Assembly (NCBI GenBank): GCA_937888715.1
Contig: CALARU010000259.1
Span: forward strand, 1-49,378
Direction: 5' to 3'
Length of the DNA stretch: 49,378 nucleotides
Source: an uncultured Planctomycetaceae bacterium
GTDB taxonomy: Bacteria; Planctomycetota; Planctomycetia; Gemmatales; Gemmataceae
Part shown: positions 1 through 49,378 of the stretch, piece by piece
How positions within the stretch are numbered: position 1 is the stretch's first letter
Layout: the number at the start of each line of letters is the position of its first letter
The notes under the pieces: generated by a model
Database searches by the model: none
What the model saw: only the letters and a program-made list of their open reading frames with translations
What the model was told of the DNA's origin: nothing
Position numbers and translations under genes: made by a program

Positions 1-17
1 GGTTTTGTTTAAAGACA

Positions 18-54
18 GAGGAGTTGCGATGGGGAGGCCCCACTGCAACTCCTC
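18..54. terminator. Long stem-loop, possible terminator of an upstream gene
   Basis: A perfect 10-bp inverted repeat (GAGGAGTTGC at 18-27, GCAACTCCTC at 45-54) encloses a second GGGG/CCCC stem at 31-34 and 38-41, so nearly the whole segment can fold into one hairpin. There is no clear T-run on the right side (CATTTGAACC). It may be the terminator of a gene lying left of the window, or simply a stable structured repeat. Confidence 0.4.
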
Positions 55-110
55 CATTTGAACCTTTGGATTTTGCACCTAAGGATGAGACGACCGAGAT
101 TTTTGTCCTT

Positions 111-187
111 CCCTGAGCTTAACGGCTAGTTCGACAAGCTCACTGACCGTACCGAAGGAACCCCGGTCCCTGAGCTTGCCGAAGGGG
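111..187. repeat. GTTCGACAAGCTC-type dispersed palindromic repeat
   Basis: Three copies of one motif lie here in alternating orientation: CCCTGAGCTT at 111-120, GTTCGACAAGCTCACTGACC at 129-148, and GGTCCCTGAGCTTGCCGAAG at 165-184. The last two form an imperfect inverted repeat of about 20 bp. Motifs of the GACAAGCTCAGGG kind are, from memory, dispersed intergenic repeats in many unrelated bacteria. No function is visible and no ORF spans it. Confidence 0.6.
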
Positions 188-422
188 CCCTTTCAAAACC
201 GTATATTTATACCGTCGCTTACGCATCCGGCTCTGAATGCAGTGTTTTGATTCCGTGAAATTCCGTGTTAATCCGTGGCTATGCTTCTGCTTGGTCTAAA
301 TGAATCCGATATTTTCTTAAATTTTTCTCGTAATTTCATAAATTAATATTAACTGTTTCAGGCAATTTAAGTTTTAATGCTGGAACGGTTTATTGTCACA
401 GCTTTATGAAAAGGATCAGTAA
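188..422. other. Non-coding leader upstream of enolase with a decamer repeat
   Basis: No gene is visible. At 251-280 three imperfect 10-base units follow each other directly (TTCCGTGAAA, TTCCGTGTTA, ATCCGTGGCT), a pattern also known as a short dispersed intergenic repeat. From about 300 to 400 the sequence is very A+T-rich and probably holds the enolase promoter, but I cannot choose a convincing -35/-10 pair. The enolase ribosome binding site is AAGGATC at about 410-416. Confidence 0.35.
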
Positions 423-1730
<1,308 letters not shown>

Positions 1731-1743
1731 TAGCCTGCCTTTT

Positions 1744-1965
1744 ATGGCTCAAAAGCTCTTTTTTGGCCTGACTATTCTATTGGGGTCCCTTGCCATGATT
1801 GCTGGTATAACCAGCCTGGCGGGACCTCAATTTTTAAATCTATTGCATTTGCAATTCTTGGCGGACAAAGGGTTGGCACGCATATTTATCGGGGCTGGTA
1901 TTGGACTTATAGCAACTGCTTTTGTTTTTTTCAAAGCAAACACCTTTAAGCAGGATCAGCAATAA
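1744..1965 (+). CDS. Small two-helix membrane protein, unknown function
   Basis: A 73-residue protein starting MAQKLFFGLTILLGS, with two hydrophobic segments (about residues 5-25 and 45-63) and a short basic or polar tail ending KQDQQ. I do not recognise the family. The open frame extends back to an ATG at 1687 inside the enolase gene, but that part only re-reads the enolase C-terminus in another frame, so the ATG at 1744 is preferred even though no strong ribosome binding site precedes it. It lies 13 bases after eno and ends 1 base before the next start, which supports one transcript. Confidence 0.6.
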   Translation: MAQKLFFGLTILLGSLAMIAGITSLAGPQFLNLLHLQFLADKGLARIFIGAGIGLIATAFVFFKANTFKQDQQ

Positions 1966-1966
1966 T

Positions 1967-2533
1967 ATGGATTTGCTATTTGAAGGCAGAGTGGCAGTGT
2001 ATGGCTGCTTGATATTTGGCTGGGTTGGGCTTTTTCTTATCTGGACTTTTGCAAAATTCAATCACTTTATCACCGCTACCTTGGCAATTGTTTTTTTACT
2101 GGCAAGCTATTGGATTTTAGATGCCCTCGTTGTTACCGACAAAGAAAACGCAGAATTAGTGTTTGCAGACATTAGCAAACTTACAAAACAAGGATCGATT
2201 ATCTCTGCACTAAAGCATCTTGATGAGCGATTCATTACGGCAAGGGGAACAGATTTAAAATCTTTTAAAAGCTGGTTGGGCAGAAATCAGGCAGATAAAT
2301 TAGTAAAAGATATTATTTTCTGGGATATCGAAAACATTGGCCCAGGTACTGATAAAAACACCAGCAAAATATCTTCCATGGTTAAAGTGAAAGGCAATTG
2401 GGGTGGGATTCAAGAGGGGATATATCGAGTTGAATTCTTGTTTAAAAATAAGAAAGATGGAGCACCATCAATTCTTTCTTTTCAAATTTATGATCCAATC
2501 AATCAAAACAATCGGTTAGAAATAGGAATATGA
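1967..2533 (+). CDS. Membrane-anchored protein of unknown function
   Basis: A 188-residue protein. Two membrane helices occupy about residues 8-30 and 33-56, followed by a soluble domain of about 130 residues ('DKENAELVFADISKLTKQG...'), whose second half is rich in alternating beta-type segments. I do not recognise the domain. The ATG at 1967 has AGGA at 1952-1955. An earlier in-frame ATG at 1922 would overlap the preceding gene and has no better signal. The gene is last in the eno run and its stop codon lies in a terminator-like hairpin. Confidence 0.75.
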   Translation: MDLLFEGRVAVYGCLIFGWVGLFLIWTFAKFNHFITATLAIVFLLASYWILDALVVTDKENAELVFADISKLTKQGSIISALKHLDERFITARGTDLKSFKSWLGRNQADKLVKDIIFWDIENIGPGTDKNTSKISSMVKVKGNWGGIQEGIYRVEFLFKNKKDGAPSILSFQIYDPINQNNRLEIGI

Positions 2534-2559
2534 GGGCTAGCATAAAGCTTTGCCCTCAT
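2530..2559. terminator. Bidirectional terminator-like hairpin between convergent genes
   Basis: A perfect 8-bp inverted repeat, ATGAGGGC at 2530-2537 and GCCCTCAT at 2552-2559, with a short AGC/GCT inner stem. It contains the stop codon of the upstream plus-strand gene and lies 14 bases past the stop of the minus-strand lipoprotein gene. Both flanks are T-rich rather than true T-runs. Confidence 0.55.
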
Positions 2560-2572
2560 TCATCCCGATTTA

Positions 2573-2827
2573 TTACTTCTGTTGAATGATCTTAATTGGA
2601 GGTGGTTCAGAATAACGCGATACAACGGGTGCACTAATGCTTCCCATTTCGCATGAATCACAAGCGCCACCACCGGATTGCATTGCTGCACCGCCGTGCC
2701 TGTAACTCTTATCTGCATGGATCAAATAGCCCCAAGGTTTAAAGGTCAACCCGACGCGATGTCCATTGCACCCAGACAACAAAAAGATCGTACAAAAACC
2801 AGCAATCATCAATGATCTAATACTCAT
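2573..2827 (-). CDS. Small lipoprotein, unknown function
   Basis: An 84-residue protein with a type II signal peptide: basic start, hydrophobic stretch AGFCTIFLLSGC and lipobox LSGC with the acylated Cys at residue 20. The mature part is about 65 residues, glycine-rich in the middle (GGAAMQSGGGACDSCEMG, with a CDSC pair that could form a disulfide or bind metal) and Pro-rich near the end. No family recognised. A strong ribosome binding site (GAGGAGG) precedes the ATG. The mature start CNGHRVGL resembles CWGHEGTGL of the next lipoprotein upstream, so the two may be distant duplicates. Confidence 0.75.
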   Translation of the reverse strand: MSIRSLMIAGFCTIFLLSGCNGHRVGLTFKPWGYLIHADKSYRHGGAAMQSGGGACDSCEMGSISAPVVSRYSEPPPIKIIQQK

Positions 2828-3072
2828 GGCAGCCTCCTCAAATTTGAATTAATTCTGAATAATTCAGAATATCTCCCACACCTTTGATTCCTAAAGTTGT
2901 TTAAAAACAACAATCTTAGAATCACACCTAGAAGGAACTACTATTCCTTAAATCTCACTAAAAGGAATATGCAGCCCAACTTGGCAGGTGCAAGCAATCT
3001 TTCGATTGCAAACTCGAAGAGTAGCAAAAAAAGTTTGAACAATTAGGGTTGTACAGATTCTAAGGGAAGAAA
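2828..3072. promoter_or_regulatory. Intergenic region with several inverted repeats upstream of a lipoprotein gene
   Basis: No gene is seen between the two lipoprotein genes. It holds a perfect palindrome, ATTCTGAAT (2852-2860) and ATTCAGAAT (2862-2870), 25 bases from the lipoprotein start codon; a GTTGTTT/AAACAAC hairpin at 2896-2911 inside weaker GATTC/GAATC arms (2886-2923); and AAGGAA/TTCCTT at 2932-2949. The first palindrome is well placed for an operator or a 5' UTR hairpin. The others could be structured leader RNA. Confidence 0.4.
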
Positions 3073-3097
3073 GCCTTTTCTTATCAAGCTAAAAGGC
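3073..3097 (-). terminator. Terminator-like hairpin after the Cys/Pro-rich lipoprotein gene
   Basis: Arms GCCTTTT (3073-3079) and AAAAGGC (3091-3097). Read on the minus strand the hairpin is followed by TTTCTTCCCTT, which fits a weak intrinsic terminator. It lies about 50 bases downstream of the lipoprotein stop codon at 3149. Outer arms AGATTCT (3055-3061) and AGAATCT (3110-3116) can extend it. Confidence 0.4.
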
Positions 3098-3148
3098 CTA
3101 AACCAGTTCAGAATCTAAAACCCGAAATTCAAACCGCCAATGCTCTTA

Positions 3149-3355
3149 TTATTGCTGGGGCATGCAAACAGGAGCAGGAGCGCAAACTGGTGCACATTGG
3201 GGCATCGGAGCGCAAGCTGGTGCATATTGTGGCATTGGAGGAGGCGTGTTATTTGAATGCCTACGACCAAAAAGCCCTGTGCCTTCATGGCCCCAGCAGC
3301 CAGCATTAAGCATGATCAAACCAAGAAAAGCCGACCTAACAATGAACGCTTTCAT
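3149..3355 (-). CDS. Small Cys/Pro-rich lipoprotein
   Basis: A 68-residue protein with a lipoprotein signal peptide (MKAFIVRSAFLGLIMLNAGC, lipobox NAGC, Cys at 20). The mature part ends in a ten-residue repeat, MPQYAPACAP then MPQCAPVCAP, followed by APVCMPQQ, which gives several regularly spaced cysteines. I do not recognise the family; Pro/Cys repeats in small planctomycete lipoproteins suggest a cell-surface or cross-linked structural role, but that is inference. The ATG at 3355 is chosen because it starts a textbook signal peptide; a frame start at 3376 would add seven residues before it. The upstream ribosome binding site (GAGAG) is weak. Confidence 0.65.
   Translation of the reverse strand: MKAFIVRSAFLGLIMLNAGCWGHEGTGLFGRRHSNNTPPPMPQYAPACAPMPQCAPVCAPAPVCMPQQ
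3177..3236. repeat. 30-bp tandem repeat, two copies, inside a lipoprotein gene
   Basis: Copies at 3177-3206 and 3207-3236 both start GGAGCGCAA and differ at only a few positions. The period is 30 bp, so it encodes the in-frame ten-residue Cys/Pro repeat. Copy number could vary between strains without shifting the frame. Confidence 0.75.
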
Positions 3356-3834
3356 GTTTACTCTCACAAAAAGCAACTAAAAACATATATCCAGCAGACC
3401 TTTGGGAAGGTTGCCGTCGCCAATACAAATTGGCTGATAACTTTTATCCACTGTAAAAAAAAGAGCATATGCAGCGCGAGAAGAAAAGTAGTTAATCGCA
3501 AGACAATTATTATTTTTAGATACACATTTAACATATAAAACAATAGTTCACGAAAAGACAATAGTTCTGATTGTGTCAGTAACAACATGCCCAAACCCCC
3601 AAAGCAGAAGCTAACTCCATAAAATTGGTCAAAAACAAGGCTTTACAGCTTTAAAAACGGCATTTAAAAGGCTTTGACTCTTAAAGCACCGAGCCAAGAA
3701 AGAAAACAGCCGATTGTAATTTGAAATTTATTTAGTCGATTTGAGAGAATACAAAAGCCTTTTACCAAGAAACTAAACGCTAAGCATTTTTACTTTTATT
3801 AAAACCCTAGCATCCACGTAATACAAATAATGAA
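3356..3834. other. A+T-rich intergenic region without a convincing gene
   Basis: Nearly 480 bases between the Cys/Pro lipoprotein gene and the ftsH terminator. Several short open frames exist on both strands but none has a ribosome binding site and plausible composition. A 9-bp direct repeat CAATAGTTC lies at 3541-3549 and 3559-3567. The region must hold the lipoprotein promoter on the minus strand. A small RNA cannot be excluded, but I see no recognisable one. Confidence 0.4.
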
Positions 3835-3862
3835 CCAAGGGGGCTTATACCCTCCCCCTTGG
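3835..3862 (-). terminator. Terminator of ftsH
   Basis: Perfect 9-bp inverted repeat CCAAGGGGG (3835-3843) and CCCCCTTGG (3854-3862) with a 10-base loop, 44 bases downstream of the ftsH stop codon. On the minus strand it is followed by TTCATTATTTGTATT, a T-rich though interrupted tract. Stability and placement fit an intrinsic terminator. Confidence 0.7.
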
Positions 3863-3906
3863 CAGATAATACCTGCAAATCGATTAGATAAAGCGGAATT
3901 AGGGTT

Positions 3907-5874
3907 CTAAGAATCGGCGATGGTTGTAGATGATTTAGCGGGAGTGACAACAAAGCCAGCCTCCCTGAGAATATCTTCGATTTCATCGCGAAGAAGTTCT
4001 TCCCTGCTCATGAGCTCATCGACAATTTTTTCCATGTAGACACGATTATCAGAAAGCAATTGGAAAGCATTATCATCAGCCTGCCTGAGGAAATTTTGAA
4101 CTTCCGAATCGATGAGAGCCGCAGTTTGCTCGCTAAAATCGCGGGCTTCCTGCATTTCTTTGCCTAAAAAGACATGCTCTTCGCCCACTTTAAAAGTCAT
4201 GGGTCCAAGCTTTTCGCTCATACCCCAATGGGTAACCATCATTCGAGCCAATCTTGTCGCTCGTTTTAAATCAGATTCTGCACCAGCATAAGGTTGATTA
4301 TAAACAAGCTTATCTGCAGCACGACCACCCATGATCATGACCAACTGATTTTTAAAATGATCCAAGCCATGATGGAAACGATCTTCATCAGGTGCGTTAA
4401 GATTAACGCCAAGGCTTTGGCCCCTAGGAATGATGGAAACTTTTTGTGGGCGATCAGCGCCAGGCATCAACCAGGTGACTAGGGCGTGGCCTACTTCATG
4501 ATAAGCGGTTCTGCGTTTGTCTTCCGGGGTAAGAACTTCTTCGCGTTTAGGGCCGATAAGAACTCTATCTGCAGCGACTTCGAAATCAGCTCGGTCGATT
4601 TTGTCTTTTTCAAGTCGGGTCGCAACCAAGGCAGCTTCGTTGGCTAAATTCCGAAGGTCTGCACCAGTCATTCCAATCATTTTTCTGGCTACCATCTCCA
4701 GATTTATATTATCTGCAAGAGGCTTGTTACGGGTATGAACCTTGAGTATTGCAAGCCTGCCCTGCCAAGTTGGCCTATCGATGGTGATATGCCTATCGAA
4801 GCGGCCTGGCCTGAGAAGCGCAGAATCGAGCACATCAGGGCGGTTTGTTGCTGCAAGCACAATGACGGTTTCTGTAGGTTGGAAGCCATCCATTTCGCTA
4901 AGAATTTGGTTAAGGGTTTGCTCGCGTTCATCAGAGCCACCACCCACACCTGCGCCACGCATTCTGCCTACTGCATCAATTTCATCGATAAAAAGAATAC
5001 AGGGGGAGTTATCTTTTGCGGTTTTAAACATATCGCGAACCCGGCTTGCGCCGACGCCCACAAACATTTGGATAAATTCTGAACCACTAATGGAGTAGTA
5101 AGGAACACCAGCTTCGCCAGCAACAGCACGGGCAAGGAGGGTTTTTCCAGTTCCTGGGGGGCCAACAAGTAAAACGCCTTTGGGTATAGTGGCGCCAAGT
5201 CTGGTGAATTTATCTGGGGATTTTAAGAACTCAACGATTTCCTGCAATTCGCCCTTGGCATGCTGCAAGCCCGCAACATCCTCAAAAGTGATCTTCATTT
5301 TGGTCTTTTCATACTTTTTAGCAGGGCTTTTGATGTAATTGCTGAGGAATCCGCCACCCATTGGGTCGCGAAACTTTGGCAATATGAATAAAAAGAAAAC
5401 AATCAAAATGACTGCGGGCAGAATCATCATGATAAACCAACTCAGCCCCGCAAAATTATCTTCCTGCTGGTCGACGAGTAATCCATTACGGATGAGCTTA
5501 TCCATTTGGGTGACAAGGCCTGGATCATCTAATTTAGCGCGGTTTACTGTGAATTTCCCGCGAGTTCCAGCTTTTTCTTTAAGTCTCTCGTCTTTGATAC
5601 TTTCGTGATCATTAACATCAACCGAAATCCGATCGACCCCAATGAAAGTTATCTTTCTGATTTTTTTTGAATCTTCATCATCAAGCATAAGCTTAACGAA
5701 ATCGGAATATAAGACCGTGTTGTTGTTACCAACAGAGGAACTGAAGAGAAGAACAAGTAATAAAAAGAGAATAACTAGCCAACCTAGATTCCCACTAATA
5801 TTAGAAAAAGATCGCTTTTTAGGGGGTTTTCCAGAACCTTGTGGCTGAGACCCATCTTGGGTGGGGTTGGTCAT
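3907..5874 (-). CDS. ftsH: ATP-dependent zinc metalloprotease FtsH
   Basis: A membrane-bound AAA+ protease that extracts and degrades membrane and short-lived cytosolic proteins. At 655 residues it is of normal size. A Pro/Gly-rich cytosolic start is followed by membrane helix 1 (about 30-48), a periplasmic domain, and helix 2 (about 145-166). The AAA domain has Walker A GPPGTGKT (238-245), Walker B ILFIDEID (293-300), and the second region of homology ending RPGRFDR (355-361). The peptidase domain has the zinc motif HEVGH (459-463) and the third-ligand region AESDLKRAT. All catalytic residues are present. GGAG lies 7 bases before the ATG. It follows tex on the same strand with 125 bases between. 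Confidence 0.98.
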   Translation of the reverse strand: MTNPTQDGSQPQGSGKPPKKRSFSNISGNLGWLVILFLLLVLLFSSSVGNNNTVLYSDFVKLMLDDEDSKKIRKITFIGVDRISVDVNDHESIKDERLKEKAGTRGKFTVNRAKLDDPGLVTQMDKLIRNGLLVDQQEDNFAGLSWFIMMILPAVILIVFFLFILPKFRDPMGGGFLSNYIKSPAKKYEKTKMKITFEDVAGLQHAKGELQEIVEFLKSPDKFTRLGATIPKGVLLVGPPGTGKTLLARAVAGEAGVPYYSISGSEFIQMFVGVGASRVRDMFKTAKDNSPCILFIDEIDAVGRMRGAGVGGGSDEREQTLNQILSEMDGFQPTETVIVLAATNRPDVLDSALLRPGRFDRHITIDRPTWQGRLAILKVHTRNKPLADNINLEMVARKMIGMTGADLRNLANEAALVATRLEKDKIDRADFEVAADRVLIGPKREEVLTPEDKRRTAYHEVGHALVTWLMPGADRPQKVSIIPRGQSLGVNLNAPDEDRFHHGLDHFKNQLVMIMGGRAADKLVYNQPYAGAESDLKRATRLARMMVTHWGMSEKLGPMTFKVGEEHVFLGKEMQEARDFSEQTAALIDSEVQNFLRQADDNAFQLLSDNRVYMEKIVDELMSREELLRDEIEDILREAGFVVTPAKSSTTIADS

Positions 5875-5999
5875 TAACTACTCCAAAAGAACAAACAAAG
5901 AATGCCTTCAATTATGTTAGCTTCTTCCAAGGAAGCGAAACTATTTTAGGAATTATTTTGTTTCAGGAAACTTACATAATGCAGCTACGGGGAAAAACA

Positions 6000-8900
6000 T
6001 TATTCGGGACTACCAGTCCCCTCTTGGTCTTTTTGTGGTGCAGACTGGTTTGCTTGATTTTGGGTTTCCGCACCCTTCTTGGTCTCGCCAGCATCATTGG
6101 GAGTTGATTTCTCCCAAAAAACTGCAAGTTCTGCAAATGTTCCCAAGGGTGAGTCTCCGGATAACGCAGACTGCGATAAATTAGGCTTCTCGATAGGCTT
6201 TTGGCTCGAGAATGTACGAATTTGAGGTGGCCTGTTTGGGTCCAACCTAGGAGGCCGTGCGCCCCTGGGTTTATCATCTCTTGGCCTAAATGAACTGCTA
6301 CTACGGCTGCTACCTGCACTTCCACCTCCACTACTGCTACCGCCACTATTAGACCTTGCAGCGGGGAATCTGCCCGCAGGCCTTTCGGGTGAACGAGGGC
6401 GCAAAGGCGCACCTTGAGAGTCGCCTCCCTGATTACCTTCCGCATTTTGGGAAGCAGCATCTGGCCTACGATCAGGCCTTCTGGGGTAATCACGGGCAGG
6501 AGCTCGGGAAGATCGACCAGAACCTTGATGATCCGGTTCACGATTTGGATTGATCATGGTTAAAGATAATCGGGATTTTTCTTTATCCAAGGCAATGACC
6601 CAAACGGTAACAATATCACCTACACTGACAGATTCGTATGGGCTGCGCACATAACGTGCTGAAATCTGGCTGATATGAACCAAACCACTCTCTTTGATAC
6701 CCACATCGACAAAACAGCCGAATTCGACAACATTTTGTACCACGCCTGGAAGCTCCTGGCCAAGTTGTAATTCTTCAAAATCCAACTGCCTAACGCGATA
6801 AACTGGCCCAAACCGTTTGATCTGTTCCTGCGAAAGTGGGTTGATCAATTCATCAAGGAAATCTTTTAGGGATGTAACAGAATCGATGCCTGTTGTTGCG
6901 ATGATATCCTTGAGATTTGCATCAATCGCTTTTTGTAAGAGTTCCTGTTTCTTCTCTGGGGTTTTCCATTCATCCTTGGCGATGCCAAAGGCATCCAGAA
7001 TTTTCTTTGCCATCTCGTAATCTTCGGGGTGAAAATTAGTGGCATCGAAAGGCTCATCACCATTATGAACTTGTAAAAATCCTGCACAAAGCTCGAACTT
7101 TTCAGGAGTCAAACCCGGAACTTCAAGAAGTTGGGCGCGATTTTTATAGGGCCCGTTCTTTTTACGATGCTCAACGATTTCTTGAGCAAGCAACTGATTT
7201 AATCCTGATAAATGGCGCAAATAACTTGCCTCACATTTATTAAGATCTGCACCGCCAAGATTCACACACGATTCAAGCACATTATCAAGAGCTGGGCGAA
7301 GATACCTGTGCTGAACTTCAAATTCAACAAGACCCGACACAATATGAACAGGGTCAATCTTAATTAATTCGTTTAGCGGATTTTGCAATCTTCTACCAAT
7401 CGAAACAGCCGCTCTTACGCCGACATCAGAATCTGCAAGTTCTTCTTTACCTAAAATGGAAGATGCGTATTCCGAAGAACCAGCTTCGATCACCGTTGCG
7501 AATTTCACTTCCGCTGGTGCTTCAGGAAGGGTTTTGATTGTAGCTTTGGTATCATTGACCAACTTCTGGTACTCGGCTTGCCTTCGTTCTTTTTCAAGCT
7601 TCTTTTGAGCCTCAATCTCTTCCTTCTTTTTTGCAGCCTGAGCTTCCAATTCAGCCCTTTTAATCACAGCAAGAGCTGCCAACTCTGCCTTCTTAGCCGC
7701 TGCTAGAGCTTCCGCTGTTGGCTCTGCTCCATCGGCTGCCGTGGCAGGTGGGACTTCAGCAGGTGAAACTTCAACAGCAGGTGTTTCAACAGATACCACA
7801 GGCTCTGGAACTACAGGGGCACTAATCTGGGCAGGTACTTCAACAGCAGGTACTTCAACAGCAGGTACTTCAACAGCAGGCGCTTCAGCAGATTCTGCAA
7901 CCGTTTCATCCGTACCGCCTTTTTCACTCGCTTCTTCGGTGGGCAGAATTTCTTTATTATCTTCTTCAAGATGCTTTGGATTTTTAAGCCTGACGATCAA
8001 TTCATAAAGCAGGGCTTCGGTCGCTTTTGAAGCGTTGCCATTATCGAGCGCAATGGTGCTGATCTGATGTTTGCGAATCAATTCTTCGAGAACTAAAAGG
8101 CTAAGCTCTTTCTTTCCCTGGGGTTGATGGGGGAAGATTATTGCATGATCGATTAGCTTGCCTTCTTCGTTAATAACTGCAATTTTGCAGCCATTGCGAA
8201 AGCCTGGGTCGATTGCAAGAATTTTAATTGCACCTGCAGGATTAGCAACGAGGCGGTTGTGGTAAAATCGCGCTAGCAGGCTGGCAGCGTGTTCGGATGC
8301 CCTTTCACCCAAGTCACGTACGCATTCTCTTTCCAGCACGGGCTTGAGAATTTGATCGACAGCCACGCTCATCGCTTTTTTGATCAGTTCAACATATTTA
8401 TGGGTATATGCAGGGGCAGGAGCTGCTTTTACTTCAGGGGCAGGTGCCACTTCTGGGGTCACCACGACTTCTGGGGCTTGATCAGCTTCTGAAGAACTAT
8501 CTTCATTTACAGGTTGTTCGACAAACGAAGACTGGGAAACAGGTTTTTCAACAAGGGCTTCGAGTGCATTTTTCTTGGCTTGTTCGAGATTCCAATCGAA
8601 TAGCACATTAAGGAACCCGTTTTTCTCACCTTTGCCAATTTGCAGGTATTTTCGTGCTTGAACATTTCGCAGTGACTCGACATAGGAAAAGAATTCTTTT
8701 AATTCTAGGCCATGCTTATCGCGAACTTTGTTGGTTTTAGAAACTCGCAGGCTGCCAAAATCCCACAAATCATTGCGTACAGAGGCACGAACTGCGGGGA
8801 TTTCACTTAATTTTTCAGCCAGAATTTGGACCACGCCCTCAGTGATTTTTTCGATGGTTTCCAGACCTTTTTCTGGATTGATCATGGTTGGAAGTATTTC

Positions 8901-9350
8901 GTCGAGGTTGGCAATCGAAGGATCTTCAGTCCAAAGAGCCTCTGCAAAAGGCTCGAGGCCTTTTTCCCGGGCACCAGCTGCTAAGATGGATTTCCTTGGC
9001 TTTAATGGAAGATACACATCTTCTAGGCGTTTAGGAGATTCAATAGCAAGGATTTGCAGGCGCAGCTCTTCGGTTAATTTGCCCTGCGTTTCCAAAGCTT
9101 TGAGAATCATCTCTCTGCGATCATGAAAAGTTTTTATTTTAAACAGCCGGTCGCGAATCGCACGGATAACAGATTCATTCATGCCAGCAGTTTTGGCACG
9201 CCTGTATCTTGCGATAAACGAAGGGGATTTCCCTTCAAAGAGGAGGTTAATTGCGCTCTCAACATTATTTTTTCTAAGTTGAAAGTTTTGAGCAATTCTG
9301 GAAATTTCGTTAGCTCCGATTGCGCCCAGAGCTATTTGTACCGTCTGCAT
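6000..9350 (-). CDS. tex: Tex-like RNA-binding transcription accessory protein, enlarged
   Basis: Tex family proteins are nucleic-acid-binding factors with Tex-N, YqgF, helix-hairpin-helix and S1 domains, usually about 720-780 residues; this one has 1116. The N-terminal Tex core covers about 1-265; a Pro/Glu-rich linker 270-315; the YqgF domain starts at AIDPGF (379-384) and resumes at VIEAGSSEYASS (620-631), with an insertion of about 150 residues (455-605) between. The insertion holds VPAVE pentapeptide repeats and a Lys/Glu/Ala-rich probable coiled coil. Helix-hairpin-helix motifs follow (700-760), then S1 (863-934). The tail after 940 is Arg/Gly/Ser/Pro-rich and looks disordered. The core motifs are intact. 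The ATG at 9350 lacks a clear ribosome binding site. Confidence 0.93.
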   Translation of the reverse strand: MQTVQIALGAIGANEISRIAQNFQLRKNNVESAINLLFEGKSPSFIARYRRAKTAGMNESVIRAIRDRLFKIKTFHDRREMILKALETQGKLTEELRLQILAIESPKRLEDVYLPLKPRKSILAAGAREKGLEPFAEALWTEDPSIANLDEILPTMINPEKGLETIEKITEGVVQILAEKLSEIPAVRASVRNDLWDFGSLRVSKTNKVRDKHGLELKEFFSYVESLRNVQARKYLQIGKGEKNGFLNVLFDWNLEQAKKNALEALVEKPVSQSSFVEQPVNEDSSSEADQAPEVVVTPEVAPAPEVKAAPAPAYTHKYVELIKKAMSVAVDQILKPVLERECVRDLGERASEHAASLLARFYHNRLVANPAGAIKILAIDPGFRNGCKIAVINEEGKLIDHAIIFPHQPQGKKELSLLVLEELIRKHQISTIALDNGNASKATEALLYELIVRLKNPKHLEEDNKEILPTEEASEKGGTDETVAESAEAPAVEVPAVEVPAVEVPAQISAPVVPEPVVSVETPAVEVSPAEVPPATAADGAEPTAEALAAAKKAELAALAVIKRAELEAQAAKKKEEIEAQKKLEKERRQAEYQKLVNDTKATIKTLPEAPAEVKFATVIEAGSSEYASSILGKEELADSDVGVRAAVSIGRRLQNPLNELIKIDPVHIVSGLVEFEVQHRYLRPALDNVLESCVNLGGADLNKCEASYLRHLSGLNQLLAQEIVEHRKKNGPYKNRAQLLEVPGLTPEKFELCAGFLQVHNGDEPFDATNFHPEDYEMAKKILDAFGIAKDEWKTPEKKQELLQKAIDANLKDIIATTGIDSVTSLKDFLDELINPLSQEQIKRFGPVYRVRQLDFEELQLGQELPGVVQNVVEFGCFVDVGIKESGLVHISQISARYVRSPYESVSVGDIVTVWVIALDKEKSRLSLTMINPNREPDHQGSGRSSRAPARDYPRRPDRRPDAASQNAEGNQGGDSQGAPLRPRSPERPAGRFPAARSNSGGSSSGGGSAGSSRSSSSFRPRDDKPRGARPPRLDPNRPPQIRTFSSQKPIEKPNLSQSALSGDSPLGTFAELAVFWEKSTPNDAGETKKGAETQNQANQSAPQKDQEGTGSPE
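7831..7890. repeat. 15-bp tandem repeat inside tex
   Basis: The unit GCAGGTACTTCAACA is repeated exactly at 7831-7845, 7846-7860 and 7861-7875, and a degenerate copy (GCAGGCGCTTCAGCA) follows at 7876-7890. It encodes in-frame VPAVE repeats on the minus strand. More decayed copies lie further along, around 7744-7800, so the array has expanded and diverged in place. Confidence 0.85.
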
Positions 9351-9544
9351 AGTTTCATTTCATTAAGTAGTTATGGGCAGATAGTGAAAATCCTGCCCTG
9401 CAATAGAGAATGTATCTGTAAATGAAGGATTTTTCCACAAGATTTAAGCATTCGGCAGAATATTTATTCCAAGCTTGACAAGTTGCAAATCACAGGCAAT
9501 ATACATTTGTACATTTATCTTCGTTTTACCGCAGAGAAGCAACC

Positions 9545-10846
9545 ATGCCTCCGGGCTTGCATCATTTGGAATTTTCACCCATCGTTCATCTTGATGTTGA
9601 TGCGTTCTTCGCTTCCATTGAGCAGCGCGATGACCCTAAATTAAAGGGTATTCCTGTTGCTGTGGGCACTGGCGTGGTTGCTAGTTGCAGTTACGAAGCA
9701 AAGCGCGATGGCATTAAAACGGGCATGCGACTTTCCGAAGCTAGGCAACTTTGTAAATCTTTACGGGTTGTTCCCGGGGATCATAGGCGTTACGAAATAG
9801 CAGGCAGACAAATTCTGGGAATTTGCAAAGAACATTCCAGCGCAGTTGAAATGGCCTCCTTAGATGATCTTTACATGCAGCTTGCACAAACAGGCCCCGC
9901 AGAACGCCAACAAATTGCAACCGCATTACGCGAACAGATCTTCCAAGAAGTCGGCCTGAAAGTTTCCATGGGCATGGGAAACAACAAAATGATTGCCAAT
10001 GTTGCAACCCACCATGCCAAAGAACTTCGCATCTCATCGCAACGAAAAACATCGTCCCGATGGATCCCTGGAACCTCTATTCTTGCTGAAACAAAGCACT
10101 TTTCGCCCGTGGTCGCAGTGTTGCCAGGCAATGAAAAAAATTACATCAGCCCCTGGCCCGTCGAAATTCTTCCCACCGTTGGATCTGTAGGCAAAGAAAA
10201 ATTCATGCGCCTGAATGTTACTCGAGTTGCAGAAGTTGCTGCGCTTCCCCTTGAAGTTCTTTGTGCCATGTTTCAAAAGCGCGGCCCCATTCTTCGCAAT
10301 TATTCTTTGGGAAACGACTCAAGGCCGCTACTGACTTCACGAAACCCAGATTCTATTTCCAGATGCACCAGCTTTAATCCGCCCACCGCAGATCAGGCTT
10401 TTCTTGACGCCATGCTTGCACATCTTCTTGAACGGGCCATCTCTTGGATGCGTTTCAACAAACTCGCTACGCGTTGCCTGAAAATTCATCTCCGCTATGG
10501 CGATCTTAAAGATGCCCACAACCACCTAAATTTCAAAACAGCTTGCGACTCTGATACGCTTTTGCATCAGGTTGCAAAAGAAAAACTAATCTCATTATTT
10601 ACACGCAGACTTCCCCTACGGCTTTTAGGCGTGGAACTCGCGCAGCTCGAACCTGCATCTGCATCCAATCTACTTTTCATCGATCCAGAGAAAGAACGCG
10701 CAGATAGGCTTGCTAAATGCAAAGAAGACATTCGATCAAGATTCGGTTTCATGGCAGTAACCCTTGGCAGTTCTCTAGTCTTAGCTAAAGACTTAAGCCA
10801 TGACAGAGATAATTTCAAATTAAGAACTCCGTGCCTGACAAGGTGA
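9545..10846 (+). CDS. dinB: DNA polymerase IV-like Y-family polymerase
   Basis: A translesion DNA polymerase of the DinB family, 433 residues (family about 350-420). The first catalytic Asp and steric-gate region are in HLDVDAFFASIEQRDDP (Asp17). The second catalytic motif reads SLDD (105-108) where the family has SLDE, a Glu-to-Asp change at a metal ligand. The palm/fingers pattern VASCSYEAKRDGIKTGM is typical. A little-finger domain follows about residue 290, and the C-terminus has an extra basic tail. Transcribed away from tex. The ribosome binding site is weak (AGAGAAGC). It is probably active but the altered motif deserves testing; ImuB, an inactive relative, is less likely because the first Asp and the steric gate are kept. 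Confidence 0.88.
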   Translation: MPPGLHHLEFSPIVHLDVDAFFASIEQRDDPKLKGIPVAVGTGVVASCSYEAKRDGIKTGMRLSEARQLCKSLRVVPGDHRRYEIAGRQILGICKEHSSAVEMASLDDLYMQLAQTGPAERQQIATALREQIFQEVGLKVSMGMGNNKMIANVATHHAKELRISSQRKTSSRWIPGTSILAETKHFSPVVAVLPGNEKNYISPWPVEILPTVGSVGKEKFMRLNVTRVAEVAALPLEVLCAMFQKRGPILRNYSLGNDSRPLLTSRNPDSISRCTSFNPPTADQAFLDAMLAHLLERAISWMRFNKLATRCLKIHLRYGDLKDAHNHLNFKTACDSDTLLHQVAKEKLISLFTRRLPLRLLGVELAQLEPASASNLLFIDPEKERADRLAKCKEDIRSRFGFMAVTLGSSLVLAKDLSHDRDNFKLRTPCLTR

Positions 10847-10891
10847 CCAAATCAGTTTGATTCATTACAATCAGCAAGAGGAGAAAACATC

Positions 10892-11809
10892 TTGCTGAAA
10901 GAATGGGCTGGAAATTCTGGAATAATCGTAGTGAACAAACCCAAAGGCATGTCTTCACGCACAGCGGTGGATCATGTACAGACATGGTTTGCTGAAAAAA
11001 TACCCACTGGGCACGCAGGCACCTTGGATCCGCTGGCAACCGGAGTTCTGGTTATTTGTTTAGGCTGGACCACGCGCTTAGTTGAATACATTCAATCGAT
11101 GAAAAAGGTTTATAAAACGGTGATCATGCTGGGCGCCAACAGTGCAACCGATGATTCCGAAGGGCCGATCGATGAAATCATGGTGGAAAGTGCCCCCACC
11201 TTGATAGAAATACAAATGGCCTTAAAGCATTTTGAAGGCGAAATACTGCAAACGCCTCCTTCAGTTTCTGCGGCAAGAGTCAACGGAAAAAGATCTTACA
11301 AACTTGCAAGAAAAGGGAAGCCTGAACTACCTCCTCCCAAAATCGTGGAAGTTTCTTCAATCCACATCATTAAATATGAATACCCTTTACTTGAATTAGA
11401 AATCACCTGTGGAAAAGGAACCTATATTCGCTCAATTGCGCGTGATTTGGGGGCGCTTATAAAAACTGGGGGATATGTTTTAGAACTCGAACGAACCTCT
11501 ATTGGCACCTTTTCCATTGCAGATTCCCTTTCCATTGATCAGCCACCAACTACTTCAGAAAAAACTATTCTCCCACAGGAACTTGCTGTTCATAGTATGC
11601 AGAAACTTTCGCTCGAAGGTTTAGTTTTAAGGTATGTACTCAATGGCACTAAAACACCGTTCACTTTCCCGAATTCACATATCTCGACAAACAATATTTA
11701 TGCAATCATGGATCCCCAAAACAAGTTCCGGGCAATCGCAGAATACAGACCCAATGACGAAGTTCTAAAACCTCTGAAGGTTTTCCCCTTTCTTGATCCA
11801 AACAATTAA
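10892..11809 (+). CDS. truB: tRNA pseudouridine(55) synthase TruB
   Basis: Makes pseudouridine 55 in the T loop of tRNAs. A 305-residue protein with the TruB core: GIIVVNKPKGMSS near the start, the catalytic Asp46 in GHAGTLDPLATGVL (40-53), the KxYK motif MKKVYKTVIMLG, and RVNGKRSYKLAR. The start is a TTG at 10892, chosen because AAGAGGAG at 10876-10883 sits 8 bases before it and no ATG or GTG stands between it and the conserved GIIVVNKP. It lies 45 bases after dinB. The C-terminal part from about residue 230 is less conserved. Confidence 0.95.
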   Translation: MLKEWAGNSGIIVVNKPKGMSSRTAVDHVQTWFAEKIPTGHAGTLDPLATGVLVICLGWTTRLVEYIQSMKKVYKTVIMLGANSATDDSEGPIDEIMVESAPTLIEIQMALKHFEGEILQTPPSVSAARVNGKRSYKLARKGKPELPPPKIVEVSSIHIIKYEYPLLELEITCGKGTYIRSIARDLGALIKTGGYVLELERTSIGTFSIADSLSIDQPPTTSEKTILPQELAVHSMQKLSLEGLVLRYVLNGTKTPFTFPNSHISTNNIYAIMDPQNKFRAIAEYRPNDEVLKPLKVFPFLDPNN

Positions 11810-11890
11810 TCCGTTTAGCCCGATATTATGTATCGCCACAAAGCATAGGTAAGATTAAGATGACGAGACCTTAATTCTTGGAGACTAATC

Positions 11891-12865
11891 ATGACAAATA
11901 AAATCCGATTAAAAACTTATGCACTCGCATCACTAAGCATGATTGCTGCTGTGATGTTTTTCAACATTCAACTCAGCGCCCAAACCAACCCAGAAGACAA
12001 GAACATGAAAGAACAGCCATTGCCTTTCGACCCTGAACAATCAATGAAATATTTGAAAGAAATATGCGATATCGGCACAAGAATCAGCGGTTCCGAAGGG
12101 ATCGTAAAACAAAGAGTCTTGATAAAAAAGCATTTCGAAGCCCTGGGAGCTAAGGTTTTGGAACAGGAATTCAAAGCTATCCAGAAAAGTACGGGAAGGC
12201 CCACCCCCATGGTAAACATGGTCATCACTTGGCATCCCACAGTTCGGGAACGAGTAATCCTCTGCTCACATTTTGACACCAGACCATTTGCCGATCAGGA
12301 AACCGACCCTAAGAAACGCAAAGGAACATTCATCAGCGCAAATGATGGGGCATCGGGAGTTGCCCTTTTAATGGAAATGGGTAGGCACATGAAAAAGTTG
12401 AACTGCAATATAGGAGTGGACTTCGTGTTTTTTGATGGCGAAGAATTTGTATTCGATCCAGATGATGAATACTTTTTCGGTTCGAAACATTTTGCCCGAG
12501 AAGCCCGCAAAAACACCCAGACTATTAAATATCGTTCCGCTGTTCTACTTGATATGGTTGCAGGAAAAGATGCTAAATTCCCAATCGAACAAAACTCTTG
12601 GTGGAAAGCAGGCGCAGTTGTTCGCGAAGTCTGGGCCGCCGCCAACGAACTTAAAATAGAATCATTCAAACTCAACGAATTCAGCCGGGTTGCAGTTGAT
12701 GATGATCACACAGCTTTAAACAATGGTGGTATTCCAGCAATCGACATCATTGATTTTGATTACAAACACTGGCACAAGCTTTCAGATACTCCGGAACAAT
12801 GTTCGGGAGAAACCATGGCAGGGGTTGCAAAAGTTTTAGGTAGCTGGATACAGCGCCAGCGTTAA
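11891..12865 (+). CDS. Secreted M28-family glutaminyl-peptide cyclotransferase-like enzyme
   Basis: A 324-residue zinc enzyme of the M28 fold. An N-terminal signal peptide or anchor (residues 5-30, ending LSAQ) places it outside the cytosol. The pattern follows glutaminyl cyclases, which convert N-terminal Gln to pyroglutamate: CSHFDTRPF (His127), ANDGASG (Asp152), FFDGEEF (Glu184, Glu185), a Tyr/Phe-Gly-Ser-Lys-His segment (195-200), VDDDHTAL (269-276) and HWHKLSDT (293-300), matching the DDH and WHTMDD regions of animal-type cyclases. A plain aminopeptidase of the same fold is the main alternative. The ATG at 11891 has CTTGGAG upstream (11877-11883). It lies 81 bases after truB. Confidence 0.8.
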   Translation: MTNKIRLKTYALASLSMIAAVMFFNIQLSAQTNPEDKNMKEQPLPFDPEQSMKYLKEICDIGTRISGSEGIVKQRVLIKKHFEALGAKVLEQEFKAIQKSTGRPTPMVNMVITWHPTVRERVILCSHFDTRPFADQETDPKKRKGTFISANDGASGVALLMEMGRHMKKLNCNIGVDFVFFDGEEFVFDPDDEYFFGSKHFAREARKNTQTIKYRSAVLLDMVAGKDAKFPIEQNSWWKAGAVVREVWAAANELKIESFKLNEFSRVAVDDDHTALNNGGIPAIDIIDFDYKHWHKLSDTPEQCSGETMAGVAKVLGSWIQRQR

Positions 12866-12906
12866 ATTTAATCTTTTTTATTCCAGCCATCTACACAAGG
12901 TGCATC

Positions 12907-13440
12907 ATGGAAAACAGTCAGATTCTTGCAGGCGCTGCCATTTGCACCGTTCTTATATGGCTCGGATTTGTCAGTTTCAAATCTCATTTCAATACTGTTT
13001 TATTTTTAACAACCCCAGACCCCACACAAAACTTCATACCTTATCAAATCCGCTTATGCAGGCTAATTGGCGGATTCTTCATGATTCTTTTAGCACTCAT
13101 GCTGGTCTTTGCAATGATCTACCTTGAAGAACCCGCACAGTATTTAGCCGACCTCCGGGATCACTCGGAAGAATCTAAAACAAAACTTGTCTACACTGCA
13201 GAACAACTCAACTTTGCAACCCGTTATGCTTTATTCTGGATAAGCTTTTTAATCGTGCTTTTCCTTTTAATATCAACCAGCAGCATCGATGCGATATTTT
13301 CTTGGAGATACCAGAAACAATTACGCGAATCGGTTGCAGCACTCAAAACTTTCGGATTAAATAGCAAAAACTCCGCCGATATTGACAACGAGGAAAATCA
13401 TCCGCCTTTTATGGATCAGCAATTCCACAACGAAAACTAA
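12907..13440 (+). CDS. Three-helix membrane protein, unknown function
   Basis: A 177-residue protein with three probable membrane helices (about residues 6-24, 54-78 and 108-130), a loop rich in charged residues between the second and third, and a soluble acidic C-terminal tail of about 45 residues. I do not recognise the family. AAGGTG sits just before the ATG. It lies 41 bases after the M28 gene and 17 bases before the acyltransferase fusion, so it is probably in the same transcript; a link with lipid metabolism is only a guess from position. Confidence 0.75.
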   Translation: MENSQILAGAAICTVLIWLGFVSFKSHFNTVLFLTTPDPTQNFIPYQIRLCRLIGGFFMILLALMLVFAMIYLEEPAQYLADLRDHSEESKTKLVYTAEQLNFATRYALFWISFLIVLFLLISTSSIDAIFSWRYQKQLRESVAALKTFGLNSKNSADIDNEENHPPFMDQQFHNEN

Positions 13441-13457
13441 TTGGTAAACAAGCAAAC

Positions 13458-16091
13458 ATGGTCGCAACAATTCTTTCTTTTTTCATGCGTTTACTTTTAA
13501 GAATGCGCTACAGCTTTACAATTAATGGAATTGCACATTTAAGCGAGAAAAAAAAAGGGACATTGATTCTGCCCAATCACCCAGCCTATACCGAACCAAT
13601 CATTTTGTTTTCCTTGTTATCACAATATCTAGCGCCCAGACCTCTGGTATATGAAACCTATTATCGAAACCGTTTCATCAAACCTTTCATGCTTTTGTTC
13701 AATGCATTGGAAGTACCAGACATGGAAAAAATCAGCCTGTCTGCAAAGCAAAAAGCTCAAGAAGCAATTCAAAATCTTGTAGTGGGACTGCAGAAAGGTG
13801 AAAACTTTATCATCTGGCCATCAGGCAAACTACAAAGAAAAGGATTGGAATCACTGGGCGGAAATTCAGGCGTCAGCGATATCTTGAAAATTTCTCCCGA
13901 TGCGAATGTTTTATTAATTCGAACAACAGGTTTATGGGGCAGCAGATTTAGCCATGCGTTTTCAGGCAATCGACCAAACCTGATTTCGGAATTACTTTAC
14001 TGCACGCTGCTTCTTATTTTAAACCTTTTATTTTTCATGCCCAAAAGAAAAATCACCATTACGATCGAACCACTTAATGCCACGAAATTAGCACCCTTTG
14101 AAAAGTCTAAAGTAAACCTTCATCTTGAAAATTGGTACAACCTTGATGCCAACACGACACCTGTTTATCGCCCCTACCACTTCTTATTATTTAGCCAAAC
14201 AAAAATCTTTCCGCCACTTGAACTCAATGAAAACATTACTGTACATAATATTTACCCCGATCTATTAAAAAGAGAAGTAATCCAAATCATCAAGGAAAAA
14301 TTTCCCGAAGTTATCGTAGACGAAAACACCGATCCAAATTCTGAATTAGATTCTCTCGGCCTTGATAGTATTCAAAGATTAGAACTGCTGATTCATCTAG
14401 AGCAACATTTCAAGTTTAATGGAAGCACGGTACCTAACACCCTAGATGACTTATACCTTTTATGTTCAGGAAAATCAAAAACATCCACACCGATCAAAGT
14501 CCCCAAGGAATGGAACGAAAGCTTCAGAATAAAGCCGGAAAGTGAGATCTTGGGAAACACGGTCCTTGATTCATTTATTTTGCGTGTGATGAAATCACCA
14601 AACCAAATTGCTCTCATTGATGATACATCAGGCATGCTAACTTACCGAAAATTATTTTTAGCATCTCTGGTGATTGCAAAAATCATTGAAAAGGATCCTG
14701 CGAAGCATGTGGGAATTTTACTACCCGCAAGTGCGGGGGGATTTATATCATATTTTGCCTGCTTAATTGCAAATAAAACACCTGTTTTACTAAATTGGAC
14801 TACTGGGCCTGCCAATCTGCAACATGCAATAAACTTCCTTGGGATAAAAATAATATTAACTTCACAACGCTTCATCGACCGGGTTGGAATTTCGATTGAA
14901 GATGCTCAATTTGTTTATTTAGAACAAGCCAAAGGTAAAACTAGTTATCCAACGCTTTTAAATTGCATGATCCAATCTTATTTCCCGAATGGTCTTCTTA
15001 AAAAATGCAAACACACAACTAAAACAGATTCAATTGCTGCAATTCTATTCACAAGCGGTTCAGAAAAACGCCCGAAGGCCGTACCTTTAACTCATAACAA
15101 CCTGATTTCAAACCATAAAAGTGGTACACCTTTTCTTGAACTTACTTCTCAAGACACCGTTCTATCTTTTCTACCACCCTTTCACAGTTTCGGCCTTTCC
15201 GTAACAGGCATACTGCCGATATTGCTGGGAATGAGAATTGTTTACCACCCAGACCCAACCGATGCTTCCACCTTAGCTGCCAAACTAAAAGCCTACGGAG
15301 TAACACTGCTCATTGGAACACCCACCTTCTTAGCACACATTCTCGATAAAGCATCAAACGAAACATTAGATAAATTAAGGCTAATCATATCAGGGGCGGA
15401 AAAATGCCCTGCAGCAGTTTTTGAACTAGCACAAAAAGTTGCACCGAATGCCAAATTGCTTGAAGGATATGGCATCACCGAATGCTCGCCAGTGGTTGCA
15501 GTCAACCCACCAAATTTCCAAAAAAGAGATTCCGTTGGTAAGCCGCTACCTGGAGTCGAGGTTTTAATTCTTGAATTGGAAACCGATAGGGTTTTGAAAA
15601 AAAATGAAACAGGAATGCTTCATGTTTCAGGCCCTACTATTTTTAACGGGTACCTTGGCGAAGAAGGAACCCCTCCCTTTAAGTTTATCAACAATCAAAA
15701 CTGGTACATCACAGGCGACCTTGTAATGGAAGATGATGACGGTTATTTATTTTTCAAGGGAAGATTAAAACGCTTTATTAAAGTAGGTGGCGAAATGATT
15801 TCATTACCAGCACTGGAAGAAGTGTTTTCAGCACTATTTCCCCCTGACGAAAACGGCCCCATAGTTGCAATTGAAGGCATTGAAAAAGATAATCGTAAAT
15901 ATGTTTATTTATTTAATCGTAATCAAATGGATGTATCAGAAGCCAACCGCCTGCTACAAGATGCAGGATTCCGAGGTATCATGCGAATTGACAAAGTAGT
16001 AAAAACAAATGAAATCCCTGTATTAGGAACAGGAAAAACAAATTACCGAAACCTTAGAGAACAAATTGAAAAAGAAATCAAAGGGAGCTAA
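13458..16091 (+). CDS. Fused PlsC-like acyltransferase, acyl carrier domain and AMP-dependent acyl ligase
   Basis: An 877-residue fusion. Residues 1-230 resemble 1-acylglycerol-phosphate acyltransferases: NHPAYTEP (40-47, an NHx4E form of the NHx4D catalytic motif) and WPSGK (120-124). Residues 262-337 are an acyl carrier protein domain with the phosphopantetheine site LGLDSIQRLEL (Ser304). Residues 365-877 form an acyl-adenylate ligase: FTSGSEKRPKAVPLTH (531-546), GYGITECSPV, YITGDLV, GRLKRFIKVGGEM and the final-lysine region LGTGKTNY. Such an enzyme could activate a free fatty acid, load it on its own carrier domain and transfer it to a lysophospholipid, like Aas with a built-in carrier. 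It ends 3 bases from convergent hisA. Confidence 0.87.
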   Translation: MVATILSFFMRLLLRMRYSFTINGIAHLSEKKKGTLILPNHPAYTEPIILFSLLSQYLAPRPLVYETYYRNRFIKPFMLLFNALEVPDMEKISLSAKQKAQEAIQNLVVGLQKGENFIIWPSGKLQRKGLESLGGNSGVSDILKISPDANVLLIRTTGLWGSRFSHAFSGNRPNLISELLYCTLLLILNLLFFMPKRKITITIEPLNATKLAPFEKSKVNLHLENWYNLDANTTPVYRPYHFLLFSQTKIFPPLELNENITVHNIYPDLLKREVIQIIKEKFPEVIVDENTDPNSELDSLGLDSIQRLELLIHLEQHFKFNGSTVPNTLDDLYLLCSGKSKTSTPIKVPKEWNESFRIKPESEILGNTVLDSFILRVMKSPNQIALIDDTSGMLTYRKLFLASLVIAKIIEKDPAKHVGILLPASAGGFISYFACLIANKTPVLLNWTTGPANLQHAINFLGIKIILTSQRFIDRVGISIEDAQFVYLEQAKGKTSYPTLLNCMIQSYFPNGLLKKCKHTTKTDSIAAILFTSGSEKRPKAVPLTHNNLISNHKSGTPFLELTSQDTVLSFLPPFHSFGLSVTGILPILLGMRIVYHPDPTDASTLAAKLKAYGVTLLIGTPTFLAHILDKASNETLDKLRLIISGAEKCPAAVFELAQKVAPNAKLLEGYGITECSPVVAVNPPNFQKRDSVGKPLPGVEVLILELETDRVLKKNETGMLHVSGPTIFNGYLGEEGTPPFKFINNQNWYITGDLVMEDDDGYLFFKGRLKRFIKVGGEMISLPALEEVFSALFPPDENGPIVAIEGIEKDNRKYVYLFNRNQMDVSEANRLLQDAGFRGIMRIDKVVKTNEIPVLGTGKTNYRNLREQIEKEIKGS

Positions 16092-16094
16092 AAC

Positions 16095-16811
16095 CTAACT
16101 TCTCGCAGCTTCAAGTGCATCGGCTAAAGTCATCTTACCATCATATAGTGCCTTACCAACGATACAGGCCTTAACCCCAGCAACTTTCAGATTTTTAATA
16201 TCAGAAGAAGTTGAAACGCCCCCGGATGCAATTACAAGGGAATTAGCTTTCGATGCGAGGCGGGCGGTAGTTTCAACATTCGGGCCAGAAAGCATGCCAT
16301 CTTTTGAAATATCAGTGTAAATAATGGCAGCGAGTGGCCAATCATTTACTTTATCCAAAAATTGTTCAACGGTAATTTGAGAAACCTCTAACCAACCAGC
16401 CACAGCTATTTTCCCATCCTTGGCATCAATACCAAGTGCAATTTTACCAGGAAAAGCTATAGCCATATTGTAAAGCCATTGAGGATCTTGAATTGCTTTA
16501 GTACCAATGATGACGCGATCGATTCCCCACCTTAAAGCTTCCGAAACCGTTTTTTCATCACGAATACCACCACCTAATTCACAAGGGACTTTCACTTTAT
16601 CAAGGATACCTTTGATTGCCGTGGAATTTTCGATGCGCCCAGTTTTGGCACCATCCAAATCCACCAGATGAAGGTATTGAGCACCCTGATTAGCCCAATC
16701 CAAAGCCATCTTCCAAGGAAAATCAGAGTAAATAGTTTCCTGAGCGTAATCGCCCTGCTTCAAGCGAACACATTTACCATCACGAAGATCAATTGCGGGT
16801 ATCACCAGCAT
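16095..16811 (-). CDS. hisA: HisA, phosphoribosylformimino-AICAR ribotide isomerase
   Basis: Catalyses the Amadori rearrangement of ProFAR to PRFAR, fourth step of histidine synthesis. A 238-residue TIM barrel with half-barrel repeats: IPAIDLRDGKCVRL (catalytic Asp8), LHLVDLDGA, ELGGGIRD, GIDAKDGKIAVAGW (Asp129), YTDISKDGM and ASGGVS phosphate-binding loops. Length and active site are normal. It is the last gene of a seven-gene minus-strand run, 27 bases after hisH. No terminator fits in the 3 bases before the opposing gene ends. Confidence 0.97.
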   Translation of the reverse strand: MLVIPAIDLRDGKCVRLKQGDYAQETIYSDFPWKMALDWANQGAQYLHLVDLDGAKTGRIENSTAIKGILDKVKVPCELGGGIRDEKTVSEALRWGIDRVIIGTKAIQDPQWLYNMAIAFPGKIALGIDAKDGKIAVAGWLEVSQITVEQFLDKVNDWPLAAIIYTDISKDGMLSGPNVETTARLASKANSLVIASGGVSTSSDIKNLKVAGVKACIVGKALYDGKMTLADALEAARS

Positions 16812-16838
16812 AAAAGCCTCATTTAAAAAGAGTATATT

Positions 16839-17459
16839 CTAAGAGAGTTCGGCAAAATGCTTCAGCATTTGCAATCCAACGCCCTGGCTTTTTTCAGGAT
16901 GAAACTGCGTTGCAATCCGGCGGTCATCACCTACTGCAGCCGCAAAAGGTAGGGGATAATTTGCATAAGCAGCAATGACATCCGCATTTTCAGGGACTGC
17001 GAAATAAGAGTGCACAAAATAAACACCCGCGCCTTTGGAATAACTTTTAAACACCTTTAAATCTTTTTTAAGATCAAGGTGATTCCAACCCATATGCGGA
17101 ATCTTAAGGCCAACAACAGGTGAAAACTTTACTACATCGCCTTTATAAAAACCTAAGCCACGATGCTTCCCATCTTCATAACAATTTTCAAAAAGCATTT
17201 GGAGCCCAAGACAAATACCAAAAAAAGGTTTATCTGAATTAAGATGATCAAGAATGGGTTTTTCTAGCCCTATATCTCTGATTCTACCCACAGCATCACG
17301 AATTGCGCCCACACCCGGGAGTACAAGTTTATCTGCATTTTTAATGAGAGCAGGATCTTCAGAAATAACTGCAGCAAACCCAACTTTTTCAAAAGCCTTC
17401 TGCACGCTTCGAAGATTACCCATGCCATAATCGACAATAACTATTTTGTTATTTTCCAT
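16839..17459 (-). CDS. hisH: HisH, glutamine amidotransferase subunit of IGP synthase
   Basis: Supplies ammonia to HisF to make imidazole glycerol phosphate and AICAR. A 206-residue class I glutaminase with VDYGMGNLRSV at the N-terminus, VLPGVGA, the nucleophile Cys83 in GICLGLQMLFE, and the His187/Glu189 pair in FHPEKSQ. All catalytic residues are present. Its start overlaps the end of the RND gene by 11 bases, implying translational coupling. Its partner hisF is not in this window. Confidence 0.97.
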   Translation of the reverse strand: MENNKIVIVDYGMGNLRSVQKAFEKVGFAAVISEDPALIKNADKLVLPGVGAIRDAVGRIRDIGLEKPILDHLNSDKPFFGICLGLQMLFENCYEDGKHRGLGFYKGDVVKFSPVVGLKIPHMGWNHLDLKKDLKVFKSYSKGAGVYFVHSYFAVPENADVIAAYANYPLPFAAAVGDDRRIATQFHPEKSQGVGLQMLKHFAELS

Positions 17460-20400
17460 TTTCTAACCGCACACTTTCATCATGATTACCCTTATCAAAA
17501 CCAGTTTTTCTCCGAACCCAAGCCCCTAGATCATCTAAATAAGAATAAGTGACAGGGGTTATCAACAAGGTTAGAAGAAGCGATAACGCCTGACCACCCA
17601 TAATCACTTTTGCAAGGCCAGCTCTTGAAGCCGCGCCATGGCCGACGCCAAATGCCATCGGTACCATTGCAGCAATCAGCATAAGAGTGGTCATAAGGAT
17701 GGGCCGTAGCCTGGTACGATTTGCTTCAAGAATTGCATCCAGACGATTCATACCAGTTTTCCGAAGCTGATTGGTATAATCGACTTGCAAAATCCCATTC
17801 TTTTTAACGATCCCAAAAAGCATGAACAAACCAAACATTGCATAAATATCAAGATTAGTTTGCATCAATATGAGCGCCACAATTGCAAAAGGAACTGTAA
17901 GAGGGAGAGCAATCATAATGCTAATTGGGTGCACAAAACTTTCAAATTGAGCAGCAAGAATCATATACATGAAAAGAAAACTCAGATTGAAAGCAATAAT
18001 GAAACTAGAAACCTGCTCTGCAAGCATCTTAGCCTGCCCCAAGAATTCGAATTGATAAGTGGGTGGAAGATCGAGGGTTTTCAATTTAGCCTTGATAAGA
18101 TCAACCGCCTGGCCAGTAGCAATTCCTTCGAGGTTTGCAGAAATAACAACTTGTCTCTGCCTGTAAAAGCGCTCAATGCTAGCAGGGCCAAAAGCGTTCT
18201 TAATGGTTGCAACATTTCCTAATTCAACCGCACCAATCCCGGGTTTGATTGAAGGTAGGGTTAGGCGGGAAATAGTTTCTTTATCATTGCGGTACTGCTT
18301 ATCGGCACGCAGCCAAATATCATACTGTTCATCCTCTTCCTTAAATTTCCCAATGGGTTCACCACCCACTAACACAGTGAGAGTTGAATTAAGGGAATCA
18401 AGGGAAACGCCCAATTCAGAAAGGCGTTCTCGGTCAGGAATTATAACCAACTCAGGTTTTCGAAAAGAAAGACTGGAATCAACATCTACAAAGTAAGGCT
18501 GGGTTTTCATCCAGGAAATCATCTCGTTGGAGATGGATTTTAGTTTTTCAATATCGGGCCCGCGAACATTTAGATCAATCATCACCTGCTTGAAGCCAGT
18601 CTCTTGAAAAGCAGAAACATCTTGAACTGCAGCACGCAAATCAGGGTAATCAGCAACAATATCTCGCGCAAGTTTCATGACATCAAATTGCGAGAATCGC
18701 CTTTTGGAAAGATCTTCTATCCTCACATAAATATTCGCAGTGGAGATATCGCCCTGCCCTTTACCCAGCCTGCTAGTAGTATCGCCTATCACGGTAAAAG
18801 TATGAGTAACCCCAGGCAAAGATCGAAATCTTTGCTCAAGTTGGCCTACTTCCAAGTCTGACCTTTCAAGGGAATACCCCTCTGGTAGAAGTATGGCGAC
18901 TTGAAATTCTCCCTGATCATCACGGGGTACAAATTCAAGGCCTACAACCGTAAAAAGCCAAGGAGTAATGCATATCAACCCGACAGCAATAAAAACTATG
19001 AATCTTCGATGCGCCATCGAAAACCGAAGAATGACCATGTAAGAAGATTCAATCAAGCGCCAAACAATTCCAGATTTGGTGCCATGAATAATATCTTCAA
19101 GCCGAAGAAATCTAGAACAAAGCATGGGAGTCATAGTTAAACTGACAAACAAGCTCATAAGGATAGCAAAAGCAATAACGAGGCCAAAACTATTGAAGAA
19201 GCGCCCCACCTGCCCCCCCATGAATACAATCGGAAGAAAAATAACCAAGAGAGATAAAGTGGTTGCAGTAACAGCCATAGCAATTTCGGAAGTTGCCTGA
19301 CCCGCAGCTTCAAAAGCAGATTTTTTCTTTTCTTCCATGTATCTAAAAATGTTTTCATGAACTACAACTGCATCGTCAATCACTATGCCCACCGCAAGAA
19401 TCAACCCCAGAATCGTCATGTTATTGAGGGTTAACCCAAGCAAATCCATTAGTGCAAAAGTGCCTGCAATAGATGCGGGAATAGATAAAGACGCAATCAA
19501 AGTAGTGCGCCAATCACGAATAAAAACAAGAATTGTTAAACTCACTAATAAAACAGCCATAGCTCCATGGCGCTTGATTTCTTCAATAGCGCCCCGAATA
19601 AATCGCGACTGATCTCTAATGGTTTCGATGCGAATATCAGCGGGAAGAGCCGCCATAAGCTCATCAAGCCTTGCACGAACTCTATCAACGATTTGAACTG
19701 TATTGGCACCTGTTTGCTTTTGCACAAACAAAGTAACTGCGTTACCCCCCGAAGAAGGATCATCAATTTTATTCTCACCAAGGCTCCAAAGCCTGCTTAA
19801 ATTGTGAGGTTCTTCGAAAGAATCTTCTACTTGAGCAACATCTTCAATTCTTACTGCTTGACCATTGCGGGTGGTAATAATCAACCTGCGAATATCTTGA
19901 ACAGAAAGCACACGGCCTATCGTGCGCAACGAAAGCTCAAGCTTTCCCTGATCCACCTTGCCGCCAGGAAGTTCTTGATTTTCCTTAAGCAAAGTATTTC
20001 GAACCTCAGCAATCGAGATACCTTGATATTTCAAAAGCCTATTAGGATCAACCGTAATTTGAATTGCCCGCTGCCTGCCACCTACAATCGTGACAGACCC
20101 CACCCCGGTAAGTGTCTCAAGATTTTCTTTAATTTTTTTCTTAGCGATATGCGTGATTTCTCGCAAATCCCGATTCCCCGATATCGCTAATGAAAGTACA
20201 GGAGCAGCACTTATATCGAACCGATCAATGATAGGAGTATCTGTATTTAAAGGTAACTGATTTAAAATACCCCGAACTTTTGCCTCGATTTCTTCTGCAG
20301 CAATCTGGCCATTTTTTTCTACCCGAAATTGAACAACAACCGTTGATATTCCTTCTTTGGTCGTGGAACGCAACTCATCAATTCCTGCAACGGTATTAAC

Positions 20401-20610
20401 TGTTTCTTCAATAAGCTTAGTGATATTGGTTTCCATTTCTTCAACGCTTGCGCCTCGAAGTGTGGTGGAAATAATCACCACAGGAATATCAACATCGGGA
20501 AAGAGATCAACGCCTAAGCGAAAGTAGGAAAAAATTCCAAGGACTATTGGTGCCGCCATTAGCATGGCAGTAAAAACAGGGCGCCTGATACATACATCCC
20601 AAAGTGCCAT
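17449..20610 (-). CDS. RND efflux transporter, HAE1 family, inner-membrane subunit
   Basis: A proton-driven multidrug or lipid exporter of the AcrB/MdtB type, 1053 residues, with the usual twelve-helix layout and two large periplasmic loops (about 35-335 and 560-870). It starts MALWDVCIRRPVFTAML, typical of the family, and has the paired proton-relay aspartates GIVIDDAVVVHEN (Asp412, Asp413) in helix 4 and the second-half motif FGLFMLFGIVKKNGILQVDY. It overlaps the adaptor gene by one base (TGATG), so the two are translationally coupled. No outer-membrane channel gene is in the operon. Substrate cannot be told. Confidence 0.96.
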   Translation of the reverse strand: MALWDVCIRRPVFTAMLMAAPIVLGIFSYFRLGVDLFPDVDIPVVIISTTLRGASVEEMETNITKLIEETVNTVAGIDELRSTTKEGISTVVVQFRVEKNGQIAAEEIEAKVRGILNQLPLNTDTPIIDRFDISAAPVLSLAISGNRDLREITHIAKKKIKENLETLTGVGSVTIVGGRQRAIQITVDPNRLLKYQGISIAEVRNTLLKENQELPGGKVDQGKLELSLRTIGRVLSVQDIRRLIITTRNGQAVRIEDVAQVEDSFEEPHNLSRLWSLGENKIDDPSSGGNAVTLFVQKQTGANTVQIVDRVRARLDELMAALPADIRIETIRDQSRFIRGAIEEIKRHGAMAVLLVSLTILVFIRDWRTTLIASLSIPASIAGTFALMDLLGLTLNNMTILGLILAVGIVIDDAVVVHENIFRYMEEKKKSAFEAAGQATSEIAMAVTATTLSLLVIFLPIVFMGGQVGRFFNSFGLVIAFAILMSLFVSLTMTPMLCSRFLRLEDIIHGTKSGIVWRLIESSYMVILRFSMAHRRFIVFIAVGLICITPWLFTVVGLEFVPRDDQGEFQVAILLPEGYSLERSDLEVGQLEQRFRSLPGVTHTFTVIGDTTSRLGKGQGDISTANIYVRIEDLSKRRFSQFDVMKLARDIVADYPDLRAAVQDVSAFQETGFKQVMIDLNVRGPDIEKLKSISNEMISWMKTQPYFVDVDSSLSFRKPELVIIPDRERLSELGVSLDSLNSTLTVLVGGEPIGKFKEEDEQYDIWLRADKQYRNDKETISRLTLPSIKPGIGAVELGNVATIKNAFGPASIERFYRQRQVVISANLEGIATGQAVDLIKAKLKTLDLPPTYQFEFLGQAKMLAEQVSSFIIAFNLSFLFMYMILAAQFESFVHPISIMIALPLTVPFAIVALILMQTNLDIYAMFGLFMLFGIVKKNGILQVDYTNQLRKTGMNRLDAILEANRTRLRPILMTTLMLIAAMVPMAFGVGHGAASRAGLAKVIMGGQALSLLLTLLITPVTYSYLDDLGAWVRRKTGFDKGNHDESVRLENGK

Positions 20611-21965
20611 CAGGAATCGTTATTCCCTTCAATTGTCGAAAGTTTTAAAGACCGGATTTTGATAGTTGAGTTTTCCGCAAGACTGTTTTGGCCAGAAATA
20701 ACGATAGAATCTCCAACTTTAATAAGACCCGAAACCTCAACCCAGTTTTCAATCTGATTACTCATGGAAACAGGTACACGTTGTCCAAGCTTAACTTGAA
20801 TCTGCTTAACTTTATCACCTTCAACCCGAAAAACCTTGGTGACCCCAGCAAAACTAACCACAGATTCCTCAGGAACAGTAAGCACATCCATAGTCTTATC
20901 AACCTCAATGGAAACCTTTGCAAAGAATCCAGGCTTCAGCTCTCGATTAGAATTGACCACAGCTATTTCAAGTTGAAAAGTCCTACTTAACGGGTCAACA
21001 GTAGGATAAATGCGGACAACCGATCCGAGAAAAGTTTTACCAGGATAAGCCTCAACACTTATGCTGGCATTCTGCCCAAGCTTCAATTGCGACAATTCTT
21101 TTTCAGGCAAAGAGACCTGAAGCTTTAAAACACGATCCAAAGTAAGCCGATACAAAGGTTCCATTGGATTCAAATGAACCATTTCCCCCTCACTAACACC
21201 TTTACTGTAAACAATAAAAGGAGTTTTTCCACTGAGTGAGGCTATAAAATTAGCGTAATCTAAACCACCGGGGTTGTGCACTACAGGAACCGTGATTTTA
21301 GTGTCCTTCAATTTCTGTTCAGCAGTAGAAAGAAGTGCCTGCTTATATCTGACAGTAGCCAAGGCCGTGTTAACTTCAAGAATAGCATTATCCAGATTAA
21401 CTTTCGAAACTTTGGATTCTGTTTCAGCTTGCTCCCGATCTTCAATTGAAGAAGCTGTTCCAATCCTTCGAAGTCTATCAAGTTTATTAACCGCATTTTT
21501 TTCCAAGATCGCAGCCTTGGCAACCATGGGTAGATTAGTGACCACAAATTTTTCATCAGGCAAGGCAGAGAGCCCGAGTTTTGCCATTTCCAATTCCAAT
21601 GATTTTTTCGCCTCGTTAACAACAAGTTTCAAATCTGTTTCATCAATTAAAAGCAATGGTTCTCCAGGGTAAACTTCATCGCCAATATCATGAAAAACTT
21701 TACAAACGCGGCCTTCAACTTTGGGAATAACCGCAATGGTTTCCAGCCCTTTAAAAGAGCCAGTAGTTTTGAGATTTTTAGCAAGAGTTCGGGAAACAAC
21801 ACTCCCAATCGAGACAGGAACCGATGACACAGGCTTTGCAATGAAACCAGATTTAGCAGAATCAATATTAAAAAAAAGATCAGGCCGATAAACTGCCATT
21901 AATATAAATAACAGTGCCAACCAAGGAAAAAGTGAAAAGAATATTTTTATTGAAGTTCGAAGCAT
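20610..21965 (-). CDS. RND efflux periplasmic adaptor (membrane fusion protein)
   Basis: Links the RND pump to an outer-membrane channel. A 451-residue protein with an N-terminal anchor helix (about 8-26), a first lipoyl half (78-110, KVEGRVCKVFHDIGDEVYPGEPLLLID), an alpha-helical hairpin (110-222), the second lipoyl half (225-270) and beta-barrel/membrane-proximal domains ending SGQNSLAENSTIKI. The second lipoyl half carries an extra segment of roughly 20-25 residues (about 229-253). Same transcript as the pump downstream and 64 bases after the prepilin peptidase gene. Confidence 0.93.
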   Translation of the reverse strand: MLRTSIKIFFSLFPWLALLFILMAVYRPDLFFNIDSAKSGFIAKPVSSVPVSIGSVVSRTLAKNLKTTGSFKGLETIAVIPKVEGRVCKVFHDIGDEVYPGEPLLLIDETDLKLVVNEAKKSLELEMAKLGLSALPDEKFVVTNLPMVAKAAILEKNAVNKLDRLRRIGTASSIEDREQAETESKVSKVNLDNAILEVNTALATVRYKQALLSTAEQKLKDTKITVPVVHNPGGLDYANFIASLSGKTPFIVYSKGVSEGEMVHLNPMEPLYRLTLDRVLKLQVSLPEKELSQLKLGQNASISVEAYPGKTFLGSVVRIYPTVDPLSRTFQLEIAVVNSNRELKPGFFAKVSIEVDKTMDVLTVPEESVVSFAGVTKVFRVEGDKVKQIQVKLGQRVPVSMSNQIENWVEVSGLIKVGDSIVISGQNSLAENSTIKIRSLKLSTIEGNNDS

Positions 21966-22029
21966 AACTAATCCCAGACTTATAAAACCAAATACCTAAT
22001 TTTAATATATTTCATTTCAAACAAGAGTG

Positions 22030-23127
22030 TTAGCTACCAATATGATTCGAGCGCAAATTGTTCAACAATCGGAAAACAAAGCTGATGAACAACAAGGAAA
22101 TGGCACTAAAAGCAAACAAAATGAGTAAAAGCTGAAATTCGAAGAAAATTGGCTGTAAATGGGGAGACAAGAATTTCCAGCAGTAGAAAGTAGCCACAGA
22201 AGAAATAGCAAGGGATGGACCAAAAGGAAAAGCCTGTTCACCTTTACTAAACAATTGAAGAATACCAAAGAAAAAAGCCGGGATCACAGCAAGAAAAAAA
22301 GCGACAATAACAAGCTGCCAACCCCAAAAAGCCCCAACCATCATCATAAGATCTGCATCCCCCAATCCCATACCCTCGATACCCCGACCCAGGCCATAGG
22401 TAAAGCGAATCGCCCGAAGTAAAAAAGTACCTGTAAAAATTCCAGCTAAAGAAGTTATGAAACCATGAAGATAAACATGGGAATCCAGCCAGTCGAAAAC
22501 CGGAAACCACAAAGGCCAAGCCATAGTCCCTTGAGGCATTACGGGCTTAACAGGCCAATCCTTAGATGACAACAAAAACGTATTTGCAGAATGAATATCA
22601 TCAGGGAAAGGCCATGCTTGAAAACTCGAAAAAACCAAACCAAATAAAGTCCCAGTTACAGTAATTCCAAGGGGAATTTCCATTTTTGCAAGGTCGGTCA
22701 AAGAAGCAGTTAAGAGAAATGAAAGCAAAGTTACATGAGAAACAAAAGTAAACCAAACATTTAAAGGGATCAGTCCTTGGTTGATTTGATGGGAATGGAA
22801 CGCCACAATGTTATAACTGGGAACATTATAAATCACATCCAAAAGAAAAACCAAGACGAACATCAAACCCGAAAAAAGCTCGATCAACATATATCTTGCG
22901 GAGAAAGTCGATTTACATTTTCTGCAAATGCCCCCCAAAGCAAGATAACTAATAATGGGGATATTATCAAACCAGACAATAGGTTTAAAACAGCTAGCAC
23001 AATGAGACCCGGGCCAAAAAACACTTCGCTCAGTATTAAGCCTGAAAACACAAACATTAATAAAACTGCCAACACAGGCGCCCGTAACAAAAACGAAGAA
23101 AACCCAGATTAATACGGGAAGAGACAT
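22030..23127 (-). CDS. pilD: Prepilin peptidase / N-methyltransferase (A24 family)
   Basis: Cleaves and N-methylates type IV prepilin-like proteins in the inner membrane. It has 365 residues, against about 250-290 in most bacteria. The N-terminal GACVGSFINVCVFRL and the four zinc cysteines (43, 46, 68, 71) mark the methyltransferase-type domain. The peptidase aspartates are in SLTDLAKMEIP (Asp145) and GMGLGDADLMMM (Asp257). Extra length lies mainly at about 165-225, between the two Asp-bearing regions. It overlaps aroK by one base (TAATG). No pilin or secretion genes are in the window. Confidence 0.93.
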   Translation of the reverse strand: MSLPVLIWVFFVFVTGACVGSFINVCVFRLNTERSVFWPGSHCASCFKPIVWFDNIPIISYLALGGICRKCKSTFSARYMLIELFSGLMFVLVFLLDVIYNVPSYNIVAFHSHQINQGLIPLNVWFTFVSHVTLLSFLLTASLTDLAKMEIPLGITVTGTLFGLVFSSFQAWPFPDDIHSANTFLLSSKDWPVKPVMPQGTMAWPLWFPVFDWLDSHVYLHGFITSLAGIFTGTFLLRAIRFTYGLGRGIEGMGLGDADLMMMVGAFWGWQLVIVAFFLAVIPAFFFGILQLFSKGEQAFPFGPSLAISSVATFYCWKFLSPHLQPIFFEFQLLLILFAFSAISLLFISFVFRLLNNLRSNHIGS

Positions 23128-23690
23128 TAAAACTCCAAAGTATTCATAGCTTTGATATCTACCGCGATTTTTTTCGCCAACTCCGCCGGAGTCTGACTAT
23201 CCACATTGCAACAAATTTCGGAACTTTGTTTGTAAATCGTGGTACGAATTTCCAAAATAGCTTTCACCTCAGAAAGAATACTAACTTGCGGATCTTCTTC
23301 AGTTTGCTGGGTTAAAGGAGGCCTGTTCTTACCTGCAAGCCTATCTTCCCAAATACGATTCGCAAGAACATTTTCATCTGCTTGCAAAAACACAACAACT
23401 CCGTTCATCCCCATAATTTTACGGTTCTTTTTACCAAGAATGACGCCCCCGCCAGTAGCAACAACCTGCTTGGAATTAGCAGCAATTTTTTGCAATGCTG
23501 CATTTTCCATAACCCTGAATGCTGGCTCACCATCGATCGCAAAAATATCAGCAATATTTCTTCCCACACTCGCTTCAAGAGCTTGATCCGCATCAACGAA
23601 TGTCCAACCTAACTCTTGGGCAAGAAGTTTTCCCACTGTGGATTTCCCACAACCCCGGGCACCAATCAAATAAATATTTTTCTTAAGCAT
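23127..23690 (-). CDS. aroK: Shikimate kinase
   Basis: Phosphorylates shikimate at the 3-OH using ATP. A 187-residue P-loop kinase with Walker A GARGCGKST (10-18), the Asp pair of FVDADQALE, the shikimate-binding Arg in AFRVMENAAL, ATGGGVIL, and the lid region WEDRLAGKNRPPL. Slightly longer than the usual 170. It lies 18 bases after aroDE and shares a base with pilD, so its function follows directly on from the shikimate produced by the upstream gene. Confidence 0.96.
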   Translation of the reverse strand: MLKKNIYLIGARGCGKSTVGKLLAQELGWTFVDADQALEASVGRNIADIFAIDGEPAFRVMENAALQKIAANSKQVVATGGGVILGKKNRKIMGMNGVVVFLQADENVLANRIWEDRLAGKNRPPLTQQTEEDPQVSILSEVKAILEIRTTIYKQSSEICCNVDSQTPAELAKKIAVDIKAMNTLEF

Positions 23691-23708
23691 TAGAAAGCAA
23701 CTTCCTGT

Positions 23709-25205
23709 TTAAATCTTATTCCTTCGCAACTTTTCCAAGACAGTTTTCCTCATCACATCTAAAGGTGCATTAAATGATGTAAAAAGATTGAATTGTGCTG
23801 CAGCTTGACAAACAAACATTTCCACTCCATCGATAACGATGGCCCCTGCTTGCGCCGCATCTCTTAAAAATCGGGTCTCAATTGGATTGTACACTGTATC
23901 AAATGCAACATGATCTTTGGTAAAGCAATTTGAATCCCAAGGTGAATCATTCTCATTGGGGTGCATCCCCACGGAAGTGCAATTCACCAGTAAGCCGGAT
24001 TTAAAATCGTGCCTTTGGCTCCATGGCATAACTGCAACACCAGCCTCACATGCTAATTTTTCAGCTCTTTCAGAAGACCGATTACAAACTTTTACACCGC
24101 AACCCGCTTTTTTTAGTGCGAATACTGCAGCACGCGATACGCCGCCTGCTCCAAGAATCAAGACTTCTCTATTTTCTAGTGTTTCACCCAACTTGTTCTT
24201 GATGGCTGCAATAATACCTGTTGCATCCGTGTTCTCGGCATGAAATCCATAACCAGTTTTAACCAAAGTGTTGGCCGCACCTATTTGCTTCACCAGATCA
24301 GAACTTGTTGTCGCAAAACGAAAAGCACTCTCCTTATGCGGAATCGTAACACTATAACCCATTACCGGAATCGATTGATAAGCTTCGATAGCACTGGAGA
24401 AATCGGATGCTGAAATATGAAAAGGCAAATAAAGCCCAGGAAAACCCAATGCCTTAAAACTGGCATTATGAATAGCTGGGCTTAAACTATGGCCAATAGG
24501 ATCACCCATTACGCCAAAAACTTTGGTTTCTTTGCCTAAATTTTTAATGTCATAATCCGAAACCACATCTTTAAAAATTGGAATGCCCGGAGCGTTCACC
24601 AAATTATCAGAATAATTGGTATACATCCAAGGGCTACGCTTCTGGGTCAAAGCAAGCACTCTGGAGGGAAAACCCACGGTTCCCATGCAAAAAGCAATCA
24701 AAGGAAGACTTGCATGCTGATACAAATCGAGGATTCTAACTAAATCGGAATTATTGTTGGCAAAGCAGGCAATTTTCACCAATTCTGGACCCTGTGATTC
24801 AAAAGCTTTATGCAACACACTGATATTAGCTGGGGTTTGGGCAAAATTATGATAACTAAGGATACGCAGGCAATCGTTAGACGTGGAAAAGTTGTGAAAA
24901 CAATCAGCTTCGACATCGATCGCATGTGCCCCAGATTTCTGGGCCTGAATCAATATTTTAATGCGACTTTGCTCGTCTTTTTCCCAAAGCCCGCCATCAA
25001 TTTTCCTTCGAATGGTTACTAGAGTTGGACCTGTTATATTTTTTAGTATCTCCGCAATGGAAAACTCTTCCTGAAGAAAATCCAGCCTTAACTCAACCAA
25101 ATCTGCACCAAAATCAAATGCATGATTACAAGATTGCACCATCTGAATGCATGTTTTCTCAGCAATTACTGCGCAGACACCATTTTTTAGTTCAGCTAAT
25201 TTCAT
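23709..25205 (-). CDS. aroDE: Bifunctional 3-dehydroquinate dehydratase / shikimate dehydrogenase
   Basis: Carries out two consecutive shikimate-pathway steps. The first domain (1-215) is type I dehydroquinase with Schiff-base Lys144 (ELVKIACFA) and His119 (LSYHNFA). The second (225-498) is shikimate dehydrogenase: FGVMGDPIGHSLSPAIHN, Lys291 in SVTIPHKE, Asp327 in AENTDATG, and the NADP-binding GAGGVSRAA (352-360). All key residues are present. Such D-E fusions are known from plants, chlamydiae and planctomycetes. First gene of the minus-strand run; the promoter must be in the 112 bases shared with the divergent rhomboid gene. Confidence 0.96.
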   Translation of the reverse strand: MKLAELKNGVCAVIAEKTCIQMVQSCNHAFDFGADLVELRLDFLQEEFSIAEILKNITGPTLVTIRRKIDGGLWEKDEQSRIKILIQAQKSGAHAIDVEADCFHNFSTSNDCLRILSYHNFAQTPANISVLHKAFESQGPELVKIACFANNNSDLVRILDLYQHASLPLIAFCMGTVGFPSRVLALTQKRSPWMYTNYSDNLVNAPGIPIFKDVVSDYDIKNLGKETKVFGVMGDPIGHSLSPAIHNASFKALGFPGLYLPFHISASDFSSAIEAYQSIPVMGYSVTIPHKESAFRFATTSSDLVKQIGAANTLVKTGYGFHAENTDATGIIAAIKNKLGETLENREVLILGAGGVSRAAVFALKKAGCGVKVCNRSSERAEKLACEAGVAVMPWSQRHDFKSGLLVNCTSVGMHPNENDSPWDSNCFTKDHVAFDTVYNPIETRFLRDAAQAGAIVIDGVEMFVCQAAAQFNLFTSFNAPLDVMRKTVLEKLRRNKI

Positions 25206-25292
25206 GGGGAAGTTGTGTTATCGTTTCATGGCTATTATTAAAAAAGTTCAAATTAACCCAAATCAATGTTTCTTAATTACCTTCAAACATCC

Positions 25293-25298
25293 TAAAAT
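25293..25298 (+). promoter_or_regulatory. Possible -10 box for the rhomboid gene
   Basis: TAAAAT lies 19 bases before the ATG at 25318 and would place a transcript start near 25305. No good -35 is visible, so this is only a suggestion. The surrounding 112-base divergent region also has to carry the aroDE promoter. Confidence 0.25.
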
Positions 25299-25317
25299 AA
25301 CATGGTCTAGAGATTTT

Positions 25318-26250
25318 ATGAATACTAAGGCCCTTGGGACATCTCCACTTATGGGAGTTTACGACAGAGACTATTACAAAACCAACTTCAACTCCACCTT
25401 TGAAAAAGGATGGGGAAACATAAGTATTTGTAAATGGCTAATTGGAATTAACATAGTTCTTTTCATTTTGCAGATCAGCACTCGAGCTCCTTCTGGAGGC
25501 GGATTTGTCACTGACTGGCTTATACTAAATCCAGCCAAAGTAATCGATGGGGAAATTTGGCGCGTCTTTTCCTATGCGTTTCTTCACAGCATGGACAGCC
25601 CTCTCCATATTTTAATGAACATGATGGTTTTATGGATGTTTGGCAAGGAAGTGGAAGAGGTGCTAGGGGCGAAAGAATTTCTTCTTTTTTATGTGGTGAG
25701 CATAATCATCGGAGGAATAACTTTTGTTATCGGATCTCAATTAGGTCTGCACAATTCCTACGCAGTGTGTTTGGGGGCTTCGGGTGGTGTAAGTGCGATT
25801 CTTATTCTTTTTGCGTGTTGGTTCCCCAGTCGTACCGTTTTATTGTTTTTTATCATCCCGATGCCCATATGGCTGATGGCTGTTTTGTTTGTAGGGTTTG
25901 ACGCTTTCAATCTTCTTTCTGGAAAACAAGGATCTGTAGCGGTAGAAGTGCATTTATCTGGCGCCTTATTCGCCTACTTGTACCATGCTTTTCGCTGGAA
26001 ATTACTTCCGAGAAAAATGCCATCAATGCAGTTATTCAAGCGTAAACCAAAGTTAAAATTGTATCAGGAAGAAGTTCATGCATATGCACCCAAATATGAA
26101 CCGAAAGAAATTGGTATACCCCAAGATATGTTGATTCGGGTGGACCAAATATTAGAAAAGATCTCGTTGAGTGGTAAAGATAGCCTTAGTGAAGAAGAAA
26201 AAACATTTTTGTACAAGGCAAGCGAAACAATCAAACGGAAAAAGAACTAG
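25318..26250 (+). CDS. Rhomboid family intramembrane serine protease
   Basis: Cleaves membrane proteins within the bilayer. A 310-residue protein with six helices, the HxxxN motif (His97, Asn101 in LHILMNMM), the serine motif GASGG (Ser155) and the catalytic His212 in VEVHLSGALFAY. A C-terminal domain after about residue 265 (DMLIRVDQILEKISLSGKDSLSEEE) matches a small domain I remember on planctomycete/verrucomicrobial rhomboids. The frame opens much earlier (25147), but that part is antisense to aroDE. ATG 25318 is used; ATG 25351, which gives the family-typical MGVYDRDYY start, is an equally good alternative. Confidence 0.9.
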   Translation: MNTKALGTSPLMGVYDRDYYKTNFNSTFEKGWGNISICKWLIGINIVLFILQISTRAPSGGGFVTDWLILNPAKVIDGEIWRVFSYAFLHSMDSPLHILMNMMVLWMFGKEVEEVLGAKEFLLFYVVSIIIGGITFVIGSQLGLHNSYAVCLGASGGVSAILILFACWFPSRTVLLFFIIPMPIWLMAVLFVGFDAFNLLSGKQGSVAVEVHLSGALFAYLYHAFRWKLLPRKMPSMQLFKRKPKLKLYQEEVHAYAPKYEPKEIGIPQDMLIRVDQILEKISLSGKDSLSEEEKTFLYKASETIKRKKN

Positions 26251-26260
26251 GGGAAACGCA

Positions 26261-26485
26261 ATGGCTATGTACGAATTTAGCTGTAAACGATGTACAAAAG
26301 AATTTGAGCAGTTGGTATTCGCTGGAGAAAAAGCAGTTTGCCCGGGTTGCAAAAGTACAAGTTTGGAAAAAAAGTGGTCTCTTCCTGCTAGGCCAGGTAG
26401 CCAAGATGGAGTCAGTTATTGTGAAACAAATTTGCCACCTTGCAATCCTAACTGTTGCAAAATACCATCAAATGTACGAAGATAA
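26261..26485 (+). CDS. FmdB-like zinc ribbon protein
   Basis: A 74-residue protein opening MAMYEFSCKRCTKEFEQ, with two CxxC knuckles (CKRC and CPGC) forming a zinc ribbon, as in the FmdB putative regulatory family. Four more cysteines cluster near the C-terminus (CETNLPPCNPNCC), unusual for such a short protein and possibly a second metal site. The ATG at 26261 has AGGGGAAA upstream and follows the rhomboid stop by 10 bases, so they are likely co-transcribed. The role of the family is poorly known. Confidence 0.85.
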   Translation: MAMYEFSCKRCTKEFEQLVFAGEKAVCPGCKSTSLEKKWSLPARPGSQDGVSYCETNLPPCNPNCCKIPSNVRR

Positions 26486-26571
26486 CAAAATGAGGTTTAT
26501 TATTACCTTGTAAAAATCACATCTCTCCCGGTTTCTCTGGAATCTTATCCAGGGCGAAAGGGATTATTTGA

Positions 26572-28878
26572 ATGCAACTAATTACAACTGATTCGTCATC
26601 AGAGGATGGAATGAACCGCAAGATTACCGACCAAGAAGACCCTCTTCTATTAACCTTGGAAGAATCTAGCAAGCTTGTAGCACATACTCGCGACCCAGCA
26701 GAGACCTTGGAAAACATCGTGGAATTAATTTCCTCGCGCTTCAAGGCTGATGTTTGTTCGGTTTATTTTCTTGAAAGTTCCGGGACCGAATTAGTTTTGG
26801 GCGCTACCGTAGGCCTTCGAAAAGAATCCATAGGCAAAGTTAAACTAAAAACTACGGAAGGCTTAGTTGGATTGGTGGCAGAAACCTTGCGCCCAGTGAT
26901 GGTAGCAAACGCATTTTCCCACCCAAGATTCAAATACATTCCAGAATCAGGTGAAGACCCATACCTTTCATTTCTGGGCGTTCCCTTGGTAAAAGCTGGC
27001 GGCTTGGTTGGTGTTTTGGTTATCCAAACTGAAGAATCCAGAAGCTTTTCAATAAATGAAATAAGAACATTGGTTACCGTTGCAGCCCAACTTACTACGG
27101 TTGCTTCGGATGCAAGGCTTCTTTCCCAATTAACTGCAGCTACCCATGAACCCTTTGCACCAGTTGCAACCGCAACTTCAGCGCACGAATTGCACGCAAG
27201 GCTATTAAGCCCAGGCGTTGGAGTTGGTCGAACCTATTCCATCGACAGCCTAGATGAATGGCGCTCGACCACTGCATTCAAGCCCGCAGGACTGGAAATT
27301 GAAAAAGAGCGGATGCAAAAGGCGATGACCCTGGCAAAAGAAGAATTAGCTGCAATGGGTGTGCGGATTGCGTATCTTGTGGGCCAAGATCACGGTGCAA
27401 TCCTAGATGCTCAACTTATGATCTTACAAGATCGAACCATTGAAAAAGACTTGATGACATGCGTGATCGAGGGAATGAGTTCTGAAACTGCGCTTATATC
27501 TACGCTAGACAAATACCTCGCTGCATTTCAGAAAATCAAAGCACCATTCTTTCAAGAACGCATTTACGATATCAAAGATGTATTCTTGCGTGTGCTATGG
27601 AATCTACGGCCACAAAAAACTAATGGTGGTGCAGCCCAGCAGCGAATTGTTTTGATTTGTAAAGAAGCTTCGGTGATGGAGTTATTTGCAGTAAGCCCGG
27701 AAAAATTAGCAGGCGTAATTGTTGAAAAAGGGGGGCCCGAGTGCCATGCAGCAATCCTTGCCCGGGCCCTTGGAATCCCGATGATGCAAGTAAGCGATGG
27801 TTTCCAAGATTTATTGATACCAGGGAAAATTGTGCTTATCGATGGCCCAGCCCAATCGATTTGTCTCGACCCAAGTGAAGCTAGAATTCATGCACTAACG
27901 CAACCTTTGGAACTACCCGAATCGCTTTATCCCGTTCAAACCAAAGCAGAAAAAGTTCCCACCGTATTTGTGAACATCAACCTGCTTTGGGAAGTACCCA
28001 CCGCATTGCATTTAGGCGCAGAAGGCGTTGGGCTTTTCCGCAGCGAATTCATGCTTCTTGCAAGGCGTACCATTCCAACAGAGGAAGAACAATTTGCGAT
28101 TTATTCCAAGCTTCTAAAAAACATTCAAGGCAAGCCCACAACGATTCGCACTTTTGATCTACGTCCGGATAAACTAGCATCGTTTTCCGACATTGGCGGC
28201 GCAGCTTCTCGTGCCTACGACTGGCGCAAAGTGCTGGATTCACCACCACTACAAAAACTTTTTTATGAACAGGTCAGGGCAATTATGCGTGCCGGGGTTG
28301 AGGGAAAACCCAATATCCTAATCCCACTTGTCGCATCTACCGAGACTCTCAATTTTGTCATGCAAACTATGCAAGACGCTCGAGAATCGTTGTCTCAAGA
28401 AAAACTGGATCACAACCCAGACATCCCTCTTGGCTTAATGGTTGAAACCGCGGCTTCTATTCCCATGATGCCTTTTTGGGCCGATAAAGCATCCTTTTTT
28501 GCTCTTGGCACCAATGATCTTTTTGCTTCCGTTATTGGTTTAGATCGAAATGAAGAAGCAGGATCTTCCCAAGGTGATCATTGCCATCCTGGGTTTCTGA
28601 ATATTTTATCTTCCGCAATTGATCACGCCCATGCCGCAGGCAAACCGATCACCGTATGTGGAGAACTGGCTTCGGATCCTTTGGGGGCGACATTTCTTGC
28701 AAGTTGCAATGTCTCAGCCATTAGCGTTTCCGTTCAAAGATTACACCCTATTTTAAGGGTGTTAAACAGCATTGATGAAGCCAGTTTAAATGAATTTAGA
28801 GCAACCTACAAAAAATTGACAAAAGCTTCAGAAGTCCGGGACATGCTTTTAAAATCGATTCAACTGAATATTAAATAA
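26572..28878 (+). CDS. ptsP: GAF-domain phosphoenolpyruvate-protein phosphotransferase (PtsP-like enzyme I)
   Basis: A 768-residue protein with an N-terminal GAF sensor domain (about 40-185) fused to enzyme I of the PEP phosphotransferase system (about 208-768), like enzyme I-Ntr of the regulatory nitrogen PTS. The phosphorylated His392 lies in GGPECHAAILARALGIP; the family form is usually GG(R/P)(T/L)(S/C)H. The PEP-binding domain has GVGLFRSEFMLL, TIRTFDLRPDK, ALGTNDLFASVIGLDR and the active Cys in TVCGELASDP. It probably senses a small ligand and phosphorylates an HPr-like protein; no HPr or EIIA gene is nearby. AAAGGGA precedes the ATG. Confidence 0.92.
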   Translation: MQLITTDSSSEDGMNRKITDQEDPLLLTLEESSKLVAHTRDPAETLENIVELISSRFKADVCSVYFLESSGTELVLGATVGLRKESIGKVKLKTTEGLVGLVAETLRPVMVANAFSHPRFKYIPESGEDPYLSFLGVPLVKAGGLVGVLVIQTEESRSFSINEIRTLVTVAAQLTTVASDARLLSQLTAATHEPFAPVATATSAHELHARLLSPGVGVGRTYSIDSLDEWRSTTAFKPAGLEIEKERMQKAMTLAKEELAAMGVRIAYLVGQDHGAILDAQLMILQDRTIEKDLMTCVIEGMSSETALISTLDKYLAAFQKIKAPFFQERIYDIKDVFLRVLWNLRPQKTNGGAAQQRIVLICKEASVMELFAVSPEKLAGVIVEKGGPECHAAILARALGIPMMQVSDGFQDLLIPGKIVLIDGPAQSICLDPSEARIHALTQPLELPESLYPVQTKAEKVPTVFVNINLLWEVPTALHLGAEGVGLFRSEFMLLARRTIPTEEEQFAIYSKLLKNIQGKPTTIRTFDLRPDKLASFSDIGGAASRAYDWRKVLDSPPLQKLFYEQVRAIMRAGVEGKPNILIPLVASTETLNFVMQTMQDARESLSQEKLDHNPDIPLGLMVETAASIPMMPFWADKASFFALGTNDLFASVIGLDRNEEAGSSQGDHCHPGFLNILSSAIDHAHAAGKPITVCGELASDPLGATFLASCNVSAISVSVQRLHPILRVLNSIDEASLNEFRATYKKLTKASEVRDMLLKSIQLNIK

Positions 28879-28910
28879 ACTTTCAAGCTTTGCTTAAGCT
28901 TGAAAGTTTA
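28876..28910. terminator. Bidirectional terminator between ptsP and tRNA-Leu
   Basis: A perfect 15-bp inverted repeat: TAAACTTTCAAGCTT (28876-28890) and AAGCTTGAAAGTTTA (28896-28910), loop TGCTT. The ptsP stop codon is its first three bases. On the minus strand it is followed by TTTAATATT, so it can end tRNA-Leu transcription too. The stem is A+T-rich but long and without mismatch. Confidence 0.75.
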
Positions 28911-28943
28911 ACAAAAGATGTTCCGTAATCATTAAAATTATAA

Positions 28944-29027
28944 TGCCGAAGAGAGGACTTGAACCTCCACTCCCTTGCGAGAACTAGCTCCTGAAGCTAG
29001 CGCGTCTGCCAGTTTCGCCACTTCGGC
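28944..29027 (-). tRNA. tRNA-Leu (anticodon CAG)
   Basis: An 84-base class II tRNA. The acceptor arms GCCGAAG and CTTCGGC pair fully, with discriminator A. The D region is TGGCGAAACTGGCAGACGC, the anticodon stem CTAGC/GCTAG encloses TTCAGGA (CAG reads CUG codons), a long variable arm follows, and the T arm is GGAGG TTCAAGT CCTCT. CCA is not encoded. It lies just downstream of a glycosyltransferase-like gene on the same strand. Confidence 0.97.
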
Positions 29028-29082
29028 ATGCAATACAATCCTAAGGTAAGAAACTTGTCCGTCAAGACACTGCTTGGAATTA

Positions 29083-29985
29083 TTACGGAATAAAAGGGTT
29101 TTGATGACCTGAGGAATCCGCGAAACCATCATTGTTTGCAGCAACTTTGGCCAAAGGAGGGTTAGAAGATGAGAAAATGGGATTAGATAATAAATAATAG
29201 AAATCTGATGAGCAATAACGATCACCACGGTCAGGAATCAAAGATTTAGAATGAGTCTCGGGCCAAGGTTGTTCAGGAAAGAACAAGAGTCCAAGGAAAT
29301 TAGCTTTTGCGAGTATTTCCAAATGAAAGAAATTGCCCTTGGATACAGGAAGACAGGTCGCAAGAGCATCTCGCCTATAAACCCGGACTGGAAAAAAGGG
29401 ATCGACATAGCGAACACCAAAGATGAACCAAAAAATCCAGCTTTGAATACGACCCGAAATAGAACCTGGGCCCGAAATATTTTCAAAAGGAATGCACAAA
29501 AAGAACCTGCACAAAAAGCCTTTAAAAAAAGAAAAGAATCTCAAGGGGAGTGAATAAAAATCCAGCACCCGAACCGCACCTGCAATGTGGGTTTGTTCGA
29601 TATTTTGCAACATGATTTTAAGCACCGAAGGTTGGCAAAAGCGTGGTAACAATGGTGCAACTAGAAATATTTCATTTGAGGAATGCTGAAAACCAAGCCG
29701 AATTGCATCCCCCTCTGATATGGAACTGGTCCCCAAAATTTTCAAACCGGGCAGGACATCCTTGGATGCATACTTCTCCGCTGCAACCTTTATTTCCAAC
29801 AGTTCTGATTCAACCATTTCTTTACCAATGGGTGCAACTATAACTTCCACCTTGTTTTCAAATGTTGCAATATAATCAAGCCATTTCTTTAGCCCATGTT
29901 TTAATGAGGCCATATCATCCATCTTTGCAAAAAGTAAAAAGCAAAGCGAAGAGCTCGATACCGGGATAAAGAAATATTCTTTCAT
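29083..29985 (-). CDS. Degenerate family-2-like glycosyltransferase
   Basis: A 300-residue protein. The order of segments follows bacterial dolichyl-phosphate-sugar-synthase-type GT2 enzymes: a beta strand with KVEVIVAP, the SEGDAIRLGFQHSSNEIFLVAP region (where active enzymes have NxGxGxAxxxG then a DxD), and later VRYVDPFFPVRVYRRDAL with a helix-rich GNFFHLEILAKA. The expected DxD at about residue 110-115 is replaced by Ala-Pro-Leu-Leu, so it may be inactive or act as a partner. Two hydrophobic segments lie near 145-190. It follows the ArnT-like gene by 21 bases. The end of the protein is polar. Confidence 0.65.
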   Translation of the reverse strand: MKEYFFIPVSSSSLCFLLFAKMDDMASLKHGLKKWLDYIATFENKVEVIVAPIGKEMVESELLEIKVAAEKYASKDVLPGLKILGTSSISEGDAIRLGFQHSSNEIFLVAPLLPRFCQPSVLKIMLQNIEQTHIAGAVRVLDFYSLPLRFFSFFKGFLCRFFLCIPFENISGPGSISGRIQSWIFWFIFGVRYVDPFFPVRVYRRDALATCLPVSKGNFFHLEILAKANFLGLLFFPEQPWPETHSKSLIPDRGDRYCSSDFYYLLSNPIFSSSNPPLAKVAANNDGFADSSGHQNPFIP

Positions 29986-30006
29986 GCAAACTTTCGACGG
30001 TAGAAA

Positions 30007-31593
30007 TTAAGAATGATCCATAGAAACTATTTTAATAAAGACAAATGGCCTGCTAAGCCCTTTTGTTTCTGATTCCTTTTTCAAATATAGGATATCAAAT
30101 TTAAATCTGGGAAAGTTTTCCATCATTTCATCAAGATAATCAGGCGAAGTAAGCACAAACGCTTCATTTTTGGTGCAAATTGCTTTAGACAGATTTTCCC
30201 AGCCAATCACTGTTTCTACGGGTTTCCCCAGATGAAAGGCCAGTGCATGCGCCTCCATGTTAAAAAACAACAAACTATCACCCGTACTTTTGCGGATTAT
30301 TTTTGCAGCAGATTTCATCTCCCGCATAGGTTCCAACTTGGGCAGATAAAAATCAACAAACCAAACCCAACCAATCATACTTGCAAGCAACAAGATTGCA
30401 ATACTGTTAAAAACCATATTAGTAGTAAGAAACCCCTTCGACAGGCAGGTTTTCAGCGCATCAGACAAAAGCACCGCTAAAAAGATTGCAGCCCCAGGGT
30501 AAGCTGGTAATAGATAATCCGCCCGCTTGTAACTAACTAGGGATAAAACAAAAAACATGACAAAAAACCAAATCAAACCAAACCAATGAAGTGATGATAG
30601 CTTGAAACGCTTGGTACAAAAAACTGCAATGACCGAACCATAAAAAATCGGGGACCAGGGGGCAAAATCGATAAAGAATTGGTAAGTGTAAAACCAAGGC
30701 GGATGGGATCGCAGCGCCCCGTTACCCAATGCACGAGCCAGATGATGATACCCAAAAAAAACCTCATAAAACTTGCCATCACTTTGTTTATTTATCCAGT
30801 AAAAATAAATCCAGGATAAAAACACAACAATCAACAATCCTGGAATCATCCGATAATCACGGATGCTTCGAAATAAAAGCTCTGACTTAGAATGTGAACC
30901 TTTTGTTGTTTCACAATAAAAAGCATCAAAAAAAATCCAGAAGGCAAACAGAGGTAGAACTAATACTAAAGCAGGCAAACCTTTCATTAACACCGAAATT
31001 AATATCGAAACATAAGTTAACACAAGTAAGATCAGCTTTGTTTTCCCATCAGATTTACCCGCTTGATAAAAAGCCAACACTGAACTTGTCGTAAAAAACG
31101 CCATTGCCATATCTATACGGCCAATTCTTGCCAACCATCCAAAATGAATGCAAGTGAGCAGGATAACCGCCCCAAAAACCCCCGCATAAAGATCGTGGTT
31201 TTTCCAAAGAAAAAGAAATAGCAAAACAATGATACCGGAAGCGGCAATAGCAGAGGGCAATCGCACGGAAACCGCATCGACCTCGGAAGCCCGCATGCGG
31301 GAAATCGTTGCAACCAACCAATAATAAAAAGGTGGCTTTTGAAGATCGTCTGAACCATCGTAAATTTTGGGAAGAAAATTGCTTGAGCCATCTAAAATAC
31401 TATTGGCATTCATCGCAGCACGGGCTTCATGGCTGCTCCAAAAATCACGATTAGCAAAATGATGAAAGAAAGCAAAGTAGATCGAGAACAAAAACAGGAG
31501 AACCCCAACAACAACCTTTAAAACAAAAGAAAACCCCTGAGTCTGGTTTTGCAAGCCTTTGCCAAACGATAACCGAAAATCTTGAGCATCCAT
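30007..31593 (-). CDS. ArnT/GT39-like integral membrane glycosyltransferase
   Basis: A 528-residue protein with about eleven to twelve membrane helices. The first outer loop has the FWSSHEARAAMNANSILDG pattern, equivalent to the Asp/Glu-Glu-x-Arg motif of lipid-linked sugar transferases (PMT/ArnT family), followed by QKPPFYYWLVA, which matches the KPPL.YW motif. These enzymes move a sugar from a polyprenyl-phosphate donor to a lipid or protein outside the membrane. It lies 6 bases after the ABC exporter gene and 21 bases before a GT2-like gene, so the three probably serve one envelope pathway. The acceptor cannot be told. Confidence 0.88.
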   Translation of the reverse strand: MDAQDFRLSFGKGLQNQTQGFSFVLKVVVGVLLFLFSIYFAFFHHFANRDFWSSHEARAAMNANSILDGSSNFLPKIYDGSDDLQKPPFYYWLVATISRMRASEVDAVSVRLPSAIAASGIIVLLFLFLWKNHDLYAGVFGAVILLTCIHFGWLARIGRIDMAMAFFTTSSVLAFYQAGKSDGKTKLILLVLTYVSILISVLMKGLPALVLVLPLFAFWIFFDAFYCETTKGSHSKSELLFRSIRDYRMIPGLLIVVFLSWIYFYWINKQSDGKFYEVFFGYHHLARALGNGALRSHPPWFYTYQFFIDFAPWSPIFYGSVIAVFCTKRFKLSSLHWFGLIWFFVMFFVLSLVSYKRADYLLPAYPGAAIFLAVLLSDALKTCLSKGFLTTNMVFNSIAILLLASMIGWVWFVDFYLPKLEPMREMKSAAKIIRKSTGDSLLFFNMEAHALAFHLGKPVETVIGWENLSKAICTKNEAFVLTSPDYLDEMMENFPRFKFDILYLKKESETKGLSRPFVFIKIVSMDHS

Positions 31594-31599
31594 ATTACA

Positions 31600-33690
31600 T
31601 CAGGCGGAAAGCCTTTTCCCATGGACTTCAAACATTCGCTGGTAAGCAGCACAATTTTCAATTAACTCTTTGTGGGTTCCGACTGCAGCAACAACCCCCG
31701 CATCTAGCACAACAATGCGAGAAGCTATTTCCAAGGTATTCAATCTGTGCGTGATGACAAAGGATGTTCGACCTTTCAGAAACTCTTTCATAACCTTGTG
31801 AATCAAAACTTCGCTTTCGGGATCTGATTGGCTAGTGAATTCATCAAGAATGATAATAGCTGGATCACGAAGGATGGCTCGTGCCAAGGCAATTCTTTGT
31901 TTTTGGCCCCCGGAAAGCTTATTACCAGATTCCCCTGCCATAGTTTCATAACCCTTGGGAAGGTTAAGAATAAAATCATGAGCAAATGCCTTATTTGCAG
32001 CAGATTCAATACTGGCCTTGGTCGCACCCCGAGTTCCATAAGCGATATTATTGTAAATTGTGTCATCAAAAAGAACCGTTTCCTGAGTAACGACACTTAC
32101 TTTTTTACGCAAACTACGAAGGTTGATGTTTCGGAGATCTTCCCCACTTAGAAAAATGGTGCCATGGTCTGGATCATAAAATCTTGGAACCATACCCATA
32201 AGAGTACTTTTTCCTGAACCATTATGCCCAAGAATAGCAATTGTTTCACCTTCATAAATCGAAAGGTTGATATTCGAGAGAATAGGTCGGCCCGGGTCAT
32301 AACTAAAACAAACCCCTTTAAATTCGATCATTGGTTTCCCAACCTCGTGTGCTTTAAAAGGCATATCACCTGTCCTAGAACTATAATCCAAGCATAAGCC
32401 GTGTTCGGTTTTAATAAATGCTGGGCCCTCGCAGTTGGCACTTACCCTAGGCTGCTTATCCATAAAAAAGAAAATGCGATCTGAAGCAGCACAACCGGAT
32501 TGAATTTTGGTAAAGACGCTGGAAAGCTTACGTACCGGATCGGCAATCGCAGCAAGAAGAACATAAAGTTGCAATAAGCTCTCAGGCTCGATCGGATACT
32601 GGCTCATACGCATACCAAAAAGCATGGTTTCATGTTTTAAGACAAGAAACGATCCGGCAAGCAATGCACCAACTACAGCAGCAACCCCCAGCAGTTCGAT
32701 GATGGGGCCTGCACAGGCGTCAATGTTAACTACGGTCATCGATTTCAAGTAATAATCGTAAGTAGCAGCCCTAAACCGACGGCGTTCATAGGGCTCCATT
32801 GTGTAAGACTTAACCAACTTGATTCCTTGGAAAGTTTCCTGAAGAATTTTGTAGATGCTAGACATTCTTTCAAGCAAGCGCCTGGTGGCTTGCTTCATGA
32901 GGCGTCCAATTTTCCCGAGAATGAATGCCGCTACTGGCACCAAAATTAAAAACAAAAGAGTCAATTGCCAGCTGATGCATGCAGCAAAAATCACACAACT
33001 AATGGCGCGCAGTGGTTCGGCTATAACTTTCCCAAATAGTGTTTTCAAACCCGAACCAACGGATTCCATGTCGTTTGTAAAACGAGCCATAAGTTCACTG
33101 GTGCCCTGCTCCCCAAATTGATCCACATCCAAGTGAATGACATTACGATAAAAACGATTGCGCATATCGTAAAGTGAGAGATTAACAACGCTGCCTACAA
33201 GAGACTCTTGGAAGAATTCGAAAATACATTTGATAAAAACCCCAACCAAGACAAACCCTAGGACATAAGAGAGCGTGGTAAAACTATCCCTAGGCAAATA
33301 AGCGTAGATATATTTATGCGCAATCAGATACCAATCCATTTGTTTACGGGCATAAACCAGCTTACTTTCAACCTTTACCAGCGCATGAGTATGCGCCCTG
33401 CGTTGCTGTTCAACAAATTTATTAAGGGGAAGCTTCTCGAGTTCTTTTGATTTTTCGTTCAAGGCATCCGAGACTGCTTCAATTTGCTCTATATCTTTGT
33501 TGCAATTTGCAATGCATGAATCCACCCACTGCTGGGGGCTTTGGTCGTTATTCAAGAGTTTTAGCACAGGATAAATGGAGGTAAAGTTAAGACCCCAAAG
33601 AATGGCAGCAAAAACCGCACAAACAATGGAGATAACCAACCTCACTCGATAAGGCCAAGCATACCGCAGAGCTCTTAGAAAATTCTTCAT
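31600..33690 (-). CDS. ABC exporter with fused membrane and ATPase domains (MsbA-like)
   Basis: A 696-residue half-transporter. The membrane domain (1-400) has six helices. The nucleotide-binding domain (about 455-696) has Walker A GHNGSGKST (488-496), Q-loop VVTQE, signature LSGGQ (592-596), Walker B IIILDE (612-617) and switch His648. The loop between helices 1 and 2 is about 90 residues (about 45-135) and rich in Lys/Glu, a probable coiled coil, far longer than in MsbA. It likely flips a lipid or lipid-linked glycan, judging by the glycosyltransferase genes downstream. First gene of its run. Confidence 0.93.
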   Translation of the reverse strand: MKNFLRALRYAWPYRVRLVISIVCAVFAAILWGLNFTSIYPVLKLLNNDQSPQQWVDSCIANCNKDIEQIEAVSDALNEKSKELEKLPLNKFVEQQRRAHTHALVKVESKLVYARKQMDWYLIAHKYIYAYLPRDSFTTLSYVLGFVLVGVFIKCIFEFFQESLVGSVVNLSLYDMRNRFYRNVIHLDVDQFGEQGTSELMARFTNDMESVGSGLKTLFGKVIAEPLRAISCVIFAACISWQLTLLFLILVPVAAFILGKIGRLMKQATRRLLERMSSIYKILQETFQGIKLVKSYTMEPYERRRFRAATYDYYLKSMTVVNIDACAGPIIELLGVAAVVGALLAGSFLVLKHETMLFGMRMSQYPIEPESLLQLYVLLAAIADPVRKLSSVFTKIQSGCAASDRIFFFMDKQPRVSANCEGPAFIKTEHGLCLDYSSRTGDMPFKAHEVGKPMIEFKGVCFSYDPGRPILSNINLSIYEGETIAILGHNGSGKSTLMGMVPRFYDPDHGTIFLSGEDLRNINLRSLRKKVSVVTQETVLFDDTIYNNIAYGTRGATKASIESAANKAFAHDFILNLPKGYETMAGESGNKLSGGQKQRIALARAILRDPAIIILDEFTSQSDPESEVLIHKVMKEFLKGRTSFVITHRLNTLEIASRIVVLDAGVVAAVGTHKELIENCAAYQRMFEVHGKRLSA

Positions 33691-34007
33691 AGAAAGACCG
33701 ATCCTTGGTCAATTACTAAATAAATTCAACTGATAACATGTTGTAAGTAGCAAAAAAGGGTTCAAATTAACAAGACAAGTTCGCAAAAATCGAATTGGTC
33801 GCTTCGAGGTAAGGATAAAGCGAAAAACTCAAAAGGAAGCATCAGCCGTAAAAACCGGCACTATCGTCACAAAACACGCACAACACCCCATAGCAACCAT
33901 AATACTCAGGCTATTTGTTTTTTCTAATTTGACACAAGGTTGGTTAATTGTTTACATTTGAATGGTTACTGTAATCGCATGGCTAATTGACGAATGAGTG
34001 AAATATT
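33691..34007. promoter_or_regulatory. Divergent promoter region between the ABC exporter and MarR genes
   Basis: No gene seen. A perfect -35 box TTGACA lies at 33929-33934, but a -10 at 17 bases (TTACAT, 33952-33957) is only weak. A near-repeat TGGTTAATTG (33941-33950) and TGGCTAATTG (33980-33989) lies on either side of the probable start of the MarR transcript, one at the promoter and one 18 bases before the ATG, a place where an autoregulator could bind. The ABC exporter promoter must also be here on the other strand. Confidence 0.35.
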
Positions 34008-34490
34008 ATGGTTTATCAATCAAATTCAAGACCTTTGGGCACGCTGGCCCAACAAATTGTAGATTTAAACAATCAAATCAGCCTCGCCCAGCCAAGGAAT
34101 AAGAGAAAAAACAAAGGCCTGAAGGAAATGGAGTTTTTAACTCTTTGCCACCTAAGAAACAAAGATTTAATGAATGTCGGGGATATACAAAAGTTATTAG
34201 GCGTACTACCGGCACAAATGTCTCGAATTATCCGTTCTCTTGAAAACCGGGATATTGCACTGATTTCTTGCAGCATTAACCCATTAGATAAACGAAAAAT
34301 CGATGTTGTTTTAACGGATGCTGGTAACATTGCCTTTGAAAACCACCAAACCACCCGAGTTTGTTTTGTTCAAGAATTGCTGCAAAAGTTAAACGATGAA
34401 GAAATTGACGATTTGAAAAAACTTGTGGATCGACTAACCGATTTAATTATTGAAAACTCAAAAACCCACGAAAGCTTATCAAGCGTTTAA
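34008..34490 (+). CDS. MarR-family transcriptional regulator
   Basis: A 160-residue winged-helix protein. The core reads LKEMEFLTLCHL, then DIQKLLGVLPAQMSRIIRSLENRDIALIS (helix-turn-helix and recognition helix, about residues 59-87), the wing SINPLDKRKIDVVLTDAG, and long C-terminal helices for dimerisation. MarR proteins usually repress their own gene and a neighbour; the divergent ABC exporter operon is the natural candidate target, since the two share a 317-base region. No effector can be predicted. No good ribosome binding site is seen before the ATG at 34008. Confidence 0.88.
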   Translation: MVYQSNSRPLGTLAQQIVDLNNQISLAQPRNKRKNKGLKEMEFLTLCHLRNKDLMNVGDIQKLLGVLPAQMSRIIRSLENRDIALISCSINPLDKRKIDVVLTDAGNIAFENHQTTRVCFVQELLQKLNDEEIDDLKKLVDRLTDLIIENSKTHESLSSV

Positions 34491-34703
34491 ATACCAATTC
34501 ATTCCTCATAACGCTAAAAGCTACCAGCAGATTTTTAACAATTTCATATAACTATGCAAATTTAAGTTTACATCTAACGATAAGTCTTGCATTTTATAGG
34601 ATATATATCATTCTACGGTTATTGTTTACTTAACCTATTTTGGCTACATGACGATTAATGTAGGTAAGTACTCAAGGAACTAGTGGTATCTAAGGGGTTC
34701 TCC

Positions 34704-34886
34704 ATGGAGAAATGGTTATGTTGGAGTTCCATGGGGGCAGCCGGTTTAGTTTTATTATTGTTTATCCTTGATATTGCTATCGGACTGCCCTTTGGTCGCT
34801 CCAGTGTTGTTGTTGATGCAATTGCAATCATTTGCAGCATTGCTGTTTTATTATTATCTTGGGATGCATTCCGAGATTTGGGCTAG
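34704..34886 (+). CDS. Small conserved planctomycete membrane protein
   Basis: A 60-residue protein with two membrane helices (about 9-30 and 38-54). The opening MEKWLCWSSMG and ending SWDAFRDLG match a small protein I remember as recurring in planctomycete genomes; its function is unknown. AAGGGG sits 6 bases before the ATG at 34704, which fixes the start; a GTG at 34683 would add seven residues with no signal. It stands alone, between the MarR gene and convergent cobA-hemD. Confidence 0.8.
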   Translation: MEKWLCWSSMGAAGLVLLLFILDIAIGLPFGRSSVVVDAIAIICSIAVLLLSWDAFRDLG

Positions 34887-34913
34887 GCTATTTAAATTTT
34901 GTAGGCTTTATCA

Positions 34914-36452
34914 CTAAGCTTCTTCTTTCGACCAATCCTTAATCATCTCCTCGATCATCCCATCGGTGGTGAAGCTTTCGGAACTCAGGGCGCTACCCCA
35001 CCCCAAATCCTTCACTTCTTCGGAAGTAAGAGGGCTAATTGCAACAACTTTAGTTTTCCCCACATGAATGCCAGGTGCAAGTAAATCATCCAGCGAATCA
35101 AATATCACCTTTGCACTGTTGGAACTTGTCACCGCAACATAATCCATCGAAGTATGTGATAATATCTTTTTAATATTGTCGATTTGTTCCTCTGAAGGAG
35201 GACTCTGAGAATAGACATGAAGGTCGGTAATCTGACACATTTTCGACAATTCTTGGCTAAGCAGGGCCCTACCCTCCCTAGCCCTAGCTAGAAGAACTTT
35301 TCCGCCTTTAACCAAAGGCGTTAAGGCCTCGATTAAACCCTCTGCATCATGTCTGGGTGGAATCAGATCCGGATAAATATGAAAAAACTTTAATGCAAGT
35401 GCAGTCGATGGACCAATACAGGCAATTTTCAAATTTGAAAGAACCCGGATATCGAAACCTAATTCGAAAAATCTTTGCAGGAATTTCTCGACACCATTGG
35501 CGCTCGTAAATACGAGCCAATCGAAAGAAGTAATTTTTTTTATTTCACGATCGACCAAGCTCCAATCATCAGGGCTCTTAATGATCATAGAGTCAAACTG
35601 AAAAACATTGGCACCAAGATTTTTTAGCTTGGTAGAAAAATCAGCGCCCTGCCCTTTGGGCCTAGAAATCAAAACCGAGGCATTCCCCAATGGAAGTTTG
35701 TTTCGCCAACCCCAAAGACCAAGATACTTGGCTGCGGAGCCAATAATAATGACAGCAGGTGGTTCGAAATTTTCCTGGGCAACAAGTGTGGTTAAATTGC
35801 CTAGTACAGTGGTAGCTTGCTTTTGTTGAGGAAGGGTAGCTTCGGAAATAATGGCGACGGGCGTTTGCGGGCTCATCCCTTGTTCGAGAAGATTAGACTG
35901 AATAACTTGTGCCCTTTTGACGCCCATGTAAAAGACCAAAGTACCAGGGAATTTTGAGATTTCAGGCCAATGAAGAAAGCTATCGGGCTTACCTGCTTTT
36001 TCATGCCCAGTAATAAACGCAACCGCACTAGAAAATTCTCGATGGGTGAGCGGAATTCCAGAATAAGCACTCGCCCCAAGAGCCGCTGTAACCCCCGGGA
36101 CAATTTCAAAAGCAATATTTTTGGCAATCAAAGGTTCGATTTCTTCGCTACCTCTGCCAAAAAGGAGTGGATCGCCACCTTTTAGGCGTGCAACTTTCAA
36201 CCCCTTGAAAGCATTGGTGATCATCAAATCAACCAGAACCTCCATCCGTTCAGGATGACAACCTGGGAGGGATTCTGCGCAAATTTTTGGAGTTTCATCT
36301 GGGAGGATTTGCAAAATTTGAAGGGACACAAGCCTGTCATAAATAATCAGATCCGCATCATTTAATATTTGTTGACCGCGAACAGTTAACAGGCCCGGAT
36401 CGCCCGGGCCTGCACCAATAAAATAAACAAATCCACCAGCAACATCATTCAA
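34914..36452 (-). CDS. cobA-hemD: Fused uroporphyrinogen-III C-methyltransferase and uroporphyrinogen-III synthase
   Basis: A 512-residue fusion. Residues 1-250 are the SAM-dependent methyltransferase making precorrin-2 (VYFIGAGPGDPGLLTVRG near the start, ARLKGGDPLLFGRGSEE, GVTAALGASAYSGIPLTHR). Residues 255-512 are uroporphyrinogen-III synthase (VLISRPKGQGADFSTKL, WLVFTSANGVEKFL, VTSSNSAKVIFD), which closes the ring. Together they produce and divert uroporphyrinogen III toward siroheme or cobalamin. The best start in frame is a TTG at 36452; two overlapping ATGs nearby are out of frame. It follows tatC by 29 bases. Confidence 0.93.
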   Translation of the reverse strand: MNDVAGGFVYFIGAGPGDPGLLTVRGQQILNDADLIIYDRLVSLQILQILPDETPKICAESLPGCHPERMEVLVDLMITNAFKGLKVARLKGGDPLLFGRGSEEIEPLIAKNIAFEIVPGVTAALGASAYSGIPLTHREFSSAVAFITGHEKAGKPDSFLHWPEISKFPGTLVFYMGVKRAQVIQSNLLEQGMSPQTPVAIISEATLPQQKQATTVLGNLTTLVAQENFEPPAVIIIGSAAKYLGLWGWRNKLPLGNASVLISRPKGQGADFSTKLKNLGANVFQFDSMIIKSPDDWSLVDREIKKITSFDWLVFTSANGVEKFLQRFFELGFDIRVLSNLKIACIGPSTALALKFFHIYPDLIPPRHDAEGLIEALTPLVKGGKVLLARAREGRALLSQELSKMCQITDLHVYSQSPPSEEQIDNIKKILSHTSMDYVAVTSSNSAKVIFDSLDDLLAPGIHVGKTKVVAISPLTSEEVKDLGWGSALSSESFTTDGMIEEMIKDWSKEEA

Positions 36453-36481
36453 ATGGAAACTCGCTTATAGAGCTGGGTAAA

Positions 36482-37576
36482 CTAGACGCCAACCATCTCG
36501 TCAGGGTCAGGAACATCAATACCATAGTCAGGCCTAGAAGGTGAAATTTTGCACATAAAAATGCCCAATTCGTAAAGAAGGCTCATTGGTATCCATAAGA
36601 AAAGCATACTAAATGCATCAGTTGAAGGTGTTGCAACTGCTGCAAAAATCGCCATCGCAAACCAAGCGTATTTTCTATTCTTTTGAAACATCTCAACATT
36701 CATAGCGCCTAGTCTTTCTGCAAACACCATCACCAAAGGAGTCTGGAAGGATAGACCAAAAACAACAGGCATGAAAATTGCAAAACTCAACCACTCGTTC
36801 AATCGTAAATCTGGTTTTAGCCCAAGCCATTCATTGAACCACAAAAGGGCTTCGATCGCTTTTGGTATCACAAAAAACTCGCAGATAAAAACTCCGGACA
36901 AAAACAAAACAATACTGAAGGGCAAATAAACATGCACCAACTTTTTCTCATGGGGATACAACCCAACTGCCACAAAAGACCAAGCTTGGAAAAATAGCCA
37001 TGGACTTCCAATAACAATTCCACTCACCATACAAACCTTGAAATAAACCATGAAAGCTTCTTGAACGCTCAAAGTGCTCATGGCGTCAAAATCACCTATT
37101 TTCCTTTGTGATTCGCCCATTAATGCAGATTCTTTTAACGGTTCTTTATGGGAAACCCAGAGAGTAACCGTTTCGTTTTTAAGTTTTTCCTCAGACAAAT
37201 CCGCAGGGGGCTTAATCTCGCTAATTGCTTGAGATGGATCACCTTTAAAAAGTGCTTCAAGCTGGGCCCTAGAAAATATTAGCCCTGTAAATTCGGTTGG
37301 TTTATTCAACGCAATCAAAGTGGAATCTGTTCCTTTATCCAATTCTTCCCGCACCAAAGCCACTCTTCTCTCATAAAACTTTTTAAGCTCGGACTTCACA
37401 GGCAAAGTAATAAAATCAACCACATATTTGCCAATAAAAAAGCTAAAAATAAATGCAATAAAAAAGCCCTTGAAGGCATTTAATAAATGCGAACGCAAAT
37501 CTTCAATGTGATCACCAAAAGACATCCTTGTGTCAGCAAAGAAATCCTCGGGATCAGGTGCCTTAGTCAAAGCCAT
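36482..37576 (-). CDS. tatC: TatC, twin-arginine translocase subunit, with an enlarged first loop
   Basis: The substrate-receptor subunit of the Tat protein export system. It has 364 residues, against about 240-260 normally. The N-terminal MSFGDHIEDLRSHLLNA and helix 1 (about 34-57) are typical, then about 100 extra residues (65-165, Lys/Glu-rich) are inserted in the first periplasmic loop before the conserved LSVQEAFMVYFKV and the following helices. The core TatC pattern (GLYPHEKK, FGLSFQTPLVMVF, ATPSTDAFSMLFLWIPM) is kept. ATG at 37576 is preferred over a TTG three codons earlier. No tatA or tatB is nearby. It precedes cobA-hemD by 29 bases. Confidence 0.93.
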   Translation of the reverse strand: MALTKAPDPEDFFADTRMSFGDHIEDLRSHLLNAFKGFFIAFIFSFFIGKYVVDFITLPVKSELKKFYERRVALVREELDKGTDSTLIALNKPTEFTGLIFSRAQLEALFKGDPSQAISEIKPPADLSEEKLKNETVTLWVSHKEPLKESALMGESQRKIGDFDAMSTLSVQEAFMVYFKVCMVSGIVIGSPWLFFQAWSFVAVGLYPHEKKLVHVYLPFSIVLFLSGVFICEFFVIPKAIEALLWFNEWLGLKPDLRLNEWLSFAIFMPVVFGLSFQTPLVMVFAERLGAMNVEMFQKNRKYAWFAMAIFAAVATPSTDAFSMLFLWIPMSLLYELGIFMCKISPSRPDYGIDVPDPDEMVGV

Positions 37577-37585
37577 AAAATTCAA

Positions 37586-37792
37586 ACCCTAACTTTTCGT
37601 TTAATACGCCTGTTATCAATTTACATAAACACGAAATATTAGCCATTATCTCTTTATGGGAATGGCATTGCCATTGCTAAGTTTAAAGTTTATCAAGCAA
37701 TTTGCCGATTAATACTTAAAGTTTAATTATGTAAAGTTTAAGGATTAATCCAGCGGGCAAAACAGGTATAACGAGCCAAGGAAAAGGTTGCC
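37586..37792 (+). promoter_or_regulatory. Divergent region with three AAAGTTTA direct repeats and a palindrome
   Basis: Between tatC and the lipoprotein genes. AAAGTTTA occurs at 37685-37692, 37718-37725 and 37733-37740, each preceded by a T-rich base pair, spaced 33 and 15 bases. A perfect palindrome AATGGCA-T-TGCCATT lies at 37661-37675. Repeated sites just upstream of an operon suggest a regulator-binding region. No strong -35/-10 pair stands out. Confidence 0.35.
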
Positions 37793-38020
37793 ATGTACAC
37801 AAGATTATTCGTATTTATTGCACTAATAGTGGCTACTGGATGCAGGAATTTAGAAGGGCCTAAGTACCATAAAGAACACCCAGAGAAGATCGATAGTGCG
37901 GTTTATAACATCGAAGAGCAGAAAAGGCGTGGCAGAGAATTGATAGCCTTGCCGGACGCTAGCCAAAATGTTGCCCCAAAAACCGGTATAGAAACATACG
38001 GACCGTCAGGAAGGTGGTAG
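37793..38020 (+). CDS. Small lipoprotein with the EEQ-RGR-LALPD pattern
   Basis: A 75-residue lipoprotein: signal peptide MYTRLFVFIALIVATGC with lipobox ATGC (Cys17), then NLEGPKYH and the motif IEEQKRRGRELIALPD and a Pro-rich end. I recall this arrangement from many small planctomycete lipoproteins of unknown function. AAAAGG lies 6 bases before the ATG. It is 30 bases upstream of a second lipoprotein gene and probably shares its transcript. Confidence 0.8.
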   Translation: MYTRLFVFIALIVATGCRNLEGPKYHKEHPEKIDSAVYNIEEQKRRGRELIALPDASQNVAPKTGIETYGPSGRW

Positions 38021-38050
38021 AATAGGGTATAGTTTAAAATGGGAACCAAC

Positions 38051-38467
38051 ATGAAAAACACCTTATCTGCCCCTTTTCTCCTGTTAGCCCTTTTAGCCCT
38101 AGGCTGCCAATCTGTATCAGAGAAAGCAGCATCAATTCAGCCTTTGGCAGAAAACACACCGGTCCCGCCTTACCAAGATCTTTTATCCCGAGCTAGAAAC
38201 CAGTCCTCAGTTGCAACAGAATCTTTTTTCATCAACAACTGGGCAGAGCTTGAGGATGCCGCAAAAGGGTTAGAACAAACATCGAGATTAATGTCAAAAA
38301 GTGCAGATATGCCAGAAGACAAAAAAGAGTCAATCTTGGCGGTATCATCCGATCTAAATCGGGAAGCAGCAAAACTAAAAGAAGCATGCAGGACAAAAAA
38401 TGAAGCCGAAGTAAATACACAACTTCAGAAGATAACCTTAAAAATCCGCGAACTTAGAATCAATTAA
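38051..38467 (+). CDS. Alpha-helical lipoprotein, unknown function
   Basis: A 138-residue lipoprotein: MKNTLSAPFLLLALLALGC signal with lipobox ALGC (Cys19). The mature part is acidic and helical, with NNWAELEDAAKGLEQTSRLM and KKESILAVSSDLNREAAKLKEACRTKNEAE, suggesting a small helical bundle of periplasmic type. The ATG at 38051 is preferred because GGGA lies 6 bases before it; another ATG at 38039 would add four residues. Its TAA stop overlaps the stop codon of convergent ksgA by 4 bases. Confidence 0.75.
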   Translation: MKNTLSAPFLLLALLALGCQSVSEKAASIQPLAENTPVPPYQDLLSRARNQSSVATESFFINNWAELEDAAKGLEQTSRLMSKSADMPEDKKESILAVSSDLNREAAKLKEACRTKNEAEVNTQLQKITLKIRELRIN

Positions 38468-39429
38468 TCAGCAGTTTCATCGGTTTCGCCTGAAACAAAC
38501 ACTCCGCCGCCAAATTGCGAACAAAGTCTGAAATGGTCTAATGGCGAAAGAGTTTCTGCCCTAACTTCGCCTTTAATATCTAGAATCACCAACTTGGCAT
38601 CAATTTCAGCTTTAGAAAGCTTGTTATTGGGCATAGATAAAAGGGCACCCCGTAAATTCTTCCTGCGATGAACATATAAGCCTCTTAGGAAGTTTCTAAA
38701 ACAAAGAGGGCCGTCCTCGGGCTTTACCCCTTCAAAAATCAGTTTACTTCTAAGCAGTGGGCTCGGATCAATTTTAATAATCGCAGAATCCACCTTGGGC
38801 CTAGGCCAGAAGGCCGCGGGCGATATCCTTCGAACTATTTCCACTTTAGCAAGGCTTTGAAAAAGAATCGGTAATGCTCCGAAATCTTTACTTTTTGGTT
38901 TTGAAATAATTTTTTCTGCAATTTCCAGCTGAACCATTGCAACAATTTTAGTGGGCGGGTGTCTGCTAATAAGTAAATTACTTATTACGGGAGTAGCAAC
39001 AGCATAAGGAAGATTAGCAACCAATTTGTAGCCAGAAATACCAGGCATTGAAGTGATTTCAGCAAGCTTTTCGGTGACTTGCGGCTGAATCTGATTCTTG
39101 CCTTTAAGGATATCGCCACGATGAAGAAAGAACCGATCCCGTTCAATAACGGTTTCTTCGGTCAACTTTTGAAAAGCGGGATCCAGTTCGATACTTAATA
39201 CAAATCCCGCAGCTTCCACCAGCCGGTTGGATAGGCTGCCCGTACCGCTGCCTACTTCCAAAACAGCATCTGAGGGCTGTAAATTGGCACTATTAACAAC
39301 AAGATCCATGAGGTTTAGATCAATGAGGAAGTTTTGCCCCATTTTGTTTTTGGGCCATATGTTTCTGCTTTTTAAAAGCTCAGTCAAGTAGGACTGGGTT
39401 TGTCTAGGTGGAATATCGTAAAGGTTCAT
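38464..39429 (-). CDS. ksgA: KsgA, 16S rRNA dimethyladenosine transferase
   Basis: Dimethylates two adjacent adenines near the 3' end of 16S rRNA, a late step in small-subunit assembly. A 321-residue protein (usual 260-280). It has KMGQNFLID, the SAM site VLEVGSGTGSLSNRL, SIELDPAF and the catalytic NLPYAVATPV. The usual C-terminal domain is followed by about 30-40 extra residues (FRLCSQFGGGVFVSGETDETAD). It starts only 3 bases after the ribE stop. The last gene of a pssA-ribE-ksgA run. Confidence 0.95.
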   Translation of the reverse strand: MNLYDIPPRQTQSYLTELLKSRNIWPKNKMGQNFLIDLNLMDLVVNSANLQPSDAVLEVGSGTGSLSNRLVEAAGFVLSIELDPAFQKLTEETVIERDRFFLHRGDILKGKNQIQPQVTEKLAEITSMPGISGYKLVANLPYAVATPVISNLLISRHPPTKIVAMVQLEIAEKIISKPKSKDFGALPILFQSLAKVEIVRRISPAAFWPRPKVDSAIIKIDPSPLLRSKLIFEGVKPEDGPLCFRNFLRGLYVHRRKNLRGALLSMPNNKLSKAEIDAKLVILDIKGEVRAETLSPLDHFRLCSQFGGGVFVSGETDETAD

Positions 39430-39432
39430 CGA

Positions 39433-40038
39433 TTACTTTTTGCCTTTAAAAAACAGTTCGTAAGCGCGCATGGCGTATTTTGCAATCATATCAGTTTCAA
39501 TGTTAACCATATCCCCAGGCTTCTTAAGTGCAAGGGTAGTCATCGCTAGGGTGTGAGGAATCAAGGCGACACTAAATTTATCTTTTTTTACTTGGACTAT
39601 GGTCAAACTAACACCTTCAATGCAAACGGACCCCTTATCAACAAGAAAAGGTTTGATCGAATCGGGTAATGAAAACCAGATATCTATCCATGGACCTGAT
39701 TTTTCGATTTTCAAAATTTCTGCAGTCGTATCAACATGACCTTGAACAAAATGACCACTAAAATCACTACTTGCAGAAACAGGTTTTTCCAAATTAACTT
39801 TCATACCAACTTGAAGAAGCCCGAGGTTAGACTTTTTCAATGTTTCCGGCCCCACCTCAAAAACAGCTTGCTTATTCTTTTGGGAAATCAAGGTTAGGCA
39901 AACACCATTGATGGCAATACTTGCCCCGGTTTTTGTTTTTTTAAAAAAATCATCATGCCCAATGGAAAGCAAAACCCCAACATTTTGGGTTTTTAAAATA
40001 GTCACCGTTCCAATGGATTCTACGATGCCGGTAAACAT
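39433..40038 (-). CDS. ribE: Riboflavin synthase, alpha chain
   Basis: Makes riboflavin from two lumazine molecules. A 201-residue protein built of two similar half-domains, starting MFTGIVESIGTV as almost all members do. SIAINGVCLTLI and, in the second half, SVCIEGVSLTIV are the paired substrate loops; FSGHFVQGHVD is typical. The frame extends four codons to a TTG at 40050, but the conserved ATG at 40038 is preferred. It follows pssA by 35 bases; no other riboflavin gene is present. Confidence 0.95.
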   Translation of the reverse strand: MFTGIVESIGTVTILKTQNVGVLLSIGHDDFFKKTKTGASIAINGVCLTLISQKNKQAVFEVGPETLKKSNLGLLQVGMKVNLEKPVSASSDFSGHFVQGHVDTTAEILKIEKSGPWIDIWFSLPDSIKPFLVDKGSVCIEGVSLTIVQVKKDKFSVALIPHTLAMTTLALKKPGDMVNIETDMIAKYAMRAYELFFKGKK

Positions 40039-40073
40039 TCGTTTTGCCAATAAATGTGATGAAAAAGAATCGG

Positions 40074-40931
40074 CTAGCGGCGATAATAATCATTTGCGCT
40101 GGCCTGCGAAGAATCAACCATATTTCTACGAAAAGCAATGTAAAAGATCTGCCTAGCAGGGAAGTTTAAAGCATAAATCCAAAAAACTAAAATAGCAAGT
40201 GATTCGGGAACTAGATATACCATCGGAGCAATCACAGGCAAGGCAAAACACCAGCCAAAAATTACTTTTTTACGAAGAATATGCTTGGTTAAATGTGGGT
40301 AGGAAAAAGGCGAAACCATAAGTAAAGCTACAACCACTGCACCAAAAACAGTCCACACACTAACCACATTCTTGGCAGTTAAAAAATCAAATCCCGGCAC
40401 TTCCATCGAGCCATAAGAACGAATAAGCGCCAAGCTCGCAATGCAACCACCAGCGGCAGGGGAAGGCAAGCCTTTAAATCTTTTAAACGAACCAGCTTCA
40501 AGATCAGTATTTTCAAGGTTATACTTCGCAAGACGAATAATTGCACACGCCATGAAAAGGCCGGCTATACAAGCGAATATATTCCTAACAAAAAAGCTGT
40601 CCCAATCCTGGCCTAAACGCAGGATTAAAAATGCGGGAGCAGCACCAAAACTAATCGCATCACACAAACTGTCAAGTTGACCACCAAAATCACTAGTCAC
40701 TTTTACTAATCTGGCTAGCATCCCATCTAACACATCAAAAATCATGGCAAGAAATATCATGCCCGCAGACCAACGCAGTAAAACCGCTGCAGAGTGATCA
40801 TCCTGAACAGAAAGATCTATTTTTGCAGCAATAACAATCGCAGCAAAGCCGCAAATTGCGTTTCCAAGAGTAAACAAATTAGGAATTAATTTCAGTATTG
40901 AGTGCAAAGCACATACCCACAAATAAAACAA
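40074..40931 (-). CDS. pssA: CDP-diacylglycerol-serine O-phosphatidyltransferase
   Basis: Makes phosphatidylserine, the precursor of phosphatidylethanolamine. A 285-residue membrane protein with about eight helices and the CDP-alcohol phosphatidyltransferase motif DGMLARLVKVTSDFGGQLD then SLCD (Asp-Gly, Ala-Arg, Gly, Asp, Asp spaced as expected). IPNLFTLGNAICGF opens the first helix. No ATG starts the frame: TTG at 40931 is the longest choice and TTG at 40907 (preceded by GTGGG) gives 277 residues; either is possible. First gene of the pssA-ribE-ksgA run. Confidence 0.92.
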   Translation of the reverse strand: MFYLWVCALHSILKLIPNLFTLGNAICGFAAIVIAAKIDLSVQDDHSAAVLLRWSAGMIFLAMIFDVLDGMLARLVKVTSDFGGQLDSLCDAISFGAAPAFLILRLGQDWDSFFVRNIFACIAGLFMACAIIRLAKYNLENTDLEAGSFKRFKGLPSPAAGGCIASLALIRSYGSMEVPGFDFLTAKNVVSVWTVFGAVVVALLMVSPFSYPHLTKHILRKKVIFGWCFALPVIAPMVYLVPESLAILVFWIYALNFPARQIFYIAFRRNMVDSSQASANDYYRR

Positions 40932-41006
40932 AAGGGCAAAATAATAAATGAACTGTAACTTAAGTTTACTAGGAATTCTACAAAGAAAATGAAAAAGTAA
41001 AACAAA

Positions 41007-41037
41007 TACGGCCCAACTTTCTTCAAGTTAGGCCGTA
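41007..41037 (-). terminator. Intrinsic terminator of ahcY
   Basis: A hairpin with arms of 13 bases and one mismatch: TACGGCCCAACTT (41007-41019) and AAGTTAGGCCGTA (41025-41037), loop TCTTC. On the minus strand it is followed by TTTGTTTTACTTTTTC, a good U-rich tail. It begins 25 bases past the ahcY stop codon. Confidence 0.88.
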
Positions 41038-41061
41038 AATATTACCCAATCTTACTGACCC

Positions 41062-42726
<1,665 letters not shown>

Positions 42727-45700
42727 ATGGCATCTAATTTAAGTGAACAGTTATTCTCAACACCGCTACCACCTTTCCAACATGGTCTTTACGACCCTAA
42801 GTTCGAAAAAGATTCATGCGGAGTAGGGTTCATCGCCAACATAAAAGGCGTTAAAACCCATGATATTGTCAAAGATGGCTTGCAAATCCTGCTAAATCTT
42901 CAACATCGTGGAGCTTGTGGTTGCGATCAAGAAACCGGAGATGGCGCCGGCATATTAATTCAACTACCCCATAAGTTTTTCGCTGATGTTTGCTCACAAT
43001 CAGGCTTAAGTCTTCCTGAACCGGGTTCCTATGGCGTTGCTTTCGCCTTTTTGCCGAAAGATGCTACCGAAAGAACCACATGCGAAAAAGCAATTGAAAA
43101 GTTGTGCAAAGAAACTGGCCTCAAATTTCTAGGCTGGAGGGATGTTCCGGTCGACTCTAATAGCGTTGGTTGGCTTGCAAGGTCGCAAGAACCCTACATG
43201 AAACAGGCTTTTATAGGAAAAAGCACCAAGTCCATGAATCAGGATATGCTAGAGACAAAGCTATACATCTTTCGCAGAAAAGTTGAAAACTGGTCTTACA
43301 GCAATGCCCAGCCAGAAATGCCTGCCCCGATCTATTTCGCCAGCTGTAGTTCTAAGACAATTGTTTACAAAGGCATGCTTAAACCTGACCAAGTAGACAA
43401 ATATTTTCCAGACCTTCTTAATCCTTTAATGGACTCTTGCCTTGCTGTCGTTCATAGCAGATATAGCACCAACACTTTCCCCCTCTGGAGCTTGGCACAA
43501 CCTTTTAGGTTTTTGGCACACAACGGTGAAATCAACACTCTTCAAGGAAATGTACACTGGCTTAAGGCCCGTTCTTCCATGATGCACAATGATCGCTTCG
43601 GCAACGATATTGAACATGTCGTGCCTTTGCCTTCTGATGGACTAAGTGATTCTGCAATTCTCGATCAAGGTTTGGAATTACTGATCCAAGCGGGTCGAAC
43701 ACTCCCGCACGCAATAACCATGATGGTGCCAGAGGCTTACGAAGGCCAGCCAGAAATGGACGCTGCAAAAAGAGCTTATTACCAGTTTAGCAGTTGTTTA
43801 ACCGAGCCATGGGATGGCCCTGCGGATCTTTGTTTTTCGGATGGAATACTAGTGGGCGCTATGTTGGATCGCAATGGTTTACGCCCAAGCCGTTACATTA
43901 TCACTGATGATGACATGGTGATTTTGGCAAGTGAAACGGGAGTGCTTCCCGTTCCTGCTGAAAAGATAATAGAAAAAGGCAGACTCCAACCGGGCCGAAT
44001 TTTTCTGGTCGACACAGGATTAGGCAAAATTATCACTGATAAAGAGGCTAAAGACGTTTTAGCTAATCAAGCTCCCTACCTTGAGTGGATTGAGCAGCAT
44101 CACCTTACGCTTGAGAAACTTCCAGAAATTGAAATTGAGGATGGGTTTGCCAAGGAGTTCACCACTCTTTTAGAAAGACAGCGTGCGTTTGGTTATACTC
44201 AGGAAGATATCAATCGCATTTTGCTTCCCATGGCAAAAGATGGCAAAGAGCCAGTTTCCAGCATGGGTACTGATATACCACTTGCAGTATTAAGTAATCG
44301 AAGCCAGTTACTGTTCCACTATTTCAAGCAGTTATTTGCCCAGGTCACCAATCCGCCCATTGATGCAATTCGTGAAGAAGTTGTAATGAGCACAGAATCG
44401 CTTTTGGGCAGCGAAGTTAACCTTTTGGGTGAAACTGCATTGCACGCCCGAATGCTGAGGCTTGAAACGCCAACCCTTACCGCTTCAGAACTTGAAAGGA
44501 TCAAACGCTGCAATATCACTGGTTTTGAAAGCCAAACCATTAAAACTTTATTCAAGCGAAGCGAAGGGCCTTTGGGCCTCAAACTTGCAATACAACGGGT
44601 GCGTGAAGAAGCTTCCGCTGCTGTTGAAGCTGGTGCAACGATTATTATCCTTTCTGATCGCGGCGTTGATAAAGATCATATTGCGATTCCATCTCTGCTT
44701 GCCACCGCTGGCGTGCATCACCACTTATTACGAGGTGGGTTACGGGGAAAATGTGGTATTATTGTTGAAACAGGCGAAGCAAGAGAAGTTATGCATTTCT
44801 CACTTCTGATCGGTTATGGTGCCAGTGCCATTCATCCATATTTGGTATTTGAAACTTTTGAAGGTTTAAACAATGCCAACATGATGGTAGACAATAATGG
44901 TTCTCCACTTAGCTTGGTTTCTGCTGTCAAAAACTACATCAAATCAATTGATCAAGGCTTGCTTAAAATCTTTAGTAAAATGGGCATCAGTACACTTTTA
45001 AGTTACAGAGCTGCCCAAATCTTCGAAGCCATTGGCATCGACATGGATGTGATCAACGAATTCTTTTTTGGAACTCCCAGTCGAATATCTGGCATTAGCC
45101 TCGAGATAATTGCAAAAGAATCGATTCACCGCCATAGCTTTGCTTTTCCAGATGATAGAAATTTAGAAGAACAAGAACTGGATGTTGGCGGAGAATACAT
45201 GTGGCGCAGGCGTGGCGAACATCACATGTGGAATCCTGAAACCATTCAGAAACTGCAATACTCCATCACCAAGGAAAAGTATTCTTCGTACAAAGAGTTT
45301 TCGGAACTCGCAAGCGAAGAAGAAGAACACTTATGCACGATTCGGGGTCTGCTTGAAATTAAAAAGTCCCCTAGACCTATCCCCTTGGAACTTGTCGAAT
45401 CTGCAAAAGATATCGTCAAACGATTCTGTACCGGTGCAATGAGCTTTGGATCCATCAGCAAAGAAGCACACGAAACCCTTGCCATTGCGATGAACCGTAT
45501 TGGCGGAAGAAGCAATACGGGTGAAGGCGGCGAAGACCCTGCAAGATTCAAGAAAGATTCCAACGGGGATTCGCGTAATAGCGCTATCAAACAAGTAGCC
45601 AGCGGAAGGTTTGGAGTAACATCCAACTATTTAGTCAATGCCACCGAGTTACAAATCAAGATTGCACAGGGAGCAAAACCCGGTGAAGGCGGCCAATTAC

Positions 45701-47316
45701 CAGGCCATAAAGTAGACAACTTTATTGCAAAAACTCGCTACAGCACACCGGGAGTGGGATTAATTTCGCCACCGCCTCACCACGACATTTACAGTATCGA
45801 AGATCTTGCCCAGCTAATCTTTGACCTTAAGAATGCCAACCCTCATGCAGAAGTTTCGGTAAAACTAGTTGCAGAAGTTGGTGTTGGAACAATCGCTGCG
45901 GGCGTTGCAAAGGGCTTTGCTGACAGGATTCTGATAAGTGGTGATTCCGGCGGAACAGGTGCATCGCCATTATCAAGTATCCGTCATGCTGGAGTTCCAT
46001 GGGAATTGGGCCTTGCAGAAACTCAACAAACATTAGTTCGAAACGGGTTAAGAGGCCGGGTCAGGGTACAAACTGATGGGCAGTTAAAAACTGGGCGCGA
46101 TATTATTGTTGCTGCTTGCTTAGGCGCTGAGGAATACGGCTTTTCTACTGCACCACTGATTGCAATGGGTTGCATCATGATGCGGAAATGCCACCTCAAC
46201 ACCTGCCCTGTTGGCATTGCTACTCAAGATCCAGTTCTCAGGGCACAATTCCAAGGTACCCCAGAACAAGTCATCAACTACTTGTTCTTTGTTGCAGAAG
46301 AAGTGCGCGAGTATTTAAGCGCAATGGGTTTCCGAAGCTTAGATGAAATTATCGGCAGGGCCGACCTTCTTAAACAACGCAAAGTTGATCACTGGAAGGG
46401 GAAAAATGTTGATCTTTCCTCCATCCTTCAAATGCCTCCTGTCGCTGTTGGAACTCCAATACGATGCGTCGAAAAACAAGCAGATCGCATTGCTGACCAA
46501 ATAGATTGGGAACTTATCAAAGTTTGTAACCCTGCTATCGAAAGGGCCGAGAGAGTTCAATTCGAATCTCCTATTGCAAACACGAACAGAACCACCGGCA
46601 CTCTTTTAAGCTACTTCGTCACCGCCAAGCATGGGGAAGATGGATTGCCAGAAGATACCATTGATTTGCAATTCAATGGCAGCGCAGGCCAGAGTTTTGG
46701 TGCATTCATCACTAAGGGAATTACGATGCGCATCAGGGGTGATGCTAATGACTACGTAGGCAAAGGATTGTCAGGCGGAAAGATTATTGTTGCGCCAACG
46801 GCAGATTCGAAGTTCATCCCAGAGAAAAACATCCTCATCGGTAATGTTGCACTTTATGGAGCTACCGCAGGAGAGGCTTATTTCCGAGGGATCGCAGGCG
46901 AAAGATTTGCTGTACGAAATAGCGGTGCAAAAACTGTTGTCGAAGGGGTTGGCGATCATGGTTGCGAATACATGACTGGAGGTGTTGTTGTTGTTCTAGG
47001 CAAAACCGGACGCAATTTCGCTGCAGGCATGAGCGGCGGTCTCGCATTTGTTTACGACATTGATGGCGACTTTAAAGATAATTGCAATCACCAAATGGTC
47101 GACCTTGTTCCTATCGTTGACTACAAAGATATTGCTACGATCAGCAATCTTGTGAACAGACATGTATTGTACACAGGGTCAACGGTTGCAGAAAACATCG
47201 TCAACGATTTTTCGACTGCATTATCGCATTTCAAAAAAGTGTTCCCCAAGGATTACAGACGGGTGCTTGAAGCAAAACGTGTTGCTCAAAGGCAATGGGA
47301 ACTAGTAAACGGGTAA
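42727..47316 (+). CDS. gltB: Glutamate synthase, large subunit (NADPH type)
   Basis: Transfers the amide of glutamine to 2-oxoglutarate, giving two glutamates. A 1529-residue protein in the usual order. The N-terminal glutaminase starts after a 30-residue propeptide at Cys31 (KDSCGVGF). The central domain (about 480-790) and the FMN/2-oxoglutarate barrel (about 900-1220) follow, with GEGGEDPARF and RYSTPGVGLISPPPHHDIYS. The [3Fe-4S] cysteines are 1149, 1155 and 1160 (CIMMRKCHLNTCPVG). The C-terminal GXGXG beta-helix (SAGQSFGAF, KTVVEGVGDHGCEYM) ends the protein. All motifs are intact. gltD follows 61 bases later. Confidence 0.98.
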   Translation: MASNLSEQLFSTPLPPFQHGLYDPKFEKDSCGVGFIANIKGVKTHDIVKDGLQILLNLQHRGACGCDQETGDGAGILIQLPHKFFADVCSQSGLSLPEPGSYGVAFAFLPKDATERTTCEKAIEKLCKETGLKFLGWRDVPVDSNSVGWLARSQEPYMKQAFIGKSTKSMNQDMLETKLYIFRRKVENWSYSNAQPEMPAPIYFASCSSKTIVYKGMLKPDQVDKYFPDLLNPLMDSCLAVVHSRYSTNTFPLWSLAQPFRFLAHNGEINTLQGNVHWLKARSSMMHNDRFGNDIEHVVPLPSDGLSDSAILDQGLELLIQAGRTLPHAITMMVPEAYEGQPEMDAAKRAYYQFSSCLTEPWDGPADLCFSDGILVGAMLDRNGLRPSRYIITDDDMVILASETGVLPVPAEKIIEKGRLQPGRIFLVDTGLGKIITDKEAKDVLANQAPYLEWIEQHHLTLEKLPEIEIEDGFAKEFTTLLERQRAFGYTQEDINRILLPMAKDGKEPVSSMGTDIPLAVLSNRSQLLFHYFKQLFAQVTNPPIDAIREEVVMSTESLLGSEVNLLGETALHARMLRLETPTLTASELERIKRCNITGFESQTIKTLFKRSEGPLGLKLAIQRVREEASAAVEAGATIIILSDRGVDKDHIAIPSLLATAGVHHHLLRGGLRGKCGIIVETGEAREVMHFSLLIGYGASAIHPYLVFETFEGLNNANMMVDNNGSPLSLVSAVKNYIKSIDQGLLKIFSKMGISTLLSYRAAQIFEAIGIDMDVINEFFFGTPSRISGISLEIIAKESIHRHSFAFPDDRNLEEQELDVGGEYMWRRRGEHHMWNPETIQKLQYSITKEKYSSYKEFSELASEEEEHLCTIRGLLEIKKSPRPIPLELVESAKDIVKRFCTGAMSFGSISKEAHETLAIAMNRIGGRSNTGEGGEDPARFKKDSNGDSRNSAIKQVASGRFGVTSNYLVNATELQIKIAQGAKPGEGGQLPGHKVDNFIAKTRYSTPGVGLISPPPHHDIYSIEDLAQLIFDLKNANPHAEVSVKLVAEVGVGTIAAGVAKGFADRILISGDSGGTGASPLSSIRHAGVPWELGLAETQQTLVRNGLRGRVRVQTDGQLKTGRDIIVAACLGAEEYGFSTAPLIAMGCIMMRKCHLNTCPVGIATQDPVLRAQFQGTPEQVINYLFFVAEEVREYLSAMGFRSLDEIIGRADLLKQRKVDHWKGKNVDLSSILQMPPVAVGTPIRCVEKQADRIADQIDWELIKVCNPAIERAERVQFESPIANTNRTTGTLLSYFVTAKHGEDGLPEDTIDLQFNGSAGQSFGAFITKGITMRIRGDANDYVGKGLSGGKIIVAPTADSKFIPEKNILIGNVALYGATAGEAYFRGIAGERFAVRNSGAKTVVEGVGDHGCEYMTGGVVVVLGKTGRNFAAGMSGGLAFVYDIDGDFKDNCNHQMVDLVPIVDYKDIATISNLVNRHVLYTGSTVAENIVNDFSTALSHFKKVFPKDYRRVLEAKRVAQRQWELVNG

Positions 47317-47377
47317 TAGGCAATAAAACTTTAGGTGTACTTTTAATTATTTCCCCTTAGGCTCAATGGTTTAAAAC

Positions 47378-48865
47378 ATGGCAGATCCACGCGGCTTCTT
47401 GAATATTGAACAACAAAAACACACTCCTCGTCCGGTTTATCAGCGGATCAAGGATTACAACGAAATATATCAACCTCTGCCCGAAGAAAGTATTCGTGCG
47501 CAGGCTTCGCGTTGCATGGATTGTGGCGTCCCCTTCTGCCATACCGGTTGCCCACTCGGAAATCTGATCCCAGACTGGAATGATTTAGTTCATCGGAATC
47601 GTTGGGAAGAAGCCTTGAAGGAACTTCACAGCACCAACAATTTCCCCGAATTTACTGGCAAGACCTGCCCTGCACCATGCGAGGCTTCCTGCGTTCTGGA
47701 AATTACATCACCTGCTGTAACAATTAAAAACATCGAGCTCGCAATTGTTGATAAAGGCTGGGAAATGGGGTGGATTGTACCTACTCCCCCTGAAAAAATT
47801 TCGGGAAAGAAAGTTGCTGTAATTGGTAGCGGGCCCGCTGGACTTGCAGCAGCTCAACAACTTTGCAGAGCTGGTCACGCTGTTACCGTTTACGAAAAAG
47901 ACGATATGTATGGCGGCTTGCTCATCTATGGCATCCCTGACTTCAAAATGGGGAAATTCTACATCGAACGCCGAATCAATCAAATGGAAGCTGAAGGCGT
48001 AAAATTCATTAACAACGCTGATGTTGGTAAAACCATCAGTGCCGACGAAATACTCTCTTCGTTTGATGCAATATTAATGGCTACCGGCTCTAGCATTGCC
48101 CGAGAATTAGAAATACAGGGCAGGAATATGGCAGGTATCGAACTTGCTATGCCTTTCCTTACTCAGCAAAATCGAAGGTGCCTCGATAAACCCGTCACCG
48201 AAAAAGAAATCCTGGCTACAGGTAAAAATGTAATCATCATCGGTGGGGGCGATACTGCTGCCGATTGTTTGGGTACCTGCCACAGGCAAGGAGCAAAATC
48301 GATTATGCAAATCGATTACAACCCAAGACCTCCTGAGAATTACAATTCTGAAACACCATGGCCCCTTTGGCCCAAGATCCTGAGGTTATCCCCTGCGCAT
48401 GAAGAAGGTGGCAGAAGAGATTGGCAAATTAAATCCTCGAAATTCGTTGGCGACTCCAAGGGCCATGTAAAAGAACTTCATGCTGTAAGAGTCAACCAAT
48501 ACTATGACGAAACAGGCGAAAGGCAGTTTGAAGAAATCAGGGGTACGGATCTTGTATTCCCCTGCGATCTGGCTTTGATCGCGATCGGCTTTACCGGTGC
48601 GGACAAAGGGTTGCCAGCAATGTTTGATGTAGAAATTGATTCAAGAGGAAACATTGGCACGGGGCGCAAAAACTACAGAACTTCCAAGCCGAATATTTTT
48701 GCTGCGGGTGACGCTAGACGCGGGCAATCGCTTGTCGTCTGGGCTATCGCTGAAGGCAGAGAAGCAGCTAGGGAAATCGATGAATTTCTTATGGGTAAAT
48801 CCAGTCAATTAAAAGCACGAGACACCTCATTGCTTCAAATTGGTTTACCTGGGATGACAAAATAA
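47378..48865 (+). CDS. gltD: Glutamate synthase, small subunit (NADPH-binding)
   Basis: Takes electrons from NADPH through FAD and iron-sulfur clusters to GltB. A 495-residue protein. N-terminal cluster cysteines 46, 49, 54, 58 (CMDCGVPFCHTGCPLGN) and 97, 101, 105 (CPAPCEASC) are present. The FAD fold VAVIGSGPAGLAAAQQL begins about residue 146 and the NADPH fold VIIIGGGDTAADCLG near 290; the C-terminal ARRGQSLVVWAIAEGREAA is typical. Same transcript as gltB. Confidence 0.98.
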   Translation: MADPRGFLNIEQQKHTPRPVYQRIKDYNEIYQPLPEESIRAQASRCMDCGVPFCHTGCPLGNLIPDWNDLVHRNRWEEALKELHSTNNFPEFTGKTCPAPCEASCVLEITSPAVTIKNIELAIVDKGWEMGWIVPTPPEKISGKKVAVIGSGPAGLAAAQQLCRAGHAVTVYEKDDMYGGLLIYGIPDFKMGKFYIERRINQMEAEGVKFINNADVGKTISADEILSSFDAILMATGSSIARELEIQGRNMAGIELAMPFLTQQNRRCLDKPVTEKEILATGKNVIIIGGGDTAADCLGTCHRQGAKSIMQIDYNPRPPENYNSETPWPLWPKILRLSPAHEEGGRRDWQIKSSKFVGDSKGHVKELHAVRVNQYYDETGERQFEEIRGTDLVFPCDLALIAIGFTGADKGLPAMFDVEIDSRGNIGTGRKNYRTSKPNIFAAGDARRGQSLVVWAIAEGREAAREIDEFLMGKSSQLKARDTSLLQIGLPGMTK

Positions 48866-48890
48866 CAAGGCCTACTAACCCTCATATTCA

Positions 48891-48933
48891 TACCCCTAGG
48901 CAATGATTTGATCAATCACTTTGCGTAGGGGTA
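48891..48933 (+). terminator. Terminator-like hairpin after gltD
   Basis: TACCCCTA (48891-48898) pairs with TAGGGGTA (48926-48933), and inner GCAA/TTGC extends it with a mismatch. It begins 25 bases past the gltD stop codon. The following CTTTGTTGGAATTT is T-rich but not a clean run. Confidence 0.65.
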
Positions 48934-49023
48934 CTTTGTTGGAATTTAACATTACCAATATTTTAAGCTTGGCTTTTTAATGGCCAACTACCTTGACCTT
49001 ACTAAATGTGTTAAGATAATTTT

Positions 49024-49236
49024 ATGAACACGCAAAATTCAAACAGAATCAATAAGTCTATTGTAACGGTTAGTCCGCTTTTAGAGCCTTCCGATGACAA
49101 AGATTTTTGGCTTTCTAAAACCCCTTCCGAGCGCCTTCAATTTGTTGAAATATTAAGGCAACTTAACTATGGCCAATATCAATCTACCGCTCGACTTCAA
49201 AGAATTCTTACAGTTACTGAACGAATACCAGGTTAA
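49024..49236 (+). CDS. Small protein paired with a nucleotidyltransferase (possible antitoxin-like partner)
   Basis: A 70-residue soluble protein. Its core PLLEPSDDKDFWLSKTPSERL and ILRQLNYGQYQSTARLQRIL matches a small protein that, from memory, precedes nucleotidyltransferase-fold genes in many genomes, often annotated as hypothetical. Its end overlaps the next start (49169) by 68 bases in another frame, typical of a translationally coupled pair. Whether the pair is a toxin-antitoxin system is not shown by the sequence. No clear ribosome binding site is seen before the ATG. Confidence 0.7.
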   Translation: MNTQNSNRINKSIVTVSPLLEPSDDKDFWLSKTPSERLQFVEILRQLNYGQYQSTARLQRILTVTERIPG

Positions 49237-49378
49237 ATACATGCTAATTGGAGGCTATGCAGAGCTTACCATGGCTACCCTCGATCTACAGGGGATATGG
49301 ACATCTGGATCGCCCTGAATGAACATAATGCCGACCAATTAATAAAAGCCATCATTGCTTTCGGATTTAATACCTCCA
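49169..49378 (+). pseudogene. Nucleotidyltransferase-fold gene, frameshifted and cut by the window end
   Basis: The ATG at 49169 opens MANINLPLDFKEFLQLL, then VKYMLIGGYA, the start of a minimal-nucleotidyltransferase fold. At about 49261-49264 the frame breaks: reading on gives a stop at about 49316-49318. One base further, the other frame gives YHGYPRSTGDMDIWIALNEH, exactly the expected continuation, including the metal-binding Asp-x-Asp (DMD). A single missing base between GGYA and YHGYP explains it. The gene is thus either a recent pseudogene or has a sequencing error. The window ends in the following helix (AIIAFGFNTS). Confidence 0.8.

Follow-up and report, generated by a model that had tools for sequence, protein, structure and literature searches.

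Can the activation of a fatty acid, its loading onto an acyl carrier protein (ACP) and its transfer to an acceptor take place on one polypeptide chain? This question is raised by an 877-residue open reading frame on contig CALARU010000259.1 of an uncultured Planctomycetaceae bacterium, located in the 49,378-nucleotide stretch of DNA that was analysed (the window). The original prediction had described it as a PlsC-like acyltransferase (AT), an ACP domain carrying Ser304 and an acyl-adenylate ligase, in that order from N- to C-terminus. When the translation was re-read, the frame, its coordinates, its length and the motifs NHPAYTEP (residues 40–47) and LGLDS (surrounding Ser304) were all exact. 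Profiles, conservation and predicted folds each bore out all three domains, and both the domain order and the carrier serine were as predicted. The features are listed in Table 1, with the ACP domain proper at residues 262–340.

Table 1. Features of the AT–ACP–ligase gene and its upstream neighbour, in window coordinates.
Feature	Position	Strand	Evidence
Whole gene, 877-residue AT–ACP–ligase protein	13458..16091	+	Open reading frame, Pfam, alignment, domain scans of loci
PlsC-like acyltransferase domain, residues 1–238	13458..14171	+	Pfam match in each of the 19 close relatives; predicted fold resembling PlsC 5kym (Z 16.4)
HX4E catalytic motif, H41...E46	13578..13595	+	H41 invariant; residue 46 is Asp in almost all relatives
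WPSG, residues 120–123, at the FPEG site of PlsC/Aas	13815..13826	+	Sequence comparison with relatives and E. coli Aas
GLWGS, residues 158–162	13929..13943	+	Family-wide invariance of G158 and W160-G161-S162; WGS also in MFS–AT–ligase Aas
Acyl carrier domain, residues 262–345	14241..14492	+	PP-binding above cut-off; predicted helices; ACP fold Z 9.7
Ser304, opening ACP helix II; predicted site of phosphopantetheine attachment	14367..14369	+	Invariant in 73 loci and in alignments A3/A4
Aas-type acyl-adenylate/acyl-ACP ligase domain, residues 366–877	14553..16088	+	Pfam 224 bits; tree; TSGSE at 532–536
Lys860 in GTGK of the C-terminal lobe; predicted catalytic lysine	16035..16037	+	Invariant in alignment A1
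177-residue predicted membrane protein, upstream neighbour	12907..13440	+	Neighbourhood comparison

The distribution of the arrangement was determined first among close relatives and then across the phylum. More than half of the searched genomes from the same family encoded full-length relatives, at approximately 40–95 % identity. Matches to the AT–ACP profile A2 were bimodal: full or nearly full matches had E-values of at most 1e-60, and matches to the AT alone lay at approximately 1e-25 or worse. By hand count, the former were present in about 80 of the 297 genomes from this class and in a further 17 from other classes, amounting to 18 Planctomycetota families altogether in a search that covered this phylum and other phyla scarcely. 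Domain scans placed AT, ACP and ligase in one frame in nearly all fetched loci; one locus missed by the ACP profile (L072) had a weak PP-binding match and retained the Asp-Ser pair. A peptide-pattern genome scan returned the same genus alone, its patterns being over-specific, and no plasmid record covering 80 % of the protein was found. The three-domain arrangement is real and widespread in Planctomycetota, not a peculiarity of one genome. A frameshift, a misassembly or chance was ruled out as its origin, since the frame is open over its full length with the same order in scores of independent genomes, including single-contig ones. No point in favour of separate genes having been joined artificially was found, and we give that explanation practically no weight. 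The predicted architecture proved common in Planctomycetota when genomes were searched for it; no described AT–ACP–ligase protein was found in the open literature, which does not prove absence.

Two side observations concern individual genomes. Five of them (G016, G019, G023, G038 and G092) encode two full-length three-domain paralogues each. On one contig (L028), a copy with 93 % identity lies in the gene order of the window, and the Candidatus Kuenenia stuttgartiensis title of that record is probably wrong.

For the N-terminal domain, the Pfam Acyltransferase (PF01553) score was 19.2 bits at residues 30–129 when this protein was scanned alone and 22.9/23.1 bits in the genome search, placing it only about at the 23-bit cut-off, which its relatives exceed. 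All three Pfam families were matched by each of the 19 close relatives, with AT E-values down to 1.4e-9, and all family members matched an NCBIfam model for acyl-ACP--phospholipid O-acyltransferase. Folds of the AT and ACP parts were compared using an AlphaFold2 model of residues 1–345 alone, built on alignment A4 (pLDDT 88). The predicted AT fold was closest to PlsC of T. maritima (194 residues, 3.4 Å), followed by GPATs, PatA and LpxM. On profile and fold together, the domain was counted as a member of the PlsC/GPAT family, with the profile score at the cut-off in this protein.

Across 41 sequences reaching approximately 30 % identity at the far end, the invariant residues were H41, P121, G123, G158, W160–S162, D303 and S304. 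Glu occupies position 46 only in the window's genus and in one other relative (L082); almost all others have Asp there. The NHx4E motif had been singled out as an oddity, which was not upheld: HX4D/E is the described superfamily motif (PMC6148475, PMC9597891), so the change is conservative. Its interpretation as a sign of new chemistry was rejected on the same grounds. The AT motif of L082 (genome G354), NHPALIEP, is a second, distant HX4E, apparently independent of the window's genus.

The carrier domain was identified by a PP-binding (PF00550) match at residues 276–320, scoring 24.3 bits against a cut-off of 20.8, with E-values down to 9e-11 among the 19 close relatives. The predicted fold of residues 266–339 resembled the ACP 4dxe over 72 residues at 2.0 Å, with helices at 268–281, 304–318 and 329–337. 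Ser304 begins the second of these helices, the position occupied by the phosphopantetheine serine in ACPs. The segment therefore has the profile, the helical carrier fold and the Asp-Ser pair opening helix II of an acyl carrier; it had been placed at residues 262–337, and its boundary is closer to 265–340. The GxDS serine was kept in all 73 loci read, some of which were repeat fetches of one gene. This invariance, together with that of H41, D303-S304 and W160-G161-S162, indicates that carrier and transferase are jointly under selection. The modest PP-binding score in this protein could be taken to mean that the segment is a relic without phosphopantetheine; given the Asp-Ser pair at every locus read and the complete fold, we consider this very improbable. 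The genome encodes two phosphopantetheinyl transferases (PPTases) as well as stand-alone ACPs.

For the C-terminal domain, the AMP-binding Pfam match spanned residues 378–733, and Lys860 is a candidate catalytic residue by analogy with the adenylate-forming family. In a maximum-likelihood tree, the ligases of the three-domain proteins formed one clade (support 100/99), which grouped with E. coli Aas and the MFS–AT–ligase Aas proteins, the whole group being separated from three further ligases of this genome (99/99). Branching inside the Aas group was less certain (93/74) and the outgroups were long-branched. Assignment as a plain FadD-type CoA ligase was rejected on the basis of this placement. 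The best NCBIfam models were likewise acyl-ACP synthetase/Aas, all scoring far under their full-length cut-offs (PRK08043, 266 of 886 bits; PRK08633, 468 of 1221; PRK06814, 377 of 1349), and no FAAL model was among the best 25 NCBIfam matches. For the whole chain, an AlphaFold2 model built on the 41-sequence alignment A3 reached pLDDT 85, and its top Foldseek match was EntE–EntB (3rg2), an adenylation–carrier fusion.

In the window's genus and in one further genome (G059), the gene follows dinB, truB, an M28 peptidase gene (assigned by Pfam; the order was read from sequence) and the gene for the 177-residue membrane protein. The latter ends 17 bp upstream and is possibly co-transcribed with the AT–ACP–ligase gene, an adjacency conserved only in these genomes. 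No conserved neighbours were found beyond them, and a role in a PKS/NRPS or lipid-pathway gene cluster was therefore rejected. No LplT-like gene was found adjacent to the AT–ACP–ligase gene.

Elsewhere in the genome, its own PlsC gene (L119) adjoins that for cytidylate kinase, and PlsY is encoded too. A 637-residue protein (L006:259-2172; G000:C177) combines a long N-terminal membrane part with an AT at the C-terminus (NHAAYLDP) and is similar to the transporter–AT half of an Aas fusion, with no ligase attached. In a 768-residue Aas-like AT–ligase (L002:784-3090; G000:C287), the AT half is probably inactive, since the histidine of HX4D has been lost (VASQIRFDE) and Pfam detects no AT there. 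Together, the two may constitute a split LplT–Aas. With these proteins, the separate PlsC and PlsY, the ACPs and the PPTases, ordinary phospholipid synthesis is covered and the present enzyme is an addition. Two other window genes were noted by reading, both on the reverse strand: a fused 3-dehydroquinate dehydratase/shikimate dehydrogenase (23709–25205, by motif) and a 1116-residue Tex-like RNA-binding protein (6000–9350) with a long low-complexity insert (PAVEVPAVEVP...) and tail.

From the observed domains, invariant catalytic residues and Aas kinship of the ligase, we infer that the protein is probably a self-contained Aas-type lipid acylation enzyme with the carrier as part of the chain, and that activation, loading and transfer most likely occur on that one chain. 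A cellular PPTase would modify Ser304, after which the C-terminal ligase would use ATP to activate a free fatty acid, which it would load in cis onto the Ser304 arm. The carrier would then swing to the N-terminal, membrane-bound AT, where H41 and E46 would drive acyl transfer to the hydroxyl of a membrane lipid, the simplest acceptor being a lysophospholipid.

Lysophospholipid is the default acceptor and another lipid its main rival. Motif III reads WPSG in this protein and follows the pattern [WYF]P[SA]G in almost every family member, whereas the genome's own PlsC and E. coli Aas retain FPEG. Judged from the residues, this loss is a stronger departure than NHx4E and was overlooked in the original prediction. 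Substrate binding requires motifs II and III (PMC7613133), so this enzyme may use a different acceptor from PlsC and Aas; the replaced FPEG, together with the absence of an adjacent LplT-like gene, suggests that the acceptor may not be a lysophospholipid. The same mechanism acting on another acceptor, for example a Planctomycetota amino-lipid, a glycolipid or a sterol/hopanoid-type hydroxyl, is a serious though not the favoured possibility. It is consistent with an additional conserved stretch at residues 170–255, with the presence in the genome of separate PlsC, PlsY, membrane-fused AT and Aas-like genes, and with PatA and LpxM among the AT fold neighbours. Against it, the closest solved fold is PlsC, the acyl-ACP--phospholipid O-acyltransferase model is matched by all members and the neighbourhood contains no genes of another lipid pathway. 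This possibility overlaps with the self-contained enzyme preferred above, which commits to no acceptor.

Proteins of 363–368 residues consisting of AT and ACP without a ligase were found in three genomes (L071, L080 and L085). They fall at two places in the AT–ACP tree, and the nested position of one pair, which has moderate support, suggests ligase loss. No Aas-type ligase was seen in two of these genomes (G382 and G416), so the AT–ACP pair can be fed otherwise; the third has an AT–ligase Aas located elsewhere. It could be argued from these proteins that the attached ligase is not the main charger of the built-in ACP, which would instead receive acyl groups from another ligase or directly from fatty acid synthesis, or serve as a docking part, with the attached ligase charging free ACP or CoA. 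We regard this as unlikely, as the ligase is in the same chain and of Aas type in the great majority of members, and Aas is known to charge the ACP that it holds. A broader and rather speculative extension of the self-contained enzyme would be a Planctomycetota-wide single-chain module that activates, holds and transfers the acyl group to a non-glycerophosphate membrane lipid, and whose AT–ACP core also occurs ligase-free.

If the self-contained enzyme is confirmed, it would provide a natural example of a fatty-acid salvage enzyme whose carrier has become covalent, and would make the channelling of acyl-ACP by Aas-type enzymes testable. The Planctomycetota, in which the assignment of membrane lipid pathways is poor, would gain a further route of lipid acylation, and engineering would gain a compact acylating enzyme driven by free fatty acid.

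The arrangement was compared with known systems. E. coli Aas, the 2-acyl-GPE acyltransferase/acyl-ACP synthetase, consists of an AT (residues 1–203) and a ligase (204–719) (PMC11416262); it binds ACP at a high-affinity site and makes acyl-ACP in bound form (PMC13170283), which serves acyl transfer (PMC13170283, PMC11416262). It is alike in that the AT precedes an Aas-type ligase, with ligases approximately 30 % identical, and in the use of held acyl-ACP for transfer; it differs in its separate, non-covalent ACP, absence of a carrier domain, retained FPEG and partner LplT. The contrast with Aas originally drawn is smaller than claimed: E. coli Aas already holds its ACP tightly, and the fusion turns this non-covalent association into a covalent one.

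The MFS–AT–ligase Aas proteins (PRK08633/PRK06814 type), which also occur in Planctomycetota (L086–L091), gave the closest AT match tested (27 % identity, E-value 4e-11), share the WGS motif and have a ligase 33 % identical. Unlike the present protein, they have an N-terminal MFS transporter, no ACP between AT and ligase, and FPEG or FAEG retained. In Chlamydia, the same activities are expected of the acyltransferase CT775, which takes acyl-ACP (PMC5693948), and the acyl-ACP synthase CT776/AasC, but these are two proteins and the ACP is separate. EntE–EntB likewise ties an adenylating ligase covalently to its own carrier, but with an aryl acid substrate, an NRPS adenylation domain and no PlsC-like AT. 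The enzymes of the planctomycete ornithine-lipid pathway, OlsH/OlsI (PMC12493201), were considered and are unrelated.

With Aas, the protein shares a ligase of that lineage and an N-terminal PlsC-like AT with HX4D/E; it departs from Aas in motif III, in its score against the full-length equivalog models and in having a carrier domain built into the chain. Because its carrier and motif III features differ, it is not Aas in the strict sense, and on the sequence comparisons it is best seen as a variant of Aas in which the carrier has been made permanent.

Follow-up and report, generated by a model that had tools for sequence, protein, structure and literature searches.

A frame break in a small nucleotidyltransferase gene of a planctomycete, and one-sided decay of a candidate toxin-antitoxin pair

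The locus and its frame break

The window analyzed here is a whole contig (C259) of 49,378 bases, one of the 414 contigs of the genome G000. Its right-hand end carries a gene that stops at 48865, which we take to be a glutamate-synthase-small-subunit-like gene (gltD), followed by a gap of 158 bases and by two overlapping genes, a small partner at 49024-49236 and a nucleotidyltransferase (NTase) gene that starts inside it at 49169. The features of this region are as follows:

48894-48924, strand not given: upstream member of an exact 31-base direct repeat whose second copy is at C22:241-271
49024-49236, + strand: small partner, an open frame of 70 aa, putative antitoxin
49169-49261, + strand: 5' part of the NTase gene, sharing 68 nt with the partner and ending with the GGYA of the active-site region
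49261-49267, + strand: frame break, where the homology switches reading frame
49267-49377, + strand: 3' part of the NTase gene in the neighboring frame, YHGYPRSTGDMDIW..., with the T-x-D-x-D motif; the rest lies at C22:2-187

In the frame of 49169, the 5' part of the NTase reads MANINLPLDFKEFLQLLNEYQVKYMLIGGYA, and this frame meets a stop at 49316-49318. From about 49267 to the end of the contig, the NTase homology continues in the neighboring frame. A single protein of a congener, G003, aligns with both halves (81% over query positions 1-71), so the change of frame is not a matter of chance. The first-pass annotation had described GGYA and YHGYPRSTGDMDIW as two halves of one gene lying in neighboring frames, with an intact partner upstream, and both statements hold. 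It had also proposed looking beyond the window and comparing the gene with an intact homologue. The C-terminus of the enzyme was indeed found in frame, down to its stop, where a second contig of the genome begins (C22:2-187), and the congener reads the enzyme in one open frame of 150 aa with no shift needed. Judged against this congener, about 50 bases appear to be absent between the two contigs.

The frame break is real as a feature of the sequence; its exact cause may be either a lesion or a sequence error. It lies about 114 bases from the end of the contig. Over the 106 NTase codons outside the overlap, with the C22 tail included, G000 and G003 differ by 29.5 changes per 68 synonymous sites and by 15.5 per 250 non-synonymous sites, which gives a dN/dS of about 0.10, and no other stop is present. 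Because this low ratio is found on both sides of the break, the break is either very recent or a sequence error near the contig end.

The same locus was compared in six relatives of the same genus (G001-G006). The NTase is intact in G003, and in G002 it contains two in-frame stops and an internal deletion. One common deletion in G001, G005, and G006 has removed nearly the whole enzyme gene; it begins at the partner stop and spares about the last 25 codons of the NTase, and in all three the deletion junction supplies the partner stop at the same position (the G006 contig ends soon after this junction). G004 carries neither gene, and there gltD and the convergent downstream gene are about 40-45 bases apart (L067, G004:C152:8800-11000). 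Elsewhere in the genus, the NTase has been lost along at least two further routes. An open partner is present in the window and in five of the six relatives, which are all that carry it. Purifying selection on the partner in the NTase-less congeners, sought through dN/dS and through comparison with gltD and intergenic DNA, was not demonstrated in this small and little diverged sample; in the three genomes concerned, 3-7 of the 144 bases of its unique part differ, compared to 9-10 of 163-164 in adjacent intergenic DNA. In G001, the NTase remnant and the convergent gene are separated by an insertion of 6-7 kb (L068 1269-7483, G001:C236). It encodes a PLD-like protein, a SNF2-type helicase, and a protein of 444 aa, with PADLOC matches to the PDC-M27, DrmD, and Zac families.

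Spread of the pair and its flanking repeats

A profile built from six NTases was run against a collection of named genomes and confirmed at least 493 relatives, the best 80 of which were kept. These belong to Planctomycetota, Chloroflexota, Acidobacteria, Poribacteria, Desulfobacterales, cyanobacteria, and other groups. Among these best 80 of at least 493, the partner lies directly upstream of the NTase at all 79 testable loci; at the 80th, the NTase match starts 10 bases from a contig end. The overlap between the partner and the start of the NTase match measures 44-68 nt and equals 2 modulo 3 in 79 of 79 cases, so that the two genes keep one relative frame throughout. The partner is mostly about 60-80 aa long at the named loci, and a stop in the NTase is present at one of the 80 (L168). 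All 37 of the strongest NTase matches (E <= 1e-40) have an open partner, the NTase itself being broken in four, and at least five of 35 weaker matches that were fetched have no clear overlapping partner. Judged from sequence comparison, the pair is a widespread module that has no name in the libraries searched. In phage records, no NTase match reached E <= 1e-5, and of the 21 pattern matches that a single scan of viral contigs in IMG/VR returned, none was confirmed. No description of the pair was seen among the papers listed from the accessible literature on NTase toxin-antitoxin systems, orphan antitoxins, DUF6036, DUF2204, and pSYSA, which included few subscription papers.

In the window genome, a 31-base exact repeat stands on both sides of the pair (window 48894-48924 and C22, L004, 241-271), and downstream of the pair the repeat forms the 3' end of a convergent gene, presumably DUF1501-like. 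Within the genus, an exact or near-exact repeat of 30-38 bases of this gene end flanks the pair in G000 (31 exact), G003 (36 exact), G002, and G005. The downstream copy in G001 is located beyond the 6-7 kb insertion, the G006 contig ends before reaching it, and the empty site of G004 holds one copy.

The repeats were then sought at 73 named loci (75 less L154 and L165, which are slicing artifacts at a contig start). A flanking direct repeat at E <= 1e-3 was found at 20 of them, and both copies lie within 175 bases of the pair at 13, a limit that was set after the data had been seen; two of these 13 (L125 and L133) have an identical repeat and may not be independent. Controls at four shifted positions, which were not matched for gene ends, gave a repeat in 12 of 255 cases and a close one in 1 of 255. 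Repeats also occur at 6 of 53 loci of the class, three of them from the window's genus, and some read as the 3' end of a flanking gene (e.g., L121 and L172). Such repeats suggest an insertion that duplicates a gene end, which may have occurred, for example, through integration of a circle by recombination at that point. We see a chance only slightly short of even that one broad reading is right as a whole, namely that the pair is a mobile cassette of about 0.7 kb, in some cases bordered by a second copy of the 3' end of an adjacent gene, and belongs to an unnamed and widespread NTase toxin-antitoxin family with a short antitoxin of a new kind, whose toxin half is lost far more often and which has left orphan antitoxins in many Planctomycetota.

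Several plasmid copies are found in particular genetic surroundings. On two cyanobacterial plasmids (L273 1-5420 and L274 1-5422), restriction-modification genes surround the pair, with subunit R on its downstream side and subunit S or a methyltransferase on its upstream side, and VapC is its neighbor in one case. On Spirosoma and Fibrella plasmids (L304 and L306; Bacteroidota), the NTase relative makes up the N-terminal part of a protein about 630 aa long, the small gene upstream of it is a different one, and the Fibrella copy adjoins an AbiE pair.

The two proteins

The NTase was modeled with high confidence (pLDDT 94.2, pTM 0.89), and the best fold match of the model is the tRNA-modifying toxin MenT1 (Z 13.1 over 134 residues, rmsd 2.9; Foldseek E 4.3e-6), followed by TM1012 (a putative NTase) and by LnuA and ANT(2'')-Ia, which are antibiotic-modifying NTases for lincosamides and aminoglycosides. 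MenT1 is also the first match of the NTase profile in the PDB (E 1.2e-4), with T41, D43, and D45 aligned to its TxDxD motif. In an alignment of 56 of the 80 named sequences, G28, G29, T41, D43, D45, and K133 are invariant in 56 of 56. The fold and active site seen in MenAT toxins (GG/GS, T/S-x-D-x-D, and a C-terminal lysine) are therefore present; K133 would be the counterpart of the MenT1 lysine, an equivalence that does not come from the alignment. In the excerpt of PMC10435456 available to us, T39 and D41 are among the mutated active-site residues of MenT1, and MenT toxins are recognized by DUF1814.

No match to DUF1814/AbiEii of Pfam was obtained at E <= 1 for two full-length NTases or at E <= 1e-3 for the 56 members. 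PADLOC gave weak AbiEii matches in 25 of the 56 (best E 6.5e-5). The weak Pfam matches among these members at E <= 1e-3 are to DUF6036 (34), Aminoglyc_resit (23), and DUF2204 (14); the congener NTase scores 22.7 bits with Aminoglyc_resit (PF10706), the cut-off being 21. None of the NCBIfam resistance models reaches its cut-off with the NTase, and the Lnu(E) model scores 14.2 bits against a cut-off of 350.

The partner was modeled as three helices with middling confidence (pLDDT 78.5). A Pfam search with 50 members gave no convincing family (best stray E 0.019), and a fold search of the PDB gave no match at E <= 0.001, the best of a second look having Z 3.1. No MenA1 chain was present among the sequence matches in the PDB at E <= 10, a search in which small proteins are easily missed. 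Likewise, no match to AbiEi was found in Pfam (50 members) or PADLOC (three partners). The HEPN domain is about twice as long as the partner and has the motif R-x4-6-H; no HEPN match was found in the 50 members, and there is no histidine at their invariant or nearly invariant positions. On these searches, the partner has no recognized DNA-binding domain, and it may have a divergent DNA-binding fold. MenA1 is a 68-aa protein encoded upstream of its toxin, with two helices resolved and no apparent DNA-binding domain, and it blocks the MenT1 active site, as given in the same excerpt (PMC10435456). By analogy, the partner is a putative antitoxin that resembles MenA1 in size, position, and helical make-up, not in sequence.

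One-sided decay, its readings, and known systems

Partner searches in 397 genomes of the class gave at least 57 places in at least 51 genomes, the window included, and 392 genomes of the phylum gave at least 27 further places besides the window's own. An NTase was scored as intact when one frame ran over at least 130 profile positions without a stop. Of the 84 partner loci found in Planctomycetota, 47 have both genes open, 34 have an open partner with a broken, truncated, or missing NTase, three have both genes broken, and none combines an intact NTase with a broken partner. The window is among the 34, and it would fail the NTase length rule regardless because of the contig end. On a stricter reading, the partner is shortened or fused at 5 of the 34 (G140, G042, G240, G350, and G434), leaving 29 one-sided cases and eight with both genes broken. 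When G001, G005, and G006 are counted once, about 27 one-sided losses fall in the NTase and none in the partner. With lesions distributed purely according to length (about 380 NTase-only bases and 144 partner-only bases), such an outcome would have a probability of about 2 in 10,000, detection bias being ignored. The asymmetry is partly biased, since each search favors loci where its own gene is intact and scores candidates in each genome only up to a cap.

Some lesions are informative by their position. In-frame NTase deletions that keep one frame were found in G127 (L192, profile positions 46-63) and G348 (L207, positions 30-60), and as they fall in or beside the catalytic region, these are probably inactive alleles. 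At L201 (G232:C182), the opening 20-odd codons of the NTase continue without a change of frame into a long ATP-binding-like protein (436 residues counted from the start of the NTase), which looks as though a different gene had taken the place of the enzyme. Internal deletions at L288 (G434) and L212 (G350) appear to join the partner in frame to the NTase tail.

A similar pattern was observed on plasmids, for which 13 records with an NTase match were available and 10 were looked at (without H7, H8, and H10). Both genes are open on the Geminocystis plasmid and on both Acidisarcina plasmids; in Acidisarcina the partner is an open ORF, although its profile match looks truncated. The NTase is truncated and the partner open on pSYSA of Synechocystis 6803 and on a near relative in strain B12, and in Annamia dubia the NTase is split and the partner open. 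The NTase is truncated in Synechocystis PCC 7338, and both genes are broken in PCC 7339. As complete plasmids repeat the decay pattern, the assembly of metagenomic genomes alone does not explain it. On pSYSA (L272 2356-2680), the partner ORF is missing from the PLSDB gene table, and the truncated NTase behind it is listed as hypothetical; the pair was not seen in the available part of a published toxin-antitoxin list (PMC4963859).

A one-sided loss common to many related bacteria suggests that of the two halves the enzyme does the harm. Comparison across loci supports toxin-first decay well beyond the window. The first-pass annotation had expected that, if the pair were toxin-antitoxin-like, the enzyme would be lost and the partner would survive. 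This expectation stands for the congeners and over the 84 loci; for the window itself, it would apply to the extent that the break is of biological origin.

We regard it as probable that the pair consists of a MenAT1-like candidate toxin, the NTase, and its antitoxin, the partner, and that it is decaying on the toxin side. The two ORFs would then form a mobile two-gene toxin-antitoxin-like module. The downstream gene would encode a small MenT1-like NTase, probably a toxin that adds nucleotides to RNA such as tRNA, and the overlapping upstream gene a helical 70-aa protein, probably an antitoxin that binds the enzyme and blocks its active site. As the NTase gene starts inside the partner gene, the antitoxin is probably synthesized first. 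During decay of such a module, the enzyme half would go before the partner, since the toxin would stay active if the partner disappeared before it, and the window genome would have suffered one recent frame break in the enzyme gene with its partner intact.

Other explanations were considered for the break and for the pair. The break at 49261-49267 may be a sequencing or assembly error, with an NTase that is intact across C259 and C22. Its position near the contig end and the 106 conserved codons that flank it in total, free of any other stop, speak for this, and we consider it a serious possibility that nevertheless falls below an even chance, as the NTase of close relatives carries differing lesions at this locus, several of which are deletions that base-call errors could not produce. 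Given those differing lesions, a lesion in the window would be unsurprising. An error here is compatible with the toxin-antitoxin reading, and both can hold together. Programmed frameshifting, which the first-pass annotation had offered and which would fuse both parts into one protein, has a single point in its favor, the conservation of both halves in the window genome. It was rejected as extremely improbable, since the NTase is read in one uninterrupted frame at 47 of the 84 loci, G003 manages without a shift, and the lesions at other loci are scattered over different places.

The enzyme may alternatively be an accessory NTase, for example one that modifies antibiotics or metabolites with the aid of a small helper, which is not toxic and decays by chance when unneeded. 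The Aminoglyc_resit matches (23 of 56 members, with the congener just over the cut-off), a fold near LnuA and ANT(2'')-Ia, and the failure to demonstrate selection on the partner in NTase-less congeners are in line with this. We nonetheless find it rather unlikely: by length, about three in ten single lesions would be expected in the partner-only part, where 0 of the 34 one-sided losses are found, and the strongest NTase matches have a partner in 37 of 37 cases. The roles may also be reversed, so that the partner would be a toxin and the NTase would act as antitoxin by modifying it. This is the case in HEPN-MNT (type VII) systems, in which MNT adds NMP to the HEPN toxin (PMC11586414, in the portion available). 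The layout, a small NTase next to a small helical protein, is the same. The direction of decay makes this reading quite improbable, as the frequent loss of the NTase with survival of the partner (34 of 84 loci) would leave a live toxin; moreover, the partner is about half as long as a HEPN domain, and its 50 members searched have neither a HEPN match nor an invariant or nearly invariant histidine.

If the toxin-antitoxin reading is correct, a pair that is mostly annotated as hypothetical, from Planctomycetota and Chloroflexota to cyanobacteria, would represent a new branch among the MenT-like toxins, one that has a short antitoxin of its own. Alleles with a lost toxin are numerous in nature, some of them through in-frame losses within or next to the catalytic segment, and they would hint at the harmful half ahead of experiment, and the model cyanobacterium Synechocystis 6803 would bear such a remnant on pSYSA.

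Four known systems can be set beside the pair. In HEPN-MNT, too, a minimal NTase and a small helical protein make up a two-gene module that is mobile (excerpt of PMC2701414). In contrast, the NTase is the antitoxin there (excerpt of PMC11586414), whereas here it is the half that is lost, and no HEPN match is present. AbiE (AbiEi-AbiEii) has an NTase-fold toxin, and weak PADLOC matches to AbiEii were obtained here; however, AbiEi is a two-domain antitoxin (PMC7319586, in the part available), and the partner has 70 aa. LnuA and ANT(2'')-Ia share the fold (Z 10.1 and 9.8), with the congener protein just over the Aminoglyc_resit cut-off, but the pair has a conserved overlapping partner gene and reaches the cut-off of no NCBIfam resistance model. 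MenAT1 (Rv0078B-Rv0078A) of Mycobacterium tuberculosis differs in that the NTase here has no DUF1814 match and the partner has no detected sequence relation to MenA1. Since DUF1814 was looked for and not found, we propose that the pair may work like MenAT1 and do not claim membership. The likeness lies in the arrangement, with the gene for a small helical antitoxin (68 aa in MenAT1) upstream of that for a small NTase toxin, and in the enzyme itself, for which MenT1 is the best match both in fold (Z 13.1) and among PDB sequences (E 1.2e-4), with the TxDxD motif aligned.
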